Notes: generated by a model not told the origin, from the sequence alone. Positions 1 to 64,000 are shown, counted from the first letter of the stretch. The stretch: 64,000 bases of DNA from an uncultured Dehalococcoidia bacterium (GCA_951813535.1 OX638345.1:571029-635028); one strand, 5' to 3'. Numbers and translations: made by a program.

Positions 1-1
1 C

Positions 2-1888
2 TGGAGGAGTAGCAAGGATTGGATCGACGAAGGGGCCGCAACATTTCTTCAAATATTACCGGAAATAGAGGAAATAAGGAATGTAAACACCTCAATAGTG
101 AGACTAAGCGCTGTAATGGAAGATATCGACATCGATCAAGATGATCTGTGCACCTCCGCCAAAACCATCGGTGAATTGGAAAACCTTGACGCGACAGTCG
201 ATACTATAGATGTAAGCTGCGACTATTTGCTGGGATGGGCGCTCTTCTTCGACCTGTATCTCGGTTTGGGCGAGCAGACTTTCCGGCAGGGCTTCCGCAA
301 CCTGTACCTGAAGTCGCAGGCGGAGGACTACTCGGATGACTGCGAGGGAACCGCGCTGGGCATCTGCCACCTGGTGGCGGCGTTCAAGGCCGACGTGTCC
401 GAAGTCGATGCGGCGAAGGTGGACGAGGTGGTGGCGCGGTGGTACGGGCCGCTGCCTCAGACTGGGGATGCCCCTCAGCTGACGCCGGCGCCAACGCCTC
501 AGCCGACCAGTTCGCCGGAGCCCAGCCCGATTGCTGGGCTGGAGCACGGGGAGTGGCTGGCAGACAACGAGCCGCTGCTCGCGGGCCGGATTGTTGAGCT
601 GCCTTGGATTGCTGACGGATTGGACGCAGGGGAGCTGGAACCCGCGCAGGACCTGGTGGACCTGGCAGTTTGGTACCCCGAGGTCTTCGCAATTGCCATC
701 AAACTCGACTGGCTGGGAGACGGCGTATCCGCCGAAGAGGCAGCGGCGCTGGATTCAGCGCGCTGGATGGCGTATTACGGGGACGAGTTGGCCCCTGCGG
801 TATTGCAAAAACCCTGGTTTGTCGACGGCATAACCGGCCACGAAGCGACGGTGGTTCAAAACCTCTACTGGCTGGTTTGGATCGAGGGCGACGTGGTCCG
901 GAAACACATCATCGAGGCGGCGATGCAGATACTTTCCATGCCATTCCTGGAAACCGTCTCCGGCGCAGACGCCCTGGCGGTAATGTCGCTGCGGAGGCTC
1001 GAGTACGACGATGAGGAAACCTTCTCGAAGGTGTTGGCTCATCCAAAGATCGATGACGGCATCACTGACGAAGAGGCGAAAATGGTCGCGCTGCTGGGGG
1101 GTACGTACTCCTACCGTCCGGAATCGGGGGATGTGTTGCTTCGTGGGGCAGGGGTTAGGGTGGAAGAACGTACCATTCAATTGCCCCTGGCTGGAGAAAC
1201 ATTGCTGTCTGTCGTGCGAATACGTGATCAGAACACGTCAAGCATGGATTTCCTCGAACACAGCGTCCGCATCATTGAGGAATTCATGGCCGCCGCTCTG
1301 CCCGCGACCTACATCGCCCTGTTCTACGACGATGCCGTGTTTCCAGGGTCAGGTAGCACCAACTTAGGCACCCACATGGCGATGCAGTTGCTGTATGACG
1401 TGGAGAACGGCGTTTGGTGGGATTATACCCCCTCTCACATCGCATATGGGGTGGCCCAATATTATTGGCGCGGCAGCAACAAATCTTGGCTCAACGCAGG
1501 AGCTGCTGAAATGCTGGGGAGCATCTCCGAATACGCCAGGGATGAGACGCCAATTGACGTGACCAACAACCCCTGCGCATCGGTCGAGACGATAGGGGAA
1601 CTGGAGGCGATGGACCCAGCAGAATTTGGAACCAGAGGGTTCAACTGCAACTACTCGCTGGGCGAGCAGATTTTCCTGGACCTTTACAACAGCCTGGGCG
1701 AGGAGACGTTCAGGCGCGGGTTCCGCAATCTGTACCTGAAGTCGCTGGCGGAGGACTACTCGGACGACTGCGAGGGGACGGATCTGGGCATCTGCCACCT
1801 GGTCGCTGCTTTCAAGGCCGATGTGACCGAAGCGCAGGCGGCAAAGGTGGATGAGATCGTGGCGCGGTGGTATGGGCCGCTGCCGTAG
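2..1888 (+). CDS. Secreted-type metalloprotease-like protein with duplicated domain, 5' end missing
   Basis: The frame is open from the window edge, so this is a 3' fragment of 628 residues. The GTG at 98 is only an internal alternative, because homologous sequence continues upstream of it. The protein holds two copies of one domain. Copy 1 (nt 2-454) and copy 2 (nt 1466-1888) share a Trp-containing GAA motif, a GFRNLYLKS block, an EDYSDDCEGT block and the ending VARWYGPLP. Between them lie a Pro/Thr-rich linker (about nt 475-530) and several degenerate repeats built on P-W-x-x-D-G. Copy 1 reads WIDEGAA, which resembles the glutamate zinc-ligand segment of gluzincin peptidases. Copy 2 reads WLNAGAA, and where HExxH would be expected it reads YGVAQ, so copy 2 looks catalytically dead. 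The function of the whole protein is unknown; peptidase ancestry is inferred from these motifs only. It converges with the next gene. Confidence 0.6.
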   Translation, partial: WRSSKDWIDEGAATFLQILPEIEEIRNVNTSIVRLSAVMEDIDIDQDDLCTSAKTIGELENLDATVDTIDVSCDYLLGWALFFDLYLGLGEQTFRQGFRNLYLKSQAEDYSDDCEGTALGICHLVAAFKADVSEVDAAKVDEVVARWYGPLPQTGDAPQLTPAPTPQPTSSPEPSPIAGLEHGEWLADNEPLLAGRIVELPWIADGLDAGELEPAQDLVDLAVWYPEVFAIAIKLDWLGDGVSAEEAAALDSARWMAYYGDELAPAVLQKPWFVDGITGHEATVVQNLYWLVWIEGDVVRKHIIEAAMQILSMPFLETVSGADALAVMSLRRLEYDDEETFSKVLAHPKIDDGITDEEAKMVALLGGTYSYRPESGDVLLRGAGVRVEERTIQLPLAGETLLSVVRIRDQNTSSMDFLEHSVRIIEEFMAAALPATYIALFYDDAVFPGSGSTNLGTHMAMQLLYDVENGVWWDYTPSHIAYGVAQYYWRGSNKSWLNAGAAEMLGSISEYARDETPIDVTNNPCASVETIGELEAMDPAEFGTRGFNCNYSLGEQIFLDLYNSLGEETFRRGFRNLYLKSLAEDYSDDCEGTDLGICHLVAAFKADVTEAQAAKVDEIVARWYGPLP

Positions 1889-1902
1889 GTGATAGGCCCG
1901 GT

Positions 1903-2598
1903 TTAGGGCGCTTCGGCGGTGTCCGGGCCGGCCGGCGGCATAAAGTCAGACATTGCCAGGACCACGTCGGGGAATGCCCGGGGGCTGATGCTCTCCTCCG
2001 CTCGGTAAGTGCGGACGGCCGCGTACTCCGCGCCGTTGGGCTCGGCGTAGGACGTCACTTCCTGCCCCCGCAGGTTGGCGACCCACACCTCCGGGATACC
2101 GGCCGCGGCGTACCGGGCCAGCTTGGCGCCGCGGTCGTAGGCCAGTGTGCTGTCCGCGACCTCGATGACCAGGTGGACGTCCGGCGGGAAATATGGCCCC
2201 ACCTCGCTCAAAGGACGCTCACGCAACACGGCAATATCAGGTTGCGGCGCGCTGCGGTCATTCAGGCGAATTGCCCCCTGCACCCGTACTATCGCCCTGC
2301 CTATCAATGAGGGAACGAACAATCGGGTAAGCCAGTCAGTGCAGGCTTCGTGAGGGTCGCCAATCGGCGGCATAATGACTGTCTCCCCGTCGATCAGTTC
2401 GATACGATCATCTTCATGCAGAATGCCGGCCCTCTCCATGGCCAGGTACTCGTCCACGGTGAAACGACGGCGACCCGCCAGCACCTCGGCTTGCTCCCCC
2501 GCGTCGATGATGCCGGCCCGGGCCAGGGCGGCGCACTCTTCGGAGCTGAACGGTCGCGCCGGCGGCATCCCGACCATCGTCAGCGTCGTTGTAGTCAT
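1903..2598 (-). CDS. Uma2 family (DUF820) predicted nuclease
   Basis: This 231-residue protein belongs to the Uma2 group of PD-(D/E)XK-fold predicted endonucleases. Family hallmarks are visible: PDIAVLRERP (first acidic residue), HLVIEVADST (second acidic residue), then D..AKLARYAAAGIPEVWV, the usual Lys-Tyr-AGI-x-E-x-W signature. The start at 2598 is preferred over an in-frame ATG at 2655 because GGAGGA lies just upstream of it. The N-terminal segment carries the EEC..L.RAGII and FTVDEY..ME.AGIL elements common in bacterial members. It is a single gene convergent with the protease-like gene and divergent from acs. Members are usually lone genes in large paralogous sets and their biological role is not settled. 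Two further members occur in this window. Confidence 0.85.
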   Translation of the reverse strand: MTTTTLTMVGMPPARPFSSEECAALARAGIIDAGEQAEVLAGRRRFTVDEYLAMERAGILHEDDRIELIDGETVIMPPIGDPHEACTDWLTRLFVPSLIGRAIVRVQGAIRLNDRSAPQPDIAVLRERPLSEVGPYFPPDVHLVIEVADSTLAYDRGAKLARYAAAGIPEVWVANLRGQEVTSYAEPNGAEYAAVRTYRAEESISPRAFPDVVLAMSDFMPPAGPDTAEAP

Positions 2599-2721
2599 CA
2601 GGGATTCCTCCGCCCGGGTCTGCGCCGTGGGCACTTGATGAGCGAATCTTATCATGCCGGCGATGTGCTAATATCTGCCCGTGATTGACACTGTCGTTAC
2701 CCGCTCCGGAGGTCCTTTACC

Positions 2722-4674
<1,953 letters not shown>

Positions 4675-4695
4675 GGCGCCAATCCAACGATAAAA

Positions 4696-4728
4696 CGATG
4701 CCCCCATCCGCAAAGGATGGGGGCATCG
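4696..4728. terminator. Bidirectional hairpin terminator
   Basis: A perfect 14-bp stem (4696-4709 with 4715-4728) with a 5-nt loop sits between acs and the convergent micro-gene. On the minus strand the stem is followed directly by TTTT (complement of 4692-4695), a typical intrinsic-terminator tail. On the plus strand the tail is poor in T. It should end the minus-strand transcript of the small genes and probably acs as well. Confidence 0.85.
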
Positions 4729-4738
4729 TACTTGGATA

Positions 4739-4837
4739 TTATGCTAAGTAGTAAATAGCGCTGATCAAAGCAATTATAAACATAGCATTTATTGATAATC
4801 TGAACTTGAAGCGTTTGTTCATCAATTCCATTTTCAT
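4739..4837 (-). CDS. 32-residue hydrophobic micro-protein
   Basis: This short open frame is supported mainly by its start. AAGGAGGTGA, a full-consensus Shine-Dalgarno sequence, lies about 8 nt before the ATG at 4837. The product begins MKMELMNKRFKFR (basic N-terminus), continues with one hydrophobic segment (NAMFIIALISAIYYLA) and ends in TAA at 4739, right beside the T-tract of the hairpin terminator. The layout fits a single-span membrane micro-protein of the leader or toxin size class, but no family is recognised. The codons are AT-rich, unlike the neighbouring genes. It lies inside the island between the two acs 3'-end copies. Confidence 0.6.
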   Translation of the reverse strand: MKMELMNKRFKFRLSINAMFIIALISAIYYLA

Positions 4838-4953
4838 AGCTTCTCACCTCCTTCTCGCAGGTTTAGATATTTGGTAATACAGTCAGTAGCCGATTGAATC
4901 TGCGCTGCTAGGCAGTTCTTCCTATGACATAAAAAAGCCGCCTCTGTTTTCAA

Positions 4954-5184
4954 TTAAGACGCGACGGCGCCGCTTCTTCTGACCGCAAGGCGCGAGCCGG
5001 CGAACCCAAGGAGCGCTCCCACCGAAGCCTTTATCATCCAGTCGGCAATGTTAAGCAGGATCTCCCTTGCCGGGGTCATATCCTCCGCCGGAACCGGTGC
5101 CATCCACACCAGCACGCCACCACCCACGAGCATTAATGCCGAAAGGAGGCCAATTACGCCAACGGTGGTGCTCCTGCCATTCAC
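4954..5184 (-). CDS. Small two-span membrane protein
   Basis: This 76-residue protein starts at a GTG that overlaps the TGA of the preceding gene (GTGA overlap at 5181-5184), so translation is probably coupled. A first hydrophobic segment covers about residues 8-28. A short acidic loop ([11 protein letters not shown]) follows, then a second membrane segment (about 45-68, ending in basic residues RLAVRRS). The size and two-span topology are holin-like, but no family is recognised and that reading is speculative. After the TAA stop the minus strand runs into a short GC-rich partial hairpin and TTTTTT (around 4930-4945), a possible weak terminator. It is part of the island between the acs repeats. 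Confidence 0.55.
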
Positions 5185-5360
5185 GCCTGTCCCACCTCAG
5201 CTTGGCTATCGCTGGCACCTGCCGATATGGATGTTGATGCATCCGGCCTGCTCTTGCCGCTCGTCCAGATACCATGCAGCAGCAAGCCAATGCTTCCGAA
5301 CAGCATGATTAATCCGACCACGATCATGGTCATCCCAAGGATCGGCTCAAACAGTTCCAT
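5181..5360 (-). CDS. Small one-span membrane protein
   Basis: The product is 59 residues. The start MELFEPILG at 5360 is chosen over longer in-frame starts because the upstream residues are low-complexity and Arg-rich, and because a G-rich ribosome-binding-like stretch lies about 8 nt before it. One membrane segment (about residues 9-30) precedes a polar Ser/Ala-rich tail. The stop overlaps the start of the 76-residue gene by 4 nt, so the two form a coupled pair. No family is recognised. Both may belong to a decayed or cryptic mobile insertion downstream of acs. Confidence 0.5.
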
Positions 5361-5426
5361 GTCCGTTACCCCCGTTGACCAACCGTATGTGCGGATTCTA
5401 TCACGAGCACGCCACCGTCGGCGCTG

Positions 5427-5564
5427 TCCCAAGACCCGCAGCGGCAAGATCATGCGCCGCCTGCTGCGCGACGTGGCCGAGGGCCGGGCTCTGGGCGACA
5501 CGACCACCCTGGCCGACCCGGCGGTGGTGGAGATGCTGAAGGAGCAGTACGGCGACGAGGACTA
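5427..5564 (+). pseudogene. Direct repeat copy 2: detached acs 3' end
   Basis: This segment can only encode the last 45 residues of Acs, starting at the Pro-Lys-Thr-Arg-Ser-Gly-Lys motif and ending in TAG at 5565. No upstream acs sequence is attached: the bases before 5427 are unrelated. A strong terminator follows at 5602-5630, as expected for the original end of acs. The simplest reading is that this is the ancestral gene end, displaced by the 0.75-kb insertion, while copy 1 came with the insert. The synonymous-only divergence fits exchange with an acs allele from a relative. A decayed tandem second acs is the alternative. Confidence 0.85.
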
Positions 5565-5601
5565 GCGCCGGCAGCTATCCTCGCAACGCGAGATTGTGAA
5601 G

Positions 5602-5630
5602 AAGGCCCTCTCCGGGACGGAGAGGGCCTT
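5602..5630 (+). terminator. Intrinsic terminator after the detached acs end
   Basis: A 13-bp GC-rich stem (5602-5614 with 5618-5630) has a 3-nt loop and is followed by a short T-containing tail. It lies 37 nt after the TAG of the second acs 3' copy, the position expected for the native acs terminator. Confidence 0.75.
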
Positions 5631-5774
5631 TATCAATGCCCGAAAATCGCGCTGGCTTTACGCGACGGGGTCCGGTTTCTTCGTGCTATGTTGGCCGGGA
5701 GAGTTTCACATCAATCGTGTCTGCGGACGTTGGTTTTTCTCTCGCCATTTGGCGTTGATTTTGGACGGAATCTC

Positions 5775-6788
5775 ATGACTGCCCCCGCGCCCTACAACAA
5801 CCACAGCCTGGTGGGAGAAGCTCTGCGACTGTTGGCCGCCGGGCTTGGTCCCTATGTAGCCGGCAAGATGAACGAGGCCGTGGCCTCAGGTCGGTATATC
5901 CCCGACGACTCCGAGGCGATCAGCGAGATTGCCGGCGATATCGCGGTAACCCTGCGCGTGATGGTCGCCGCGTGGAACGACGTGTTCCGCGACCACCTGG
6001 GACCTGTTGAACGCAGCCTGGTGTCCGAGATCCGTGAAATTCGCAATTGCTGGGCACACCAGGAGGCCTTCGACGACGACGACCTGGACCGCGCCCTGGA
6101 CTCCATCGGACGGTTGCTGGCCGCCGTCGGCGCCATCGATCAGGCCAAGCGCATCGACGGAGCCAAGCATCGCCTTCGCCTGAGGCGCTACGGTGCAGCG
6201 TCGTCCAATACAACCGCCCCGGACGGTTCCGCGCCCGAGCCGGAAGGCGAACCAGAACCACCCGACCAGCCCGTCGTACCGCAGCGGTCGGATAGTGTCA
6301 CCGATACCGTCACGCGACGGGCCGCTGCGCACAGTCCTGATGTCGACGACCAGCCAGTGCATAGCGCGGCTGTCGATGAAAGCACGCAGGAACACATCCA
6401 CAAGGGCGTCGACTACAGGCGTCGGGAGCACTTCGGCCACGCCATGGCGGAGTTTGAGCAGGCGCTCAGCATCAACCCCGAGCGGGCCGACGCCTGGTTT
6501 CATCGGGGTATGACCTGGGGTCTGATGGGCGAACATGGGCGGGCCATCGCCGACTTCAACCGCGCCGTCGCAATCGCGCCGCTATATGCCGAGGCCTACA
6601 ACTGTCGCGGGTACGCCCATTTTTGTCTGGGCGAATACCGGCGGGCGGTGGAGGACCTGGAACGGGCCAGCCGGTTGAATCCCGACGACGAGTTGATCCA
6701 GGGGAACCTACAGCAGGCCCGTCTTCGCTTCCTGCAACAGCCGGGAAACCCCGACGCAACGCGGCACGGCTCCGGGCCGGTCCAATAG
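5775..6788 (+). CDS. Swt1-type HEPN domain protein with TPR repeats
   Basis: This 337-residue protein has an N-terminal all-helical domain (about residues 5-135) matching the Swt1-like HEPN family. It contains LVGEALRLL, WNDVFRD, then RSLVSEIREIRNCWAHQE. The RNCWAH core is the R-x4-H motif associated with RNase activity in HEPN proteins. A low-complexity Pro/Glu linker follows, and then about three TPR units (about residues 215-320) with the usual Ala/Gly/Tyr pattern (AWFHRGMTWGLMGEHGRAI). The start at 5775 is preceded by GGACGGA. HEPN domains commonly occur in toxins and defence proteins, and a TPR tail suggests a protein-sensing partner. No antitoxin candidate is adjacent. Confidence 0.8.
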   Translation: MTAPAPYNNHSLVGEALRLLAAGLGPYVAGKMNEAVASGRYIPDDSEAISEIAGDIAVTLRVMVAAWNDVFRDHLGPVERSLVSEIREIRNCWAHQEAFDDDDLDRALDSIGRLLAAVGAIDQAKRIDGAKHRLRLRRYGAASSNTTAPDGSAPEPEGEPEPPDQPVVPQRSDSVTDTVTRRAAAHSPDVDDQPVHSAAVDESTQEHIHKGVDYRRREHFGHAMAEFEQALSINPERADAWFHRGMTWGLMGEHGRAIADFNRAVAIAPLYAEAYNCRGYAHFCLGEYRRAVEDLERASRLNPDDELIQGNLQQARLRFLQQPGNPDATRHGSGPVQ

Positions 6789-6843
6789 CGCGATCTCCCC
6801 GCTGGCGCCGGGTCAAAGTCGACCCGAGTCGAAGGGCGTGGTT

Positions 6844-8214
6844 TTACTGGCGCGGCTCGAGTTCGTCGAGGTCTTCCAGCAGGGATGACATGACGTCCGG
6901 GTCCGCTGCCTCGTAGCGGGGGCCGTAGTAGTAGTGCTGGAAACCTCCGACGATCCGCCCCACCGGCGGGTCGGGTAGGGTCTCCCTGACATCCCGCCGG
7001 TGTTCCTCGGGGGTCTGGGAACCGCGACGGGGGAACCCGACGGCGTTGGCAACCTCCAGCATCCGGTGATACACCTCGCGAGGCGTGGTCGGCGGCGGAC
7101 GGCGACGGCGGAGTCCCGAGGCGCGGGACATCCATCCGGACAGGGTATCGGACAGGTCCTGACCAGCGCCTCCCCAGGTGAAAATGGACTCGCGAATCTC
7201 GCTGTCAGCGTAGTCGCCGCCAACGAGTCGGCGGCGTCGGAACATGCGGTACAGGATCCAGCCGGCCAGAGACAGCGCGGCCAGGAAGGCCAGCCACTTG
7301 ATGACGGTGAGGATCACGCTGGGCGGACCGTCTCCCTCGACCTCGCGGAGGCTTTCGTGGAATTCCTGGATCTGGAGGCGGGCCAACTCCAGACCACTGA
7401 GATCGCCACCGCCAAAAAGACTGGAAACCCAGTTGCCCACGGCGACGAGACCGGCCGCCACGAGCCCCAACAAGAGGAGAACGGGACGGAGCGTCCACAG
7501 GCCGAGGAAAGCAACCCCTTTCAGGATGGCCCGGGTAGCATCGTCCAGCCCGCCCACGCCGATTGCCCCCAGGATCACGGCGAGCAGCAGCACGCCGCCG
7601 ACGCTGAACAGGATGGCCAGCATCCAGCCGCGGTTCATGCTACCGGCGCCGCCTTCGGCCGCAAACCGGCTGATGGCCAGCCCGGCGAGGCCGGTGGCGA
7701 AAAACACCAACAGCGCCGGCAGACGGATGATCGCAGCCGGCAGCAGAGTGTCGGCGGCCACGGCGACGATGATGACCACCACACCCCGGACAAAAGCGTT
7801 GCGGATAACGTCCAGCGTGACGTCGTCCCGGGCGATGGCAGTGCCTCGCCACCACAGCAGCAGCATGAAGATGGCCGACAGACCGAGGGCCGCCGCGGTG
7901 CGCAGATCGCCGGAAAGCACCTGACCGATGGGAAACCAGCCGGCGCCCATGCTGAGGCCAGCCAGAACCAGCACCGACACCGCGCTCAGACCCAGACCGA
8001 TGATCCCCCGGAGGTTGAGGGAGAACCGGATGGTCTGGACGTACCAGGACAGGATGAACGACCATCCCACGGCGAGCATGGCGATACCCAGCGGGACGGC
8101 GGCGTCGGGCAACCGGATGACGTTGGCGAACAGGCGGCAGCCCAGATACACCGCGAAACCCTCCAGGAAGAGGGCAATGCATGCGATGAGAGCGGAGCGA
8201 GCAAAGGCGCCCAT
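6844..8214 (-). CDS. DUF4129-domain polytopic membrane protein
   Basis: This 456-residue protein has about eight to nine hydrophobic segments in its first 275 residues and another at about 315-330. A soluble C-terminal domain carries the DUF4129 pattern: PREVYHRMLEVANAVGFPR, then TPEEH, then a Tyr-rich YYYGP stretch. In many bacteria DUF4129 proteins are encoded with DUF58 and MoxR-type ATPase genes and transglutaminase-like proteins. Here the DUF58 gene lies 24 nt upstream on the same strand, so the two are very likely co-transcribed. No MoxR ATPase gene is adjacent. The biochemical role is not established. Confidence 0.8.
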   Translation of the reverse strand: MGAFARSALIACIALFLEGFAVYLGCRLFANVIRLPDAAVPLGIAMLAVGWSFILSWYVQTIRFSLNLRGIIGLGLSAVSVLVLAGLSMGAGWFPIGQVLSGDLRTAAALGLSAIFMLLLWWRGTAIARDDVTLDVIRNAFVRGVVVIIVAVAADTLLPAAIIRLPALLVFFATGLAGLAISRFAAEGGAGSMNRGWMLAILFSVGGVLLLAVILGAIGVGGLDDATRAILKGVAFLGLWTLRPVLLLLGLVAAGLVAVGNWVSSLFGGGDLSGLELARLQIQEFHESLREVEGDGPPSVILTVIKWLAFLAALSLAGWILYRMFRRRRLVGGDYADSEIRESIFTWGGAGQDLSDTLSGWMSRASGLRRRRPPPTTPREVYHRMLEVANAVGFPRRGSQTPEEHRRDVRETLPDPPVGRIVGGFQHYYYGPRYEAADPDVMSSLLEDLDELEPRQ

Positions 8215-8238
8215 GATGGTCCGGACGGCGGGTGGGCG

Positions 8239-9522
8239 CTAATCGGCTGTTTCGGAGGAAACCACAGACGGCTCTCCGACGGGATCGCCCGACCAATCGT
8301 CGCGCCAGATGTCCTCCAGGTTTGACAGGCTGGAGCCGGTCAGAAAGACGGGCACCTCTGCCGGCAGTTCGGACGCGGCGGGTCCCGGCGGGCCGTCGCC
8401 GGCATAGAACACCGCGACCCGATTGCCGCGACGGCGAATCTGTTCCGTCTCACGGACCACCGCGGGGGACAGTATGGCGGTTACCACCACGACCGTGGCA
8501 TCGGCGGCAAGAGCGTCGGTTTCCGCACGCAGCACGGCCGACAACTCGGCAACCCAGAAGGGACCAGCCATGGCCAGCGACTCCAGCACCGCCTCCAGTT
8601 GCAGGCTCCCGCCACCGGAGGGCACGGACATCCACTTGCTGGAGTAGGACGCCACGGCGTTGCTGACCAGCCCGAAGGTGTAGCCCTCGCGTTCGGCGTA
8701 TTCAGCCACCGAGGCGGCGACGGTGACGGCGCGCTCGAAGAGCCGGCGATTGCTGCCCTGCCAGGCGGAGTCGCCGGTGCGGGCGTTGAGCGCAATGAGC
8801 ATGTGGCGGGTGGCGGCCGGCTCGAAGATGCGGGCCTCTACTTTCCCGTGACGGGCGGTTGCCTTCCAGTCGATGCGCTTCAATGGATCGGTGGGACGGT
8901 AGTCGCGCAGGCCGACAAAACGGCTGGGGTCGTCCTGGATGAGACGGCGGCCGCGGCTGGCTCCCAGGGGGCGCTCCCACAGTACCATCATCTCGCGGAG
9001 ATCGACGATACGGGGATAGACCAGCAGGTATTCGACGTCGGGAACGTGTTTTTCGGCGGCGGAGATGCCAAACATATCGCCGCTGCGCAGTCGGGCCGGG
9101 CCGATGCGATGATTGCCCCGGGCCCGGCAGCGCACCTGATATCGCCAGGTGACGCGCTGGTAAGGCAGCAGCGACGTGGTGATCCGGTGGTCCAGTTCCG
9201 CCTCCGCGCCGACGCCGCGCTGATGGGTGCCGCCAGTCAGCAGCCCGATGGGAAAGGCGTCGGATATGTCCAGCCAGATCATGGGCAGTATCTTGCCGTT
9301 GTCGACAGTGATGTAATAGTCCACCACGTCACCGATGAAGGCGCGACGGCGCTCCAGGCGGCGGCGGTAGGTCAGGCGGCCGAAGGCGTACCGGGGCCAG
9401 TGCTTGCCGGTGATCCAGATGAGCAGGACGAGCACGCCCACCACGATCAGCAGCAACTGGCTGGCCAGGAGACCGGCCAGGATCAGAATGGCGGCGGCGA
9501 TGGCCCACAGGTCGCTCAGCAT
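8239..9522 (-). CDS. DUF58 domain protein
   Basis: The 427-residue product has two N-terminal membrane segments (about residues 5-45), then a soluble part. That part holds the DUF58 signature DPSRFVGLRDYRPTDPLKRI followed by DWKATARHG and the start of a von Willebrand A-like fold (HMLIALNART). The start MLSDLW at 9522 puts the first membrane segment at the N-terminus; an in-frame extension to 9612 has no coding look. DUF58 proteins are usually partnered with a MoxR AAA ATPase, which is absent here. It is operonic with the DUF4129 gene. Confidence 0.85.
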   Translation of the reverse strand: MLSDLWAIAAAILILAGLLASQLLLIVVGVLVLLIWITGKHWPRYAFGRLTYRRRLERRRAFIGDVVDYYITVDNGKILPMIWLDISDAFPIGLLTGGTHQRGVGAEAELDHRITTSLLPYQRVTWRYQVRCRARGNHRIGPARLRSGDMFGISAAEKHVPDVEYLLVYPRIVDLREMMVLWERPLGASRGRRLIQDDPSRFVGLRDYRPTDPLKRIDWKATARHGKVEARIFEPAATRHMLIALNARTGDSAWQGSNRRLFERAVTVAASVAEYAEREGYTFGLVSNAVASYSSKWMSVPSGGGSLQLEAVLESLAMAGPFWVAELSAVLRAETDALAADATVVVVTAILSPAVVRETEQIRRRGNRVAVFYAGDGPPGPAASELPAEVPVFLTGSSLSNLEDIWRDDWSGDPVGEPSVVSSETAD

Positions 9523-9674
9523 GGCCGCAGGATAACCGATTTGGGGATGCGGGTCATCCGAAAGCCGGCAGGTCTCACGAACCGGGCCCAGCAGGATCTG
9601 AAGATAGCCCACACCAACAGATCAGACGCAACGGGTTGCAGAGGCTCGATGATCCCGCAGACTGGATGCGCGAA

Positions 9675-10994
9675 CTATGCGGGAGCGCGCTGCCCGGCCA
9701 GTTCAGCGATCCTGGCGCCGGGGCGGTTGTCGCCGATGGTCCACACGAGAACGGCAGAGACCACCAGCAGAATGATGTTGGTCCAGATGGCGATCTCGTA
9801 GTTGCCGCGCAGGTCGAACATATACCCGCTGAGCGCCGAACCGATCCCCGATCCGATGGGCATCACCGCGAACATCGTGCCGTAAATCCGGCCCAGGTTG
9901 GTCGTGCCGAAGCCGTCGGAGGTGTAGGCCGCCGTGATTCCGACCACCGCGTTCCAGGAGAAGCCCACCAGCACCATCCCGATCACCAGCGGCACAACAC
10001 CCAGGGGCGGGATGCCCAGCAACGGTACGCCCATGGACAGCAGGACGACGACGAACCCCCCCATGCGCAACTGGTACGACGCGGCCAGCAACCGTCGTCT
10101 CCCGTATTGGTCCGACAGATGGCCCAACAGCAGCGCCCCGACGATGGCTGTGGCGCCAATGAGGCTGAACGCGCCCGCACCCACCAGAGGCGAAAAACCC
10201 AGATCGCGGGCGTAGGTCACGAAATGAGCATTCACGAAGCTCATCGAGTAACCTCAAACGAAATAGCCGAAGGTCAGCCGATAGAAGAACCCGGTGCGCA
10301 GGGCCTGTCCAAAAGTCACGTGGTCCTGCGCCGCCGTCGATGCCCGCGACCCGCCGGCGCCCGGTCCGCCCGCGCCGCCGGGAGCCTGACCGTAGGGCTG
10401 CAATCCCTTGTCTCCGGGCTGGTTCTTGATCAGGAACGCCCCGATGGGAAATATCACCACCAGCAGCAGCAGGCCGAGGAAGAGGTATGCCTCCCGCCAG
10501 TCCAGCAGCACGAGAAAGACGGAAGTGGCTGGCACCAGCAGCATCGCGCCCATGGAGCCGGCTCCGCCGTTGATGCCCAGGGTCAGCCCGCGTCGGGTCA
10601 GGAACCACTGGCTGACGATCTTGGTCAGGATGGGCCCGGTGCCCAGGGTGATGCCGGTGCTCATCACGCCGAACACCAGGTAAAGTTGCCACAGGGTGTT
10701 GACCGTTGGCAGCAGCACCAGCATGAAGCCCATGATGACCACGCCGCTCAGGGAGGCCCACTTGGCGTTGTACCGGTCGGCCAGGTACCCGGCCAGCGGC
10801 CGCAGCAGGCCCGAGATCATGTAGGTGATGCCGAAGGCCAGCGACAGGGTCCCACGGCTCCATCCGAACTCCTCGGTCATTGGATGCAGAAACACGCCGA
10901 ACGAGAACTGCCCACCCGACACGCCCAGGGTCACCATGGCGCAGCCGAAAACGACGTACCAGCCGTAGAAGGTGTTTCTGAACGTCGATACCAT
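9675..10994 (-). pseudogene. MFS transporter interrupted by one in-frame TGA
   Basis: Two minus-strand segments, 10994-10254 and 10244-9675, lie in the same frame. They are separated only by a TGA (10254-10256) and three sense codons. Read through, they give one 12-span major facilitator of about 439 residues. The first half starts MVSTFRNTFYGWYVVFG and includes RPLAGYLADRYNAKW. The second half has GHLSDQYGRRRLLAA. The stop falls in helix 7, in the context FGYFV-stop-GYSMSF, where homologous porters often carry Cys; TGC or TGT to TGA is a single-base change. A nonsense pseudogene or a strain polymorphism is most likely. Read-through or recoding is possible but unsupported, and so is a sequencing error. 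The substrate is unknown; the family resembles monocarboxylate/oxalate-type porters. Confidence 0.8.
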
Positions 10995-11171
10995 GGCAGT
11001 GGTCGACCATACCTGACGGGTGAGCCGCCCGTGCTTGCTGCGCGGGCGCAGGGCTGGCGCAATAGTAGATGCACGGAAGACCGTGCGCAACCGTCGCGCC
11101 GACCGCGGCGACGCCGACCGCGATTCGGCCTATGGTATGCTGGTCATTACTTTGGGCCGGAGGGTTTCGAG

Positions 11172-11720
11172 ATGGCACGGGTTCCTTACGTCGCACGGGA
11201 AGAGTTGGACGCGGACGGGCAGGTGATTTACGACCGGATCCGGGAGGACCGGGGAGCGGCGGACGTGGGCCTGCAGTTCCGGGCCCTGCTGCACAGTCCG
11301 CAAGCCGCCGGCTATCTCACATCCATGGGCGCTACGCTCCGGTTCCAGTCGTCCATGTCGGACGACCTCAAGGAACTGGCGATCATCCTCGTGGCGCGGG
11401 AGTGGGATTCCGGCATCGAGTGGACGGGGCACGCCGTGGCCGCCGCCAACGCCGGCGTCAGCGACGAGGCCATCGAGGGCATCCGTACCTGGAAGGCGCC
11501 GGACTGCCTGGAGGGTCAGCAGGCTGCCGTCGCCCGCTTCGTGCAGCAGATGATCCGGGAAAAGGACGTATCCGACGAAAACTTCGAGGCGGTGCGGGAG
11601 TTCCTCGGTGACCGGGGCGTCGTCGACCTGACCATGACGGTTGCCTACTACTCGGCCCTGGCGCTGGCGCAGATCGCTTTACAGCCGGAAATGGGCGGCG
11701 ACCGAGTGTCAACGCTGTAG
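11172..11720 (+). CDS. Carboxymuconolactone decarboxylase family protein
   Basis: This 182-residue protein starts at 11172 after GGAGGG. The AhpD/CMD-like helical domain is visible in LKELAIILVAREWDSGIEW and TGHAVAAANAGVSDEAIEG. The usual redox CxxC of AhpD is absent: the W-D-S-G-I-E-W stretch holds no Cys. It therefore resembles the non-redox CMD-type proteins that often accompany degradation genes. The substrate is unknown. It is divergent from the MFS gene, with 177 bp between the two starts that may hold both promoters. It may be co-transcribed with the TPR gene that follows. Confidence 0.8.
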   Translation: MARVPYVAREELDADGQVIYDRIREDRGAADVGLQFRALLHSPQAAGYLTSMGATLRFQSSMSDDLKELAIILVAREWDSGIEWTGHAVAAANAGVSDEAIEGIRTWKAPDCLEGQQAAVARFVQQMIREKDVSDENFEAVREFLGDRGVVDLTMTVAYYSALALAQIALQPEMGGDRVSTL

Positions 11721-11777
11721 GGCTGGCCAATACGCTCAGCCGGTGATTGGCGGGGCGTGAAGGCGGATGATCGCGCC

Positions 11778-12962
11778 ATGAGCGACGCAGTCGCGGACAA
11801 GTTGCTGGGCCGGTTGGCCGGCCTGCTGGAGTGGCACGGGTTGGGATCGGCCGCGCTCACGCCACGGCCACGCGGCGGCCGCCTGACCGGGGAAGATGCC
11901 GCCGAGGTCGCCGCCCTGCTCGACCAACTGATGGAAGCGGACGCCGGGCTGGAGCAGGGGCAAAGCCCCAGGAGCTTGATCTTTGGGAACGGCTGCTTCG
12001 CCATCGGTCGGTATCCGGAGGCGTACACCGTGTACCACGGTATGGCCGCACAGCGCCCCGACGATTTCGCGGTCAGGTTCAACCTGGGCGTGACCTGCCT
12101 GCGCCGTAGAAGGCCGGCAGAGGCGGTCGACGCCCTGAGCGCGGCGCTGGAGCTCGACGCCGTGGCTGCGCCGGCTTATTACCAGCGGGGAAACGCCCGG
12201 GATGATGTGGGTGATCCTGAGGGCGCGTTGGCCGATTACGCGACGGCGATTGACCTGGACCCGCTCTATCTGCAGGCCTACTACAACCAGGGAATCGTGT
12301 TGAACAACCTGGGCAGGTACGCGGACGCCATTGCCGCCTTTGACGCGGTGGTGACCCTGCGACCCGACATCTCCAACGCTTACCTGAACCGGGGAGTGGC
12401 GCGGGACGAACTGGGTGACGGAGCGGGCGCGGTGGCCGACTACGACGTTGCGCTCCGGCACAACCCGGACAACGCCGACGCTCGCTTCAACAAGGCGCGT
12501 GTCTGTTACCGGCTGGGACGATACGACGACGCGGTGACGAACTACACCGCCGCCATCGAACTACGCCCCGATGACGTCGAGGCGATCAACAACCGCGGGC
12601 TGGCCCACGACGCACGGGGAAAATACGCGGAGGCCATCGCCGACTACGACGCGGCGCTGCACCTGCGGCCGGACTTCGCGGAGGTGTTGAGCAACCGGGG
12701 CGCCGCACGGGAAAGCCTGGGCGATACCGAGGCGGCGTTGGCCGACTACCTGGAAGCGCAGAAGGTGGTGCCGGAATTTGCCGCCGCTTACTACAACGCA
12801 GCGCGGCTGTACGCCGACCGGGGAGATATCCCCAATTGCGCGGAGCAGTTGTCGGAGGCGGTGCGTCTCCAGCCGGGGCTTTATGCCGAGGCCGAGTCTG
12901 ACGAGATGCTGGGCTGGGTGCTGGATCTGTCGCGTTTGCGGGATGCGCGGGAGGGTGGCTAA
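11778..12962 (+). CDS. TPR-repeat protein
   Basis: This soluble protein of about 394 residues is almost wholly built of tetratricopeptide repeats, about nine units from residue 75 onward. They follow the consensus A-Y-x-N-R-G-x-A-x-x-x-L-G-D (for example AYYQRGNARDDVGDPEGAL). The ATG at 11778 is taken as start; a GTG at 11757 in the same frame is possible. No signal peptide or catalytic domain is seen. Its role is presumably as a protein-interaction scaffold. The stop is 8 nt from the convergent plsY-like gene. Confidence 0.85.
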   Translation: MSDAVADKLLGRLAGLLEWHGLGSAALTPRPRGGRLTGEDAAEVAALLDQLMEADAGLEQGQSPRSLIFGNGCFAIGRYPEAYTVYHGMAAQRPDDFAVRFNLGVTCLRRRRPAEAVDALSAALELDAVAAPAYYQRGNARDDVGDPEGALADYATAIDLDPLYLQAYYNQGIVLNNLGRYADAIAAFDAVVTLRPDISNAYLNRGVARDELGDGAGAVADYDVALRHNPDNADARFNKARVCYRLGRYDDAVTNYTAAIELRPDDVEAINNRGLAHDARGKYAEAIADYDAALHLRPDFAEVLSNRGAARESLGDTEAALADYLEAQKVVPEFAAAYYNAARLYADRGDIPNCAEQLSEAVRLQPGLYAEAESDEMLGWVLDLSRLRDAREGG

Positions 12963-12970
12963 AAGCCACC

Positions 12971-13711
12971 TCACGAGGGGCGCGGGGTCTCGCTCTCGTC
13001 GTCGGGCGGGAGAACGTCCAGCAGGATTGCCTCTTCGCTGAGACGGGCGGCTTCGCCGAGGACTTCGGGCCGGTCTTCGATGAGGATGTCGGGGTCGACC
13101 GCCGCAACCTTGTCCGGGCGGTGGTCGGCATGGGTGAGGATGTTGTGGGTCACGACCACCATGGCCAGCGCGGTCAGTCCGAACATGACGGACCAACTCT
13201 GTCCGTGCAGCATGTTTAAGGCCAGCATCGCGCCGAAACCCAGGAAAATGCCAAGGGAGGAGCGGAACGCGGAGCGACGGAACAGCAGCACCGTAACGAT
13301 CCCAACGGCAATGCCCACCAGGATGTACCAACTGAGGTAGGCCAGCGACACGCCGACCAGGACGACCATCCCGTCGCCGCCCTTGAACCCGGTGAATATG
13401 CTCTTCCAGTGGCCGGCGATGGCAGCCGCACCCGCGACAATGGCGGCCAGCTCGGGCACGCCCAGCATCCAGGCCACGACCACGGCCACCGCGCCCTTGA
13501 TGACGTCGCAGGCGAAGACCAGCATGCCGCGTCGCCGTCCCACGTGCCAGAAGACGTTGGCGGTGCCGGCGCGCCGGCTGCCGGTGGCGAAGATATCGAC
13601 GCCCTTCAGGCGAGCCACCAGGTAGGCGAAGGGAATGCTGCCCAGGAGGTAACCGACCAGCGCCGCCGCGAGCACGCGGGGGATCAGGGGCAGAAGATCG
13701 TCAAAAAACAT
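12971..13711 (-). CDS. plsY: PlsY-like glycerol-3-phosphate acyltransferase, divergent motifs
   Basis: The 246-residue membrane protein has about six to seven hydrophobic segments and the three PlsY motif regions in order: GSIPFAYLVARL (about residue 26), GSRRAGTANVF (about 47) and GHWKSIFTGFKGGDGM (about 100-115). PlsY transfers acyl from acyl-phosphate to glycerol-3-phosphate to start phospholipid synthesis. The motifs are unusual: the common GSGNxGATN is GSRRAGTAN, and the common GGKG is GGDG. Substrate specificity may therefore differ, or this may be a paralog. The C-terminus carries an extra acidic tail. The ATG at 13711 is chosen; a TTG at 13723 is possible. It is the last gene of a same-strand run with a methyltransferase and a Tes-like radical SAM gene. 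Confidence 0.75.
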   Translation of the reverse strand: MFFDDLLPLIPRVLAAALVGYLLGSIPFAYLVARLKGVDIFATGSRRAGTANVFWHVGRRRGMLVFACDVIKGAVAVVVAWMLGVPELAAIVAGAAAIAGHWKSIFTGFKGGDGMVVLVGVSLAYLSWYILVGIAVGIVTVLLFRRSAFRSSLGIFLGFGAMLALNMLHGQSWSVMFGLTALAMVVVTHNILTHADHRPDKVAAVDPDILIEDRPEVLGEAARLSEEAILLDVLPPDDESETPRPS

Positions 13712-13767
13712 CAAAAAGAGCAATCAGCCGGTCGGGTGGGCGAGAATGATAGCACAGCGGGTTGCAA

Positions 13768-14559
13768 TCAGTACGGATTGCGTCCCAGGTATAACCAGTA
13801 ACCGATCTGGCCGCGAGACACGGATTGCTCCACTCGATCCAGCAAGCCGGGGGCGGATGCGGCCCAATCCGCACTGAGCTCGGACGAGGGCATGCCCACG
13901 GCGCCGCCCAGGGCCAGCTTGCCCCGCAGGTCGGCCAGCAGCGTGACCACTTCGGCGCTGAGGTCCTCCGGTTCGCCCGTGATGAAGCCGGAACGCTCCA
14001 GGAGGCGTTGATATCCGTCGGCGGGCAGGGCGTCGGTGAGGCAGAGCATCATGCCCACGGTTCCGTCCAGCTCCGGCGGCAGGCTGCCGGGCTCGACCGT
14101 CACATCGGAGATGCCGACCACGCCACCCGGCCGGAGCAGACGGCGCACCCGCGAGATCGCGGCTTCCTTGTCCACGAACAGGCTGGTGGCGCACTCGATG
14201 ATCACGGCGTCAAACGCGCCCTCGCGGAAGGGTGGTATCTCGGCATCGCCTCGCACGAAGGCGACGTCCGCGGGCACGGGCTGATCCAACGCGCGCCGTC
14301 GGGAGGAAACCGAGGCTTCCGATCCCAGCTCCAAACCCACCACGTGGCAGCGGAACACCCGGGAGATGGCCGTGGCGCTGGTTCCCAGTCCGCAGGCGAG
14401 GTCCAGCACGCGCCAGCCGGCCCGCAATCCCATGGCGCGTCCCAGCCGGTTGGTGGCGCGCAGCCCGCCGGGATGCAGGCTGTCGCCCAGGATCAGGCGG
14501 GCCAGTTCCGACGAGTAGAGATCGGCGCAGCAGATCTTGGCGGCATAGGTATCGAGCAT
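13768..14559 (-). CDS. Class I SAM-dependent methyltransferase
   Basis: The 263-residue protein has the Rossmann methyltransferase motifs: VLDLACGLGTSA (motif I, about residues 51-62), VVGLELG (acidic motif II), FDAVIIECATS (motif IV) and LLRPGGVVGISD. The N-terminus carries CCADLYSSELARLILGDS, which is not part of the general fold and looks like a subfamily signature. The gene starts 12 nt after the radical SAM gene ends and precedes the plsY-like gene by 56 nt. Co-transcription suggests a shared pathway, possibly membrane-lipid modification (inference). UbiE-like or arsenite-methyltransferase-like roles cannot be excluded. Confidence 0.8.
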   Translation of the reverse strand: MLDTYAAKICCADLYSSELARLILGDSLHPGGLRATNRLGRAMGLRAGWRVLDLACGLGTSATAISRVFRCHVVGLELGSEASVSSRRRALDQPVPADVAFVRGDAEIPPFREGAFDAVIIECATSLFVDKEAAISRVRRLLRPGGVVGISDVTVEPGSLPPELDGTVGMMLCLTDALPADGYQRLLERSGFITGEPEDLSAEVVTLLADLRGKLALGGAVGMPSSELSADWAASAPGLLDRVEQSVSRGQIGYWLYLGRNPY

Positions 14560-14571
14560 CGAACTCGAGCC

Positions 14572-16032
14572 TTAAGCCTGTTCTGCCCGGTCACGTGAGA
14601 CGGAAAGGATCTTCTGCCGGCCCTGCTCCATGGTCAGCTGCTCACGGATCTGTTCGCGGTAGCCCACGGAGTTGTAGGAGCAGAAGGGGATGGCGCGACC
14701 GTCGGGCGTAAGGATGCCGACGCAGCACTTCATCACCTGCTTGACGTTGAAGGTCCAGGCGTCCAGGAAGTCCTTGATGGCGATCTGGAAGACGTGGTCC
14801 TTGAGATGGTTGATCTCGTAGGGAAGGTCGAGGCCGGGTCCGCAGGCGCACTCGAACTGCCCGGCGGTCTGCTCGGTGCCGGCCACGGCGGAGGCGGACC
14901 ACAAGCCTTCCAGTGCGGTCTGGATGTCGGCGGCGTTGGGTGGCTTGGGCAGGGCGCGGTTGGTGATGTAGTCCAGGTACTGGTCGATGTCCAGCAGGCG
15001 AGGCAGCGGCGTGACGGTGTCGCCATCCACGAACAGGTAGGAGTTCACTTGGCAGGTGGGGAAACAGCACGGGACCGGAACGAAATCCTCAAGGACAAAG
15101 CGGCCGTCGGTCTGTTCCACGATGCCGTGGATGATGTCAGGGATGGTGACGCGGGTCATGGGGTCGAAATCGATGTGGCGGCCCACATGGGTTACGGGCT
15201 GGAAGACGACGCCGCGCACCGCCGGGTGCTTCAGGCCGAACTCGACGATGCTGCCCACCTCGTCGGTGTTCACGTCGCGCTCGATGGCGGCGACCAGCAC
15301 GGCGGTCATGCCGGCCTCGGCCAGGCGGTCCAGGGCACGCATTTTGGTGTCCAGCAGGGGCTCGCCGCGGATGGTCAGGTAGGTCTCCTCGCGGAGGCCG
15401 TCGAACTGGAAGTAGACCACCGGGTCCAGGGCCTGCATCTGCGCCAGGAACCGGTCGTCGCGGGCCAGGCGCACGCCGTTGGTGTTGATCATCACCTGGC
15501 GGATGCCTCGGTCCTTAGCAGCCTGGATCATCTCGGGGAGCTGGGGATGGATGGTCGGCTCGCCGCCGCTGAACTGGATGACTTCGGGATCGCCCTCGAT
15601 CTCCACGAAGCGGTCCAGCATGGACTCGACCTGCTCCAGGGTGAGGTTGTAACCGGCGCCGGCGTTGGCGAAGCACACCGGGCAGTCGAGGTTGCAGGCG
15701 GTGTTGACCTCGATGAGGGCTAGGCAGATGTGCTGCTTGTGCTCAGGGCAGAGGCCACAGTCCAGCGGGCAGCCGTCCTTGACCTCGGTGCTGAAGTCCA
15801 GGGGGATGGTGCCGGGTTTGTTGAACCGGATGCTGCCGACGTACATTTCGGCGTCGGAACTGATGATGCCCTCAAACCAGCCGTGCTCGGGGCAGCGCTT
15901 GCGCATGTAGACCTTGTTATCGCGGATGATGACTTGGGCGTCGATGACGGTTTTGCATTCGGGACAGATGGATCGGGTGAGTTCGTGGAAGATATAGTCG
16001 GCGTCCTGCTTTATGCGGTTGGTGGAAGACAA
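14572..16032 (-). CDS. Tes/MJ0619-like radical SAM protein
   Basis: The 486-residue protein has an N-terminal rubredoxin-like Cys segment (CPECK near residue 19 and RCPEHGWFEG near 45). An auxiliary cysteine cluster follows (CPLDCGLCPEHKQHIC, about 88-103), then the radical SAM motif CNLDCPVC (about 113-120), and further C-terminal cysteines (CCFPTC, CACG, CC). This arrangement matches the MJ0619-type family that includes archaeal tetraether synthase, which couples lipid tails by radical chemistry. The TTG start at 16032 is supported by AAGGAG. The gene is followed within 12 nt by a methyltransferase and then by a PlsY-like acyltransferase, so a role in unusual membrane-spanning or branched lipids is an attractive inference. 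Other radical methylations remain possible. Confidence 0.75.
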   Translation of the reverse strand: MSSTNRIKQDADYIFHELTRSICPECKTVIDAQVIIRDNKVYMRKRCPEHGWFEGIISSDAEMYVGSIRFNKPGTIPLDFSTEVKDGCPLDCGLCPEHKQHICLALIEVNTACNLDCPVCFANAGAGYNLTLEQVESMLDRFVEIEGDPEVIQFSGGEPTIHPQLPEMIQAAKDRGIRQVMINTNGVRLARDDRFLAQMQALDPVVYFQFDGLREETYLTIRGEPLLDTKMRALDRLAEAGMTAVLVAAIERDVNTDEVGSIVEFGLKHPAVRGVVFQPVTHVGRHIDFDPMTRVTIPDIIHGIVEQTDGRFVLEDFVPVPCCFPTCQVNSYLFVDGDTVTPLPRLLDIDQYLDYITNRALPKPPNAADIQTALEGLWSASAVAGTEQTAGQFECACGPGLDLPYEINHLKDHVFQIAIKDFLDAWTFNVKQVMKCCVGILTPDGRAIPFCSYNSVGYREQIREQLTMEQGRQKILSVSRDRAEQA

Positions 16033-16045
16033 TGCGGCTTACTCC

Positions 16046-16801
16046 TTATTCCGGAGGGTTGGTCAGTTGGTTGCCATTCTGCACTGGGACATATGTGACG
16101 CCGAAATATTTGAGCTTAGAATCTGCGCTCACTTCAATGTCAGTCCCGGCCACTATGGGAACTGCCTGGCCGTTGAGGTTCCGTGGCTGGTACTTTTGGA
16201 GAATGATGCCCAAAATCTCGGCCCGGTCTGCGGCGCGGTACACGTCTTCATCGCCCACACGGTACGATGCTTCCACTACCAAGCAAAAGGGCTGGTGGTC
16301 GGATTCCCGGCGAGCGTAGATGAAAACGTCGGCGCGACTGAGGTTGCGACGCTGGTCGGGTGTGATCACGCCGGCCAGTGTGGCCTCGCTGGCGATGCGT
16401 CTCAGCTCCCGCTTGGGAATTAGCTCTTCATCTACCAAGCCGAGAGCTTCGGCAAAGATTTCGGGATTGCGCTCGCAGTAGAGTTCCAACCCCCAACCTT
16501 TCAGAGTGGAAACGTCCTGATTGGTGCGATCCTGGGCAGCAGTAAGTCTGGCAATAGCCTCGCGGATTTCGGCCATCTCTTTGTCGTGCCGGGCATCGCG
16601 CTCCACATTGGCGGCGTGCATTTCGGCGATGGCGCGGGCATTTTCAGCAACGGCTTTTTCTGTTCGTTCCTGCCCAGCCCGCATTTCGGCGATGGCGCGG
16701 GCATTTTCAGCCGACAGTTCAGCAGTCTGTTCCAGCAAGGCCCGGATTTCGGCAATGGCCATGGGTCCCGATTCGTCAGTTGGGTTAGCTGGCGTGTTCA
16801 T
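16046..16801 (-). CDS. Coiled-coil protein with predicted PD-(D/E)XK nuclease-like domain
   Basis: The 251-residue protein begins with a long coiled coil (about residues 15-105) that contains two copies of AENARAIAEM. A C-terminal alpha/beta domain follows, with ADVFIYARR and FCLVVEASYRVGDEDVYRAADRAEIL. The D...E-x-S arrangement resembles the DUF3782/COG5493 group of predicted nucleases, in which Lys of the PD-(D/E)XK core is often replaced. Such proteins are frequent lone genes in Chloroflexota and cyanobacteria. It lies 27 nt downstream of an orphan DNA methyltransferase and 13 nt upstream of the radical SAM gene on the same strand. Pairing with the methyltransferase is possible but unproven. 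Confidence 0.6.
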   Translation of the reverse strand: MNTPANPTDESGPMAIAEIRALLEQTAELSAENARAIAEMRAGQERTEKAVAENARAIAEMHAANVERDARHDKEMAEIREAIARLTAAQDRTNQDVSTLKGWGLELYCERNPEIFAEALGLVDEELIPKRELRRIASEATLAGVITPDQRRNLSRADVFIYARRESDHQPFCLVVEASYRVGDEDVYRAADRAEILGIILQKYQPRNLNGQAVPIVAGTDIEVSADSKLKYFGVTYVPVQNGNQLTNPPE

Positions 16802-16828
16802 GGCACTGGTCTCCGAAGGTGTAGACTT

Positions 16829-17662
16829 TCATGCTATCAGATTTGTCTGGTCAGGGACGCCGCAACCTGCCAGCCGCCGCCGCATCACGGCCACCGCTTC
16901 CGGGTTGTTGTCAATCAGCGTGAATTCCCGTCCCTCCCGGCATGCCGCCTCGCCCAGCGTGCCGCTGCCGGCGAAGCAATCGAGCAGGCGGTCGCCCGGG
17001 TTGGAGTGGATACGAACGATGCGGCTGACTATGGCCAGGGGCTTCTGCGTCGCGTAGCCGGTCTTCTCTCTGCCGGTGACGATGGTCTGCCACCACACGT
17101 CGGTGGGCGTCTTGCCCCGGGCGGCCTTCTCCGGTCCAACGAGGCCGGGGGCCATGTAGGGGATGCGGTCCATGGCGTCGTAGTTGAAGGTGTAGTTGCC
17201 CGGGTCTTTCGCGTACCACAGGATGTTGTCGTGCTTGGCCGGCCAGCGGGTCTTGGGCCGTCCGCCGTAGTCGTAGGCCCAGATGATCTCGTTAATGAAC
17301 GAGTCGCGGCCGAATATCTCGTCCAGCATCACCTTGCAGTAGTGGACCTCGCGGTAGTCGACGTGGAAGAAGAGGCTGCCGTGGTCGTCGAGCACCCGGT
17401 ACGCCTCCTCCATGCGCGGGCGCAGGAACCCGATGTAGTCGTCGAAGATGTCGGCGTACTCGCTGGACCCGACGACCTGCGTGCGGTAGCGGCGGCCCTG
17501 GAACCCGGTGCGGTCGCCGTCGGGATCGGGCGTTACCCTGATGCGGGTGCGGGACTGCGACTTGCCGGTGTTGAAGGGAGGATCGACGTAAATCAGCTGG
17601 AACGCGCGGTCGGGCAGCGTCCGCAGGACATCCAAATTATCGCCGAGTATAATCTCGCCCAT
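16829..17662 (-). CDS. Site-specific DNA methyltransferase (N4/N6-amino type)
   Basis: The 277-residue enzyme has motif IV (DPPFNTGKS, about residues 28-36) before motif I (DCFAGSGTLGEAA, about 228-240), the order of beta-class amino-methyltransferases. The start at 17662 has a clear GGAGG upstream; the longer in-frame extension lacks one. The middle region (KHDNILWYAKD and TGYATQKP) is typical of adenine- and cytosine-N4 enzymes. No canonical restriction enzyme is adjacent, so it is an orphan methyltransferase unless the coiled-coil nuclease-like gene 27 nt downstream is its partner. Its recognition sequence cannot be read from the protein. Confidence 0.88.
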   Translation of the reverse strand: MGEIILGDNLDVLRTLPDRAFQLIYVDPPFNTGKSQSRTRIRVTPDPDGDRTGFQGRRYRTQVVGSSEYADIFDDYIGFLRPRMEEAYRVLDDHGSLFFHVDYREVHYCKVMLDEIFGRDSFINEIIWAYDYGGRPKTRWPAKHDNILWYAKDPGNYTFNYDAMDRIPYMAPGLVGPEKAARGKTPTDVWWQTIVTGREKTGYATQKPLAIVSRIVRIHSNPGDRLLDCFAGSGTLGEAACREGREFTLIDNNPEAVAVMRRRLAGCGVPDQTNLIA

Positions 17663-17744
17663 CCCGTGCCTCCGATGCGAGGCCGCATTATCCCGTGCGG
17701 CAATATCGACCGTCAAACCGCCGTTGACGTAACAGGTGAGATCA

Positions 17745-18974
17745 ATGACCCAGAACGATGGAACTCGGAACAGTCATCCTGTCGGCCCGCTGGTCGGCGT
17801 CAAGGTGCTGGACCTGACGCAGATCATGGCCGGCCCCATGTGCACCATGCTGCTGGCCGACATGGGCGCCGACGTCATCAAGGTCGAGCGTCCCGGCACC
17901 GGCGACGACACGCGGCGCATGGGCTCGCGCCTGACCCACGACATCGCCGGCGGTTTCCTGGCGCTGAACCGCAACAAGCGCAGCATCGCCCTGGACCTGC
18001 GCTCGGACGAGGGCAAGGCGGTGTTCCGGCGGATCGCGGAAACGTCGGACATCGTGGTGGAGAACTTCCGGCCCGGCGTCATGGACCGCCTGGGCCTGGG
18101 GTACGAGGCGCTGGCGGAGATCAACCCCAGGCTGGTGTACGCCAGCATCTCCGGGTTCGGCGGCACCGGCCCGTACCGCAACCGGGGCGGCTTCGACCTG
18201 GTGGCCCAGGGGATGAGCGGCCTGATGTCGATCACCGGCTTCCCGGGCGGGCCGCCGGCCAAGGTGGGAGTGCCCATCACGGACATCGGCGCGGGCAGTT
18301 TCACGGCGTTTGGCATCCTGGCGGCGTACATCCACGCCCAGCGGACTGGTCAGGGTCAGCAGGTGGACGGGTCGCTGCTGGAGGCTGGCATAGCGTTCAC
18401 GGTCTGGGAGTCGTCGGAGTACTTCGCCAACGGCGAGATACCCGGGCCCTTAGGGTCGGCCCACCGGGTCAACGCGCCCTATCAGGCCCTGCGCACCAGC
18501 GACGGTTACATCAACATCGGCGCCGCATCGCAGCCGACGTGGGAGCAGTTCTGCCGCGCCATCGGGCAGGATGCGCTCATCGAGGACGAGCGATACCTGG
18601 AACCCAACGACCGCAAGGCCCGGGAGACCGAGTTGGCCGAACTCTTGGAGGGCATCCTGGCCGAGCACACCACGGCGCACTGGATGGAGCAACTGGAAGC
18701 CGCCGGCGTGGTCGCCGGCCCCATCTACGACATGGAGCAGGTGTACAGCGACGAACAGGTGCTCGCCCGCGACATGAAGGTCACACTGGACGACCCCGAG
18801 CTGGGCCAACTGAATCACATCGGGGTTCCCGTAAAGTTGTCGGCAACGCCGGGAAGCATCCGCACCCGTGGACCGGCGCTGGGTCAGCACAGCCGCGAGA
18901 TACTGGCCGAGCACGGTTACAGCGCAGCAGAGGTCGACGGGCTGGTTGAGGGAAAGACGGTCGGAGCAGCGTAG
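17745..18974 (+). CDS. Type III (CaiB/BaiF) CoA-transferase
   Basis: The 409-residue protein has the family start pattern VLDLTQIMAGPMCTMLLADM followed by GADVIKVE. It also has NKRSIALDL, the VVENFRPGVMDRLGLGY block, and the GVPITDIGAGSF segment that carries the catalytic aspartate. The family transfers CoA between carboxylic acids through an aspartyl-CoA intermediate. The substrate cannot be told from sequence. The start at 17745 is preferred over GTG 17736 because AGGTGAG precedes it. It is divergent from the DNA methyltransferase with an 82-bp gap, and its 3' flank contains a strong terminator. Confidence 0.93.
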   Translation: MTQNDGTRNSHPVGPLVGVKVLDLTQIMAGPMCTMLLADMGADVIKVERPGTGDDTRRMGSRLTHDIAGGFLALNRNKRSIALDLRSDEGKAVFRRIAETSDIVVENFRPGVMDRLGLGYEALAEINPRLVYASISGFGGTGPYRNRGGFDLVAQGMSGLMSITGFPGGPPAKVGVPITDIGAGSFTAFGILAAYIHAQRTGQGQQVDGSLLEAGIAFTVWESSEYFANGEIPGPLGSAHRVNAPYQALRTSDGYINIGAASQPTWEQFCRAIGQDALIEDERYLEPNDRKARETELAELLEGILAEHTTAHWMEQLEAAGVVAGPIYDMEQVYSDEQVLARDMKVTLDDPELGQLNHIGVPVKLSATPGSIRTRGPALGQHSREILAEHGYSAAEVDGLVEGKTVGAA

Positions 18975-19421
18975 CTGCGGAAGGTTCCGGGGTCTGCTGA
19001 ATTGGACACCCCATCGCGGATCAATTTGGCCCGAAGAGCCATTTTGCCCGCGTGTTCCGATCCATTAAGGAGGACTGGGGCCCTTAATCAGATGTAAGGA
19101 TATTGACCCCTGGCAGTTAGCTGGCGGGCGGTGCCTTAGCACCGCCCGCCTTTTGTTGTAAGTCCGTTGCCCTTCGTGTGCATTTTCAGAATTGCACAGA
19201 CCTGTCGCTGTTTGTGGCCTAGTGTTCGAACATATCGTACAAATGCGCGTGTTTATTACGCTTTTCGGACTGACATCAGTTCGTAACGTACTAATCGGGT
19301 CATCGCTAGCGTCGTTGGCAACGGGTTTCTGCCCATAGTCTGCACCACGGCGATCCTGGCCGCACTCACGCGCAGATAGACCGACACGCGCCGAAGGGCG
19401 ACCAACGCGGAGGAAGCGACC
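18975..19421. other. Intergenic region, 447 bp
   Basis: No credible gene is seen. The region holds the terminator at 19123-19150. Beyond it is a comparatively AT-rich stretch (about 19170-19300) that probably contains the promoter of the secreted repeat protein, including a 10-nt palindrome TGTTCGAACA at 19223-19232 of unknown meaning. Confidence 0.6.
19123..19150 (+). terminator. Intrinsic terminator
   Basis: A perfect 12-bp GC-rich stem (19123-19134 with 19139-19150) has a 4-nt loop and is followed by TTTTGTT. It lies about 150 nt after the CoA-transferase stop and is oriented to end that transcript. Confidence 0.85.
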
Positions 19422-21824
19422 ATGGACAGGCGACAAATGCGTGCGGGATACCGAATCCTAGGGTTGGCGGCGCTCATGCTGGCCCTCGCGGCTGCGGCAA
19501 TGATTCCCGGCAACCCCAACGTCCCGCCAATTGCGGCGGATCACGACGACCGACCCAGCCCCAAGGTCTACGTAGATTGTCCACAGACCCATGTGGAAGA
19601 GGGCAATTCACTGAAGGTTTACCTGGTGCGCACGGACGTGAACGGTCACGAGGAGGACAATTTCGGAGGGTGGTGGCATACCCATTGGTACACCGCCAAC
19701 GGATCAGATTACCCTCGCCTCGACGGGGTCTGGCAGGCCAGCACCGAGGCCGAGCGCCGCGCCAATCGTATGGAACGAACCATCCGGACCTACGAAGACG
19801 ACCGCCTGGAAGGTGAAGAATCTTTCGTCGTTAGGTTCTCCCCGCCCAGCATTGTGAAAGATCTGGATGATCCGCAGCGGGACGACCGGTGCGATATCAC
19901 GATCGTGGACGACGAAGCGCGTGTGACCGGCATCGACATAATTTCGCGACCTGCCGCAGGGCACACCTACGGTCGGAAGGAGACCATCGAATTCGCGGTC
20001 ACCTTCAATCGCGAGGTCGAGGTGGAGGGCCGGCCGATCATGGGGATCTGGGTCAACCCTGGATGGCGGGCCGCCGGTTACCAGAGAGGGTCCGGCACGG
20101 ATACCCTGGTGTTCGGATACACCGTCGAGGATCGAGACCGAGACGGCAATGGCGTCAGCGTCCATAACGGCTACCACGACGGAAAACGATGGCACGGGTT
20201 CGGGCTCTCCAGCGTGATCAAGGTCAAAGACACGGATATAGGGGTCAGCGGCATATACCGTGGCATCGGAAACCAGTCGGGTCACCGGGCGGACGGTTCA
20301 ATTCGCCGGGGCGCCGTCGGCGTGCGGATTGTCTCAACGCCGGCCGACGGCGTCGCTTATGACGCTGGCGAGGACATCGAGATTGAGATCCGGTACCAGG
20401 AGGCGGTAAGAGTGACCGGCCGGAAGGGGATTGCCATCCGGGTCGGCGACTACGGGTCGGGACGGTCAACCTACCGCGCAGCACGGTACGTGCGGGGCTC
20501 CGGCACCGACAGGATCGTCTACGCCTACACTGTGCAGGCCGGCGAACAGGATGACACGGGCATCAGTGTCGATCGCGGCAGCAGAAGCTCAGGGTATACG
20601 CGCGACGGCAGGCTCAATGTTCAGTCCTCCGGCGCCGCGGTCTCCGTCTACTACCCTGCCCTCGGCGCTGACCCGGATCACAAGGTGTACGCCAGGGACA
20701 GAATCGCTCCCACTGTCTCCTCCGTGGCCCTGACCTCCGACCCCGGCGACGATGACACCTACACCGTCGGGGACAGCGTTGAAGTAACGGTTACCTTTAG
20801 TGAGAATGTGCAGGTGACCGGTTCGCCGCAGATCGAGTTGGATGTCGGCGGTGCGGCGAAACCTGCGGCGTACCGCAGGGTGGACGGCCCGGCGGCGGTT
20901 TTCACCTACGCCATTGCGGAAGGCGACGCCGACACCGACGGGATCTCCATCGGCGCGAACAAGATCATGCAAAACGGCGGGACCATCGCCGACCTGTCCG
21001 GAAACCCGGCGACCCTGACCCACGACGCGGTGGCGGCCGACACGGGCCATCTGGTAGATGGGATAAGTCCGAAATTCGTGAGCGCGATCACGGTTACCAT
21101 TGCCGGCAGCCCGGGTATGCCGCCTTTCGTGCCGCCCACGCCGGAGCAACCAGGAGTAAGGGTAACGCTGAGCGAAGCCACGGATCCCCTGCGCTTTGTT
21201 GGTTGGCTTTCTGAACACCATGCCGTAGAAATACAGCACTTTTTTGAAGACATCCTGGACGTGACCGTGGATGGGGCTCCGGCCAAGGCCACCGGCCTAA
21301 GCACTACGGGGAACATCTTGACCATTCCCCTGCAGCACGCGATAACCGCCGGCCAGGACGTGAGGGTGAGTTACGACAACAACTTCGCCAGGGATTCCCA
21401 CGGCGCCTTCGCGGACAGCGACGGAAACCCGCTCGTGCTGTTCTCCAACCAACCCGTGAGCAACGTGTCAACAGCGACTGAAACGACCGCGGATAACGAC
21501 GCGGATGGCATCGTATTCAGCGTGGCCGAGGTGAACATGGCCGAGGGCAGCACCGCGACCTACTCCGTGTCGCTGGCGACGCAGCCCACTTCCGACGTCA
21601 CCGTTTCGCTCAGCATCGACCCACCCGGCGGCCGGGTTTCCACAAACGTCGCAGGCCTGACCTTCACCTCAGACGATTGGAGCACAACTCAGGATGTGAG
21701 GCTGACCGCATCCGAAGACACCGTATCCAGCAAATACTGGGCGATGGTCAACCACGCGGCGAGGGGAGGCGGGTACGACGGCGAAACCGGCAGCGTGCGG
21801 GTGGTGGTCGAAGACAACGACTAG
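19422..21824 (+). CDS. Secreted repeat protein with Ig-like and Calx-beta-like domains
   Basis: The 800-residue protein starts at an ATG with GGAGGA 8 nt upstream. A signal peptide is clear: MDRRQMR, then the hydrophobic GLAALMLALAAAAM, then a cleavage-like region before residue 40. The body contains at least three related beta-sandwich repeats (about residues 170-270, 295-395, 430-540). Each has the pattern V-x-F-x-x-x-V-x-V-x-G-x-P and a closing Y-T/Y-A-V/I-x-x-G-x-x-D-x-D-G-I-S. A SwmB-like segment follows (about 545-680), then a Calx-beta-like domain (about 690-800, VFSVAEVNMAEGSTATYSV). No anchor or catalytic motif is visible. An extracellular adhesive or structural role is likely. It stands alone. 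Confidence 0.75.
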   Translation: MDRRQMRAGYRILGLAALMLALAAAAMIPGNPNVPPIAADHDDRPSPKVYVDCPQTHVEEGNSLKVYLVRTDVNGHEEDNFGGWWHTHWYTANGSDYPRLDGVWQASTEAERRANRMERTIRTYEDDRLEGEESFVVRFSPPSIVKDLDDPQRDDRCDITIVDDEARVTGIDIISRPAAGHTYGRKETIEFAVTFNREVEVEGRPIMGIWVNPGWRAAGYQRGSGTDTLVFGYTVEDRDRDGNGVSVHNGYHDGKRWHGFGLSSVIKVKDTDIGVSGIYRGIGNQSGHRADGSIRRGAVGVRIVSTPADGVAYDAGEDIEIEIRYQEAVRVTGRKGIAIRVGDYGSGRSTYRAARYVRGSGTDRIVYAYTVQAGEQDDTGISVDRGSRSSGYTRDGRLNVQSSGAAVSVYYPALGADPDHKVYARDRIAPTVSSVALTSDPGDDDTYTVGDSVEVTVTFSENVQVTGSPQIELDVGGAAKPAAYRRVDGPAAVFTYAIAEGDADTDGISIGANKIMQNGGTIADLSGNPATLTHDAVAADTGHLVDGISPKFVSAITVTIAGSPGMPPFVPPTPEQPGVRVTLSEATDPLRFVGWLSEHHAVEIQHFFEDILDVTVDGAPAKATGLSTTGNILTIPLQHAITAGQDVRVSYDNNFARDSHGAFADSDGNPLVLFSNQPVSNVSTATETTADNDADGIVFSVAEVNMAEGSTATYSVSLATQPTSDVTVSLSIDPPGGRVSTNVAGLTFTSDDWSTTQDVRLTASEDTVSSKYWAMVNHAARGGGYDGETGSVRVVVEDND

Positions 21825-21888
21825 ATATCGCAGCGGGCCGGTGGCAAACCCATGCCGCCGGCCCTCGCTCCGGTTGCACCCGCCGGCG

Positions 21889-23280
21889 CTATACCGGCGG
21901 CCGGCTCGGGTAGTCCGTGTCGTAGTCGACCGTCCAGCCCAGCTCAACCTGCCGGTCCAGGGGAACCGATGCCGGGATGCGCGCTCCCGCCAGGGTCTGG
22001 CCGATGGCCTCGGCCGCCTCCAGGTCGGCGATTCGGGAGTCGGTCAGTCCCAGCAGGTCGGAGAGGATCTGCCGGTTGTCCTCGCCGAGCATGGGGGCCG
22101 GTCTGCGGATGCGGACGTCGCTGCCGGACATGCGCCAGCCTCGCGTCAGGTATTCGCGGCGACCCAGACCCGTCTTCGGGTGATGCTCCACGGGCTCGAA
22201 ATAGCCCCGGTTGCGGAAGTGCGGATCGGCGAGCATATCCCTCCCATCGAGCACCGGCCCGGACGGAACTCCGGCGTTTTGCAGGACGGTCATCACCTCG
22301 TACTTCGTGCGCGAGGATGTCCATCCCGAGATTATGCCGTCCAGCGCGTCCTGGTTGCCGTGACGTGTCACCGGGTCGGCGAAGCGAGGGTCTGACGCCA
22401 GTCCGGGCACGCCTATGGCGTTGCAGAAAGCCTGCCAGTCAGAATCGTCGCGCACGGCGATCACGGCCCACTGGTCGTTGCCCTGGCACGGGTAGCAGCC
22501 GTGGGGCGACATCGACTCGTGGCGGTTGCCCAGGCGTCGCGCGCGGCGACCGTTGAAGGCATAATCCAGGATGCCCTCGCCCAGGAAGGACGCGCCCACC
22601 TGGTACATGGCGAGATCGATCCACATGCCTCGGCCCGTCTTCGCCCGGTGGATCAGGCTGACCAGCACCGCCAGTTGCGCCGTCCAACTGGCCAGGAAAT
22701 CGGTGTAGGAGTTGGCGATCTTGTTGGGGACCGTGCCGGATGAGGTGCGGCCGTCCGCATCGACATCGAGGTAGCCCATGAACGCGCCGGTGCCGTGGGT
22801 CGGCTCCAGGGCGGTGGCCATGGCGCCGAAGTTGGTCCACGGGCCGGAGTGGCCGTAACCCGTGTTGGACACCATGATGAGGTCGGGACGGACGGACTTC
22901 AGGTTGGGATAGTCCAGCCCGAACCGGCGCATGACCCGGGGCGTGAAGTTCTCCAGCACCACGTCGGATATCGAGACCAACTCGCGCAGCACCTCCAGCG
23001 CATCGTCGGAGCGCAGGTCCAGGGTCACGCTGATCTTGCCGTGGTTCAGCGTCTGGAAGGTGCCGCCGCGCTCCCAGTAAAGCTCGCCCGGGTCGTTGTC
23101 GGGATAGGGGCCGTTGAGGGTGCGGGTGGTGTCCACGAACTGGTTGTGGTGGGTGTCGACCTTGATGACCTCTGCGCCCAGGTCGGCCAGGTAGGCGCCG
23201 CAGTAGGGCATGGCGAAAACCCGGCTGAGGTCGACCACGCGTATGCCCTCCAGCGGCAGGGCGCGTTCCGGCATAGTCAT
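21889..23280 (-). CDS. Type III CoA-transferase, catalytic-type member of a coupled pair
   Basis: The 463-residue protein starts MTMPERALPLEG and continues VVDLSRVFAMPYCGAYLADL, GAEVIKVD and VVLENFTPRVMRRFGLDY. The position of the catalytic aspartate is filled (NSYTDFLASW). The ATG at 23280 overlaps the TGA of the upstream CoA-transferase by four bases (ATGA), implying coupled translation and probably a heteromeric enzyme. The length is longer than the usual 400 because of a C-terminal extension (about 440-463). Substrates are unknown. It is the last gene of a MaoC / CoA-transferase / CoA-transferase operon. Confidence 0.93.
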   Translation of the reverse strand: MTMPERALPLEGIRVVDLSRVFAMPYCGAYLADLGAEVIKVDTHHNQFVDTTRTLNGPYPDNDPGELYWERGGTFQTLNHGKISVTLDLRSDDALEVLRELVSISDVVLENFTPRVMRRFGLDYPNLKSVRPDLIMVSNTGYGHSGPWTNFGAMATALEPTHGTGAFMGYLDVDADGRTSSGTVPNKIANSYTDFLASWTAQLAVLVSLIHRAKTGRGMWIDLAMYQVGASFLGEGILDYAFNGRRARRLGNRHESMSPHGCYPCQGNDQWAVIAVRDDSDWQAFCNAIGVPGLASDPRFADPVTRHGNQDALDGIISGWTSSRTKYEVMTVLQNAGVPSGPVLDGRDMLADPHFRNRGYFEPVEHHPKTGLGRREYLTRGWRMSGSDVRIRRPAPMLGEDNRQILSDLLGLTDSRIADLEAAEAIGQTLAGARIPASVPLDRQVELGWTVDYDTDYPSRPPV

Positions 23281-24482
23281 ATCGCCCCCAATGCCTTGAG
23301 TTGGGCCAGTTCGGCGGAGGAGCAGCCCAGCTCGTCGCCGTAGATCTCCGAGTTGTGCTGGCCCAGCAGCGGAGCGTGGCGTCGCACCTGGTAGTCCACA
23401 CCCGACAGGCGCGGGCCCATGCCCGGATAGTCGGCCTCGCCGGCCACGGGATGGGACACGGTGCGGAAGAACTCCCGCTCGTGCAGGTGCGGACACCCGT
23501 GGAGGTCGCCGGCGTCCTGGGCCATGCCGAACACCAGGCGACGCTCGCCGGAGGCCTGGTGCAGCGCCTTGCGGTCCCATTGGGCCAGGCCCTGGAGCAG
23601 CAGGTCGTGAATCTCCTCGCCGAACTCGATGCGACCGGAACCCGAGGCGAACCGCTCGTCCTGGAGTTCAGGCACTCCGATCAGCTCGGCCACCGTCGAC
23701 CACGGCTGGGAGCCCTGCACCGAAGGGATCACGTAGCCGTCGCGGGCGGGCATCAGCTCCTCGAACCCGGAGCCGCGGACCGGCCGGCGGCCTTTGATGG
23801 CCCCCATGTAGTTGTAGTAGGGCAGTGCCTGGACGAGATGCGAGGCGAGGCATTCGACGGTGGAAACGTCGATGGCCTGGCCCCGGCCGGTGAACATGCG
23901 CTGGAACAGGGCGGCTGACGTTGCCACCGCGGCGTTGATGCCCGCCACGTAAAAGGACTGGTTCAGGGCGTTGCGCAGCGGTTCCTGGTCGGAGTCGCCG
24001 GAGTGGTACATGAGGCCGCTGATGGCGGTGGTGACGATGTCGGTGGCGGCGAAATCGCGGTAGGGGCCGGTTTGGCCGAAAGGCGTGATGGACGTGACGA
24101 TCAGGTGGGGATACCGCTCGGCCAGCGCGTCGGGGTTCAGGCAGGGCGGCCGGGCGTCGGGCGGGTAGTTTTCGACCAGCACGTCGGCGGATTCGAGCAG
24201 GCGGCCCAGCAAGCCGGCTCCCGCCACCGTTTCCACATCCAGGGTGACGCCGCGCTTATTGGTGTTGAGATAGAGGAACGTAATGCTCTTTTCCAGATGA
24301 GGATCGTCACCGGCGAAGGGGCCCATCCGCCGGGCCTCGTCGCCTCCGCCCGGCGGCTCGATCTTGATGACGTCCGCGCCGTAGTCGGCCAGCAGCCGGC
24401 CGCAGTACGGCGCGGACACGTACCCGCCCAGCTCCAGCACGCGCACGCCGTCAAGCGGCAGCCCAAAGGGAACGCCGGCCAT
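23277..24482 (-). CDS. Type III CoA-transferase paralog lacking the catalytic Asp
   Basis: The 401-residue protein starts MAGVPFGLPLDGVRVLELGG and has the fold signatures YCGRLLADYGADVIKIEPP and VLVENYPPDARP. In the segment that normally carries the catalytic aspartate (x-D-x-x-A-G-x-x-A-A) it reads NQSFYVAGINAA, so the Asp is replaced. Its start overlaps the stop of the MaoC gene by one base and its stop overlaps the next CoA-transferase by four. An obligate heteromer, in which the partner supplies the active-site Asp, is the natural inference; a non-catalytic or altered enzyme is the alternative. Confidence 0.9.
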   Translation of the reverse strand: MAGVPFGLPLDGVRVLELGGYVSAPYCGRLLADYGADVIKIEPPGGGDEARRMGPFAGDDPHLEKSITFLYLNTNKRGVTLDVETVAGAGLLGRLLESADVLVENYPPDARPPCLNPDALAERYPHLIVTSITPFGQTGPYRDFAATDIVTTAISGLMYHSGDSDQEPLRNALNQSFYVAGINAAVATSAALFQRMFTGRGQAIDVSTVECLASHLVQALPYYNYMGAIKGRRPVRGSGFEELMPARDGYVIPSVQGSQPWSTVAELIGVPELQDERFASGSGRIEFGEEIHDLLLQGLAQWDRKALHQASGERRLVFGMAQDAGDLHGCPHLHEREFFRTVSHPVAGEADYPGMGPRLSGVDYQVRRHAPLLGQHNSEIYGDELGCSSAELAQLKALGAI

Positions 24483-25552
24483 CACCAGGCCTCCGGTTCC
24501 CAGTCCAAGGGCAACGACTGCCCGCGCCTGGGCAGGACGACGGTGGCGGTGCCCGAGGCGGTCTGGTTGCCCCGGTCGTTCTGCAAGTTCACGGCGCAGT
24601 CCACCAGGCCGAAGCCGTTCTCCTCCCTCTTGCCCGTGATGATGCCGGCGGCGGTGATGGTATCTCCGGGGAAGTCCATGCCCCGGTGCTCCACGTAGAA
24701 CCGCCGGAACCAGCCCTCGTCGCCGGCGAAGTCGAGGAGCAACTGGCCCAGGTACTGGTTCTTCAACGAGCCGTTGACCACCACGTTGGGCAGGCCCTGG
24801 GTCAACTGCGCGAAGGGCAGGTCCCAGTGGATGCGGGCGTAGTTGCCGTTGGCGGCGGCCCAGCGGATCAGATGCGTGGTGGTCATAGGGCCCTTCACCA
24901 CCGGCGGCAGGCTGTCGCCCACGGACACATCCTCGAAGTGCCGTTGCTCGCCGCCGGTTGGCTGCGGCTTGGGCAGGATCACCTCCGGGTTCGGCGGGGC
25001 AACGGCCACGGTGGACAGGTCGGTGGCAACCTGGGCCACGTCGGTGGGCTGCTCGCCGGCGGGGAGGGCCCGATGGATGCTGACCCGTCGGGCGCGGCTG
25101 ATCTCCGTGTCGTGCTGGTCGGTCTGGATCTCCTCGCGGACGATGAAGACCAGCGCGCCGGAGCGTCCCTGCTTCTCGAAGATGTCCAGCATGCGGAACC
25201 GGCGGGTGATCCACGTGCCGACCCGCACCGGCGCGAGGAACTGCCAGTCGCTGCCGCCGTTGAGGCCGTAGCTGTTGAAGGGCAGGGGAACCTCGAAGTG
25301 CCACTCCTGGCCGGCGCCGAAGTAACCGATGGGCGGCGCGATGTCCTTCCACGCTGCCAGAGGCGGGCAGAGCAGGTTGCCGAAGCGGCTTCGGTCGGCG
25401 TATTCGGGATCAACGTACAGCGGGTTATAGTCCTCGATGGCGTCAGCCACGTCGTAGGCCATCTCCGCACTGATGGGGAACCGGTTGCGTTCGGGCTCCG
25501 ATTCCGTGCCGATCAGCGCTCGGACTTCATCGGTGATCAGGCTGCCGGGCAT
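24482..25552 (-). CDS. Double hot-dog MaoC-like dehydratase
   Basis: The 356-residue protein has an N-terminal FAS1-like dehydratase half (about residues 20-165, with AMAYDVADAIEDYNPLYVDP in near form) and a C-terminal MaoC half (about 205-335). The C-terminal half contains TTTHLIRWAAANGNYARIHWD, a degenerate hydratase-2 motif, with the Asn/His pair visible. The family hydrates or dehydrates enoyl-CoA or related thioesters. AAGGAG precedes the ATG. It leads an operon with two coupled CoA-transferases, which suggests activation of a carboxylic acid by CoA transfer followed by hydration or dehydration. Mesaconyl-CoA-type chemistry is one known precedent but is not shown here. Confidence 0.85.
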   Translation of the reverse strand: MPGSLITDEVRALIGTESEPERNRFPISAEMAYDVADAIEDYNPLYVDPEYADRSRFGNLLCPPLAAWKDIAPPIGYFGAGQEWHFEVPLPFNSYGLNGGSDWQFLAPVRVGTWITRRFRMLDIFEKQGRSGALVFIVREEIQTDQHDTEISRARRVSIHRALPAGEQPTDVAQVATDLSTVAVAPPNPEVILPKPQPTGGEQRHFEDVSVGDSLPPVVKGPMTTTHLIRWAAANGNYARIHWDLPFAQLTQGLPNVVVNGSLKNQYLGQLLLDFAGDEGWFRRFYVEHRGMDFPGDTITAAGIITGKREENGFGLVDCAVNLQNDRGNQTASGTATVVLPRRGQSLPLDWEPEAW

Positions 25553-25659
25553 TTGCTGCTCCTTGTTGGCTCATCTCGTAAGGTCGCGCGAATTCTAGCC
25601 AAACGCCGTGGATTCCACAAACGGCCAGCGGACCGGGAACCGCTACGGTGGGTCCCCCG

Positions 25660-26403
25660 CTAGAGCATGCGGAGAAGTTCCCGGGTCAACAGCGAGACGC
25701 TGCCCAGCACGGTGACCGCCACCACCACGTAGCGAAAGGCCTGCAGGCTGATGCGACTGGCTATGACCGCCGCGACCGCCGTCCCGCATAGCACCGCCAG
25801 GCTGAGCACGCCGATGTTTTGCGCCGTTGTAAGCGGGATCAGACCGGTCACGAAGAAAAGGACCAACGCCAGCGCCGACGCCAGGAAGAAGTACAGGCCC
25901 AGCGTCGCCCGGATGGTATCCCGCGACCAGTCCTGCTCAATGGAATAGAGCCCCGCCAGCGGCGCGCCGACGCCCAGCGTGGTTACCAGCAGCGTGGCGA
26001 TGAAACCGCAAACGGGCGCCGCCCATCGACTGCGCGCGCCGGGCAGACGGATCTGAAACAGGCTCATCACGCCCAGCGCCAAGATGACCGCGACGATGGT
26101 CAGCCTGAGAACCACTGCATCGGCCCCGTGGAGCAGCAGGACTCCCAGGGGTACCGGCGGCAAACCGGCGGCCACGAAGGGCCAGGATTCCCTCAGGTTC
26201 AGATGCCGCCACGTCTGGATTACGGTCAGGCCGGTGGTGAGGACGACCACGGCGTTGACGATCACCACCGCATCCTGGGGCGGCAGGATCAGCAGCAGGA
26301 AGGGCATCGCCACGGTGCCCAAGCCGAAGCTGATCGTACCGAGCACGATGGCTCCGAAGAACATCGCCGTCAGGCCGAGGGCCAGCTCCCAGCCGAGTAG
26401 CAT
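25660..26403 (-). CDS. TauE/SafE family membrane permease
   Basis: The 247-residue protein has about eight membrane segments and the two-fold repeat of the TauE/SafE (sulfite exporter-like) family. The first repeat holds FGLGTVAMPFLLLILPPQDAV and the second holds GVGAPLAGLYSIEQ. The family exports or imports small anions such as sulfite, sulfoacetate and other organic acids. The substrate is not evident. It is a single gene with the same orientation as the CoA-transferase operon beyond it. Confidence 0.88.
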   Translation of the reverse strand: MLLGWELALGLTAMFFGAIVLGTISFGLGTVAMPFLLLILPPQDAVVIVNAVVVLTTGLTVIQTWRHLNLRESWPFVAAGLPPVPLGVLLLHGADAVVLRLTIVAVILALGVMSLFQIRLPGARSRWAAPVCGFIATLLVTTLGVGAPLAGLYSIEQDWSRDTIRATLGLYFFLASALALVLFFVTGLIPLTTAQNIGVLSLAVLCGTAVAAVIASRISLQAFRYVVVAVTVLGSVSLLTRELLRML

Positions 26404-26486
26404 CAGCGAGTGACCGCGTCTGGAACCACCGCTGTACTATCTCCCGGCTCCGAGTCGGTTTGCGAGCCGCACGAACCAGATCTATA

Positions 26487-27188
26487 TCACGGTAGACTTG
26501 ATTCGTAGCAGCGGCCGCATAAAGGCTTAGCGAACGTGGTATCTCTCTGTCGGCCGCAGGCGTGGCAATATTTCTCGGAATACGTTTCATTCCTGAATTT
26601 TGCCCACTCTCCAAAGCACCGCGGGCACAAGGGTTTGGCTCGATCAAGTTTTATGGGTTCGCCGCGACGGATGCAGAAGCCAGCGAGCTCGGTACTGGGA
26701 GCCTGTTTATTTTCTGTGCCACCGGACAACTCGGTCACTGTCGCCAAGGATCGTTCGATCCATTGCACTCCCGCTTTGCGCCCCAGACGCATGGCCTCCG
26801 CATAAATGTCTTCAAATAAATCGGGATCTGCCCCAGAAGTCACGAGGATGCCCATTTCGTCGTTGTTTTGCTGCGAGAACTCGTACAGGTTCATGGATGT
26901 GACAATAGCGGTAGCGTCGTTGAGATAGCACTTGGCGTGTAGGTTTTGGACGAAGCCCGTTTCTGTGTTAGTCAGTTGGTTAATCCATTCCCGCTCCGCT
27001 GGCCTGATGTCCTGCTTGCCGTAAATTAAGGTGAAGCGTACCCGTCGCCGATTGGCATCTTCTATGAAATCCTGTAGCCGCTGATTGACTTTCAGGTAAG
27101 GACTGATGATGATTACGTCGTTTTCGGCGGACCTGATCAACGATTCCAGTTCGGCCGAAATCTGAGTGGTTGTGAGGAATTTGGCCAC
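26487..27188 (-). CDS. Phospholipase-D-like nuclease with C-terminal zinc ribbons
   Basis: The 233-residue protein has one HKD motif (HAKCYLND, then SMN; about residues 93-110), so it would act as a dimer as other single-motif PLD nucleases do. The segment VIIISPYLKVNQRLQDFI is the typical first beta-alpha unit. The C-terminal 60 residues hold two cysteine clusters (CPRC..., CHAC, CGRC), suggesting one or two zinc ribbons for nucleic-acid or protein binding. The GTG start at 27188 has GGAG 7 nt upstream; the longer in-frame extension has no coding character. It is AT-richer than its neighbours and divergent from a CoA-transferase. The role is unknown; a defence or DNA-processing nuclease is plausible. 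Confidence 0.75.
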   Translation of the reverse strand: MAKFLTTTQISAELESLIRSAENDVIIISPYLKVNQRLQDFIEDANRRRVRFTLIYGKQDIRPAEREWINQLTNTETGFVQNLHAKCYLNDATAIVTSMNLYEFSQQNNDEMGILVTSGADPDLFEDIYAEAMRLGRKAGVQWIERSLATVTELSGGTENKQAPSTELAGFCIRRGEPIKLDRAKPLCPRCFGEWAKFRNETYSEKYCHACGRQRDTTFAKPLCGRCYESSLP

Positions 27189-27255
27189 GGCGTATCTCCG
27201 ACAACAACTTTTGCCGGGATAATAGCATGGGAACCTGACCGGAAAGGAGTGTCTT

Positions 27256-28440
27256 ATGGTTTTGAACGGCTCAACGGCAGTGTTGGACGGTGTACGGATT
27301 CTGGAGCTTGCCCGCTGGCAGGCGGCGCCCCGGGGCGGGTTGATCCTGCAGGACATGGGGGCGGAGGTGCTCAAGCTGGAGTGGCGCAAGGGGGCGGACC
27401 TGCGGAACTCCGGCCCCTTCGTCGGCAGCATGAGCGTTCAGTTCGCCGCATACAACCGGGGCAAGAAGAGCGTCACCCTGAACATGCGACACGAGAAGGG
27501 CAAGGAGCTGTTCTTCCGGTTGCTGGAGGTCTCCGATGTGGTGCTGGAGAACTTCCGGCCGGGCACCATGGAACAGATGGGGTTCAGCTACGAGGAGATG
27601 TGCAAGGTGAACCCCGGCATCATTCTCGCCTCGGTTTCAGGGTTCGGCCAGTACGGCCCCTACCGCGACCGCCAGTGCTTCGACCCCATCATCCAGGCGA
27701 TGAGCGGCTTCGGGGACCAGACCGGCCGGGGCTTCGGCGAGCCCATCATGGGCAACGGGCCGGTGATGGACCGCACCGCCGCACTCCACGCGGTGATCGG
27801 CATTTTGGGCGCGCTGCGGCATCGCGACCGCACCGGCGAGGGCCAGTGGCTGGAGGTGGCCATGCTCGACGGCGGCATCACCCTTGAAGAGGTCGCCCTG
27901 GCCATGTGCTACGACACGGGCAATAACGAATTCGTGCGAGTGGGTACCTTCCTGCGCTGCAAGGACGGCTGGGTCACCACCGGCGCCGCCCGGGCCGGCA
28001 TGTGGGAGCGGATGCTCAGGGTGATGAAGTTCGACGAACTGGCCGAGGACCCCGAGTTCGCAGCGCCCATGTTCGCCACCGACATGGCCGAGATCCGCAT
28101 GGAGTTGCTGCGCGAGTGGTGCGAGGAGCGCACCGTTCAGGAGGTGGAGGACGCGTTGGTCGCCGCCGACATCCCCTTCGGCCCGGTCAAGTCGATCCCC
28201 GAGGTGCTGGCCGACGACCACATGTGGGAGCGCGAGGTGATGATGGAAGCCGACGCCCACGACCCGCCCGGCAAGAAGGTCTTGGTGCCGGGCCCCACCA
28301 TCATCAAGTTTTCGAAGACTCCCACCTCCGCCGGCCCGATACCCAAGTACGGCGAGCACAACGGCGAGATCTACGGCGACCTGCTGGGCATGTCCGAGAA
28401 GCAGATGGAGTCGCTGGTCGAGGAAGGGGTGATCACCTAG
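27256..28440 (+). CDS. Type III CoA-transferase
   Basis: The 394-residue protein is preceded by AAAGGAG. It has ILELARWQAAPRGGLILQDM, GAEVLKLE, NRGKKSVTLNM, VVLENFRPGTMEQMGFSY and the catalytic-Asp segment NGPVMDRTAALHAVIG. The fold and length are standard for the family. The substrate is unknown. It is a single gene, divergent from the PLD-nuclease gene. Confidence 0.93.
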   Translation: MVLNGSTAVLDGVRILELARWQAAPRGGLILQDMGAEVLKLEWRKGADLRNSGPFVGSMSVQFAAYNRGKKSVTLNMRHEKGKELFFRLLEVSDVVLENFRPGTMEQMGFSYEEMCKVNPGIILASVSGFGQYGPYRDRQCFDPIIQAMSGFGDQTGRGFGEPIMGNGPVMDRTAALHAVIGILGALRHRDRTGEGQWLEVAMLDGGITLEEVALAMCYDTGNNEFVRVGTFLRCKDGWVTTGAARAGMWERMLRVMKFDELAEDPEFAAPMFATDMAEIRMELLREWCEERTVQEVEDALVAADIPFGPVKSIPEVLADDHMWEREVMMEADAHDPPGKKVLVPGPTIIKFSKTPTSAGPIPKYGEHNGEIYGDLLGMSEKQMESLVEEGVIT

Positions 28441-28455
28441 CGGCGTGGGGAAAAC

Positions 28456-28547
28456 GGTCATTGCGAGCTCAGCGCAGCAATCTCGTTCTCCGACGGACAT
28501 CCTCAGCCGGAGGAATAGCCATGTCGTTAGGGCTCCTCACGATGGCC
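28456..28547. repeat. Degenerate REP-like imperfect inverted repeat
   Basis: GGTCATTGCGAG at 28456-28467 is matched by an imperfect inverted arm ending at 28547 (9 of 12 positions), with a purine/pyrimidine-rich centre. The left arm resembles the dispersed TCATTGCGAG-type repeats found in several environmental bacterial genomes. Only one copy was noticed in this window. The rest of the 180-bp gap after the CoA-transferase holds no gene that I can support. Confidence 0.35.
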
Positions 28548-28620
28548 AACTCTGCCGCGCAGGGATTACCGGGCACTCGACGCACATCGCGTCTCGGCAA
28601 GCGGAGAACTGCGGCTATCG

Positions 28621-28953
28621 TCAGCGCAATTCGATGAATGCCCCGTGCTCGTCCTCGTAGAAGCGCAGCAACTCGTCGCGCTGGACGCGTAGCAGATCAG
28701 CGACAATCGAAGTTGGGCAGTTGCCCAACCCGATGCGAACTACTTTGGGCGGGTGACCAAGCCGGGCCCCGATGGTCAGGTAATCGGCATCTTTGGTAAC
28801 GATCACAAAACCGTTGGTGCGAGCGTATTCCCACACCACAAGATCATCGGATTCCTCAAGCCCGATTGCGTAGACGTGTATGGAATCTGGATAGATGTCT
28901 TGCAGTATCGACGCCAGACTTGGCGAAAGATTGTGATCGATGAGCAGCCGCAC
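28621..28953 (-). CDS. DUF5615 PIN-like toxin
   Basis: The 110-residue protein begins MRLLIDHNLSPSLA and contains VYAIGLEESDDLVVWEYA and VIVTKDADY. These are the acidic residues and Mut7-C/PIN-like core typical of DUF5615 proteins, which are predicted RNases. It starts 10 nt after the stop of a DUF433 gene on the same strand, the standard order of this predicted type II toxin-antitoxin pair. Activity and target are unproven for the family. Confidence 0.88.
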   Translation of the reverse strand: MRLLIDHNLSPSLASILQDIYPDSIHVYAIGLEESDDLVVWEYARTNGFVIVTKDADYLTIGARLGHPPKVVRIGLGNCPTSIVADLLRVQRDELLRFYEDEHGAFIELR

Positions 28954-28963
28954 TGCGGTACCT

Positions 28964-29200
28964 TTACTGGTAGTCCGACAGGGAAACGATGCGTTTTTTG
29001 CGGAGGGCGGCGAATTCGTGGCAGGCCAGAATATCTTCGGGCGTCAGGTAGGGGAAATCGGCGAGAACCTCTTCTTCCGGCATTCCGCCGGCCAGGTAAC
29101 CCAATACATCATCAACGGTTATGCGCATGTTGCGGATGCAGGCTTGCCCGCTGCGCTTGCCCGGTTCGATAGTGATCCTGTCAATGTAAGACGGTGGCAT
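28964..29200 (-). CDS. DUF433 antitoxin-like protein
   Basis: The 78-residue protein has the DUF433 pattern: DRITIEPGKRSGQACIRNMR, ITVDDVLGYLAGG, then PEEEVLADFPYLTPEDILACH. The fold is a winged or short helix-turn-helix DNA-binding type. It is encoded just upstream of the DUF5615 PIN-like gene with a 10-nt gap. It probably neutralises that partner and represses the pair. Confidence 0.88.
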   Translation of the reverse strand: MPPSYIDRITIEPGKRSGQACIRNMRITVDDVLGYLAGGMPEEEVLADFPYLTPEDILACHEFAALRKKRIVSLSDYQ

Positions 29201-29247
29201 GATGTCAACCTTTTCCAGCCCGCTTGTCTCAGTTGCATTTCAGTTTA

Positions 29248-30666
29248 TCATGCGGTGGTGTCCGGTTCTGGACGCATGACCGGGCAGCCGGCGCACATCG
29301 CACCCCGGCTACCGGGGACGCAGGCGTGGTCGGGAGTGTAGGACGCCGGCGTTTCCATGACGGCGGACAAGGTGGTTGATTTGGGGGGCGGCAGGCTGAC
29401 GCCGTCGGCCTCGGCAGCGCGGCGGTCCTGGGCCTCGCCGAACAGGTCCATGCGCAACTGGCGACCGGATGGTGGCCGCTGCCCCGGGAACACGACATAG
29501 GGCCAGGCCCGTTTGCGGACCACGCCCATGGCCTGCAGGTCGCGCCAGGTGTCGATGCTGTGCTGCCGTCGGTTCTGCAAGATGCGGTCGGCGGACACTG
29601 GCCCGATGCCAGGGATGCGCAGCAACTGATCGCGCGATGCGGCATTGAGGTCGATGGGAAAGGCGTCCGGGTTCTCCATGGCGATCACAGTCTTGGGGTC
29701 CTGCTCCAGCGAAAGGAACCCGGAGTGGTCGAAGGCAAGGCCGATCTCGTCGCTGGAGAACCGGTAGACCCGCCGCAGCCAGTCCATCTGGTAGAGGCGG
29801 TGCTCCCGGCCGGCGTGGACGGGCGGTTTCTCTTCCATGGGAGTGTGCGTCGCCGGACGGAAGGGCGGGTAGTACACCCGCTTCAGGTTCCAGTCGGTGT
29901 ACATCTGGTCGACGCGACGGTAGATCTGCCGGTCAGACTCGTCGGCCGCTCCGACGACGAATTGGGTGGCCTGGCCGACGGCGCCGCCGCTGGTGGACGC
30001 AGTGAGCTCGTTGATCCAGGCCATGGGGTCGAGGATGTCGCGTTGCAGGTCCTTGTGCGGGCTGATGCGGCGCATCATGTCGGGTTCGGGAGTCTCGATG
30101 TTCACCGACAGCCGGCTGCCCAGCCGGTGGGCGCGTTCCACCAGTTCGCGGCTGGCTCCCGGCATGACTTTCAGGTGGATGTAGCCCTGGAAGCCGTGTT
30201 TCTTGCGGATGATCTCGACCGTCTCCACCATGCGCTGGGTGGTTTTGGTGCCGTCGCCGGCGATGCCGGAACTGAGGAACAGCCCGTCCACCGACAAACG
30301 GTTGTGCAGCTCCATGAAGGTGTCCGCCAGTTCCTCGCGCTTGAAGGCGTACCGCTTGCGGGGCACGTAGATGCTGTTGGGGCAGTAGGCGCAGTCCATC
30401 TTGCAGAAGTCGGTGAACATGACCCGCAGCAGGCTGATCTTCTTGCCGTTGGGCAGGCTGGACTTGTAGATGCCCGGCGTGGGGTTCTTGCGCGGGTCGG
30501 AGTAGGCGATGCGGTCCGGGCCGCTGGTGGCGTAGCCGCTGGCGAACTTGCCCGAGCCGGCGCTGTCGGATCGGGCCGTGCCGCCGGTGAGGATGTCGTC
30601 GGCGGCCACCATGCCGCCCAGCGTGCGGAGCTTGTCGTATCGGTCGGGCGTGGACTTGATGAGCAT
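29248..30666 (-). CDS. Putative DNA modification/repair radical SAM protein
   Basis: The 472-residue protein has the radical SAM motif CKMDCAYC (about residues 80-87) in the context LLRVMFTDF. The remainder follows the TIGR03916-type family: GLFLSSGIAGDGTKTTQRM, IHLKVMPGASRELVERA, and NIETPEPDM. A helix-hairpin-helix DNA-binding motif near residue 365 (RDQLLRIPGIGPVSADRIL) supports action on DNA. The C-terminal tail has Cys residues (CVPGSRGAMCAGC) that may hold another cluster. The start at 30666 has AGGAG upstream; a longer frame to 30732 is less likely. In other genomes the gene is usually paired with a uracil-DNA-glycosylase-like partner (TIGR03915 type), which is absent here. Confidence 0.85.
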   Translation of the reverse strand: MLIKSTPDRYDKLRTLGGMVAADDILTGGTARSDSAGSGKFASGYATSGPDRIAYSDPRKNPTPGIYKSSLPNGKKISLLRVMFTDFCKMDCAYCPNSIYVPRKRYAFKREELADTFMELHNRLSVDGLFLSSGIAGDGTKTTQRMVETVEIIRKKHGFQGYIHLKVMPGASRELVERAHRLGSRLSVNIETPEPDMMRRISPHKDLQRDILDPMAWINELTASTSGGAVGQATQFVVGAADESDRQIYRRVDQMYTDWNLKRVYYPPFRPATHTPMEEKPPVHAGREHRLYQMDWLRRVYRFSSDEIGLAFDHSGFLSLEQDPKTVIAMENPDAFPIDLNAASRDQLLRIPGIGPVSADRILQNRRQHSIDTWRDLQAMGVVRKRAWPYVVFPGQRPPSGRQLRMDLFGEAQDRRAAEADGVSLPPPKSTTLSAVMETPASYTPDHACVPGSRGAMCAGCPVMRPEPDTTA

Positions 30667-30767
30667 GGTCAGGCAACTCCTGTGAGGCCATGGCATCAGT
30701 TGCCCGGCGATGTGGCGAACCGATGTTCTCACATGAGTCTTAGGTGGGTCAACACGTGGGTGTCATT

Positions 30768-31718
<951 letters not shown>

Positions 31719-31719
<1 letters not shown>

Positions 31720-32750
31720 TGACGACCAGGCAGGCTATCGAGACCGCCACCGCGTCGGGGCACGTGCCCGGCGTGGTCAGCCAGCGTCGCCACGTGCTGG
31801 ACCTGGACGATTTCACAGCGGAGGAAATCACGGCCGTGCTGGACGATGCGGCCGCCATGCGTGAAGTGCTGTCCCGCGACGTCAAGAAGGTGCCCACGCT
31901 GCGCGGCAAGGTCGTGGTCACCCTGTTCTACGAGGCGAGCACGCGCACGCGCATCTCCTTCGAGGAAGCCGGCAAGATCCTCAGCGCCGACGTGATCAAC
32001 ATGACCGCCACCGCCAGCAGCGTCGAGAAGGGCGAGTCCCTGCTGAACACCGGCCTCACGCTGCAGGCCATGGGCGTGGACGCCATAGTGGTCCGGCACC
32101 CCCACTCCGGCGCGCCGCACTTCCTGGCCCGCACCCTGGACAGCGTGTCCGTCATCAACGCCGGCGACGGCGCGCACGCCCACCCCACGCAGGGTCTCCT
32201 GGACCTGTACACCGCGCGGGAGCACCTGGGCGACCTGGCCGGCCGCAAGGTTGTCATCGTCGGCGACGTGCTGCACAGCCGGGTGGCCCGCTCGGCCGTC
32301 TGGGGTTTCGCAAAGCTGGGAGCCAACGTGGTGCTCTGCGGTCCGCCCACCCTGCTGCCCGATCCCTTCACGTCGGCGGGATGGGGACCCGGCGACAACG
32401 GTGTCCATAATCCGTTGGCCAACGTGCGGATACAGCCGGACCTCGATGCCGCCATCGAGGGGGCGGACCTGGTGATGGCGCTGCGGCTGCAGCTGGAACG
32501 GCAGAAGGTCGGGTTCTTCCCCAGCATGCGGGAGTACATCCGCCGCTGGCAGGTCAACGACGCGCGCATGGCCCGGGCCAACCCCGACGCCCTGCTGATG
32601 CACCCCGGCCCGATGAACGAGGGCATCGAGGTGAGCACCGCGCTGGCCCACGGTGAGCGTTCGCTGATCGAAGAACAGGTGACCAACGGCGTGGCCATCC
32701 GCATGGCGCTGCTGTACCAGCTGGTGGGCTCCGGAGCGGGCGGCGACTGA
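31719..32750 (+). CDS. pyrB: Aspartate carbamoyltransferase catalytic subunit
   Basis: The 343-residue enzyme condenses carbamoyl phosphate and aspartate to carbamoyl aspartate. The carbamoyl-phosphate motif STRTRISFEEA, the HPTQGLLDLY motif and the aspartate-binding MHPGPMNEGIE motif are all present. It is longer than typical (about 310) because of an N-terminal extension and an insertion around residues 230-245 (LPDPFTSAGWGPGDNG). The start at 31719 overlaps the pyrR stop by one base. No pyrI regulatory subunit is seen; pyrC follows after 2 nt. Confidence 0.97.
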
Positions 32751-32752
32751 CC

Positions 32753-34129
32753 ATGGCAACAACCAACCACATCGCACCGACCCTGATCGCCGGCGGGCGC
32801 GTGATTGATCCCGCCAACGGCAGGGACGCGGTGAGCGACGTGCTGGTCAGCGATGGCATGGTGCGCGAGGTTGCCGACCGCATCCCGGCCGAATCGATCG
32901 GCGAACACGGGCAGGTGATCAACGCCACGGGTCTGGTGGTCGCCCCCGGGTTCATCGACATCCACGCGCACCTGCGGGAGCCGGGGTACGAGTACAAGGA
33001 GACCATCGCGTCCGGCGCGGCGGCGGCGGCCCGCGGCGGGTTCACCACCATCTGCGCCATGCCCAACACCGACCCGGCCGTCGACAATGAGGCGGTGGTG
33101 GAACTGGTCAATCGCCGCGCTGCCGATGCTGCGGTACGGGTGCGCGTCATCGGATGCGTGAGCCGCAACCGCGCCGGGCATGAGCTGGCCGACATGGAAG
33201 AACTGGCCTCGGCCGGCGTGGTCGCCTTCAGCGACGATGGCGACCCGGTGCACGACGCGGCCCTGATGCGCCTGGCACTGACCTACAGTCGGGACCTCGG
33301 CGCGCCCATCAGCAACCACTGCCAGGACCACCAACTATGTCCCTCCGGCGTCATGGCTGAGGGCTGGGTCAGCAGCCGGCTCGGACTTCCCGGCATACCG
33401 GCGGTGGCGGAGGAGGCCATGGTGGCCCGAGACATCGCGCTGGCCGGGCTCACCGGCGGACGCCTACATGTGGCGCACCTGAGCACGGCCGGCAGCGTGT
33501 CCATGGTTCGTGAAGCCAAGGAGCGCGGCATCGCGGTGACCGCCGAGGTTTGCCCCCATCACCTGTGGCTGACCGACGAGTGGGCCCTGGGCGGCAAGGG
33601 CGATGCCTACGCGACGGGCGCGATGGCCTACGACACCGCGACCAAGGTCTATCCACCCTTGCGAAGTCATGCGGACGTGGCGGCCTGTCTCGCCGGCCTG
33701 GCCGACGGCACCATCGATTGCGTCGCCACCGACCACGCGCCCCACGAGCGGGCCAGCAAGGAATGCACCTACAACGACGCGGCCTTTGGCATCAGCGTGC
33801 TGGAAACGGCGCTGGGGACCCTGATGGCGCCGGTGCACCGGGGTTCGATCGATCTGACGACCATGATCGAGCGGCTCACCGCGGGGCCGGCCCGGGTGCT
33901 GGGCGATGCCTTCGCCCCGTACGCATCCCTGGCGCCGGGAACGCCCGCCGACCTGGTGATTTTCGATCCCAACGCGCGGTGGACGGTGGACGTGAACCGG
34001 TTCGCATCCCTGGGCCGCAACACCCCGCTGGACGGCGTGGAGCTGCAGGGGCAGGTCGCGGCGACAATGGTCGGCGGCCGGATCGTATTCGAGGAGGAAA
34101 CCCTGTTGAAGCAAGGAGCACACGCATGA
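32753..34129 (+). CDS. pyrC: Dihydroorotase
   Basis: The 458-residue enzyme closes carbamoyl aspartate to dihydroorotate. Metal-binding residues are in DIHAHLREPG (about residue 68), NHCQDH (about 188), HVAHLST (about 240) and TDHAPH (about 328), and the structural motif CAMPNTDP is present. It is a class I-type amidohydrolase of the size found fused or complexed with PyrB in many bacteria. It starts 2 nt after pyrB and overlaps carA by four bases (ATGA). Confidence 0.96.
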   Translation: MATTNHIAPTLIAGGRVIDPANGRDAVSDVLVSDGMVREVADRIPAESIGEHGQVINATGLVVAPGFIDIHAHLREPGYEYKETIASGAAAAARGGFTTICAMPNTDPAVDNEAVVELVNRRAADAAVRVRVIGCVSRNRAGHELADMEELASAGVVAFSDDGDPVHDAALMRLALTYSRDLGAPISNHCQDHQLCPSGVMAEGWVSSRLGLPGIPAVAEEAMVARDIALAGLTGGRLHVAHLSTAGSVSMVREAKERGIAVTAEVCPHHLWLTDEWALGGKGDAYATGAMAYDTATKVYPPLRSHADVAACLAGLADGTIDCVATDHAPHERASKECTYNDAAFGISVLETALGTLMAPVHRGSIDLTTMIERLTAGPARVLGDAFAPYASLAPGTPADLVIFDPNARWTVDVNRFASLGRNTPLDGVELQGQVAATMVGGRIVFEEETLLKQGAHA

Positions 34130-35256
34130 CCCGTCCGGTACACCTGGCGTTGGAGGATGGCTCCGTATTCAGCGGCGAGTCATTCGGCGCGGAACGGGAT
34201 GGCTGGGGTGAGGTGGTCTTCAACACCACCATGACCGGTTATCAGGAGGTGCTGACCGACCCCTCATACGCGGGCCAAATGGTCGCGCTCACCTATCCGT
34301 TGGTGGGCAACTACGGCATCAATCGCCGGGACTTCGAATCCCGGCGAATTCAGGTTTCGGCCCTGATCGTGCGCCAGCACTGCGACCTGCCCAGTCACGC
34401 CTCCAGCGAAATGACCCTGGACGCCTTCCTGTGGGAGTACAACATCCCCGGCATCAGCGGCGTGGACACCCGCGCCCTCACCCGCCGGCTGCGCACCCGG
34501 GGTGTCATGACCGGCCTGATCACCGCCGACGATCCAGACCGCGCGCTGCAACGGCTGGCCGAGATACCGCGCTACGACGACCTGGACCTGGTGAGCACCG
34601 TAACCACGCCTAGCGCTTATGCCTGGGACCATGGCGAGCAGGAAGGATACCCGACGGCCCCGCCGCCGGCCGGAGTGCGGCGCATCCTGGTCACCGATGC
34701 CGGCGTCAAGTACAACATCCTCCGCCTGCTGCAAAGCCGGGGCTGCGAGGTGATCACGGTGCCGGCCTACACGCCGGCCGAGGATATGCTGGCAATGCAG
34801 CCCAATGGCGTGCTGCTGTCGCCGGGGCCGGGTGATCCCGTGCTGCTGGGCAACATTGTGGAAAACCTGGGCCGGCTTATAGGCCGGGTTCCCATCATGG
34901 GCATCTGCCTCGGCCACCAGTTGGCGGCTAGGGCGCTGGGCGCCGGCACCTACAAGCTCAAGTTCGGACACCGGGGCGGCAATCATCCGGTGAAGGACCT
35001 GCTCACCGAGCAGGTGCACATCACTGCCCAGAACCACGGCTACGCCGTCTCCGCCGACAACCTTCCGCCTGGCCTCGAGGTGTCCCACATCAACCTGAAC
35101 GATTACACCGTGGAGGGCCTGCGCCATCGGGAACTGCCCCTGTTCACCATCCAGTACCACTCCGAAGCCTCGCCCGGCCCCCAGGACAACGAGTACCTGT
35201 TCGACCGCTTCCTGGCCATGGTGGACGACGCCAAGCCGGTGGGCCGGGTGGTGTAA
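34126..35256 (+). CDS. carA: Carbamoyl-phosphate synthase small subunit
   Basis: The 376-residue protein supplies ammonia from glutamine. The N-terminal CPSase small-chain domain is followed by a class I glutaminase with catalytic Cys in GICLGHQLAA (about residue 262) and His/Glu in QYHSEASPGP (about 345). The start ATG overlaps the pyrC stop and has AAGGAG upstream. An unknown 141-residue gene separates it from carB. Confidence 0.96.
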   Translation: MTRPVHLALEDGSVFSGESFGAERDGWGEVVFNTTMTGYQEVLTDPSYAGQMVALTYPLVGNYGINRRDFESRRIQVSALIVRQHCDLPSHASSEMTLDAFLWEYNIPGISGVDTRALTRRLRTRGVMTGLITADDPDRALQRLAEIPRYDDLDLVSTVTTPSAYAWDHGEQEGYPTAPPPAGVRRILVTDAGVKYNILRLLQSRGCEVITVPAYTPAEDMLAMQPNGVLLSPGPGDPVLLGNIVENLGRLIGRVPIMGICLGHQLAARALGAGTYKLKFGHRGGNHPVKDLLTEQVHITAQNHGYAVSADNLPPGLEVSHINLNDYTVEGLRHRELPLFTIQYHSEASPGPQDNEYLFDRFLAMVDDAKPVGRVV

Positions 35257-35304
35257 CGTCCGTCTTCGATTGCACCCAACGAAACCGACTGGAGCATCCA
35301 TCAC

Positions 35305-35730
35305 ATGACCGGATTTACCGCCTTCCTCCTCGAACAGGGCATCGAGACCCAGCTTCCCATCAGCCTGAACGAAACGCTGGGCCTGCTGGAAGAGACGGTG
35401 CCCACCTTCGCCCACGACGGGCACGGCTACCTGCTGGCGGCGGTGAGCCGCGGGCAACTGGGCGCCCGCTGGGAACTGGCCGTCAAGGTGACCGATGAGG
35501 GAACCGGTCAGCCGATCAGCGACGAGCCGGTGGGTTTCGTCCACGCCATCAACGCCGGACCCGACGCCACCGACTTCGTCATACCGCCGCGCACGCCCGA
35601 TGGCGGCATCGACCTCACCCACTTCGACGCCGAGGGGGCCTTCTTTGGCGCGTTCATCTTCCAGATGATCAACGCGCTCACCGAGCGCAACCTCATGGAG
35701 CTGCCCGGCTCCATGCCCCGTTTTTCCTGA
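35305..35730 (+). CDS. Unknown conserved-looking protein between carA and carB
   Basis: The 141-residue acidic protein begins MTGFTAFLLEQGIETQLPIS. It contains PTFAHDGHGYLLAAVSRG and ends in an amphipathic helix (FIFQMINALTERNLMELPG). No signal peptide, membrane span or recognisable motif is visible, and I do not recognise a family. It sits 48 nt after carA and 30 nt before carB on the same strand with host-like codon use, so it is very likely part of the pyrimidine operon. An accessory role in carbamoyl phosphate synthesis or its regulation is only positional inference. Confidence 0.75.
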   Translation: MTGFTAFLLEQGIETQLPISLNETLGLLEETVPTFAHDGHGYLLAAVSRGQLGARWELAVKVTDEGTGQPISDEPVGFVHAINAGPDATDFVIPPRTPDGGIDLTHFDAEGAFFGAFIFQMINALTERNLMELPGSMPRFS

Positions 35731-35760
35731 CCACTGGTCAAGCCCACAGAGGACACTGCA

Positions 35761-38700
35761 TTGACTGAAGCTCCCCAACAACCCCGCAAGGTACTGGTTA
35801 TCGGGTCCGGCCCGATCGTAATCGGGCAGGCCGCCGAGTTTGACTACGCCGGCACCCAGGCCTGCAAGGCCCTCCGCGAGGAGGGCGTGGTGACGGTACT
35901 GGTCAACTCGAACCCGGCTACCATCATGACCGATCAGGACGTTGCCGACCGCGTGTACATCGAACCGCTCACCGTGCCGGTGCTGGAGCGGATCATCGCC
36001 CACGAGCGCCCCGACGGCGTCCTGCCCACCCTGGGCGGACAGACCGGACTGAACCTGGCGGTCGCCCTGGCCGACGCCGGCGTGCTGGACCGCTACGACG
36101 TGCGGCTCCTGGGTACGCCGCTGGAAACCATCCGCAAGGCCGAGGACCGGGACTTCTTCCGGCAGTTTCTGACCGACATCGGCGAGCCCATGCCGCCCAA
36201 TCGAACCGTCTCCACCATGGAGGAGGCGATGTCGTACCGCGCTGAAATGGGCCTGCCCCTGGTGATCCGTCCGGCGTACACCCTGGGCGGCACCGGCGGC
36301 GGCATCGCCGAAACCGAGGAGGAGTTCCTGACCATAGTCGAGAGCGGCCTGTCGGCCAGCCCGATCAGCCAGGTGCTGCTGGAACGCTCCCTGGTGGGCT
36401 GGAAGGAAGTCGAATACGAGGTCATCCGCGACGGGGCCGACAACTGCATCACCGTGTGCAACATGGAGAACCTCGACCCCATGGGCGCGCACACCGGCGA
36501 CAGTATCGTCGTGGCTCCCAGCCAGACGCTGACCGACAAGGAGTACCAGATGCTCCGGACGGCCAGCCTCAAAATCATCCGGGGCCTGGGCATCGAGGGC
36601 GGATGCAACATCCAATTGGCGCTGCGGCCGCACCCCGACGCCATGCGCAACCGCCCCGGTGACTGGGACGCCGATTCCGACTACTACGTCATTGAGGTGA
36701 ACCCCCGGGTCAGCCGCTCTTCCGCGCTGGCCAGCAAGGCGACGGGGTATCCCATCGCGCGGGTGTCGGCGAAGATCGCCGTGGGACGCCGGCTCGACGA
36801 GATACCCAACGCGGTGACGGGCAGCACCGGCGCGGCCTTCGAGCCGGCCCTGGACTACTGCGTGGTCAAGATCCCGCGCTGGCCCTTTGACAAATTCCCC
36901 GACGGCGACCGGAACGTAACCACCCAGATGAAGGCCACCGGCGAGGTCATGGCCATCGACCGCAGTTTCGAGGCGGCCCTGCAGAAGGCCACCCGCGCCC
37001 TGGAGCAGCCCAACACCTCGCTGCTCTGGGAGGCCCAGGACTGGCGGAACCTGAACATCCGGCAAGGATACCAACAGTTGCTGGATGCCCTGCCCCTGGA
37101 TCCCAACGACCTGCGGCTGTGGGGATTGACGGCGGCTTTGCGGCGCGGCGCGACCCGCGACCAACTGGTGGCGCACACCAGCATCGACCCGTGGTTCATC
37201 GCCGCGCTGGAGCGCATCGTCGACCAGGAGCGACGGCTCCTGGGAAACCCGCTGGCGCCGCCCATCCTGCTGGCCTCCAAGCGGTTGGGCTTTTCCGATG
37301 CGGAGATCGCCACCCTCTCGGGACTCCTGCCGGAACAGGTGCGTCAACTGCGCCTGCAACACGGGATCAAGCCCGTTTTCAAGATGGTCGACACCTGCGC
37401 GGCCGAGTTCGAGGCGGCAACACCCTACTACTACAGCGCCTACGACACCGAAAACGAGGCGCCGCCGCTGGAGGGCCCCAAGGCCATCGTCATCGGCAGC
37501 GGGCCGATACGCATCGGGCAGGGCATCGAGTTCGACTATTGCAGTGTGCACGCGGCCTGGGCCCTGTCGCAGGAAGGGGTGGCCAGCATCATGGTCAACT
37601 CCAACCCCGAAACGGTGTCGACCGACTTCGATACCAGCGACCGGCTTTACTTCGAACCGCTGGACGAAGAGGCTGTTCGCGACATCATCGACAACGAGAC
37701 GGTGGACGACAACCCGCCGCCCAGCCTGGTGCAGTTCGGCGGGCAGACCGCCATCAACCTGTCGCAATCTTTGGCCGCCGTCGGCCTGCCCATCCTGGGC
37801 TCCAGCGCCGAGGCCATCGATATTGCCAGTGACCGGCAGAAGTTCGAGCGTTTCCTGGTCGACCTGGGCATCCCCCAACCGCCCGGCGGTACCGTGCAGT
37901 CCGTAGACCAGGCCCTGCGGGTGGCCCAGCGCATCGGCTACCCGGTGGTGGTGCGGCCCAGCTACGTGCTGGGCGGACGCGCCATGGAAATCGTCCGCAA
38001 CGCCACGGAGCTGATCCGCTACCTGACCATCGCCACGGAGGTTACGCCGGAACGCGAGGTCCTGGTGGACCACTACATGGAGGGTCGCGAGTGCGAGGTT
38101 GACGCCATCTGCGACGGCGAGCGGGTGCTGATCCCCGGCATCATGGAGCACGTCGAGCGGGCTGGAGTACACAGCGGCGACTCCATGGCGATCTACCCGG
38201 GCCTGAACCTCACCGAGGAAGAAGTCGACACGCTGGTGGACTACACCACTCGCATCGGCCTGGCTCTGGGCGTGCGCGGGCTGATGAACATCCAGTTCGT
38301 GCTGCAGGGCGGCAACGCCTACCGGAGCCCCAGCGTCAGCCCATCGGACCAGGCGGACGACACCACCGTTTACGTGCTTGAGGTCAACCCCCGGGGCAGC
38401 CGGACCATACCGTTCATATCCAAGGTGACGGGCGTACCCGTGGCCAACCTGGCGACCCGCGTGATGCTCGACGCCAAGCTGCAGGACATGGGTTACCAGG
38501 GAGGGCTCTGGCCCAAGCAGAAACTGGTGGGCATCAAGGCGCCAGTGTTCTCAATGTCCAAGCTGGTGGGCGTGGACTGGTACATGGGACCGGAAATGAA
38601 GTCGACGGGTGAAGTGATGGGCATCGACCGGGACTTCACCGGCGCGCTGACCAAGGCGCTGCAGGCGGCCAGCATCAACCTGTCGCCCGGCATGGGGGTA

Positions 38701-39096
38701 CTGTTGAGCATCTCCGACCAGTCCAAGGCCGACTCGCTGCCCCTGATCCGCGGCCTGGCCGACGCCGGCTGCCGGCTCTACGCCACCGAGGGCACGGCGG
38801 CGATGATCACCGCAATGGACCTGCCCGTAACAACCATCACCAAGCGGATTGGTCAGGGCTCGCCGGACGTGCTGGACGTGATCAACGACGGCACCGTCGG
38901 CGCGGTGGTCAACACCCTGTCGGGCGACTCGTCGGTGATGCGGGACGGGTTCTACATCCGTCGGGCGGCGGTGGAGCGGCGGATCCCCTGCTTCACTTCG
39001 CTGGACACGGCCCGGGCCGCCATGGAGAGCATGCTCACCGGCCTGGACAACTACAGTATCCTGACCACGGACGAATACCTGGCGATGTCCTGCTAG
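35761..39096 (+). CDS. carB: Carbamoyl-phosphate synthase large subunit
   Basis: The 1111-residue protein is slightly longer than the usual 1070-1080. Both ATP-grasp halves are present (ENLDPMGAHTGDSIVVAPSQ in the first; HYMEGRECEVDAICDGE and MEHVERAGVHSGDS in the second), as are the oligomerisation domain and the C-terminal MGS-like allosteric domain (about residues 960-1090). Two short polar insertions precede the EVNPR motifs: AMRNRPGDWDADSD in half one, and NAYRSPSVSPSDQADD in half two. The TTG start at 35761 is preceded by GAGGA. It ends the visible pyr operon; no pyrD, pyrE or pyrF follows. Confidence 0.97.
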   Translation: MTEAPQQPRKVLVIGSGPIVIGQAAEFDYAGTQACKALREEGVVTVLVNSNPATIMTDQDVADRVYIEPLTVPVLERIIAHERPDGVLPTLGGQTGLNLAVALADAGVLDRYDVRLLGTPLETIRKAEDRDFFRQFLTDIGEPMPPNRTVSTMEEAMSYRAEMGLPLVIRPAYTLGGTGGGIAETEEEFLTIVESGLSASPISQVLLERSLVGWKEVEYEVIRDGADNCITVCNMENLDPMGAHTGDSIVVAPSQTLTDKEYQMLRTASLKIIRGLGIEGGCNIQLALRPHPDAMRNRPGDWDADSDYYVIEVNPRVSRSSALASKATGYPIARVSAKIAVGRRLDEIPNAVTGSTGAAFEPALDYCVVKIPRWPFDKFPDGDRNVTTQMKATGEVMAIDRSFEAALQKATRALEQPNTSLLWEAQDWRNLNIRQGYQQLLDALPLDPNDLRLWGLTAALRRGATRDQLVAHTSIDPWFIAALERIVDQERRLLGNPLAPPILLASKRLGFSDAEIATLSGLLPEQVRQLRLQHGIKPVFKMVDTCAAEFEAATPYYYSAYDTENEAPPLEGPKAIVIGSGPIRIGQGIEFDYCSVHAAWALSQEGVASIMVNSNPETVSTDFDTSDRLYFEPLDEEAVRDIIDNETVDDNPPPSLVQFGGQTAINLSQSLAAVGLPILGSSAEAIDIASDRQKFERFLVDLGIPQPPGGTVQSVDQALRVAQRIGYPVVVRPSYVLGGRAMEIVRNATELIRYLTIATEVTPEREVLVDHYMEGRECEVDAICDGERVLIPGIMEHVERAGVHSGDSMAIYPGLNLTEEEVDTLVDYTTRIGLALGVRGLMNIQFVLQGGNAYRSPSVSPSDQADDTTVYVLEVNPRGSRTIPFISKVTGVPVANLATRVMLDAKLQDMGYQGGLWPKQKLVGIKAPVFSMSKLVGVDWYMGPEMKSTGEVMGIDRDFTGALTKALQAASINLSPGMGVLLSISDQSKADSLPLIRGLADAGCRLYATEGTAAMITAMDLPVTTITKRIGQGSPDVLDVINDGTVGAVVNTLSGDSSVMRDGFYIRRAAVERRIPCFTSLDTARAAMESMLTGLDNYSILTTDEYLAMSC

Positions 39097-39128
39097 CCGG
39101 CGGGACGGCGACGGGCTGAGGCTGCCCG

Positions 39129-40082
39129 CTAAAAGTCCATCTCGACGCCGATGTTGAGTTCTTCGGCGCGGTCCAGGACCAGCTTGGCGGCCGCTACGTC
39201 GGCCAGACCGGTTCCCATCAGCTTGCAGTAGATGATCTCGTCCGCGTTGGTCCGGCCGGGGACCAGGCCGGCCGCGACGTGGCGCAGCTCGTGGAACTGG
39301 CTCCAGCGAACCAGCCCCCGATCAACCGCTGCGTTGATGTCGCCGCACTCCAGCGGGGCCTGTTCCAGGGAGTCGAGAAATAGCCGGTTGGCCCTGGTCA
39401 GCACCCCGTCGTCCACCTCGTGACTGCGGGGGGTGGTCGGACCGGCTCCGATCACCGTGGCGCCGTCGGCCAGCCATTCGCCCTGAACCACCGGGGTTGC
39501 CGCCGGAGCGATGCCGATGACCACCGCGCAGTCAGCGACCGCTTCCTGATTCGTCTCGACGGGAACCACCGGTCGGCCCAATTCTTCGCTCATGCGTGTG
39601 GCAAACGCCTGCCGGCGTTCGGCGGTGCGGCTGAACGCGTAAATCTCGCCGACGTCGCGGACGGCGCAGGCGGCCCGCAGTTGGTCTCCCGCCTGGTTGC
39701 CGGTGCCGATAACACCGAGGCGCGGGACCTCCGTGTTGGCCAGCATCCGCAGGGCTGCGCCCGTGGTCGACCCGGTGCGCAACTGTCCCAAACGGTTCGC
39801 CTGGGTGTACAGCAGGAGACGCCCCGACGCGGCATCGTAGAGGCTCACCTGGAATGAATAACCGTTGGCGGTGAAGGTGAACGTCTTGACGCCAAACACG
39901 CCGTCGTAGAACAACCCGCCGCCCATGACGGCCAGGTAACCAGCGGGGGAGTGGATCTTCCGTCTGGTCAGGTTGACGGCCTCACCGCCACCATAGTTGG
40001 ACATCATCGATTCGATGGCCGGCAGGGTATCGGCGAGCCCGACGCATTGGTCCACATCGGCGTCGGTAAGAAAGCGAGCCAT
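39129..40082 (-). CDS. Ornithine cyclodeaminase / mu-crystallin family protein
   Basis: The 317-residue protein has the family's NAD(P)-binding motif VIGTGNQAGDQL (about residues 122-133), with the preceding RTGSTTGAALRMLA block and the C-terminal region (GRTNADEIIYCKLMGTGLAD). Members include ornithine cyclodeaminase, alanine dehydrogenase and ketimine reductases, and the substrate cannot be assigned. The ATG at 40082 is chosen over TTG 40091 because GAGG lies upstream at a usable distance. It is convergent with carB and downstream of the ferredoxin gene. Confidence 0.85.
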   Translation of the reverse strand: MARFLTDADVDQCVGLADTLPAIESMMSNYGGGEAVNLTRRKIHSPAGYLAVMGGGLFYDGVFGVKTFTFTANGYSFQVSLYDAASGRLLLYTQANRLGQLRTGSTTGAALRMLANTEVPRLGVIGTGNQAGDQLRAACAVRDVGEIYAFSRTAERRQAFATRMSEELGRPVVPVETNQEAVADCAVVIGIAPAATPVVQGEWLADGATVIGAGPTTPRSHEVDDGVLTRANRLFLDSLEQAPLECGDINAAVDRGLVRWSQFHELRHVAAGLVPGRTNADEIIYCKLMGTGLADVAAAKLVLDRAEELNIGVEMDF

Positions 40083-40112
40083 GACAGGCAATAACCTCGT
40101 GAACGGGTCGGG

Positions 40113-40352
40113 CTACGAGAAGTAGAGCCGGTTCGTGCGGATGTACTCCCGCATATTGGCTGGAACGGTGAACTCGTCGAATATGGCCTGCACCGGGCAC
40201 ACCGCCACGCAATAGGCGCAGTCAATGCAGTCGTCGGGATTGATGTAGTACATCGGCGCGTCGTCGTCGGAATGAATGCAATCCACGGGGCAAACATCGA
40301 CGCAGGAGGCGTCCTTCACTCCCTCGCAAGGTTGTGTAATAACGAATGCCAT
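40113..40352 (-). CDS. Ferredoxin with two iron-sulfur cluster motifs
   Basis: The 79-residue protein starts MAFVITQPCEGVKDASC at 40352 with GAGG upstream. Cysteines occur as C-x7-C-x3-CP in the first half (CEGVKDASCVDVCPVDC) and as C-x2-C-x2-C-x3-CP in the second (CIDCAYCVAVCP), the seven-iron or 8Fe bacterial ferredoxin pattern. It is a soluble electron carrier. It may be co-transcribed with the ornithine-cyclodeaminase-like gene 31 nt downstream. Confidence 0.93.
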   Translation of the reverse strand: MAFVITQPCEGVKDASCVDVCPVDCIHSDDDAPMYYINPDDCIDCAYCVAVCPVQAIFDEFTVPANMREYIRTNRLYFS

Positions 40353-40845
40353 GAGACTACCTCGGCCACGGGCGATAAATCGTGACCGCACGTCCGTCGA
40401 CACGACGATCCGAACGGCTCATCGACTGCCCGCTAGTGCGGCGTATTCTGCGGTTTGCGCCGATATTTTGTCAAGGCATACGGGCCGCATATTGCTATCG
40501 ACGCCGGCGATACGTTTCGGGAGTCATCGGCGCCAGCCGCGCGGATCTCCGATTCGTTGAGGGCGTCAAAATCCGCGGCGACTCGGCCTCTACAGAGCGG
40601 GATGCGCGGGTTCCCCACGCCTCCGGCCCGGGCGGATATCGCGGAGGCCAAAGCGGGTCACAGTCGGTTCGGCGGGATTGCCGGCGCTCGAACAAGGGCA
40701 CCCACCAGTCCCGATCGCGCTGTCCCGGCGTGCCCAAAGTTGACAAATATTATGGGTTTGCATTATCCGCTTCGTTGATATAGTATATCGCTCATATTAC
40801 GGAATCGGTGCGGCGTAACAGGCGATTGCCGAAGGTGTAGTGTCA
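40353..40845. other. Intergenic region, 493 bp
   Basis: This is the gap between the divergent ferredoxin and LysR genes. Short frames here overlap each other and have no start signals or family features, so I see no gene. The distal end carries a candidate LysR-gene promoter and a palindrome (separate entry). Confidence 0.6.
40740..40789 (+). promoter_or_regulatory. Candidate promoter and operator of the LysR gene
   Basis: A TTGACA box (40740-40745) is followed 15 nt later by CATTAT (40761-40766). Downstream lies a perfect 13-nt palindrome GATATAGTATATC (40777-40789), an AT-rich inverted repeat of the kind LysR proteins use for autoregulation. It is about 57 nt before the LysR start. Confidence 0.5.
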
Positions 40846-41805
40846 ATGGAACTGCGAGAGATTATCAGCTTTTACCATGTGGCCAGGCTACGGAGCGTAT
40901 CCAAGGCGGCAAGAAAGCTGGAACTGGGGCAGCCCACGGTAACCACCCACCTGCGGAAGCTGGAGAGTGAATTCGCCATCACCCTCTTTGATCGCATCAA
41001 ACGCCCCATACAGCTCACCTCTGAGGGTACGCTGTTCTACGAGTTGGTGACGCCCATCGTGGAGTCCATCGACACGCTGAAGACGCAGATGGACTATTCC
41101 GAGGGGCGCGGCTCTTTCGTGGTCGGAGCCTATCCGGACATCGTTTCCTACCATCTGCCCAGGCCGATACGCCAGTTCCGATCGCGCTACCCCGACGTGA
41201 GGATGCGTCTGGTCGCCCGGTCGTACGCCAACCTGATCCAGCTGGTCAAGTCGGGCGAAGTGGACCTCGCGCTCTGTTCAGCGCCCCCGACCGACGATCC
41301 GTCCCTGGAGTTCTCCGAGCTATTCGACTACAACGTGGTGCTCATTACCGAGCCCGGCCACGACCTGCTGCATCGTGATCCGGTAACGATAGAGGATATG
41401 GCGAAATTCCCGCTGATCCTGAACAGTCCGGAGAGCCTCAGCCGCCGTCGGGTGGAGCAGAAACTCCGGGAGGGCAGCGTCAACTACGACGTGGTCCTGG
41501 AGATGGACAACACCGAGATGATCAAACGCTACGTGGCGATAGGTATGGGGATCGCCATTGTCAGCGACTTCACGCTGCATCCGGAGGACCACGACCGGCT
41601 GGCGGTGGTGCGCCTGGACCACATCTTCCCGTCGGCCAACATCGGGGTGTGTACCCTGCGGGGCAAGTTCCACGGCCGGGGCGTGCGCAACTTCATCAAC
41701 ACCCTGGCGGAGAACCTGTCCGGTTTCCACGCCGACCTGTGGGACTGGGACGTCGACCACGGCGGCGAGCCGAGAACGGAGGCCATCGCCAACGCCACCC
41801 AGTGA
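40846..41805 (+). CDS. LysR-family transcriptional regulator
   Basis: The 319-residue protein has an N-terminal winged helix-turn-helix (about residues 4-62; SVSKAARKLELGQPTVTTHL, then LFDRIKRPIQLTSEG). A two-lobe effector domain follows (about 88-290; VGAYPDIVSYHLPRPI, LALCSAPPTDDP, VAIGMGIAIVSDF). The helix after the HTH and overall length resemble CysB/Cbl-like members more than the typical 300-residue type. The ATG at 40846 has GAAGGT upstream. Targets are unknown; the divergent ferredoxin or the convergent aldolase are candidates. Confidence 0.92.
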   Translation: MELREIISFYHVARLRSVSKAARKLELGQPTVTTHLRKLESEFAITLFDRIKRPIQLTSEGTLFYELVTPIVESIDTLKTQMDYSEGRGSFVVGAYPDIVSYHLPRPIRQFRSRYPDVRMRLVARSYANLIQLVKSGEVDLALCSAPPTDDPSLEFSELFDYNVVLITEPGHDLLHRDPVTIEDMAKFPLILNSPESLSRRRVEQKLREGSVNYDVVLEMDNTEMIKRYVAIGMGIAIVSDFTLHPEDHDRLAVVRLDHIFPSANIGVCTLRGKFHGRGVRNFINTLAENLSGFHADLWDWDVDHGGEPRTEAIANATQ

Positions 41806-41833
41806 CCGGCGGCACGCAGCTCGGATCAAAAGA

Positions 41834-41856
41834 GGGGCGGGCCACAGGCCCGCCCC
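41834..41856. terminator. Bidirectional hairpin terminator
   Basis: A perfect 10-bp all-GC stem (41834-41843 with 41847-41856) has a 3-nt loop and lies between the convergent LysR and aldolase genes. On the minus strand it is followed by TCTTTTG, so it best serves the aldolase transcript. Confidence 0.8.
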
Positions 41857-41868
41857 AATTGCTGCCGG

Positions 41869-42615
41869 TTACGGTATGCGCCCCAGGAAATCGGCGCCGC
41901 CACGGGCGACCCAGGCGTTCCACGAGGTCATCAGGAAGCGGGCGCCTTTGTCCACGTAGGCGGCCACGTTGTCGTCGTTGACCAGCGTGCCGGCAGTGCG
42001 CCCGGCGTTCACGATGCGGGCGATGGCACCGTCGATGGCGGACTGGACTTCCGGATGGCCGACGTTGCCGATGTGCCCCATGGTCTGGGAAAGGTCGGTG
42101 GGCGCGACGAAGAACACGTCGACGCCGTCGACCTTCAGGATGTCGTCCAGGTTGTCCAGCGCGGTGACCTCTTCAATCAGGACGACAACCAGGGTCTGGT
42201 CGTTGGCGCGGTGAACGTAGTCGGGTACGCCGAATGACTGCCGGCCGCCGAACATGCCACGGTAGCCCAGAGGGGCGAACTTGGACGCGCCGACTGCGGC
42301 TTCAGCTTCCTCGCGGGTGTTCACGTGGGGCAGCACCACGCCCATGGAGCCCCGGTCCAGGGTGCGGGTGATCAGCGCGGCGTCGTTGGCGTTGCAGCGA
42401 GTGATGGAAGCCATGCCCCACAGGTCGCAGGCGCGCGTCATGTCGCCCAGGGCTTCCCAATCCACCGGGCCGTGCTCGCACTCCATCCAGGCGGAGTCGA
42501 ACCCCAGCGGGCCCAGAAAGTCGATGATCTCGCTGGTCATCAGGCCGGAGATGCAGGTGGCCGGCTGCCCCTGCCGCAACTTGTCCTTGACCCGGTTCAC
42601 ACGTATCGCTGCCAC
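41869..42615 (-). CDS. HpcH/HpaI family aldolase
   Basis: The 248-residue protein is a class II pyruvate-type aldolase or lyase. Visible motifs are GFDSAWMECEHGPVDW (about residues 38-53), the metal-binding glutamate in VVVLIEEVTALDNLDDIL, and the aspartate in VFFVAPTDLSQTMGHIG. The GTG start at 42615 has a perfect AGGAGG 7 nt upstream, which decides it against a longer frame to 42672. The family cleaves 2-oxo-4-hydroxy acids to pyruvate and an aldehyde. The specific substrate is unknown. Confidence 0.92.
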   Translation of the reverse strand: MAAIRVNRVKDKLRQGQPATCISGLMTSEIIDFLGPLGFDSAWMECEHGPVDWEALGDMTRACDLWGMASITRCNANDAALITRTLDRGSMGVVLPHVNTREEAEAAVGASKFAPLGYRGMFGGRQSFGVPDYVHRANDQTLVVVLIEEVTALDNLDDILKVDGVDVFFVAPTDLSQTMGHIGNVGHPEVQSAIDGAIARIVNAGRTAGTLVNDDNVAAYVDKGARFLMTSWNAWVARGGADFLGRIP

Positions 42616-42700
42616 GGTTGGTCCTCCTGAAAGGTGGGTTCGCGGCAGTATAACAGCATCGGCGCCCGGCACGGCGTCGGCCCGGACGGCAGCTAAACGG

Positions 42701-43459
42701 CTACTGTTTCACCTCGTAGCCGCGAGGGGTGACCATGCGCCCGTTGTGGACATAGGTGTTGGAATTGCCGATGACGACGGTGGTGAACATATCCACGCCG
42801 AGGGCTTCTCCGTCCAGCCCTCCGAGATCGGCAAGCCCCACCGCCTGCTCGGGCCGGTAGGCGTGGCGGACGATACCCACCGGAGTACCGGGAGCCCGGT
42901 GCTTCAGGAAGATCTCGCGCGCCTCGTCCAGTTGACTCGTGCGCCTCCGGCTGCGGGGGTTGTAGAGCGCGGCCACGAAATCGCCGGCGGCGGCGGCTTC
43001 GAGGCGGCGGCGGATCTGCTCCCAGGGGGTGAGCAGGTTGCTCAGGCTGATGGCGCAGAAGTCCTGCATCAGGGGCGAGCCCAGCAGCGCCGCCGCCGAC
43101 TGCAGGGCCGACACGCCGGGAACCGACTCCACGGCGGGGTTGGCGCCATCCCAATCGCGATCCGTAAGGACGCGGTACACGGGCCCGGCCATGCCGTAGA
43201 TACCGGCGTCGCCGGACGAGACCACCGCCACGGTTTTACCAGCGTATGCGATGTCCACTGCCAGGGCGGCGCGCTCGAGTTCCTGGCCCAACTCCATGCT
43301 GTGCAGCGTTTTGCCGGCGGCCGGTTCGGCCACCTGCTCGATGTAGTAGTGGTAGCCGACCAGCTCATCGCTGTCGGCGATAGCGGCGGCGGCGGCCGGC
43401 GTCAGATGGCCGGAATCGCCGGGTCCAAGGCCAACGAGGTAAAGTTTGCCAGAGTTCAT
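42701..43459 (-). CDS. cbiH: Precorrin-3B / cobalt-factor III C17-methyltransferase
   Basis: The 252-residue protein has the tetrapyrrole methylase fold and the CobJ/CbiH sequence: LYLVGLGPGDSGHLTPAA, VVSSGDAGIYGMAGPVY, and FVAALYNPRSRRRTSQL. This step contracts the corrin ring. The ATG at 43459 overlaps the cbiG stop (TGATG), so translation is coupled; a TTG at 43462 is an unlikely alternative. It is the distal gene of the cobalamin cluster. Confidence 0.95.
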   Translation of the reverse strand: MNSGKLYLVGLGPGDSGHLTPAAAAAIADSDELVGYHYYIEQVAEPAAGKTLHSMELGQELERAALAVDIAYAGKTVAVVSSGDAGIYGMAGPVYRVLTDRDWDGANPAVESVPGVSALQSAAALLGSPLMQDFCAISLSNLLTPWEQIRRRLEAAAAGDFVAALYNPRSRRRTSQLDEAREIFLKHRAPGTPVGIVRHAYRPEQAVGLADLGGLDGEALGVDMFTTVVIGNSNTYVHNGRMVTPRGYEVKQ

Positions 43460-44607
43460 CAAACCACTTTATTCGGGGTGATACGCGCCACAGCAATGGT
43501 AGCACGGTCGGACCTGGTCCGGGGCACGATCACCCCGTCTGCGCCCGCGGCCAGCATGGCGGCCGGTTCGGCGACGCCGAACACCCCCAGCAGGTCCCGG
43601 GCCGCGGATGGCGTGGGCCGGTGAAGGCCGTATGCGTTGCCCGCCGGCTCGGTTTCGCTGCCGACAACCGAGTTGAGCCGGGCGCCGTCGTAGGTCTCAA
43701 CGGGCAAGGAGAGGGACTGTGCCAGCGCGATTATGCCGGCCTCGTCGGCCTTGATATCGGCGGTGGCGATTTTAGCGACGCTCGACGCCGCCAGGCCGTG
43801 CTCTTCCAAAGTGTGGAGCATCAGATCGCGCAGGTGGTCTTCCGACACGCCGCGCCGGCAGCCTATGCCCACCGCCAGCGTTGGCGGGCGGTAGGTCACC
43901 AAGGGGCGACCGGTTTCCAGCGCCAATAGCCGATCCGACACGATGAGCGCCGCCGCGTATCTCGGATCCCGCACTCCGGACAGGTAAGTCACGGGAATAA
44001 TGTTGTCCGACAACGGAGTGTCTTCGGGCCAAGCGGCTCCCGTTTCGGGATCGAGCCAGAGGGCCACCGGGTCGGCGTTCACCACAGCCGCCGCGGCCCG
44101 AGTGAGGTCGGTTGGCGATGCTTCCGCTCGCCAGCCCGCGTCACGCCCCACCAAGTCAATCGCCGTCACGTCCAGCGCATCGGACGCCGAGGTGACGATG
44201 GCCTGGGCGCCGATGGCATCGGCCACCCGGCGTGCCAGGGCGTCTGCTCCTCCAAGGTGCCCGGACAAAACGCTCACGGCATAGCGCCCAGCATCGTCCA
44301 CGCACACCACCGCCGGGTCCTGGCTTTTGTTCCCCAGCACCGGGGCCAGCAGGCGAACGGCGGCGCCAACGGGGAGGAAGACAACCAACGATCCGCAGCG
44401 CGCGAACAGGTCCTGGATCACCGGCCGCAGGGGCAAATCGTAATACCGGTGACCTTCAATGCCGGGAGTCGGTTCCTCGCCGGTTCGCCGCTCCAGGTAC
44501 AGAGAGGAGTCGGCTATCGTCGACGCCAACCTCCGAGCCAGGGCCGCGCCCGGCCGCGACACCGCGATGATGGCGGTTTGGGTCGGGGCAACGTCAGGAT
44601 CAGGCAT
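43459..44607 (-). CDS. cbiG: Cobalt-precorrin-5A hydrolase
   Basis: The 382-residue protein has the CbiG layout. In the N-terminal half are LVVFLPVGAAVRLLAPVL and AVSVLSGHLGGADALARRVA. A middle linker follows, and then a C-terminal CobE-like domain (VGIGCRRGVSEDHLRDLM, GLHRPTPSAARDLLG). CbiG opens the delta-lactone of cobalt-precorrin-5A and is specific to the early-cobalt, oxygen-independent route. It lies 12 nt after cbiF and overlaps cbiH. Confidence 0.95.
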   Translation of the reverse strand: MPDPDVAPTQTAIIAVSRPGAALARRLASTIADSSLYLERRTGEEPTPGIEGHRYYDLPLRPVIQDLFARCGSLVVFLPVGAAVRLLAPVLGNKSQDPAVVCVDDAGRYAVSVLSGHLGGADALARRVADAIGAQAIVTSASDALDVTAIDLVGRDAGWRAEASPTDLTRAAAAVVNADPVALWLDPETGAAWPEDTPLSDNIIPVTYLSGVRDPRYAAALIVSDRLLALETGRPLVTYRPPTLAVGIGCRRGVSEDHLRDLMLHTLEEHGLAASSVAKIATADIKADEAGIIALAQSLSLPVETYDGARLNSVVGSETEPAGNAYGLHRPTPSAARDLLGVFGVAEPAAMLAAGADGVIVPRTRSDRATIAVARITPNKVV

Positions 44608-44619
44608 GGCTGAGAACGG

Positions 44620-45513
44620 TTAGTCGTCGCCGGTCCAGGTATGAACCGCGCGTTCCGGTTGCACCTCGTAGCCGCCGGCCTCATAGAGTTCGGTGCGGTC
44701 CGCGGCGGCGTGGTCGCCCTGACCGGCGCGGCGGTAGAGATGGGTGTACTCATCGGAATAGAGGTGAGACACGGCCACCTGTTCGCCGGCTTCGGGATCC
44801 AGCAGGTTGGGGTCCACCGCCTTGCCGACGATAATCAGGGCCTGGAGGGTGATCTTGGCGTCGCGCACCTTCTGGGCGATGTCGGTGAGGGTCCCGCGAA
44901 TGATCTGCTGGTCGGGCCAGCCGACGCGGTAAGCCACGGCGACGGGCGTGTCGGCAGGGTAGCCGGCCTCCTGAAGCTGGTTGGCGATCCGGAACATCCG
45001 CGTGACGCTCAGGAAGATCACCAGGGTGCTGCCGTGACGGGCCAGGCTGATCAGATCCTCGCCCTCGGGCATGGGCACGCGTCCCTCGGCGCGGGTCATG
45101 ATCACCGTCTGGGAAACCTCGGGCACAGTCAGCTCGGACTTGAGCACTGCGGCGGCGGCGAAAGCGGCGCTGACGCCGGGGATGATCTCGTAGTCGACCC
45201 TTTCCCGTTCCAGGATCCGCATCTGCTCCAGGGTCGCGCCGTACAGCGATGGGTCGCCGCTCTGGATGCGGGCCACGGTCTTGCCCTCGGCCACGGCCTG
45301 CAGGGTTACCTGCATGATCTCGGGCAGGGCCATCTCCTTGCTGCCGTAGACTGCTGCCCCGGGCTTGGCGTAACCGGCGATCTCTTCCGGCACCAACGAG
45401 TCCGCGTAGATGATCACATCCGCGTCGTCGATGATGCGTTTCGCCTTGAGGGTCAGCAGCTCGGGGTCGCCCGGGCCGGCGCCGATGATGTAGACCTTGC
45501 CGTCGTTCGCCAT
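44620..45513 (-). CDS. cbiF: Precorrin-4 / cobalt-precorrin-4 C11-methyltransferase
   Basis: The 297-residue protein starts MANDGKVYIIGAGPGDPELL. It has the CobM/CbiF blocks IIYADSLVPEEIAGYA, ARIQSGDPSLYGATLEQM and EIIPGVSAAFAAAAVL. A polar C-terminal extension of about 45 residues follows the usual end and has no recognisable domain. It methylates C11 in corrin ring synthesis. Confidence 0.95.
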   Translation of the reverse strand: MANDGKVYIIGAGPGDPELLTLKAKRIIDDADVIIYADSLVPEEIAGYAKPGAAVYGSKEMALPEIMQVTLQAVAEGKTVARIQSGDPSLYGATLEQMRILERERVDYEIIPGVSAAFAAAAVLKSELTVPEVSQTVIMTRAEGRVPMPEGEDLISLARHGSTLVIFLSVTRMFRIANQLQEAGYPADTPVAVAYRVGWPDQQIIRGTLTDIAQKVRDAKITLQALIIVGKAVDPNLLDPEAGEQVAVSHLYSDEYTHLYRRAGQGDHAAADRTELYEAGGYEVQPERAVHTWTGDD

Positions 45514-45542
45514 GTGGTTGTGCCTCCGTGGTGTCGGGCTTG

Positions 45543-46259
45543 TCAGCGCCGGATGATAAGCAGGGAGAAGTAGTCGAGGTCCTCTGCGGAGAGTTCCTGG
45601 ATGTTGCGGACCACGCGTTCGCTCTCAGTGGTGGCGCGGCGGACGTAGATGGTGCGGCCGGAAAGGCCCAGGCGCTCCAGGTTGGCCAAGGCGTCCAGCA
45701 GGGTCCGGTTGACCTTCATCAGGACGATGGTGTCGTAAAGGGCGATGGCTTCCCGGAGGTCGTCGATGCCGTATACCGCCGGCAGGATCGCCAGGCGCTG
45801 GCCGTGGTGTACCAGCGGAGCCGCCGCCGAAGCGGCCGCGGCCATGACCGAGGACACCCCCGGCACCACCTCCACCTGCAAGTGCGGGTACTCTTCCTGG
45901 ATCGTTTCCAGCACATAGGCGAAAGTGCTGTAAAGCATGGGATCGCCTTCGGTGATGAAGGCCACGTCGCTGCCCGCCTCCAGGCGGGTGGCCAGTTCCC
46001 GAGCGGCGCCGCGCCAAACCTCGCCGGCGGCGCTTTCGTCGTTGGTGGGGAACTTGGCCCGCACCACTTCCTGCCGCTCCTCGTCGATGATGCCCTTGAT
46101 GATGGTGTAGGCGTAGCTCTCAGAGCTGATTCCGGCCTGCGGCACCCAGATGACGGGCACGGACTGGAGCACCCGTTGCGCCTTCACGGTCAGCAGTTCC
46201 GGGTCGCCGGGGCCAACGCCTACGCCGTAGAGGCGTCCGGTTTCGGAGGCTGTGGTCAT
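45543..46259 (-). CDS. cbiL: Precorrin-2 / cobalt-factor II C20-methyltransferase
   Basis: The 238-residue protein has RLYGVGVGPGDPELLTVKAQ, VAFITEGDPMLYSTFAYVLE and EVVPGVSSVMAAAASA, matching CobI/CbiL. The ATG at 46259 overlaps the cbiT stop by four bases (ATGA); a GTG at 46274 is possible. It performs the first ring methylation specific to corrins. Confidence 0.95.
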   Translation of the reverse strand: MTTASETGRLYGVGVGPGDPELLTVKAQRVLQSVPVIWVPQAGISSESYAYTIIKGIIDEERQEVVRAKFPTNDESAAGEVWRGAARELATRLEAGSDVAFITEGDPMLYSTFAYVLETIQEEYPHLQVEVVPGVSSVMAAAASAAAPLVHHGQRLAILPAVYGIDDLREAIALYDTIVLMKVNRTLLDALANLERLGLSGRTIYVRRATTESERVVRNIQELSAEDLDYFSLLIIRR

Positions 46260-46882
46260 TCCTTCTGTCCCCACACGATGAACACCGGGTTCATGGCTTC
46301 GAGCCGCAACGCGCCGTCGGGCAGTTCCCGACCGCGGGCGGCGGATACAACGGTCATTTCCGGCGACATGCCGGCGTGTCGCAATGCGCTGTAGGTGGCG
46401 CTGGCGCGTTCCATGACGGCGAAATTGGCTACCACACGTCCCCCTGCACGTAGACGGTGGAGCACCGTGTCCAGTATCTCCGGCATGGCGGCCCCACCCC
46501 CTCCGATGAATACCGCGTCCGGCTCGGGCAGTTCGGTCAGTGCGTCAGGAGCCGCGCCGACAACCACGGAGACGCGGCCGTCGCCGTAGCGGGCCACGTT
46601 GTTCCGGAGCAGGTCCGCGCTGTCGTCGTCCTTGTCGATGGCGTAGACGCATCCCTGGTGAGCGATGCGCGCCGCTTCCACGGCGACGGAGCCGGTGCCC
46701 GCCCCGATGTCCCAGACCAGGCTGTCGGGGCGCAGTTGCAGGGCGTACAGGCTCACCGCCCGCACCTCCGACTTGGTGATCTGCCCCCGCAACGGACGGC
46801 GCTGCTCGAGATCATCGTCGGCCAGACCCAACGCCCGGCCGGCAACCGGCGCGGTTTCCACTTGGGAGTCAGCCCTGACCAT
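46256..46882 (-). CDS. cbiT: Cobalt-precorrin-6B C15-methyltransferase (decarboxylating)
   Basis: The 208-residue protein is the methyltransferase half of CobL (CbiT type), with SAM motif LVWDIGAGTGSVAVEAA (about residues 52-68), ITKSEVRAV before it and DAVFIGGGGAAMPEIL after it. The CbiE half is not fused, and no cbiE gene lies in the window. The start at 46882 lies 14 nt inside the end of cbiD, so the two overlap. Confidence 0.93.
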   Translation of the reverse strand: MVRADSQVETAPVAGRALGLADDDLEQRRPLRGQITKSEVRAVSLYALQLRPDSLVWDIGAGTGSVAVEAARIAHQGCVYAIDKDDDSADLLRNNVARYGDGRVSVVVGAAPDALTELPEPDAVFIGGGGAAMPEILDTVLHRLRAGGRVVANFAVMERASATYSALRHAGMSPEMTVVSAARGRELPDGALRLEAMNPVFIVWGQKE

Positions 46883-48098
46883 CGACCACCACTGTCGACG
46901 GGGATCGCATGGGGATTCCGTCCGGGGACGTGCTCGCCGATCCCAGCAGGTTGCCCTCGAAGTCGAAGCACAGGGCGTCAACGATGATCGCGTCGCCGCC
47001 GTCGCCCAAGTATTTCTGGGCTTCCGAGCACACCATCTCGCACATCAGGGGGAACACTCCCATGACGTCGTGCTCCTGGGCCAACTCCTGGAAGTGCCGG
47101 CCGCTGGCGGCGTCGGCCATCTCGGCCTGCAGCTCGGCGGACGCGCCGCACTGCCCGGCCAGGCCGGCGAGGAACACGGTATCCACCTGGTTGCCGGCGA
47201 CGTGGGTCACGAAATAGCCCATGGCCATCTTGGAGAACTTGCCCACCATGCCCACATGGGCCACGCGCTTGATGCCCTTGTTGACGCAGCGCTTCATCGA
47301 AGGCCCGGAGAAGATACCCGCCTCGACGTAGGCCATGTCGGGCAGATCCAGCAGCTGACGGGTGTACTCTTCGCTGCGGGTTCCGGTGGATAGCACCAGG
47401 TGGTCCAGGTCGTTGGCCGCCGCTACGTCGATGGCCAGGTGGACGCTGGCGCGCCACGCCGCGGTGCTGAAGGGCTGCACGACGCCGGTGCTGCCGAGAA
47501 TGCTGATGCCGTTCAGGACGCCGAGCCGGGCGTTAGTGGTCTGCTTGGCGATCTCCTCGCCATTGGGAACCGAGACGCGGGCGCGTACCCCGGTATCGGC
47601 CGGCCATCCGCACTCCACCAGCCCCTCGGCGACGGCGTCGGCCATCATGCGGCGCGGGACCCGCGTGACGGCCGGCTGGCCGACCTCGATCCCCGTGCCG
47701 GGTCGCGTAACCGTGCCCACGCCCGGGCCGCCGGTAATTTGGAGGCCCTTGTTCCCGTCCGGCAGCCTCCACACGCCCACGATGATCTCCGCGCCGTGGG
47801 TAACATCGGGGTCGTCGCCGCCGTCCTTGATGGCGGAGCAGCGGACGCCTTCCGCGGGTTCCATGGGCCAACTCTGGTGTACCTGGAGGGTGGCCCGGCC
47901 CGTTCCGCCGGGCAGCGGGACGGACACTTCATCCGGAGGCTTGCCGGACAGCATCAGGATCACCGCAGCCTTGGCTGCCGCGGCCGCCGTGGTGCCGGTG
48001 GTGTAGCCGGTCCGCATCCCGCGAGGGTCGCGCTTGGTGGGGCGCGAGTAATCGCTTTCGGGCCGTTCGGCGTCGTTGTTCTGGGCTGGAATGGTCAT
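46869..48098 (-). CDS. cbiD: Cobalt-precorrin-5B C1-methyltransferase
   Basis: The 409-residue protein has the CbiD signature RTGYTTGTTAAAAAKAA near the N-terminus, then AIKDGGDDPDVTHGAEI, and ISILGSTGVVQPFS. CbiD belongs to the oxygen-independent route. MTIPAQ at 48098 is taken as start because the in-frame upstream stretch has no coding character. The gene overlaps cbiT downstream and is separated from cbiX by an Uma2 gene. Confidence 0.94.
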   Translation of the reverse strand: MTIPAQNNDAERPESDYSRPTKRDPRGMRTGYTTGTTAAAAAKAAVILMLSGKPPDEVSVPLPGGTGRATLQVHQSWPMEPAEGVRCSAIKDGGDDPDVTHGAEIIVGVWRLPDGNKGLQITGGPGVGTVTRPGTGIEVGQPAVTRVPRRMMADAVAEGLVECGWPADTGVRARVSVPNGEEIAKQTTNARLGVLNGISILGSTGVVQPFSTAAWRASVHLAIDVAAANDLDHLVLSTGTRSEEYTRQLLDLPDMAYVEAGIFSGPSMKRCVNKGIKRVAHVGMVGKFSKMAMGYFVTHVAGNQVDTVFLAGLAGQCGASAELQAEMADAASGRHFQELAQEHDVMGVFPLMCEMVCSEAQKYLGDGGDAIIVDALCFDFEGNLLGSASTSPDGIPMRSPSTVVVDGQG

Positions 48099-48150
48099 CA
48101 AATCCACTGTTATGCCTGGCAACCGCTGAGCGCAGGCTTGCCTCGGTCGC

Positions 48151-48891
48151 TCATCCGCCTTCCTGCAGGCGGCGGATTTGTTCACGCAGGCGTTCGTTTT
48201 CTGCTTCGAGAACCGCGCGCTCCGCTTCCATTGCGGCCCGCATTTGTCGCCAATTCTCGAGATACCTGCCGGTGGCCGGATCATAAAATCGCGGCCATCC
48301 CTCGTCCCAACACAGATACAACTCCATCAACGGGCTGTATGCCTTGAGGATACCGTCCGGTTCGGTGGTCAACTCAACCGGCTGATACTCCCCTTCCCAC
48401 AGCAACCCGCCCCACAAAGGCCCCCCGTGGTGCTCGCCGCCGCTGGGGTCGAACCGCCAGTACTCGGGGATGCCGATGGCCGCATACACTTGCGGCTTCA
48501 CGCGGGTGTCCTCGGACCCCGTGCTATCCGAGCCCACCTCCAGGGCCAGGTCCGGCGGCTTGCCAGCCTCCCAGGGCAGGTAGATCCGGCGGCGACGGAT
48601 AGCACCCTGGTCCACTCCGAAGGCCAGGTAGATGTCCGGCTGCCGGCGCACGTTCAGGTTGGTCGGGTCGTAGCAAAGGATGGTGTTGCTGCTGAGGAAA
48701 ACGTCCGGGCGCGTCTTGAAGTCGGTGAACCGGCTGTGCATTATGCCGAGGATTTCATTTACGACGAATTCCTGTTCCATGGCGTCGGGCATCGGCTCCG
48801 GATCATCGGGGTTGTAGTCCAGAGCAGCATAGTCGATCTCGCCCTGCTTGACGTAGGGCAACATGGTGAATGTAGACGCTGTGGTGGTCAT
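48151..48891 (-). CDS. Uma2 family predicted nuclease with coiled-coil tail, inserted in the cobalamin cluster
   Basis: The 246-residue protein shows the Uma2 core: RRQPDIYLAFG (first acidic residue), PDLALEVGSDSTGSEDTRVK (second acidic residue and Lys), and YAAIGIPEYWRFDP. A C-terminal coiled coil follows (about residues 215-243, ERAVLEAENERLREQIRRL). AGGGAAGG precedes the ATG. It lies between cbiX and cbiD in the same direction but has no relation to corrin chemistry. No direct repeats flank it that I could see. It probably arrived by insertion and is carried passively. Confidence 0.85.
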   Translation of the reverse strand: MTTTASTFTMLPYVKQGEIDYAALDYNPDDPEPMPDAMEQEFVVNEILGIMHSRFTDFKTRPDVFLSSNTILCYDPTNLNVRRQPDIYLAFGVDQGAIRRRRIYLPWEAGKPPDLALEVGSDSTGSEDTRVKPQVYAAIGIPEYWRFDPSGGEHHGGPLWGGLLWEGEYQPVELTTEPDGILKAYSPLMELYLCWDEGWPRFYDPATGRYLENWRQMRAAMEAERAVLEAENERLREQIRRLQEGG

Positions 48892-48947
48892 GGTAGACCT
48901 TCCCTGGACCCGTGGTGATGCCGCTTTGATGGTATCACACCCATATC

Positions 48948-49838
48948 TCAGGCCGCCCGGGCCTGGGCTTCCCGCACGCGGTCGCTGGCCACCGAGACCA
49001 GCCGGTCGTCCACCCCGAGCGGCGGCGCCACCGACATGGAGACATCGGGATAGGTTTCCTGGAGATGCTGCATGGTTCCCAGCACGTTGCGGCGCAGTAT
49101 CATCCCAGGGAAGAAGACGTAGGGAACGCAGATGATGCTGCTCACACCCCTTTCGCCCACCAGTGCGGCGGCGGCGTGTTCCATGGTCGGATCACCGTAG
49201 TGGGACTGGGCCACCTCCACGGCGTAGCCCTCGCCCAGATCGCGTTCGACCCAACTGCCCAATTCTTTCAGCCAGAGGCAATCGTCGTAGCGAGTTTGCG
49301 TACCAGCCTTCACCAGCATTATGCCAACCGGACCGCCGTCAGCGGGTTCCCGAATGACCTGGGGCAAAGCGGCAATGCGCTCCCGTATCAGCTCCGCGAT
49401 GCGGATGTCGGCGCCCAGTCCATCGGCCAGACGGACTTCCACACCAGGCGTTTTTGACGCGATATCCTCCAGGACCTCCTCCATTTCGAGGGTGGCATGC
49501 TTGCCGTTGCCCAGCAGATAGGGGGCAATCACCACACGACTCAGCCCCGCGTCGGCCAGGATGGAAACGGCTTCCGGCGGATGGGGCGGCAGGAACTCCA
49601 GGCAGGAAACGATGACCTGTTCGGCGTCTTCGCCGAGGGAATCGGTCAGGCGGCGGGCCGCTTCACGCAGTCCCACCGGCGTGTTAGGACAGCCCAAGCA
49701 CCAGGCCGGGAACCGCGGACCGTCGGCCGCCCAGGCGCAGGAGCACTCGTCGCGACTGGCCCCGCGCTGGCTGCCGTGGCACAGCAGCACCACGCCCCAG
49801 CCTCCGGATCCGTTGTTGGTATGGTCGGCGTCGGGCAT
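48948..49838 (-). CDS. cbiX: CbiX-type cobaltochelatase / sirohydrochlorin chelatase
   Basis: The 296-residue protein has the chelatase pattern in two halves. WGVVLLCHGSQRG and VIVSCLEFLPPHPPEAV are in the first; SHYGDPTMEHAAAALV and SIICVPYVFFPGMILRRNV are in the second. The N-terminal half contains a Cys cluster (CSCAWAADG, WCLGC). It inserts cobalt into sirohydrochlorin, the entry step of the early-cobalt route, which agrees with cbiD and cbiG nearby. It starts 6 nt after cbiC. Confidence 0.9.
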   Translation of the reverse strand: MPDADHTNNGSGGWGVVLLCHGSQRGASRDECSCAWAADGPRFPAWCLGCPNTPVGLREAARRLTDSLGEDAEQVIVSCLEFLPPHPPEAVSILADAGLSRVVIAPYLLGNGKHATLEMEEVLEDIASKTPGVEVRLADGLGADIRIAELIRERIAALPQVIREPADGGPVGIMLVKAGTQTRYDDCLWLKELGSWVERDLGEGYAVEVAQSHYGDPTMEHAAAALVGERGVSSIICVPYVFFPGMILRRNVLGTMQHLQETYPDVSMSVAPPLGVDDRLVSVASDRVREAQARAA

Positions 49839-49844
49839 AGCGGC

Positions 49845-50492
49845 TCAGTCCTCCAGAAGGTCCAGCAGGGCATTGACGGTGGCAGCAGCGGCAGAACTCC
49901 CCCCGCGTCGTCCCAGGATGGTTATGTGCGGCACGTTTCTTGCGGCCAGTTCGGCCTTGGACTCAGGGCAGGCCACGAAACCCACCGGCATCCCGATTAC
50001 GGCGGCTGGCGACACCTGCCCGGCGTCGATCAGGTCCAGCAGGGCCAGCAAGGCGGTGGGGGCGTTGCCAATTGCCAGCACCGCCCCGTCCATCTGCGGA
50101 GCCAACTCGCGCACGGCCGCGACGCTGCGGGTGGTGCCTTCCCGTCGGGCCCGCTCGGCGACCTCGGGCGCGTCGATGAGGCACGCGGTCTCCACGCCGC
50201 GACGGCCCAGCGCCGCCCGGGAGATGCCCACCTGCACCATGCGCACGTCGGTGACGACACGGCGGACATCGCGGAGCGAAGCCAGCGCGGCATCGACGGC
50301 GCCGTCGCTGAAGCGCACGTCGGCGGCGATGTCCGGGTCACCCTCGGCGCGGACGATGCGGTGCAACACATACCGTTCCGCTTCGGGCAGACTGGCCGCG
50401 CCGGCATCGCCCAGCAGGCTGTCTGCCACCATGACGAGGCTCAGCCGGTCGATCTCCTCCGGGAGCAGGGCGTATTTTTCAACGAGGGTCAT
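49845..50492 (-). CDS. cbiC: Precorrin-8X / cobalt-precorrin-8 methylmutase
   Basis: The 215-residue protein has the CbiC/CobH sequence: the histidine in YVLHRIVRAEGDPDIA, VVTDVRMVQVGISRAAL, and LAIGNAPTALLALLDLI and VIGMPVGFVACPESKAEL. It shifts the C11 methyl to C12. It is the first gene of the visible cobalamin run. I found no convincing cobalamin riboswitch in the 130 bp upstream. Confidence 0.95.
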   Translation of the reverse strand: MTLVEKYALLPEEIDRLSLVMVADSLLGDAGAASLPEAERYVLHRIVRAEGDPDIAADVRFSDGAVDAALASLRDVRRVVTDVRMVQVGISRAALGRRGVETACLIDAPEVAERARREGTTRSVAAVRELAPQMDGAVLAIGNAPTALLALLDLIDAGQVSPAAVIGMPVGFVACPESKAELAARNVPHITILGRRGGSSAAAATVNALLDLLED

Positions 50493-50620
50493 TTGTTTAG
50501 AGATTAAGACGATGCTTCGCCAGGGTGTGGCAGGTAATTTCCATGCTCCGCAGCGTCGGTCCGAACATTACGGATCACAGCGGAATAAAATCGGCGTTGT
50601 GTGACCGACCTCGGGGCGGA

Positions 50621-50977
50621 TTAGCGATAGGCCACCACGCTTATCAAGCGGTGATTTACGGGGTCGACGCCCATGCCTAGTCCCTGCAGGGTATCGCTGC
50701 CCAACAGTTTGGGACATCCATTTTCGCCGAAAATAAAGATGCGGGACAGAACATAGTCGTTGTACTGGATTCTGACTTCGCCCAGTTCAACCATCGTGCG
50801 AGAGCCGTCAGCGAGGTCGGCGTAGCGCGGAGGCAGGTTTGGAGCCCACCCCAGATCAACGAGCATGCAACTGGGGAGTTGGCTATAAGAAGCGCCGGTG
50901 TCTACTCGCATCTCCACGTCGTGGCGAGTAGAACCGTCGGCCGACCAAACTCCAAGTATTGCGCGGACCTCGCCCAT
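50621..50977 (-). CDS. Retropepsin-like clan AA aspartic protease
   Basis: The 118-residue protein has the active-site motif MRVDTGASYSQLP near residue 23 and the second hydrophobic-Gly region KLLGSDTLQGLGM, followed by a short C-terminal strand. Single-domain proteins of this size would act as dimers. The start MGEVRAILG at 50977 has AGGTGG upstream. It lies 9 nt after the leuS stop on the same strand. A second, related gene is at 59488-59853. The biological substrate is unknown. Confidence 0.8.
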   Translation of the reverse strand: MGEVRAILGVWSADGSTRHDVEMRVDTGASYSQLPSCMLVDLGWAPNLPPRYADLADGSRTMVELGEVRIQYNDYVLSRIFIFGENGCPKLLGSDTLQGLGMGVDPVNHRLISVVAYR

Positions 50978-50986
50978 GTTGACCAC

Positions 50987-53464
50987 CTACCCCACCACAA
51001 CGTTAACCAGCCGGTCGGGAACGTACACCACGTTGCGCACCGGCTTACCGTCGATGTGGGATTGGACGCGCGAGCTGTTGTCCACATACCACTTGGCGTC
51101 CTCTTCGGTCACACCTGAAGCTACTACCACCCGGTCTCTCACCCTGCCGTTCACCTGTAGAACCAAGGTAATCATCCCACCCGCTGCCAGTTCCTCGTCC
51201 CAAGTGGGGAAAGGCTGCTGGTGGATGCTGTAGCCGCGGCCGGTCCGTTCCCACCACTCTTCCGCGACGTGGGGCGCGATGGGTGCCAGCATGAGAAGGA
51301 ACTTCTCGATACAGTCGCGCCAAGTGGCACTATCCACCGACTGGTCGTTCCAAGCCTGGCTTAGATGGTTCACCAGTTCCATGAGCGCGGCGATGGTGGT
51401 GTTGAACTTGAACCTATCCAAGTCTTCGTAGCACTTGCGGATGGTCTGGTGGAGGACGCGCTGCGTGTCTCGGACGGCTGTGGGTTCAGAAGGGCTATCG
51501 TCCAGCTGAGCGGCGTCATGTTCCACTAGGCTCCAGGCGCGGTTGAGCCAGCGGACAACTCCGTTGATGCCCTCGTCGCTCCACGGACCGCCCTGGTCCC
51601 AGGGCCCGATGAACATGAGGAAACAACGCACGGCGTCGGCGCCGACCTGGCCCACCACGTCGTCGGGGTTGACCACGTTGCCGCGGCTCTTGCTCATCTT
51701 TTCGTGGTCGCTTCCGAGGATGACACCCTGGTTGAACAGGCGCAGGAAGGGCTCGTCGATGTTGAGCATGCCCATGTCCCGCAGCGACTTGATGAAGAAC
51801 CGGCTGTAGAGCAGGTGCATCACCGCGTGCTCAGCGCCGCCGGTGTACTGCTGCACCGGCATCCAGTCGCCGGTCACGCTGGGCTCGTAGGGCCCACCGC
51901 TGTACTGCGGGGTGCAGTAGCGGAGCATGTACCATGACGAGTCCATGAAGGTGTCCATGGTATCGGTTTCGCGCCGGCCCGGGCCCCCGCAATTCGGGCA
52001 CTCCGTGTTCACGAAGGTGTCGTTGATGGCCAGCGGGGACTCGCCGGTGGGCCGGAACTCGGCGTCCTCGGGCAGGAGCACGGGCAAGTCCGCTTCAGGT
52101 ACGGGCTGCACGCCGCACTCGTCGCAATAAACCATGGGGATGGGGGTGCCCCAGTAGCGCTGTCGGGAAATCAGCCAGTCACGGAGGCGGTAGGTGACGG
52201 CGCGATGGCCCCAGCCTCGCCGCTCCACGTCCTTGGCAATGGCCTCCATGCCCTCTTCGTTGGTCATGCCTTCGTAGGCGCCGGAGTTGGTCATGAAGCC
52301 GTCGCCGATGAAGGCTTCGCCGAGTTCGCTGCCGTCCCAGGTTATGGGAGCGATCACGGTACGAATGGGCAGCCGGTACTTGCGGGCAAAGTCATAGTCG
52401 CGGTGGTCGTGGGCCGGCACGCCCATCACCGCCCCGGTGCCGTAGGTGGTCAGGACATAGTCGGCCACGTAGATGGGCACCTTCTCGTTGTTCAGGCGGT
52501 TGCGGGCGTAGGCCCCAATGAAAACGCCCGTCTTCTCACGTTCGGCGGACAGCCGGTCGATTTCAGACGCAGCGCGGGCCTGGTCGACATACGCTTCAAC
52601 ATCTGCCCGACGATTTTCCGAGGTGAGTTTGGATACCAGGGGATGCTCCGGCGCCAGCACGAGGAACGTCACACCGAATATGGTGTCGATGCGCGTGGTG
52701 AAGGTGCGGATCTCCCGTTCTTCGATATTGTAATCGGAAATGTCGAACCCGATGTCCACGCCCTCGCTGCGGCCGATCCAGTTCCGCTGCATGGTGAGGA
52801 TCTTTTCCGGCCACTCTTCCAGCGTATCGAAGTCCAGCAGTTCGTCGGCGTAGTCGGTGATGCGGAAGAACCACTGCTCGAAATCGCGGCGGGTGATGGG
52901 CGTCTCGCACCGCTCGCACTCGCCGTTGAGCACCTGCTCGTTGGCGAGCACGGTCTGGCAGGACGGGCACCACACCACGGGCGCCTTGGCGCGGTAGGCG
53001 AGACCCTGTTCGTACAGCTTGATGAAGAACCACTGGTTCCAGCGGTAGTACTCCGGCAGGCAGCAGACGACCTCGCGGTCCCAGTCGTAGACGGCGCCGA
53101 GTGAACGCAGTTGGCGGCGCATGTTGTCCACGTTGGCCATGGTCCACTCGTAGGGGTGGATGCCCCGGGAGATGGCGGCGTTTTCGGCGGGGAGACCAAA
53201 GGCGTCGAACCCGATGGGGTGCAGCACGTTGTAGCCCTGCATCCGGCGGAAACGGGCGTGGGCGTCCGACGGCGCCATGGCGTACCAGTGGCCGATGTGC
53301 AGGTCACCGGACGGGTACGGATACATGGTCATTTCGAACCACTTGGGACGGGGGTCGTCGTCCTCCACCCGGTATATCCCGTCGCGTTCCCACCGCTCTT
53401 GCCACTTGCGGTCAATCTTGACCGCGTCGAATCGGAGCTCAACTTGACGCTGGGCTGTGGTCAT
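50987..53464 (-). CDS. leuS: Leucyl-tRNA synthetase
   Basis: The 825-residue class I synthetase is full length. The HIGH motif is in YPYPSGDLHIGHW (about residues 48-60), followed by a zinc-binding Cys segment (CPSCQTV...CERC) and the editing domain (FTTRIDTIFGVTFLVLAPEH). KMSKS is in GSDHEKMSKSRGN (about residue 590), before the anticodon-binding domain. The start MTTAQRQVELRFD at 53464 is chosen because upstream in-frame residues are Arg-rich and non-coding in look. It is followed by the retropepsin-like gene. Confidence 0.97.
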   Translation of the reverse strand: MTTAQRQVELRFDAVKIDRKWQERWERDGIYRVEDDDPRPKWFEMTMYPYPSGDLHIGHWYAMAPSDAHARFRRMQGYNVLHPIGFDAFGLPAENAAISRGIHPYEWTMANVDNMRRQLRSLGAVYDWDREVVCCLPEYYRWNQWFFIKLYEQGLAYRAKAPVVWCPSCQTVLANEQVLNGECERCETPITRRDFEQWFFRITDYADELLDFDTLEEWPEKILTMQRNWIGRSEGVDIGFDISDYNIEEREIRTFTTRIDTIFGVTFLVLAPEHPLVSKLTSENRRADVEAYVDQARAASEIDRLSAEREKTGVFIGAYARNRLNNEKVPIYVADYVLTTYGTGAVMGVPAHDHRDYDFARKYRLPIRTVIAPITWDGSELGEAFIGDGFMTNSGAYEGMTNEEGMEAIAKDVERRGWGHRAVTYRLRDWLISRQRYWGTPIPMVYCDECGVQPVPEADLPVLLPEDAEFRPTGESPLAINDTFVNTECPNCGGPGRRETDTMDTFMDSSWYMLRYCTPQYSGGPYEPSVTGDWMPVQQYTGGAEHAVMHLLYSRFFIKSLRDMGMLNIDEPFLRLFNQGVILGSDHEKMSKSRGNVVNPDDVVGQVGADAVRCFLMFIGPWDQGGPWSDEGINGVVRWLNRAWSLVEHDAAQLDDSPSEPTAVRDTQRVLHQTIRKCYEDLDRFKFNTTIAALMELVNHLSQAWNDQSVDSATWRDCIEKFLLMLAPIAPHVAEEWWERTGRGYSIHQQPFPTWDEELAAGGMITLVLQVNGRVRDRVVVASGVTEEDAKWYVDNSSRVQSHIDGKPVRNVVYVPDRLVNVVVG

Positions 53465-53981
53465 AAAAAGGCAACCCTCATATCGTGGGCGCGGGCGGCG
53501 GCGGCGCCCGTCAAACGTACGTCTGGCATCCCTCAATATAGCACAGGCTTATTCGGGACACGGCGGCGCGTCACAGTATAACACCCGGCCGGCGGGAACT
53601 GCTGGCCGGCCACCGACGGCGGGGCTTCAGCGGCGGCGATATTGATGCAGGGGCAACCCGGCGTTGGGTACTGACCGAACCGACCGAAATCGACCTCATG
53701 CGTACCCGGTTTGGGAGTTTGTCAGAATCAGGATTATCAGGATTCACGGATTGGCCGGATTGAGACCATCTGGGGCAGAAAGCTCCCAATCCTGATAATC
53801 CATAAATCCGGCCAATCCTGATTCTGACGTTTCTCTGTCACCAAACTGGGTAAGCATGAGCGAAACCAACGCATTGCCGTGCCTGCTCAGGACGCGGCCA
53901 CGGCAATTGCTACCGCGCGCGGGGCCGCCCGCAGCGACCCCACGCGCACGCCGGGTTTGCTTCAGTCAGTAGTCCAGGTGA
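53465..53981. other. Intergenic region, 517 bp
   Basis: No gene is seen between leuS and the cupin gene. The region contains the 164-bp palindromic repeat (53696-53859) and a GC-rich inverted pair GGCCGGC/GCCGGCC near 53584-53608. Confidence 0.7.
53696..53859. repeat. Palindromic interspersed repeat, copy 2 (164 bp)
   Basis: The outer arms TCATGCGTACCCGGTTTGG (53696) and its inverse ending at 53859 match at 17 of 19 positions. The inner arms GTCAGAATCAGGATT (53721-53735) and its exact inverse at 53814-53828 match perfectly. The interior is rich in GGATT/AATCC words, as in copy 1 at 30768-30933, and overall length and arm layout are the same. No open frame or transposase is inside. Confidence 0.85.
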
Positions 53982-54320
53982 TCAGTCGTCCAGGTGAATG
54001 GTGGCGGTCACCCGAGGGACGTCGCCGACCACCCGCGTGGTGTGGCCGTGGCCGGTGAGGTCCTCGGCGAGGTTCACGTCGCCGGGGCCCAGACGGTGAA
54101 CGGTCCCGTCGGCCAGACCGATTTCCGCCTCTCCGGAAAGGGTGATGATGTACTGGCGACGGGGAGCCACGTGCCAGTCGCTGAAGTAGCCCGGAGGCGA
54201 GGCACGGAATACGATCCCCCTGGCGTTTTGCAACTGGCTCCACTCCGGATGGGACGGTGGGTCGATCGCTTCAATGTGGGAATGGCCGTCGTCGCCGGTG
54301 TACAGTCGTATGGAACCCAT
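53982..54320 (-). CDS. Small cupin-domain protein
   Basis: The 112-residue protein has a single cupin barrel. Motif 1 is around FSDWHVAPRRQYIITLSGEAEIG (residues 46-68 with His and Glu/Gln ligands) and motif 2 in the region GPGDVNLAEDLTGHGHTT (His). It starts at 54320 with AGGAGG upstream. Substrate or role is unknown; such proteins bind metals and small ligands. It stands alone and is divergent from trkH. Confidence 0.85.
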   Translation of the reverse strand: MGSIRLYTGDDGHSHIEAIDPPSHPEWSQLQNARGIVFRASPPGYFSDWHVAPRRQYIITLSGEAEIGLADGTVHRLGPGDVNLAEDLTGHGHTTRVVGDVPRVTATIHLDD

Positions 54321-54698
54321 GATCCCTCCTGTTGTGACGTGGTTTCACACGGGATATTAACACAAACCCGGGAGCGTGGCTCGAACGGCGCTGACGTTCG
54401 CCAATCCTGGCCGGTCGCCCGGATCCCGTGCCTTGCCGCCGGATCCCGTGCATTGCCGCGCCGGCTGGTGGCGGGCGACGAGGAACCCTCCAAGATTGAC
54501 ATATCCCCGCGCCTCGTCATAATTACCTCGCCTGCGTTTGGCACGCAAATCATCCCTCCGCCCGGCATCCCAATTTGCGCCTCAACCAGCGTCCGGTGCT
54601 TCCCAGTGAACGACCCGTCTCGCGGTAACGCCGGCTCCAGCGAGCCGGAAGCAGGAGTCATTCGCGCCACGCCTGGCGAAAACGGTTCGTCGTGGCGG
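54321..54698. other. Intergenic region, 378 bp, with a short tandem repeat
   Basis: This gap between the cupin and trkH has no supported gene. At 54421-54460 a 20-bp unit (beginning GGATCCCGTG) occurs twice in tandem with two mismatches. The promoter of trkH probably lies here but no clear consensus was found. Confidence 0.55.
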
Positions 54699-56129
54699 GT
54701 GCGTCGGGTCGACCCGGTTCGCATTCCGATACGCCGGCACCGTACCCCGCCGCGCCGCTGGTCATCCACTCCGCTGCTGCTGCTGCTGACGTTTCTGCTG
54801 TTGAACGTGATCGGCGGAGCCGCGCTGGCTCTGCCCATAGCCGCCGCCGACGGAGTCGCGGCCAGCCTGCGGGTGGCCTTCTTCACCGCGATTTCGGCCT
54901 CCACCGTCACCGGGCTGACGGTGGTGGATACGCCGGAATTCTGGTCCCAGTTCGGCAAAGCGGTCATCTTCGTGCTGATGCTGGTGGGAGGCCTGGAGTT
55001 CATCACCGCGGCCACCGTGTTGATCGCTTTCATCGGCCGGCGAGCGACGGCGCTTGAAGAGGACGTGTACCAGGACACCGTGGGCGACGTCTCCGCGCGG
55101 AACCTGACCCGGGTGGCGCGCAACATCGTGGTTGCGTTCTTCATCGGTTACCTGGTCGGAGCCGCGCTGATTTTCCTGCGAATGCGGTCGGTGGCAGACT
55201 TCACGCTCCTGGAGGCCATGTGGCAATCCCTGTTCCTCTCGGTGTCGGCGCTGAACAACGCCGGGTTCTCGATCCTGCCCAATGCCCCGGGCGGCGGCAA
55301 CGCCGAAACTTTGGGGGCTAACCCGTACCTGATGTGGGTCATAACGCCGCTGATCATCGCCGGCGCCCTCGGGTGGCCCTTCATCATGGACATGCGACGG
55401 AACTGGAGCCCGAGCCTATCGCGGCGGCGCTGGGCAGGACTGTTCGTGTTCAATTTCCAGCGGTTCAGTCTCGACACCAAGCTGGTGCTGATCCTGACCA
55501 CCTTTCTCTACGCGTTCAGCGCGCTGGCTTTCCTGTTCGCCGAGTGGAACGGCGTGCTATGGGACCATTCGAATCCGGGGACTGTCGGCTCCGCGATCTT
55601 TCACGGCGTCAGCGGGCGAACGGCGGGGTTCGCTGCGCTGGATTGGAGCGCGACTCGCGACTTCACCCAGTTGGTATTCGCGGGCCTGATGTTCATCGGT
55701 GGTTCCACCGCATCGGTAGCCGGAGGGATCAAGGTGAACACGGTGGCCGTGCTCCTGGCGTCGGCCCGGTCGTCGGCTCTGCGGAACCCCACCACGGAAA
55801 TATTCCGGAGGGAGATTGCCCCGGTGCTGGTGTCCCGCGCGCTGTTGGTGGCGCTGCTCGGAGTGACGTTCCTCTCCATCGTGCTGCCCATCCTGACCTA
55901 CACCGACCCTCACCTGCCGTTTCTGCCGCTGATGTTCGAGACGGTATCGGCCTTCGGCACCAACGGGATGTCTACGGGAGTTTCCAGCGAACTCAGCATG
56001 GCCGGTTCGATCATCTTCATGATCACAATGCTGGTGGGCCGGGTCGGCCCGCTGACCCTGGTGATGCTGCTCACTCCCCGTGAGGACGCCACCTACCGCT
56101 ACCCCGAAGAACCCGTTAGAATTGGTTAG
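54699..56129 (+). CDS. trkH: TrkH/KtrB-type potassium uptake channel subunit
   Basis: The polytopic membrane protein has about 476 residues. Four pore-loop segments with the selectivity-filter Gly are visible in order: ASTVTGLTVVD, ALNNAGFSIL, SGRTAGFAALD and AFGTNGMSTGV. This is the signature of the TrkH/KtrB/HKT family. The GTG at 54699 is the best-placed start before the first membrane segment, but the true start is uncertain because no strong ribosome binding site is visible. A TrkA/KtrA regulator follows after 5 nt, so the two form a complete K+ uptake system. Confidence 0.92.
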   Translation: MRRVDPVRIPIRRHRTPPRRWSSTPLLLLLTFLLLNVIGGAALALPIAAADGVAASLRVAFFTAISASTVTGLTVVDTPEFWSQFGKAVIFVLMLVGGLEFITAATVLIAFIGRRATALEEDVYQDTVGDVSARNLTRVARNIVVAFFIGYLVGAALIFLRMRSVADFTLLEAMWQSLFLSVSALNNAGFSILPNAPGGGNAETLGANPYLMWVITPLIIAGALGWPFIMDMRRNWSPSLSRRRWAGLFVFNFQRFSLDTKLVLILTTFLYAFSALAFLFAEWNGVLWDHSNPGTVGSAIFHGVSGRTAGFAALDWSATRDFTQLVFAGLMFIGGSTASVAGGIKVNTVAVLLASARSSALRNPTTEIFRREIAPVLVSRALLVALLGVTFLSIVLPILTYTDPHLPFLPLMFETVSAFGTNGMSTGVSSELSMAGSIIFMITMLVGRVGPLTLVMLLTPREDATYRYPEEPVRIG

Positions 56130-56134
56130 TCATC

Positions 56135-56794
56135 ATGGCGAAGCAAGTATGCGTGATCGGTTTGGGCCGGTTCGGAGCGAAGCTGGCCAGCACGTTGTTC
56201 CAGCGGGAACACGAAGTGCTGGCTATCGATCAGGATGAACAGCGCGTCCAGGGAATGCTCGGCCGGGTCACCTACGCCGTCGAGGCCAACGCGACCAACG
56301 AGAGCGCTCTGCGCGACCTGGGCGTTGGGGACATGGACGTGGCGGTGGTGGCCCTGGGGAGCCAGATCCAGTCCAGCATCATCACCACCATGATGCTCAA
56401 GTCCATGGGTCTGCCCTACGTCATAGCGAGGGCCACGGACACTCAACACGCCGAAATACTGCATCGCGTCGGCGCGGACAAGGTGATTTTCCCCGAGGAA
56501 GAGGCTGCGGAGCGCGCCGCCAGCCTGGACCTGAGCCCCAACTACGTTGAGTTCATGAACATCACCGAAGACACCGGGGTGCACAAACTGCGGCCGCCGG
56601 AAAAGATGCGCGGGATGTCCCTGCGCGACGCGGGGCTCGTCTCCGAATCCACGCGGCATCATGTGTCCGTGATGGTAATACGACGCGGCAACGAATATAT
56701 TTTGAACCCGGCGGAAGACGAAATGATTGATGACGGAGACATCCTGGTGGTGGTTGGCAGCCACGAAGATGTCGAGAGGGCATTCGCCCGATGA
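56135..56794 (+). CDS. trkA: TrkA/KtrA potassium uptake regulatory subunit
   Basis: The 219-residue protein has an N-terminal RCK domain with nucleotide motif VIGLGRFGAKLA (about residues 7-18) and the acidic residue in LAIDQDEQRV. A C-terminal RCK_C domain follows (about 140-219; DEMIDDGDILVVVGSHEDV). It is the cytoplasmic gating ring for the channel encoded 5 nt upstream. Single-RCK length indicates the KtrA type rather than the double TrkA of enterobacteria. Confidence 0.94.
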   Translation: MAKQVCVIGLGRFGAKLASTLFQREHEVLAIDQDEQRVQGMLGRVTYAVEANATNESALRDLGVGDMDVAVVALGSQIQSSIITTMMLKSMGLPYVIARATDTQHAEILHRVGADKVIFPEEEAAERAASLDLSPNYVEFMNITEDTGVHKLRPPEKMRGMSLRDAGLVSESTRHHVSVMVIRRGNEYILNPAEDEMIDDGDILVVVGSHEDVERAFAR

Positions 56795-56827
56795 TCGCGA
56801 GCCCTTTCTGGATGACAGGGTAATCCT

Positions 56828-57664
56828 ATGAGCGACCGAATCGGATACCTGGGACCAGCCGGAACCTACACGGAGCAGGCCGCTCTGCTCTATTCGCCCC
56901 GAGCCGTCCTGGCGCCGTATCCCACTATCAGCGCGGTGGGCGTCGCCGTGTCCAACAACGAGGTGGACGTGGGCGTGGTGCCCATTGAAAACAGTCTGGA
57001 AGGATCGGTCACGTTTACGCAGGACCTGCTCATCGCCCAGTCCGACCTGTCCATTCAAAACGAGGTAGTGATCCCCATTGACCACTACCTGGTTGCCGCG
57101 CCGGGCGTGGCGGCCGAGTCGGTAGAGGTGATTTACTCGCATCCGCAGGCGCTGGCCCAGTGTCGGGAATACCTGGAGGCGCGCTTCCCCGCGGTCCCGC
57201 GCGAAGCTTCCCTGAGCACCGCCGCCGCCGTCGCTGACATGCAGGGCAGCCGGGTGCCGGCGGCGGCGATCTGCCCCCAGCGCGCCGCCGAGATCTACGA
57301 TGTGCGCATCCTGGACCGGGGAATCCAGGACAACACCGCGAACCAGACCCGGTTCGTCGTTCTCGCCCACGCCGACCACGCCCCCACGGGCCACGACCGC
57401 ACTTCCATCTGCTTCTCGTTCACGGTGGACCGCCCCGGGAACCTGTACAACACCATCGGCGAATTCGCCAGCCGGAACATCAACCTGGTCAAGATTGAAA
57501 GTCGACCGACCAAGCAGGAACTGGGCAGGTACATCTTCCTGATCGACTGCGAAGGCCACCGGCACGAGCCGGACGTCGCCGCCGCGCTGGACGGACTGCG
57601 CCGGCGTACCGACATGCTGAAGATATTGGGGTCTTATCCCTTCTGGGAACCCCCCGCCGAGTAG
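56828..57664 (+). CDS. pheA: Prephenate dehydratase
   Basis: The 278-residue enzyme converts prephenate to phenylpyruvate in phenylalanine synthesis. The N-terminal motifs YLGPAGTYTEQAA and VVPIENSLEGSV, the catalytic Thr-Arg-Phe in NQTRFVVL (about residue 172) and a C-terminal ACT domain (about 195-275; GNLYNTIGEFASRNINLVKI, ESRP) are present. No chorismate mutase domain is fused. The ESRP motif is the usual Phe feedback site. It is followed after 2 nt by the signal-peptidase-like gene. Confidence 0.95.
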   Translation: MSDRIGYLGPAGTYTEQAALLYSPRAVLAPYPTISAVGVAVSNNEVDVGVVPIENSLEGSVTFTQDLLIAQSDLSIQNEVVIPIDHYLVAAPGVAAESVEVIYSHPQALAQCREYLEARFPAVPREASLSTAAAVADMQGSRVPAAAICPQRAAEIYDVRILDRGIQDNTANQTRFVVLAHADHAPTGHDRTSICFSFTVDRPGNLYNTIGEFASRNINLVKIESRPTKQELGRYIFLIDCEGHRHEPDVAAALDGLRRRTDMLKILGSYPFWEPPAE

Positions 57665-57666
57665 CG

Positions 57667-58218
57667 GTGGCGCGGAATAATTTCCGTAGGGTCGGCGCGG
57701 CGCTAACTGGCATCCGTAACACGGGCATCAGCGTACTTCGGGTACCGTTCCGTTCGCTGTTTCTGGTCCGGGGGGACAGCATGAGCCCCACCTTGTGCGA
57801 CGGCGATTTGATACACGTGCGCCGCGTGTCGGGAAAGGGCGCAAGTTACCGGCGGGGATCGATCGTAGTGGCGGCGACACCTTCGCTGTCGAGAGGAAAC
57901 AGTCTGTTGACCAATGTCAAACGCGTAGTCGGGTTGCCCGGAGAACTGGTTCGCGTCGGAAGCGACGGCGCCGTCTCCATAGAGGGGACATCGCTGTCGG
58001 AACCGTACCTCGCGGTTGGGGCTCAGGCCGCGCCCGGTCCCGGCCTGTTGTGGTTGTGCGACGACGACGCATACTTCCTGATGGGAGACAACCGCGCCGA
58101 CAGCTGGGACAGCCGACGTTTTGGTCCCGTCCCGGCTTCCAACATCGTGGGCGCCATGTGGCTGAGGCTGCCCACCCATCGCCTGCTGGGCGGCGGTTCA
58201 ACAAGTCGCAACGACTGA
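57667..58218 (+). CDS. Signal peptidase I-like (S26) protein
   Basis: The 183-residue protein has the Ser motif VRGDSMSPTLCDGD (about residues 36-49), the Lys motif NVKRVVGLPGE (about 82-92) and the box MGDNRADSWDSRRFGPV (about 139-155), all typical of type I signal peptidases. The N-terminal membrane anchor is short and only moderately hydrophobic, so it could instead be a soluble S26/S24-like peptidase. The GTG start at 57667 lies 2 nt after pheA, suggesting co-transcription. Confidence 0.85.
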   Translation: MARNNFRRVGAALTGIRNTGISVLRVPFRSLFLVRGDSMSPTLCDGDLIHVRRVSGKGASYRRGSIVVAATPSLSRGNSLLTNVKRVVGLPGELVRVGSDGAVSIEGTSLSEPYLAVGAQAAPGPGLLWLCDDDAYFLMGDNRADSWDSRRFGPVPASNIVGAMWLRLPTHRLLGGGSTSRND

Positions 58219-58233
58219 TCCGATGGATCGAAG

Positions 58234-59265
58234 ATGGCCTCTTTAGAAGCGAAATTGCACCAGGCCGCGGACTGGGCAACCCGCAACCGACGGTTGCTCC
58301 GGATCCGCCCGGTCCTCCAGGCGTTGTATCTGCGTCGCGCGATCCAGCGGTTGGCGCAACGCCGGAGTTCGGTACGGCTGGTGCTGGCAACCGTGACAGC
58401 GGTCATGCAGAACGACAACCAGCAGCTCATGGCGGGAGTGGCCTACTACGGCATGGTCTCCCTGCTGCCCTTCTCGGTGGTCGTGCTGCAGATATTGCCG
58501 CTGTTGCTCGGGGATGAGGGAGCCCGGACCTGGTTCTCTGCCATCTCGTCCGGTGTGCTCCCGCCCAATATCGACGTATCCACGTTGTGGCCAACCCAGC
58601 CTCCGGCGGTGGCTGGCGCCACAGGTCTGGTCGCGTTTCTAGGCTTGCTCTGGGGCAGTTTTAAGCTGTTCGGCTCAGTGGGGCTGGTGGTGAACCGCGC
58701 CTGGGGCATCGAACCGGCCCAGGTGGGCATCCTGGGCAAGACTCGGGAATACCTGTTCCTCAGCGCCATGGCCCTCGGACTGTTGATTTCCACGGTGCTC
58801 ACCTACGTCACGGTCCCGGATCTCGCCGTCTACGTCTTGCAATCGGTCGAGTTGCGCGGGCTCGCCAACGCGGTGGAGATGCAACGCTGGTGGCCGAGTC
58901 TGTTGGCGTGGCTCCTTTCGGTGGTGGTGTTCCTTCTCGTCTACCGATACGTGCCCGAGCGACCGGTGCTCTGGAGGTACGCCATCGTGGGGGCGGTCAG
59001 CGCCAGCATCATCTTCGAGGCCGCCTCCTACGTTTTCGCCCTGTTCTTCTCTTACATCGCGCCCCAGCGCCTGTTCTACGGTCCCCTGGCGTCCGTTCTG
59101 ATCATTCTGATCTGGCTGTTCGTGTCGGCGTTGACGCTGGTCTCCGGCGCCGCGCTCACCGCCTACGCCCAGAGCATCTACCGGGGTGACGGCCCGTGGC
59201 CGAGATCCAGTTGGTTCCTGGGTCCAGGTAGCCCACAGCAGGCGCCCCCGAACAACCTTGAGTGA
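58234..59265 (+). CDS. YihY/BrkB family membrane protein
   Basis: The 343-residue protein has about six membrane segments and the family blocks GVAYYGMVSLLPFSVVVLQI, GATGLVAFLGLLWGSFKLFG and FSYIAPQRLFYGPLASVLI, then LIWLFVSALTLVSGAALTAY. The family was once called ribonuclease BN, but members are integral membrane proteins of uncertain function. It follows the signal-peptidase-like gene by 15 nt and is probably co-transcribed with it. Confidence 0.9.
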   Translation: MASLEAKLHQAADWATRNRRLLRIRPVLQALYLRRAIQRLAQRRSSVRLVLATVTAVMQNDNQQLMAGVAYYGMVSLLPFSVVVLQILPLLLGDEGARTWFSAISSGVLPPNIDVSTLWPTQPPAVAGATGLVAFLGLLWGSFKLFGSVGLVVNRAWGIEPAQVGILGKTREYLFLSAMALGLLISTVLTYVTVPDLAVYVLQSVELRGLANAVEMQRWWPSLLAWLLSVVVFLLVYRYVPERPVLWRYAIVGAVSASIIFEAASYVFALFFSYIAPQRLFYGPLASVLIILIWLFVSALTLVSGAALTAYAQSIYRGDGPWPRSSWFLGPGSPQQAPPNNLE

Positions 59266-59487
59266 GCCGATGAGGGATTGCGAGGACTCGCCCAAAGCGG
59301 TACCAGTCTCCTCGTTTCGCGGGCCGAGCCGATGACCCGGAGTACCTGTTGAGGCAAATCGCCGGTCTCGTTGAGTGACACCCTGCCGTCGTCGATTGGA
59401 CTATGGACGGCGCCCCCGTATAATTCGGCCTACGGAATTGCCGCGGTGCGAAAACAACCGTCGCGGCGCGTCACGGAGGACAACGCA

Positions 59488-59853
59488 GTGGGAGTGACCT
59501 ACGCCAAAGGCAGCATCACGGGCAAATCGGCAACTCGGGAGTACGACTTCCTTGTCGACACTGGCGCTACCTGGGTTGGCATCCCCCAGGAAGACATCGA
59601 CGCGTTGGCGTTGGATGCCGTGCCCAACGCGACTGCAGCGCTGATGACGGCGGACGGTTCCGTGGTGCGGTTACCGATCTACGTGGCGGTCGGGATGCTG
59701 GAGGGCACCGGCTTCGTGAATGGCGCGGTTCCGGCTGCTGTGCCGCTGGTCGGCTACAAGCTGCTACAGGATTTGGGGTTCAAAGTTGATTTGGTGAGCG
59801 AACGCATCGAACCCCGGCCGGACGGCGACATCGGTCCACCGTTCCTGCTGTGA
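59488..59853 (+). CDS. Retropepsin-like clan AA aspartic protease, second copy
   Basis: The 121-residue protein has DFLVDTGATWVGIPQ near residue 24 and LVGYKLLQDLGFKVD near the end, matching the layout of the 118-residue protein at 50621-50977. The GTG at 59488 is preceded by GGAGGA 7 nt upstream, which decides it against a longer in-frame start at 59371. It would function as a dimer. The 220 bp before it hold no gene that I can support. Confidence 0.8.
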   Translation: MGVTYAKGSITGKSATREYDFLVDTGATWVGIPQEDIDALALDAVPNATAALMTADGSVVRLPIYVAVGMLEGTGFVNGAVPAAVPLVGYKLLQDLGFKVDLVSERIEPRPDGDIGPPFLL

Positions 59854-59891
59854 CGCGCCTCAGCTCAAACCTCCGGCCAGTCGAGGCACGC

Positions 59892-60044
59892 GTGAACAAT
59901 AACCTTCCGGCCGTCGCCCTACCCGACCTCCGCGTTCTGGAGATCGCCTACCTCATCCACGGCCCCTGCTGCGGCAAGCTGCTGGCGTCCCTCGGAGCCG
60001 AGGTCATCAAGGCGGAACCGCTGTTAGCAGTTTCTGCTCAATGA
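59892..60044 (+). pseudogene. Truncated 5' end of a type III CoA-transferase
   Basis: Starting at GTG 59892, about 43 codons encode a CoA-transferase N-terminus (ALPDLRVLEIAYLIHG, then CCGKLLASLGAEVIKAEP). The frame then loses similarity at about 60021 and stops at 60044. The segment 59916-60021 is 95 of 106 bases identical to 60744-60849 in the intact gene downstream. The remainder of the gene is missing and an Uma2 gene follows at once. It is a truncated paralog rather than a fresh direct repeat. Confidence 0.85.
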
Positions 60045-60072
60045 TACAATCGCGCCAACGGGAACCGTCGCC

Positions 60073-60720
60073 ATGACCACCATCCCCAAACCCACCACGG
60101 GCTCTACCACCATCGCGCCGGACGGCGCCGTGGTGCTGAGCCTGGCGGCCCTGGGCATTGACCACCGCGCCGACGATTTCCCGGCGCGATTCATCGCGTT
60201 CTGCGAGCAGAACGATCTGTATGAGATGGAGGTCACCGCCGAGGGTGAACTGCTGATACTGCCTATGACCGGATACCGAGGCAACAAACAAGAATTTTAC
60301 TTCGCCGTGTTTATCGGCAATTGGGAACTCGCCAACGGAGGCAGCGCCTCGTCGCAAACGGTGCGTTTCCGTCTGCCTTCCGGCGCGGTGCTGGGGCCGG
60401 ACGCCGCCTGGATTACCCAGGAACGATTTGACGCGCTGCCCGAGCGGGAAAGGGAAACCGTGATCGAGGGCGCTCCCGACTTCGTGGTGGAAATCCGTTC
60501 CCGTACCGATAGCCTGCGCCCGCTGCAAAACAAGATGCCCGAGTGGATGGCCGGCGGGGTTCGCCTGGGCTGGCTGATTGACGCGCGCCAGCGGCAGGCC
60601 CATGTCTATCGCGCCGGCCAGCCGGAGCCGCAGCTGCTGGACGACCCGGAAACGCTGGACGGTGAAGACGTGCTGCCCGGCTTTTCCTTTCCGGTGCGGC
60701 AGTATATCTTCGATATATGA
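60073..60720 (+). CDS. Uma2 family predicted nuclease
   Basis: The 215-residue protein has the Uma2 core: SGAVLGPDAAWI (first acidic residue), APDFVVEIRSRTDSLRPLQ (second acidic residue) and NKMPEWMAGGVRLGWLID (Lys and the AGG.RLGW signature). It sits exactly between the truncated CoA-transferase 5' end and the intact CoA-transferase, and its TGA overlaps that gene's ATG by four bases (ATGA). A TACAAT box near 60045 may be its own promoter. The arrangement suggests that insertion or recombination placed it in a duplicated CoA-transferase locus. Confidence 0.88.
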   Translation: MTTIPKPTTGSTTIAPDGAVVLSLAALGIDHRADDFPARFIAFCEQNDLYEMEVTAEGELLILPMTGYRGNKQEFYFAVFIGNWELANGGSASSQTVRFRLPSGAVLGPDAAWITQERFDALPERERETVIEGAPDFVVEIRSRTDSLRPLQNKMPEWMAGGVRLGWLIDARQRQAHVYRAGQPEPQLLDDPETLDGEDVLPGFSFPVRQYIFDI

Positions 60721-61946
60721 CCACGACCAATTCTCCTCCCGCCGCTCTCCCCAATCTCCGCGTTCTCGAGATCGCCTCCCTCATCACCGGCCCGTACTGC
60801 GGCAAGCTGCTGGCGTCCCTGGGAGCCGAGGTCATCAAGGCGGAACCGCCCGGCGTCGGTGACCCTTCCCGCCGTCGCGGCCCGTTCCCCGATGACATTC
60901 CCCATCCCGAGCGCAGCGGGCTGTACCTGTACCTGAACACCGGCAAGCGTGGCATAACCCTCGACCTGCACAACCCGGCCGGACAGGACCTGCTGCGCCA
61001 ACTGGTCTCCCGCGTCGACATGGTGGTGCATGATTCCACGCCGGCCAACGCCGCCGCCGTCGGTCTGGACAACGATTCCCTTCTCGCTGCCAACCCCGAC
61101 GTTATCGTCACCGCGGTCACCCCCTTCGGCAGCACCGGCCCGTACGCCGACTACCACGCCGGACATCTGGCCGTGTTTCACGCCGGCGGCGAGGGTTGGC
61201 TCCTGCCCAACGGGGTCGCGCTGGACACCTTCCCGGACCGGCCGCCCATCGTCGCCGGCGCCAACATGGGCGACTACCAGGCTGGCCTCACCGCCGCCGT
61301 GGGCGCGCTGGCCGCCGCGTACAACTGCCTGGGAACTGCGGGGAACGCGCGAGGCCAGGTGGTGGACGCCTCGGCGCAGGAGGCCCAGCTATCCGTCGGC
61401 TACATGCCCATCCAGCGTCACGAGTCGGAGGGCATCACCGAGACGCGTTTCTCCCGCTACTTCCGCGTCGGCGGCGTGCTGCCGGCGTCCGACGGATACG
61501 TGGAGCTGCTGACCCTGGAGCCGCGCCAGTTCGAGGGCCTGCTGGCCTTCATGGGCAACCCCGACTGGGCGTCACCGGAGATGTTCAGCGACCCGGCCAC
61601 CCACGGCCCCGAGTTGAACCGGCACATGCGGGAGTGGTTCGCCCAGCACACCCGCGAGTGGCTCTACTCCGAAGGGCAGGCCCACGGCGTCCCCATCGCG
61701 CCCTACTACACGCCGTCCGAGGTGTTCCAGAGCCCGCAGCAACGCGAACGCGCCTTCTACTCGGAGGTCGACCACCCCGCCACCGGCCCCCTGGAATACA
61801 CCGGTGCCCCCTTCCAGCTCAGCGAAACGCCCACCACGCTGACCCGCGCGCCGCTACTGGGCGAGCACAACGCGGAGGTGTACTGCGGGCTGCTGGGGTA
61901 TGCGGGACAGGATTTGGCGGCGCTGGGGAGGGCGAGGGCTGTATAA
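60717..61946 (+). CDS. Type III CoA-transferase
   Basis: The 409-residue protein is intact, with LRVLEIASLITGPYCGKLLA, SLGAEVIKAEPP, NTGKRGITLDLHN and the catalytic-Asp segment GANMGDYQAGLTAAVG. Its start overlaps the Uma2 stop by four bases, so it may now depend on Uma2 translation. A 5'-end paralog fragment lies 0.8 kb upstream. The substrate is unknown. Confidence 0.93.
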   Translation: MTTTNSPPAALPNLRVLEIASLITGPYCGKLLASLGAEVIKAEPPGVGDPSRRRGPFPDDIPHPERSGLYLYLNTGKRGITLDLHNPAGQDLLRQLVSRVDMVVHDSTPANAAAVGLDNDSLLAANPDVIVTAVTPFGSTGPYADYHAGHLAVFHAGGEGWLLPNGVALDTFPDRPPIVAGANMGDYQAGLTAAVGALAAAYNCLGTAGNARGQVVDASAQEAQLSVGYMPIQRHESEGITETRFSRYFRVGGVLPASDGYVELLTLEPRQFEGLLAFMGNPDWASPEMFSDPATHGPELNRHMREWFAQHTREWLYSEGQAHGVPIAPYYTPSEVFQSPQQRERAFYSEVDHPATGPLEYTGAPFQLSETPTTLTRAPLLGEHNAEVYCGLLGYAGQDLAALGRARAV

Positions 61947-62070
61947 TCAGCCATCATTTTTATCATCGAATACAGTAGCTTGCTCTCAGGTCATCGCGCC
62001 AAATGTGCATCACGAACTTTGACCGAGACAATACCCTATAGAACCTGACCTCATTCTGGAGGACCGTGAT

Positions 62071-62646
62071 ATGCTGCCAAACCGCCGAGGCCGCGGTCGA
62101 GAAGGGTTCCAAATCGGCCGTCTTATCATGGTGTTGAGCAGTATTTCGCCGCTTTTCTTACTGTGGGCCATTAAGGGGATTTCCATCGTTCCTGATGTCT
62201 ACGTTATCCCATGCTGTGCGCTGATCATCGTGCTCCCCGCCGCGTTCGTTCTAGGGCGAATCAGAGTCGCCAAAAAACAACGCGACACGCGTCGCCTGAG
62301 AGTCGGCACCGTAGCAAATTACGATTATCATGCTCTGACATATATTTTTGCCATGCTTTTGCCTTTCTACCGCCAGGACATCGACACTGTACGGGAACTC
62401 GCTGCGATTCTCGTTGCAATTGTCTTCATTATTATAATATTCTGGTACTTAAATCTTCATTATATGAATGTGATTTTTGTTTTAGGCCGTTACAAGACAT
62501 ATCTCGTGCATCCACCCGTCGACGGCAATCCATATGGCGGAACCATGCCGTATGTGCTTATCAGTCGCCGACCGAACATCATTCCGGACGACGTGGTAAT
62601 CGGATACCGCGTCACCAATACTGTCTACCTGGAGGAGCATAAATGA
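62071..62646 (+). CDS. kwaA: KwaA-like transmembrane subunit of a Kiwa defence system
   Basis: The 191-residue protein has four predicted membrane segments: about residues 19-35 (LIMVLSSISPLFLLWAI), 43-63, 86-100 (ALTYIFAMLLPFY) and 109-128 (LAAILVAIVFIIIIFWYL). A soluble tail (about 140-191) begins with NVIFVLGRYKTYLV. The layout, size and the Y-x-x-x-x-LPF and N-x-x-x-x-LGRY/GY elements fit KwaA of Kiwa, although divergent. GGAGGA precedes the ATG. The gene is visibly AT-richer than its neighbours, suggesting transfer. Its stop overlaps the start of a DUF4868 (KwaB-like) gene by four bases. I judge KwaA mainly from topology plus partner. Confidence 0.75.
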   Translation: MLPNRRGRGREGFQIGRLIMVLSSISPLFLLWAIKGISIVPDVYVIPCCALIIVLPAAFVLGRIRVAKKQRDTRRLRVGTVANYDYHALTYIFAMLLPFYRQDIDTVRELAAILVAIVFIIIIFWYLNLHYMNVIFVLGRYKTYLVHPPVDGNPYGGTMPYVLISRRPNIIPDDVVIGYRVTNTVYLEEHK

Positions 62647-63659
62647 CGATCGATCTTAGGTTCAACTTCGACGAGATCCGCCACGTTGAATTCGGGATTG
62701 GCAAGGATGCTGCCAGCGACCAAATCTTTCGCACTGTGCCGATAGGCAACCGTGCTCAAACGGAACTTCGACGGATAGCTTCCAACACTTGGTCAGAGAT
62801 GCTCACGAGCGTCTCCGGGCAACCCACGCAAACCAAATTCGAGCCGATAGTTGACATTGATCAGGTCAGCAGTTTCATCCCGATTTCTGATGATCAGACC
62901 ATGCGGTTACGACTTGATGGCGGTCCTACAACGTATGAAATAGCAGAAAAATACGGAGGCACCGAGTATGTATACTTGCCCGTGAGCGACGATAAGGTCG
63001 CGGTCTTGCGCGATTTGCACAATGCGCATCTAGATATGACCATCGATATATTTGATGATGTGGCGACGATATTTTCTTATTTCGCACGCATGTGGGACGA
63101 GGACGGCAACCGGCTTACAGCAATCAAACGGGCAACGTCGTTCAAGGGTCTCGCACAAAAAGGAAACCTCCTATCGATGTCTGCTAACGTCCTTGACATC
63201 GTTGATGATAATATTTTTAAGCTCGATAGTAGCTTTGACATATTGGTGGATGATGAGCACGTCCATATTTGGCGCGCGAATAGTTTTGAAGCTATTGGCA
63301 AATTGCGCCAAGATATCCTGGCTTCGGTAGACGACAATGTTGAAATTATCAAGGAACATTTGGATTTTGTGGACTTTGGGCCGATCGGGCAGTTTGCTAG
63401 CCAACACATCAACGGCGCCCGCTACCTCGCATCAATACGGTCTCAGTTGACACCTGATCCAATAAACAAAATTTCACTTATCAAACTGTGCAACGACACC
63501 GGGGTTAGAGTGTCCGAACACGACGGCCTAATTGTAGTAGAGCAGAACCACGTAGTGGGGTTTCTCGAAGTTTTGGATCGGCGACGGTATGGGATAGAAC
63601 TCGTCGATGGGAAATTGGAACAGTTCCGAGCTTCTAGCCGGCAACGGCTGAACCGGTAG
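62643..63659 (+). CDS. kwaB: KwaB-like DUF4868 protein of a Kiwa defence system
   Basis: The 338-residue soluble protein resembles the DUF4868 family that defines KwaB. In the middle it has AIKRATSFKGLAQKG, then DDNIFKLDSSFDILVDDEHV and HIWRANSFEAIGKLR, the typical order of the domain (a basic segment, a D-F-D-I-L-V-D-D-E core, then a Phe-Glu helix). The C-terminal 80 residues are less conserved. The ATG overlaps the kwaA-like stop (ATGA). Base composition is AT-rich, like kwaA. In known Kiwa systems KwaB binds DNA and acts with membrane-bound KwaA against phage; the function here is inferred from that. Confidence 0.8.
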   Translation: MTIDLRFNFDEIRHVEFGIGKDAASDQIFRTVPIGNRAQTELRRIASNTWSEMLTSVSGQPTQTKFEPIVDIDQVSSFIPISDDQTMRLRLDGGPTTYEIAEKYGGTEYVYLPVSDDKVAVLRDLHNAHLDMTIDIFDDVATIFSYFARMWDEDGNRLTAIKRATSFKGLAQKGNLLSMSANVLDIVDDNIFKLDSSFDILVDDEHVHIWRANSFEAIGKLRQDILASVDDNVEIIKEHLDFVDFGPIGQFASQHINGARYLASIRSQLTPDPINKISLIKLCNDTGVRVSEHDGLIVVEQNHVVGFLEVLDRRRYGIELVDGKLEQFRASSRQRLNR

Positions 63660-63876
63660 CCGTCGAGCAGTTGCGCCGAAAACTGGAAGTGGTGGGCGTC
63701 GACTAGGACTTGGGATGTTTGTACTTGTCCAGGCTATATCAAAGCCTTACCAAACGACAGGTAAAGTTTGCCGAAAGTGCCGCACTGATCCGAATGTGAT
63801 GGTGCCTGTATAATCCCCCCATCCCAGCGAACCCGCCCCTCCCGGCGCGTTCGCATTCCAACGGAGGCTATTCCCC

Positions 63877-64000
63877 ATGGATTTTGGACTTGAAGGCAAA
63901 CTGGCATTTGTGGGCGGCGCCAGCCGCGGCATCGGCAAGGCAATCGCCCTGGAACTGGCCCGCGAGGGCGCCGACGTGGTCGTGGCATCGCGCTCCATGC
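63877..64000 (+). CDS. Short-chain dehydrogenase/reductase, 3' end outside window
   Basis: Only the first 41 residues are visible. They contain the SDR cofactor motif GGASRGIGKAIALELA (TGxxxGIG type, with the initial Thr replaced by Gly) and GADVVVASRS, whose Arg suggests NADP preference. The ATG at 63877 has GGAGG 9 nt upstream, and a TATAAT box lies at 63809-63814. The GC content is high again after the AT-rich Kiwa genes. Confidence 0.9.
   Translation, partial: MDFGLEGKLAFVGGASRGIGKAIALELAREGADVVVASRSM

Follow-up and report, generated by a model that had tools for sequence, protein, structure and literature searches.

A two-gene module of a Tes/TrsS-superfamily radical SAM protein and an ArsM-like methyltransferase in an uncultured Dehalococcoidia bacterium

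The window, a 64,000-nucleotide stretch of DNA that is part of a 4.38-Mb single-contig genome of a marine member of the Chloroflexota whose closest named relatives are SAR202/Dehalococcoidia MAGs, encodes what is, judged from its sequence, a two-gene module: a radical SAM protein (rSAM) of the Tes/TrsS superfamily followed by an ArsM-like methyltransferase. The module is widespread and testable and is without an assigned function. The original prediction had joined these two genes to a neighboring PlsY-like gene as a cluster for membrane-spanning or branched lipids; the three ORFs probably do not constitute such a cluster. Tentatively favored instead is a reading in which the rSAM and the methyltransferase act on a substrate containing a thiophilic element, perhaps an organoarsenic compound.

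All three predicted ORFs were confirmed on the minus strand, in the predicted order and spacing. They and their flanking genes are as follows.

11757-12962, plus strand: TPR-repeat protein; convergent flank of a CaiB-[pair]-PlsY-TPR synteny block, context outside the pair
12971-13723, minus strand: PlsY-fold acyltransferase-like membrane protein without Arg45 and Lys104; adjoins the pair, evolutionarily separable
13768-14559, minus strand: class I SAM methyltransferase, 263 aa; conserved K8, C10, C11, C123, and C173
14572-16032, minus strand: rSAM of the Tes/TrsS superfamily, 486 aa, from Pfam, NCBIfam, and PDB matches and an AlphaFold model; N-terminal rubredoxin-like, N-terminal FeS, CxxxCxxC, and C-terminal FeS sites, with extra conserved cysteines 103, 322, 323, and 397
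16046-16801, minus strand: uncharacterized protein, 13 nt upstream of the rSAM, found here only in the nearest relatives; context
17736-18974, plus strand: CaiB/BaiF CoA-transferase; divergent flank of the same synteny block, context

The rSAM gene starts with TTG, preceded 9 nt upstream by AAGGAG, and its CxxxCxxC motif is C113/C117/C120. The PlsY-like gene likewise starts with TTG, and an in-frame ATG at 13711 is equally plausible. The rSAM and methyltransferase genes are separated by 12 nt, and the methyltransferase and PlsY-like genes by 44 nt, or by the 56 nt of the original prediction if the ATG is used. Pfam matches include Radical_SAM (3e-20) and an HMPTM zinc ribbon (2e-19) in the rSAM, Methyltransf_25 (2e-15) in the second protein, which bears out its identification as a SAM methyltransferase, and G3P_acyltransf (PF02660; 9e-30, 104 bits against a cut-off of 24.1) in the third; PDB searches likewise bear out all three family assignments. 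Chance ORFs are ruled out because the ORFs are conserved across dozens of genomes. In the nearest relatives only, a DNA methylase (16829-17716) accompanies the uncharacterized protein between CaiB and the rSAM.

Based on its sequence and modeled structure, the rSAM is a Tes/TrsS-superfamily enzyme that has the Tes fold and Tes metal ligands and lies outside Tes proper. A PDB sequence search ranks 7tol, the solved structure of Tes, first (2e-88). The AlphaFold model, with a mean pLDDT of 68.9 and weak local detail, matches 7tol (GDGT-MAS/Tes) with a Z of 39.3 over 402 residues, the next fold scoring 18.4, and Foldseek also returns Tes as the top match (5e-34). Identity to the MJ0619 Tes is 34% over the aligned structure, and alignment to MJ0619 shows that all of the Tes metal ligands are kept, at the rubredoxin-like site, the FeS clusters of both termini, and the RS cluster: C23, C26, C47, and H50; C88, C92, and C95; C113, C117, and C120; and C327, C436, C437, and C451. 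The best NCBIfam match is TrsS (NF045646; 367 bits, cut-off 490), followed by Tes (NF045702; 351 bits, cut-off 450), both below cut-off. Only one of 400 Chloroflexota genomes has a protein, G338, that passes the Tes cut-off.

Met439 and Tyr459 are completely conserved in 1000 archaeal Tes sequences (PMC9433317). In the rSAM, these residues are replaced by Lys420 and Ile440, and nearly all pair rSAMs have K/Q/R/T at the first position and I/V/F at the second; MJ0619 and G338 keep both. Tyrosine at the 459 position is present in only 3 of 95 rows, including MJ0619 and G338, all of which are without either partner gene. Loss of the tyrosine alone is weak evidence against Tes, since Tyr459 variants of Tes are still active (PMC9433317). 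Cysteines 103, 322, 323, and 397 are present in nearly all pair rSAMs and are absent from MJ0619. In a tree obtained by a quick search, which has several long branches and includes a single characterized Tes, the window rSAM belongs to an 86-row clade (SH-aLRT 99), outside of which lie MJ0619, G338, TrsS, and haloarchaeal proteins. The predicted tetraether-synthase type thus stands with respect to fold and metal ligands but not with respect to membership in Tes, as the protein falls below the cut-offs, has both invariant residues replaced, and belongs to a clade apart from MJ0619 and G338. Absence of the second lipid pocket of Tes had been considered as a further argument and was dropped because the FeS-C inter-cysteine segment is of similar length (109 versus about 117 residues).

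The methyltransferase is nearest to the NCBIfam DVU_1556 family (122 bits, cut-off 155) and scores 62 bits against the ArsM model, whose cut-off is 263 bits; an arsenite methyltransferase model is second best in every pair methyltransferase scanned. Among 85 aligned methyltransferase rows, duplicates included, Cys123 and Cys173 are present in 84 and the Cys10-Cys11 pair in 81. Cys123 and Cys173 align with the As(III)-binding cysteines of ArsM, which are Cys156/Cys206 in human AS3MT (PMC3877260), and the N-terminal CC aligns with the CC of a canonical arsenite methyltransferase encoded elsewhere in the source genome (G000:C1:186056-186841; L143/L153). Neither the CC nor the Cys123 position is found in three other methyltransferases encoded by this genome. 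Within the order, a canonical ArsM is found in 17 of 20 pair genomes versus 60 of 127 others, a difference that is confounded by relatedness and is not proof. The top matches in a fold search are other class I methyltransferases, within 1-3 Z units; ArsM is not among the best 50 fold matches listed, and phosphoethanolamine, MitM, and cyclopropane-synthase methyltransferases are at least as near to it in fold as ArsM is.

The third protein is a variant PlsY, as predicted. His92 and the glycine-rich loop are kept, and Ala40-Thr41 of PlsY reads Thr-Ala. In the glycerol 3-phosphate (G3P) clamp of PlsY (Ser35, Arg45, Lys104, and Asn180), the serine is kept, Arg45 and Lys104 are gone, and the position of Asn180 is uncertain; every same-site orthologue reaching these positions has Trp or Phe for Arg45 and Asp for Lys104. 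Changing these clamp residues to Ala in Aquifex PlsY removes >92% of activity (PMC5700162). Because Arg45 and Lys104 are replaced, the PlsY-like protein may not use G3P. The Asp-for-Lys104 variant is widespread in the order, also off this locus (L172-L176), and probably does not bind G3P normally.

By synteny, the PlsY-like gene is part of a CaiB-PlsY-TPR block that is distinct from the pair and independent of it. Among relatives, the distance between the methyltransferase and PlsY-like genes ranges from 22 to 4854 nt. PlsY and TPR genes are neighbors without a working pair in genomes G474, G446, and G538. A CaiB gene accompanies them in G474 and G538, and none was detected in the stretch from G446. 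G474, which is of the same genus as the pair-bearing G497 and G504, has a remnant resembling the methyltransferase C terminus (L169 7044-7640), and G538 has a decayed rSAM N terminus with stop codons (L171 8441-9300). Since PlsY-TPR persists without the pair and remnants are found in G474 and G538, the pair was lost at least two times while PlsY stayed. The predicted gene order is conserved in relatives, but the proposed three-gene lipid operon was rejected on this synteny, in which PlsY lies up to 4.9 kb away, and on the decay of the pair beside a kept PlsY.

The gap between the rSAM and methyltransferase genes has a median of 12 nt over 35 loci, and the pair is found in SAR202, in other Chloroflexota, and on haloarchaeal and mycobacterial plasmids. 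The one mycobacterial example is a Mycolicibacterium plasmid (56.8% identity). On this Mycolicibacterium vanbaalenii plasmid (L078), the pair neighbors CcdA, a disulfide oxidoreductase, a second radical SAM protein, a binding protein of the PhnD/SsuA type, and a deiodinase-like protein. Two haloarchaeal plasmids (L080 and L082) carry the pair; these may explain an earlier puzzle, the Tes homologues of haloarchaea without GDGTs (PMC8941075). A true TrsS locus (L087) encodes TrsS (543 bits) and a DVU_1556 methyltransferase (183 bits), both above cut-offs, together with a C_GCAxxG redox protein and a DVU_1553-type CoA ligase; neither of the latter two was found at SAR202 loci. Among family rows with enough flank, the rSAM has a methyltransferase downstream in 67, an Lgt-like protein upstream in 20, and both in none, and all but a few have one or the other. 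The partner label changes 6 times on the tree versus 26 times for shuffled labels. The Lgt-like protein, of the prolipoprotein diacylglyceryl transferase family, is upstream in place of the methyltransferase in L042, L057, L079, L081, L088, L089, and L094, and also in L098, L100-L103, L105, L106, L109, L117, L124, L125, and L130. An ArsP/SaoE-type permease is present as well in the L088/L089/L100/L124 subclade of these rSAMs.

At 16 of 36 pair loci outside SAR202, there is a MerA/dihydrolipoyl dehydrogenase-family flavoprotein no more than 5 kb away, compared with 0 of 20 Lgt-type and 0 of 30 SAR202 loci; the count includes a weak match at L087, the flank at some loci does not extend to 5 kb, and there are near-duplicates among the 36. 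The position and orientation of the flavoprotein relative to the pair vary. The mercury(II) reductase MerA is above its curated cut-off in L096 and L097, with a C-terminal LSCCA, and is partial in L095. CcdA/DsbD and DsbA-like proteins are observed near some pairs. No enrichment of arsR, arsC, or an arsenite pump was detected beside pairs, and no arsenic operon was found there. In SAR202, the pair loci sit amid housekeeping genes. The idea that the methylation is lipid chemistry, as originally proposed, is disfavored by the ArsM cysteine signature and by the MerA-type flavoprotein often found near the pair elsewhere.

In the tentatively favored thiophilic-element reading, Cys123 and Cys173 of the methyltransferase, with the N-terminal cysteine pair, would hold the element, for which As(III) or an organo-arsenic or organo-selenium compound is the likeliest candidate, and the methyltransferase would methylate it. 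The rSAM would make a 5'-deoxyadenosyl radical for C-H activation, perhaps on a lipid-like chain, and would then form a carbon-heteroatom bond. Tes works by means of 5'-deoxyadenosyl radicals and by transiently forming a C-S bond with its C-terminal cluster (PMC9433317). The division of labor would resemble that in ArsL plus ArsM and ArsS plus ArsM, where a radical SAM enzyme makes a C-As bond or C-As product and ArsM methylates arsenic (PMC8552651), but with a Tes-fold enzyme. Besides this precedent, the reading draws on a pairing that is tightly spaced and kept even on plasmids and at the true TrsS locus, on an rSAM that by its scores and its Met439 and Tyr459 positions is not Tes, on the ArsM-type cysteines, on the MerA/Lpd neighbors, and on the separability of PlsY. 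Against it are the lack of enrichment of arsenic genes, the housekeeping surroundings in SAR202, the low ArsM score and a fold no nearer to ArsM than to other methyltransferases, the canonical ArsM that the source genome already has, and the absence of the N-terminal CC from the true TrsM. Neither ArsL nor ArsS is known to have a Tes fold. In addition, the rSAM remains a match to a lipid enzyme in fold and ligands, and an Lgt-like lipid enzyme adjoins some of its relatives. The more specific proposal that the Tes-fold rSAM makes a C-As (or C-Se, C-Te, or C-Hg) bond on a lipid-like chain while its ArsM-like partner methylates the element is doubtful.

Nearly as likely as the metalloid reading is a Trs-type pathway, in which the pair would build or modify a small molecule or cofactor connected with redox or selenium metabolism; its substrate would be neither a membrane lipid nor a metalloid. 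TrsS and DVU_1556 are the best NCBIfam matches of the two proteins, the true TrsS locus has its C_GCAxxG redox protein and CoA ligase, and flavoprotein disulfide reductases, CcdA/DsbD, and DsbA-like proteins lie near some pairs; however, both proteins fall below the respective cut-offs, the SAR202 pair is not flanked by genes for the CoA ligase and the C_GCAxxG protein, and TrsS has no known reaction. A modification of lipid tails other than joining, with the methyltransferase acting on lipid, would suit the Tes-like fold of the rSAM, the proximity of the methyltransferase fold to cyclopropane-synthase and phosphoethanolamine methyltransferases, and the Lgt-family neighbors of some related rSAMs, but is unlikely, as the methyltransferase is absent where Lgt is the partner and its conserved cysteines are not expected in a lipid C- or N-methylase. 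Tetraether synthesis by the rSAM is unlikely, and quite unlikely is the full bacterial tetraether or diabolic-acid cluster, in which the rSAM would join tails, the methyltransferase would add branches, and PlsY would load the headgroup side. Tes is the top fold, the four metal sites are all conserved, and a role in making brGDGTs has been proposed for Tes homologues of bacteria (PMC8941075; PMC11868695), yet the Tes cut-off is missed, Met439 is replaced along with the less telling Tyr459, the clade is separate, PlsY is separable and without Arg45 and Lys104, and the methyltransferase has ArsM-type thiols.

Branched GDGTs serve as palaeothermometers, and the attribution of their source to Chloroflexota rests on BLAST matches to Tes, assigned in brGDGT surveys at E < 1e-30 and identity of at least 30% (PMC11868695). 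The window rSAM would very likely pass such a filter (34% identity, E 2e-88 versus MJ0619) despite having lost residues that do not vary among archaeal Tes; an ArsM-like methyltransferase or an Lgt-like protein is the partner in its closest relatives. The Chloroflexota "Tes homologues" behind this attribution probably include the family of the window rSAM, and such calls need a filter for Met439/Tyr459 and the family cut-off. If the organometalloid reading were true, the pair would represent a new biosynthetic route, a third path based on a radical SAM enzyme and an ArsM-type enzyme, and marine arsenolipids would have a candidate producer in SAR202, a common deep-ocean clade.

In comparison with Tes/GDGT-MAS (MJ0619), the rSAM has the full-length fold, the rubredoxin-like C-C-C-H site, the N- and C-terminal FeS cysteines, and the radical SAM motif, and it differs in its sub-threshold score (351/450 bits), Lys420 and Ile440, four extra cysteines, its own clade, and a methyltransferase partner. 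TrsS, a radical SAM (seleno)protein family, and DVU_1556 (NF045667) are the best-scoring families of the two proteins, and the true TrsS locus has the identical two-gene partnership. The pair differs from this system in its scores (367/490 and 122/155 bits), the TrsS row retains Met at the 439 position unlike the window rSAM, the TrsS-locus methyltransferase is without the N-terminal CC, and the CoA ligase and C_GCAxxG neighbors do not adjoin the SAR202 pair. The PlsY-like protein resembles PlsY in its above-cut-off PF02660 match, His92, and glycine-rich loop, and differs in the loss of two of four residues of the G3P-phosphate clamp and in Thr-Ala for Ala40-Thr41. The differences from ArsM are the score (62/263 bits), the absence of an ars operon around the pair, and the Tes-type rSAM partner; shared with ArsM are the As-binding cysteine positions and the N-terminal cysteine pair, and shared with ArsM plus ArsL (arsinothricin) or ArsS (arsenosugar) is the two-gene logic of a radical SAM enzyme and a methyltransferase.
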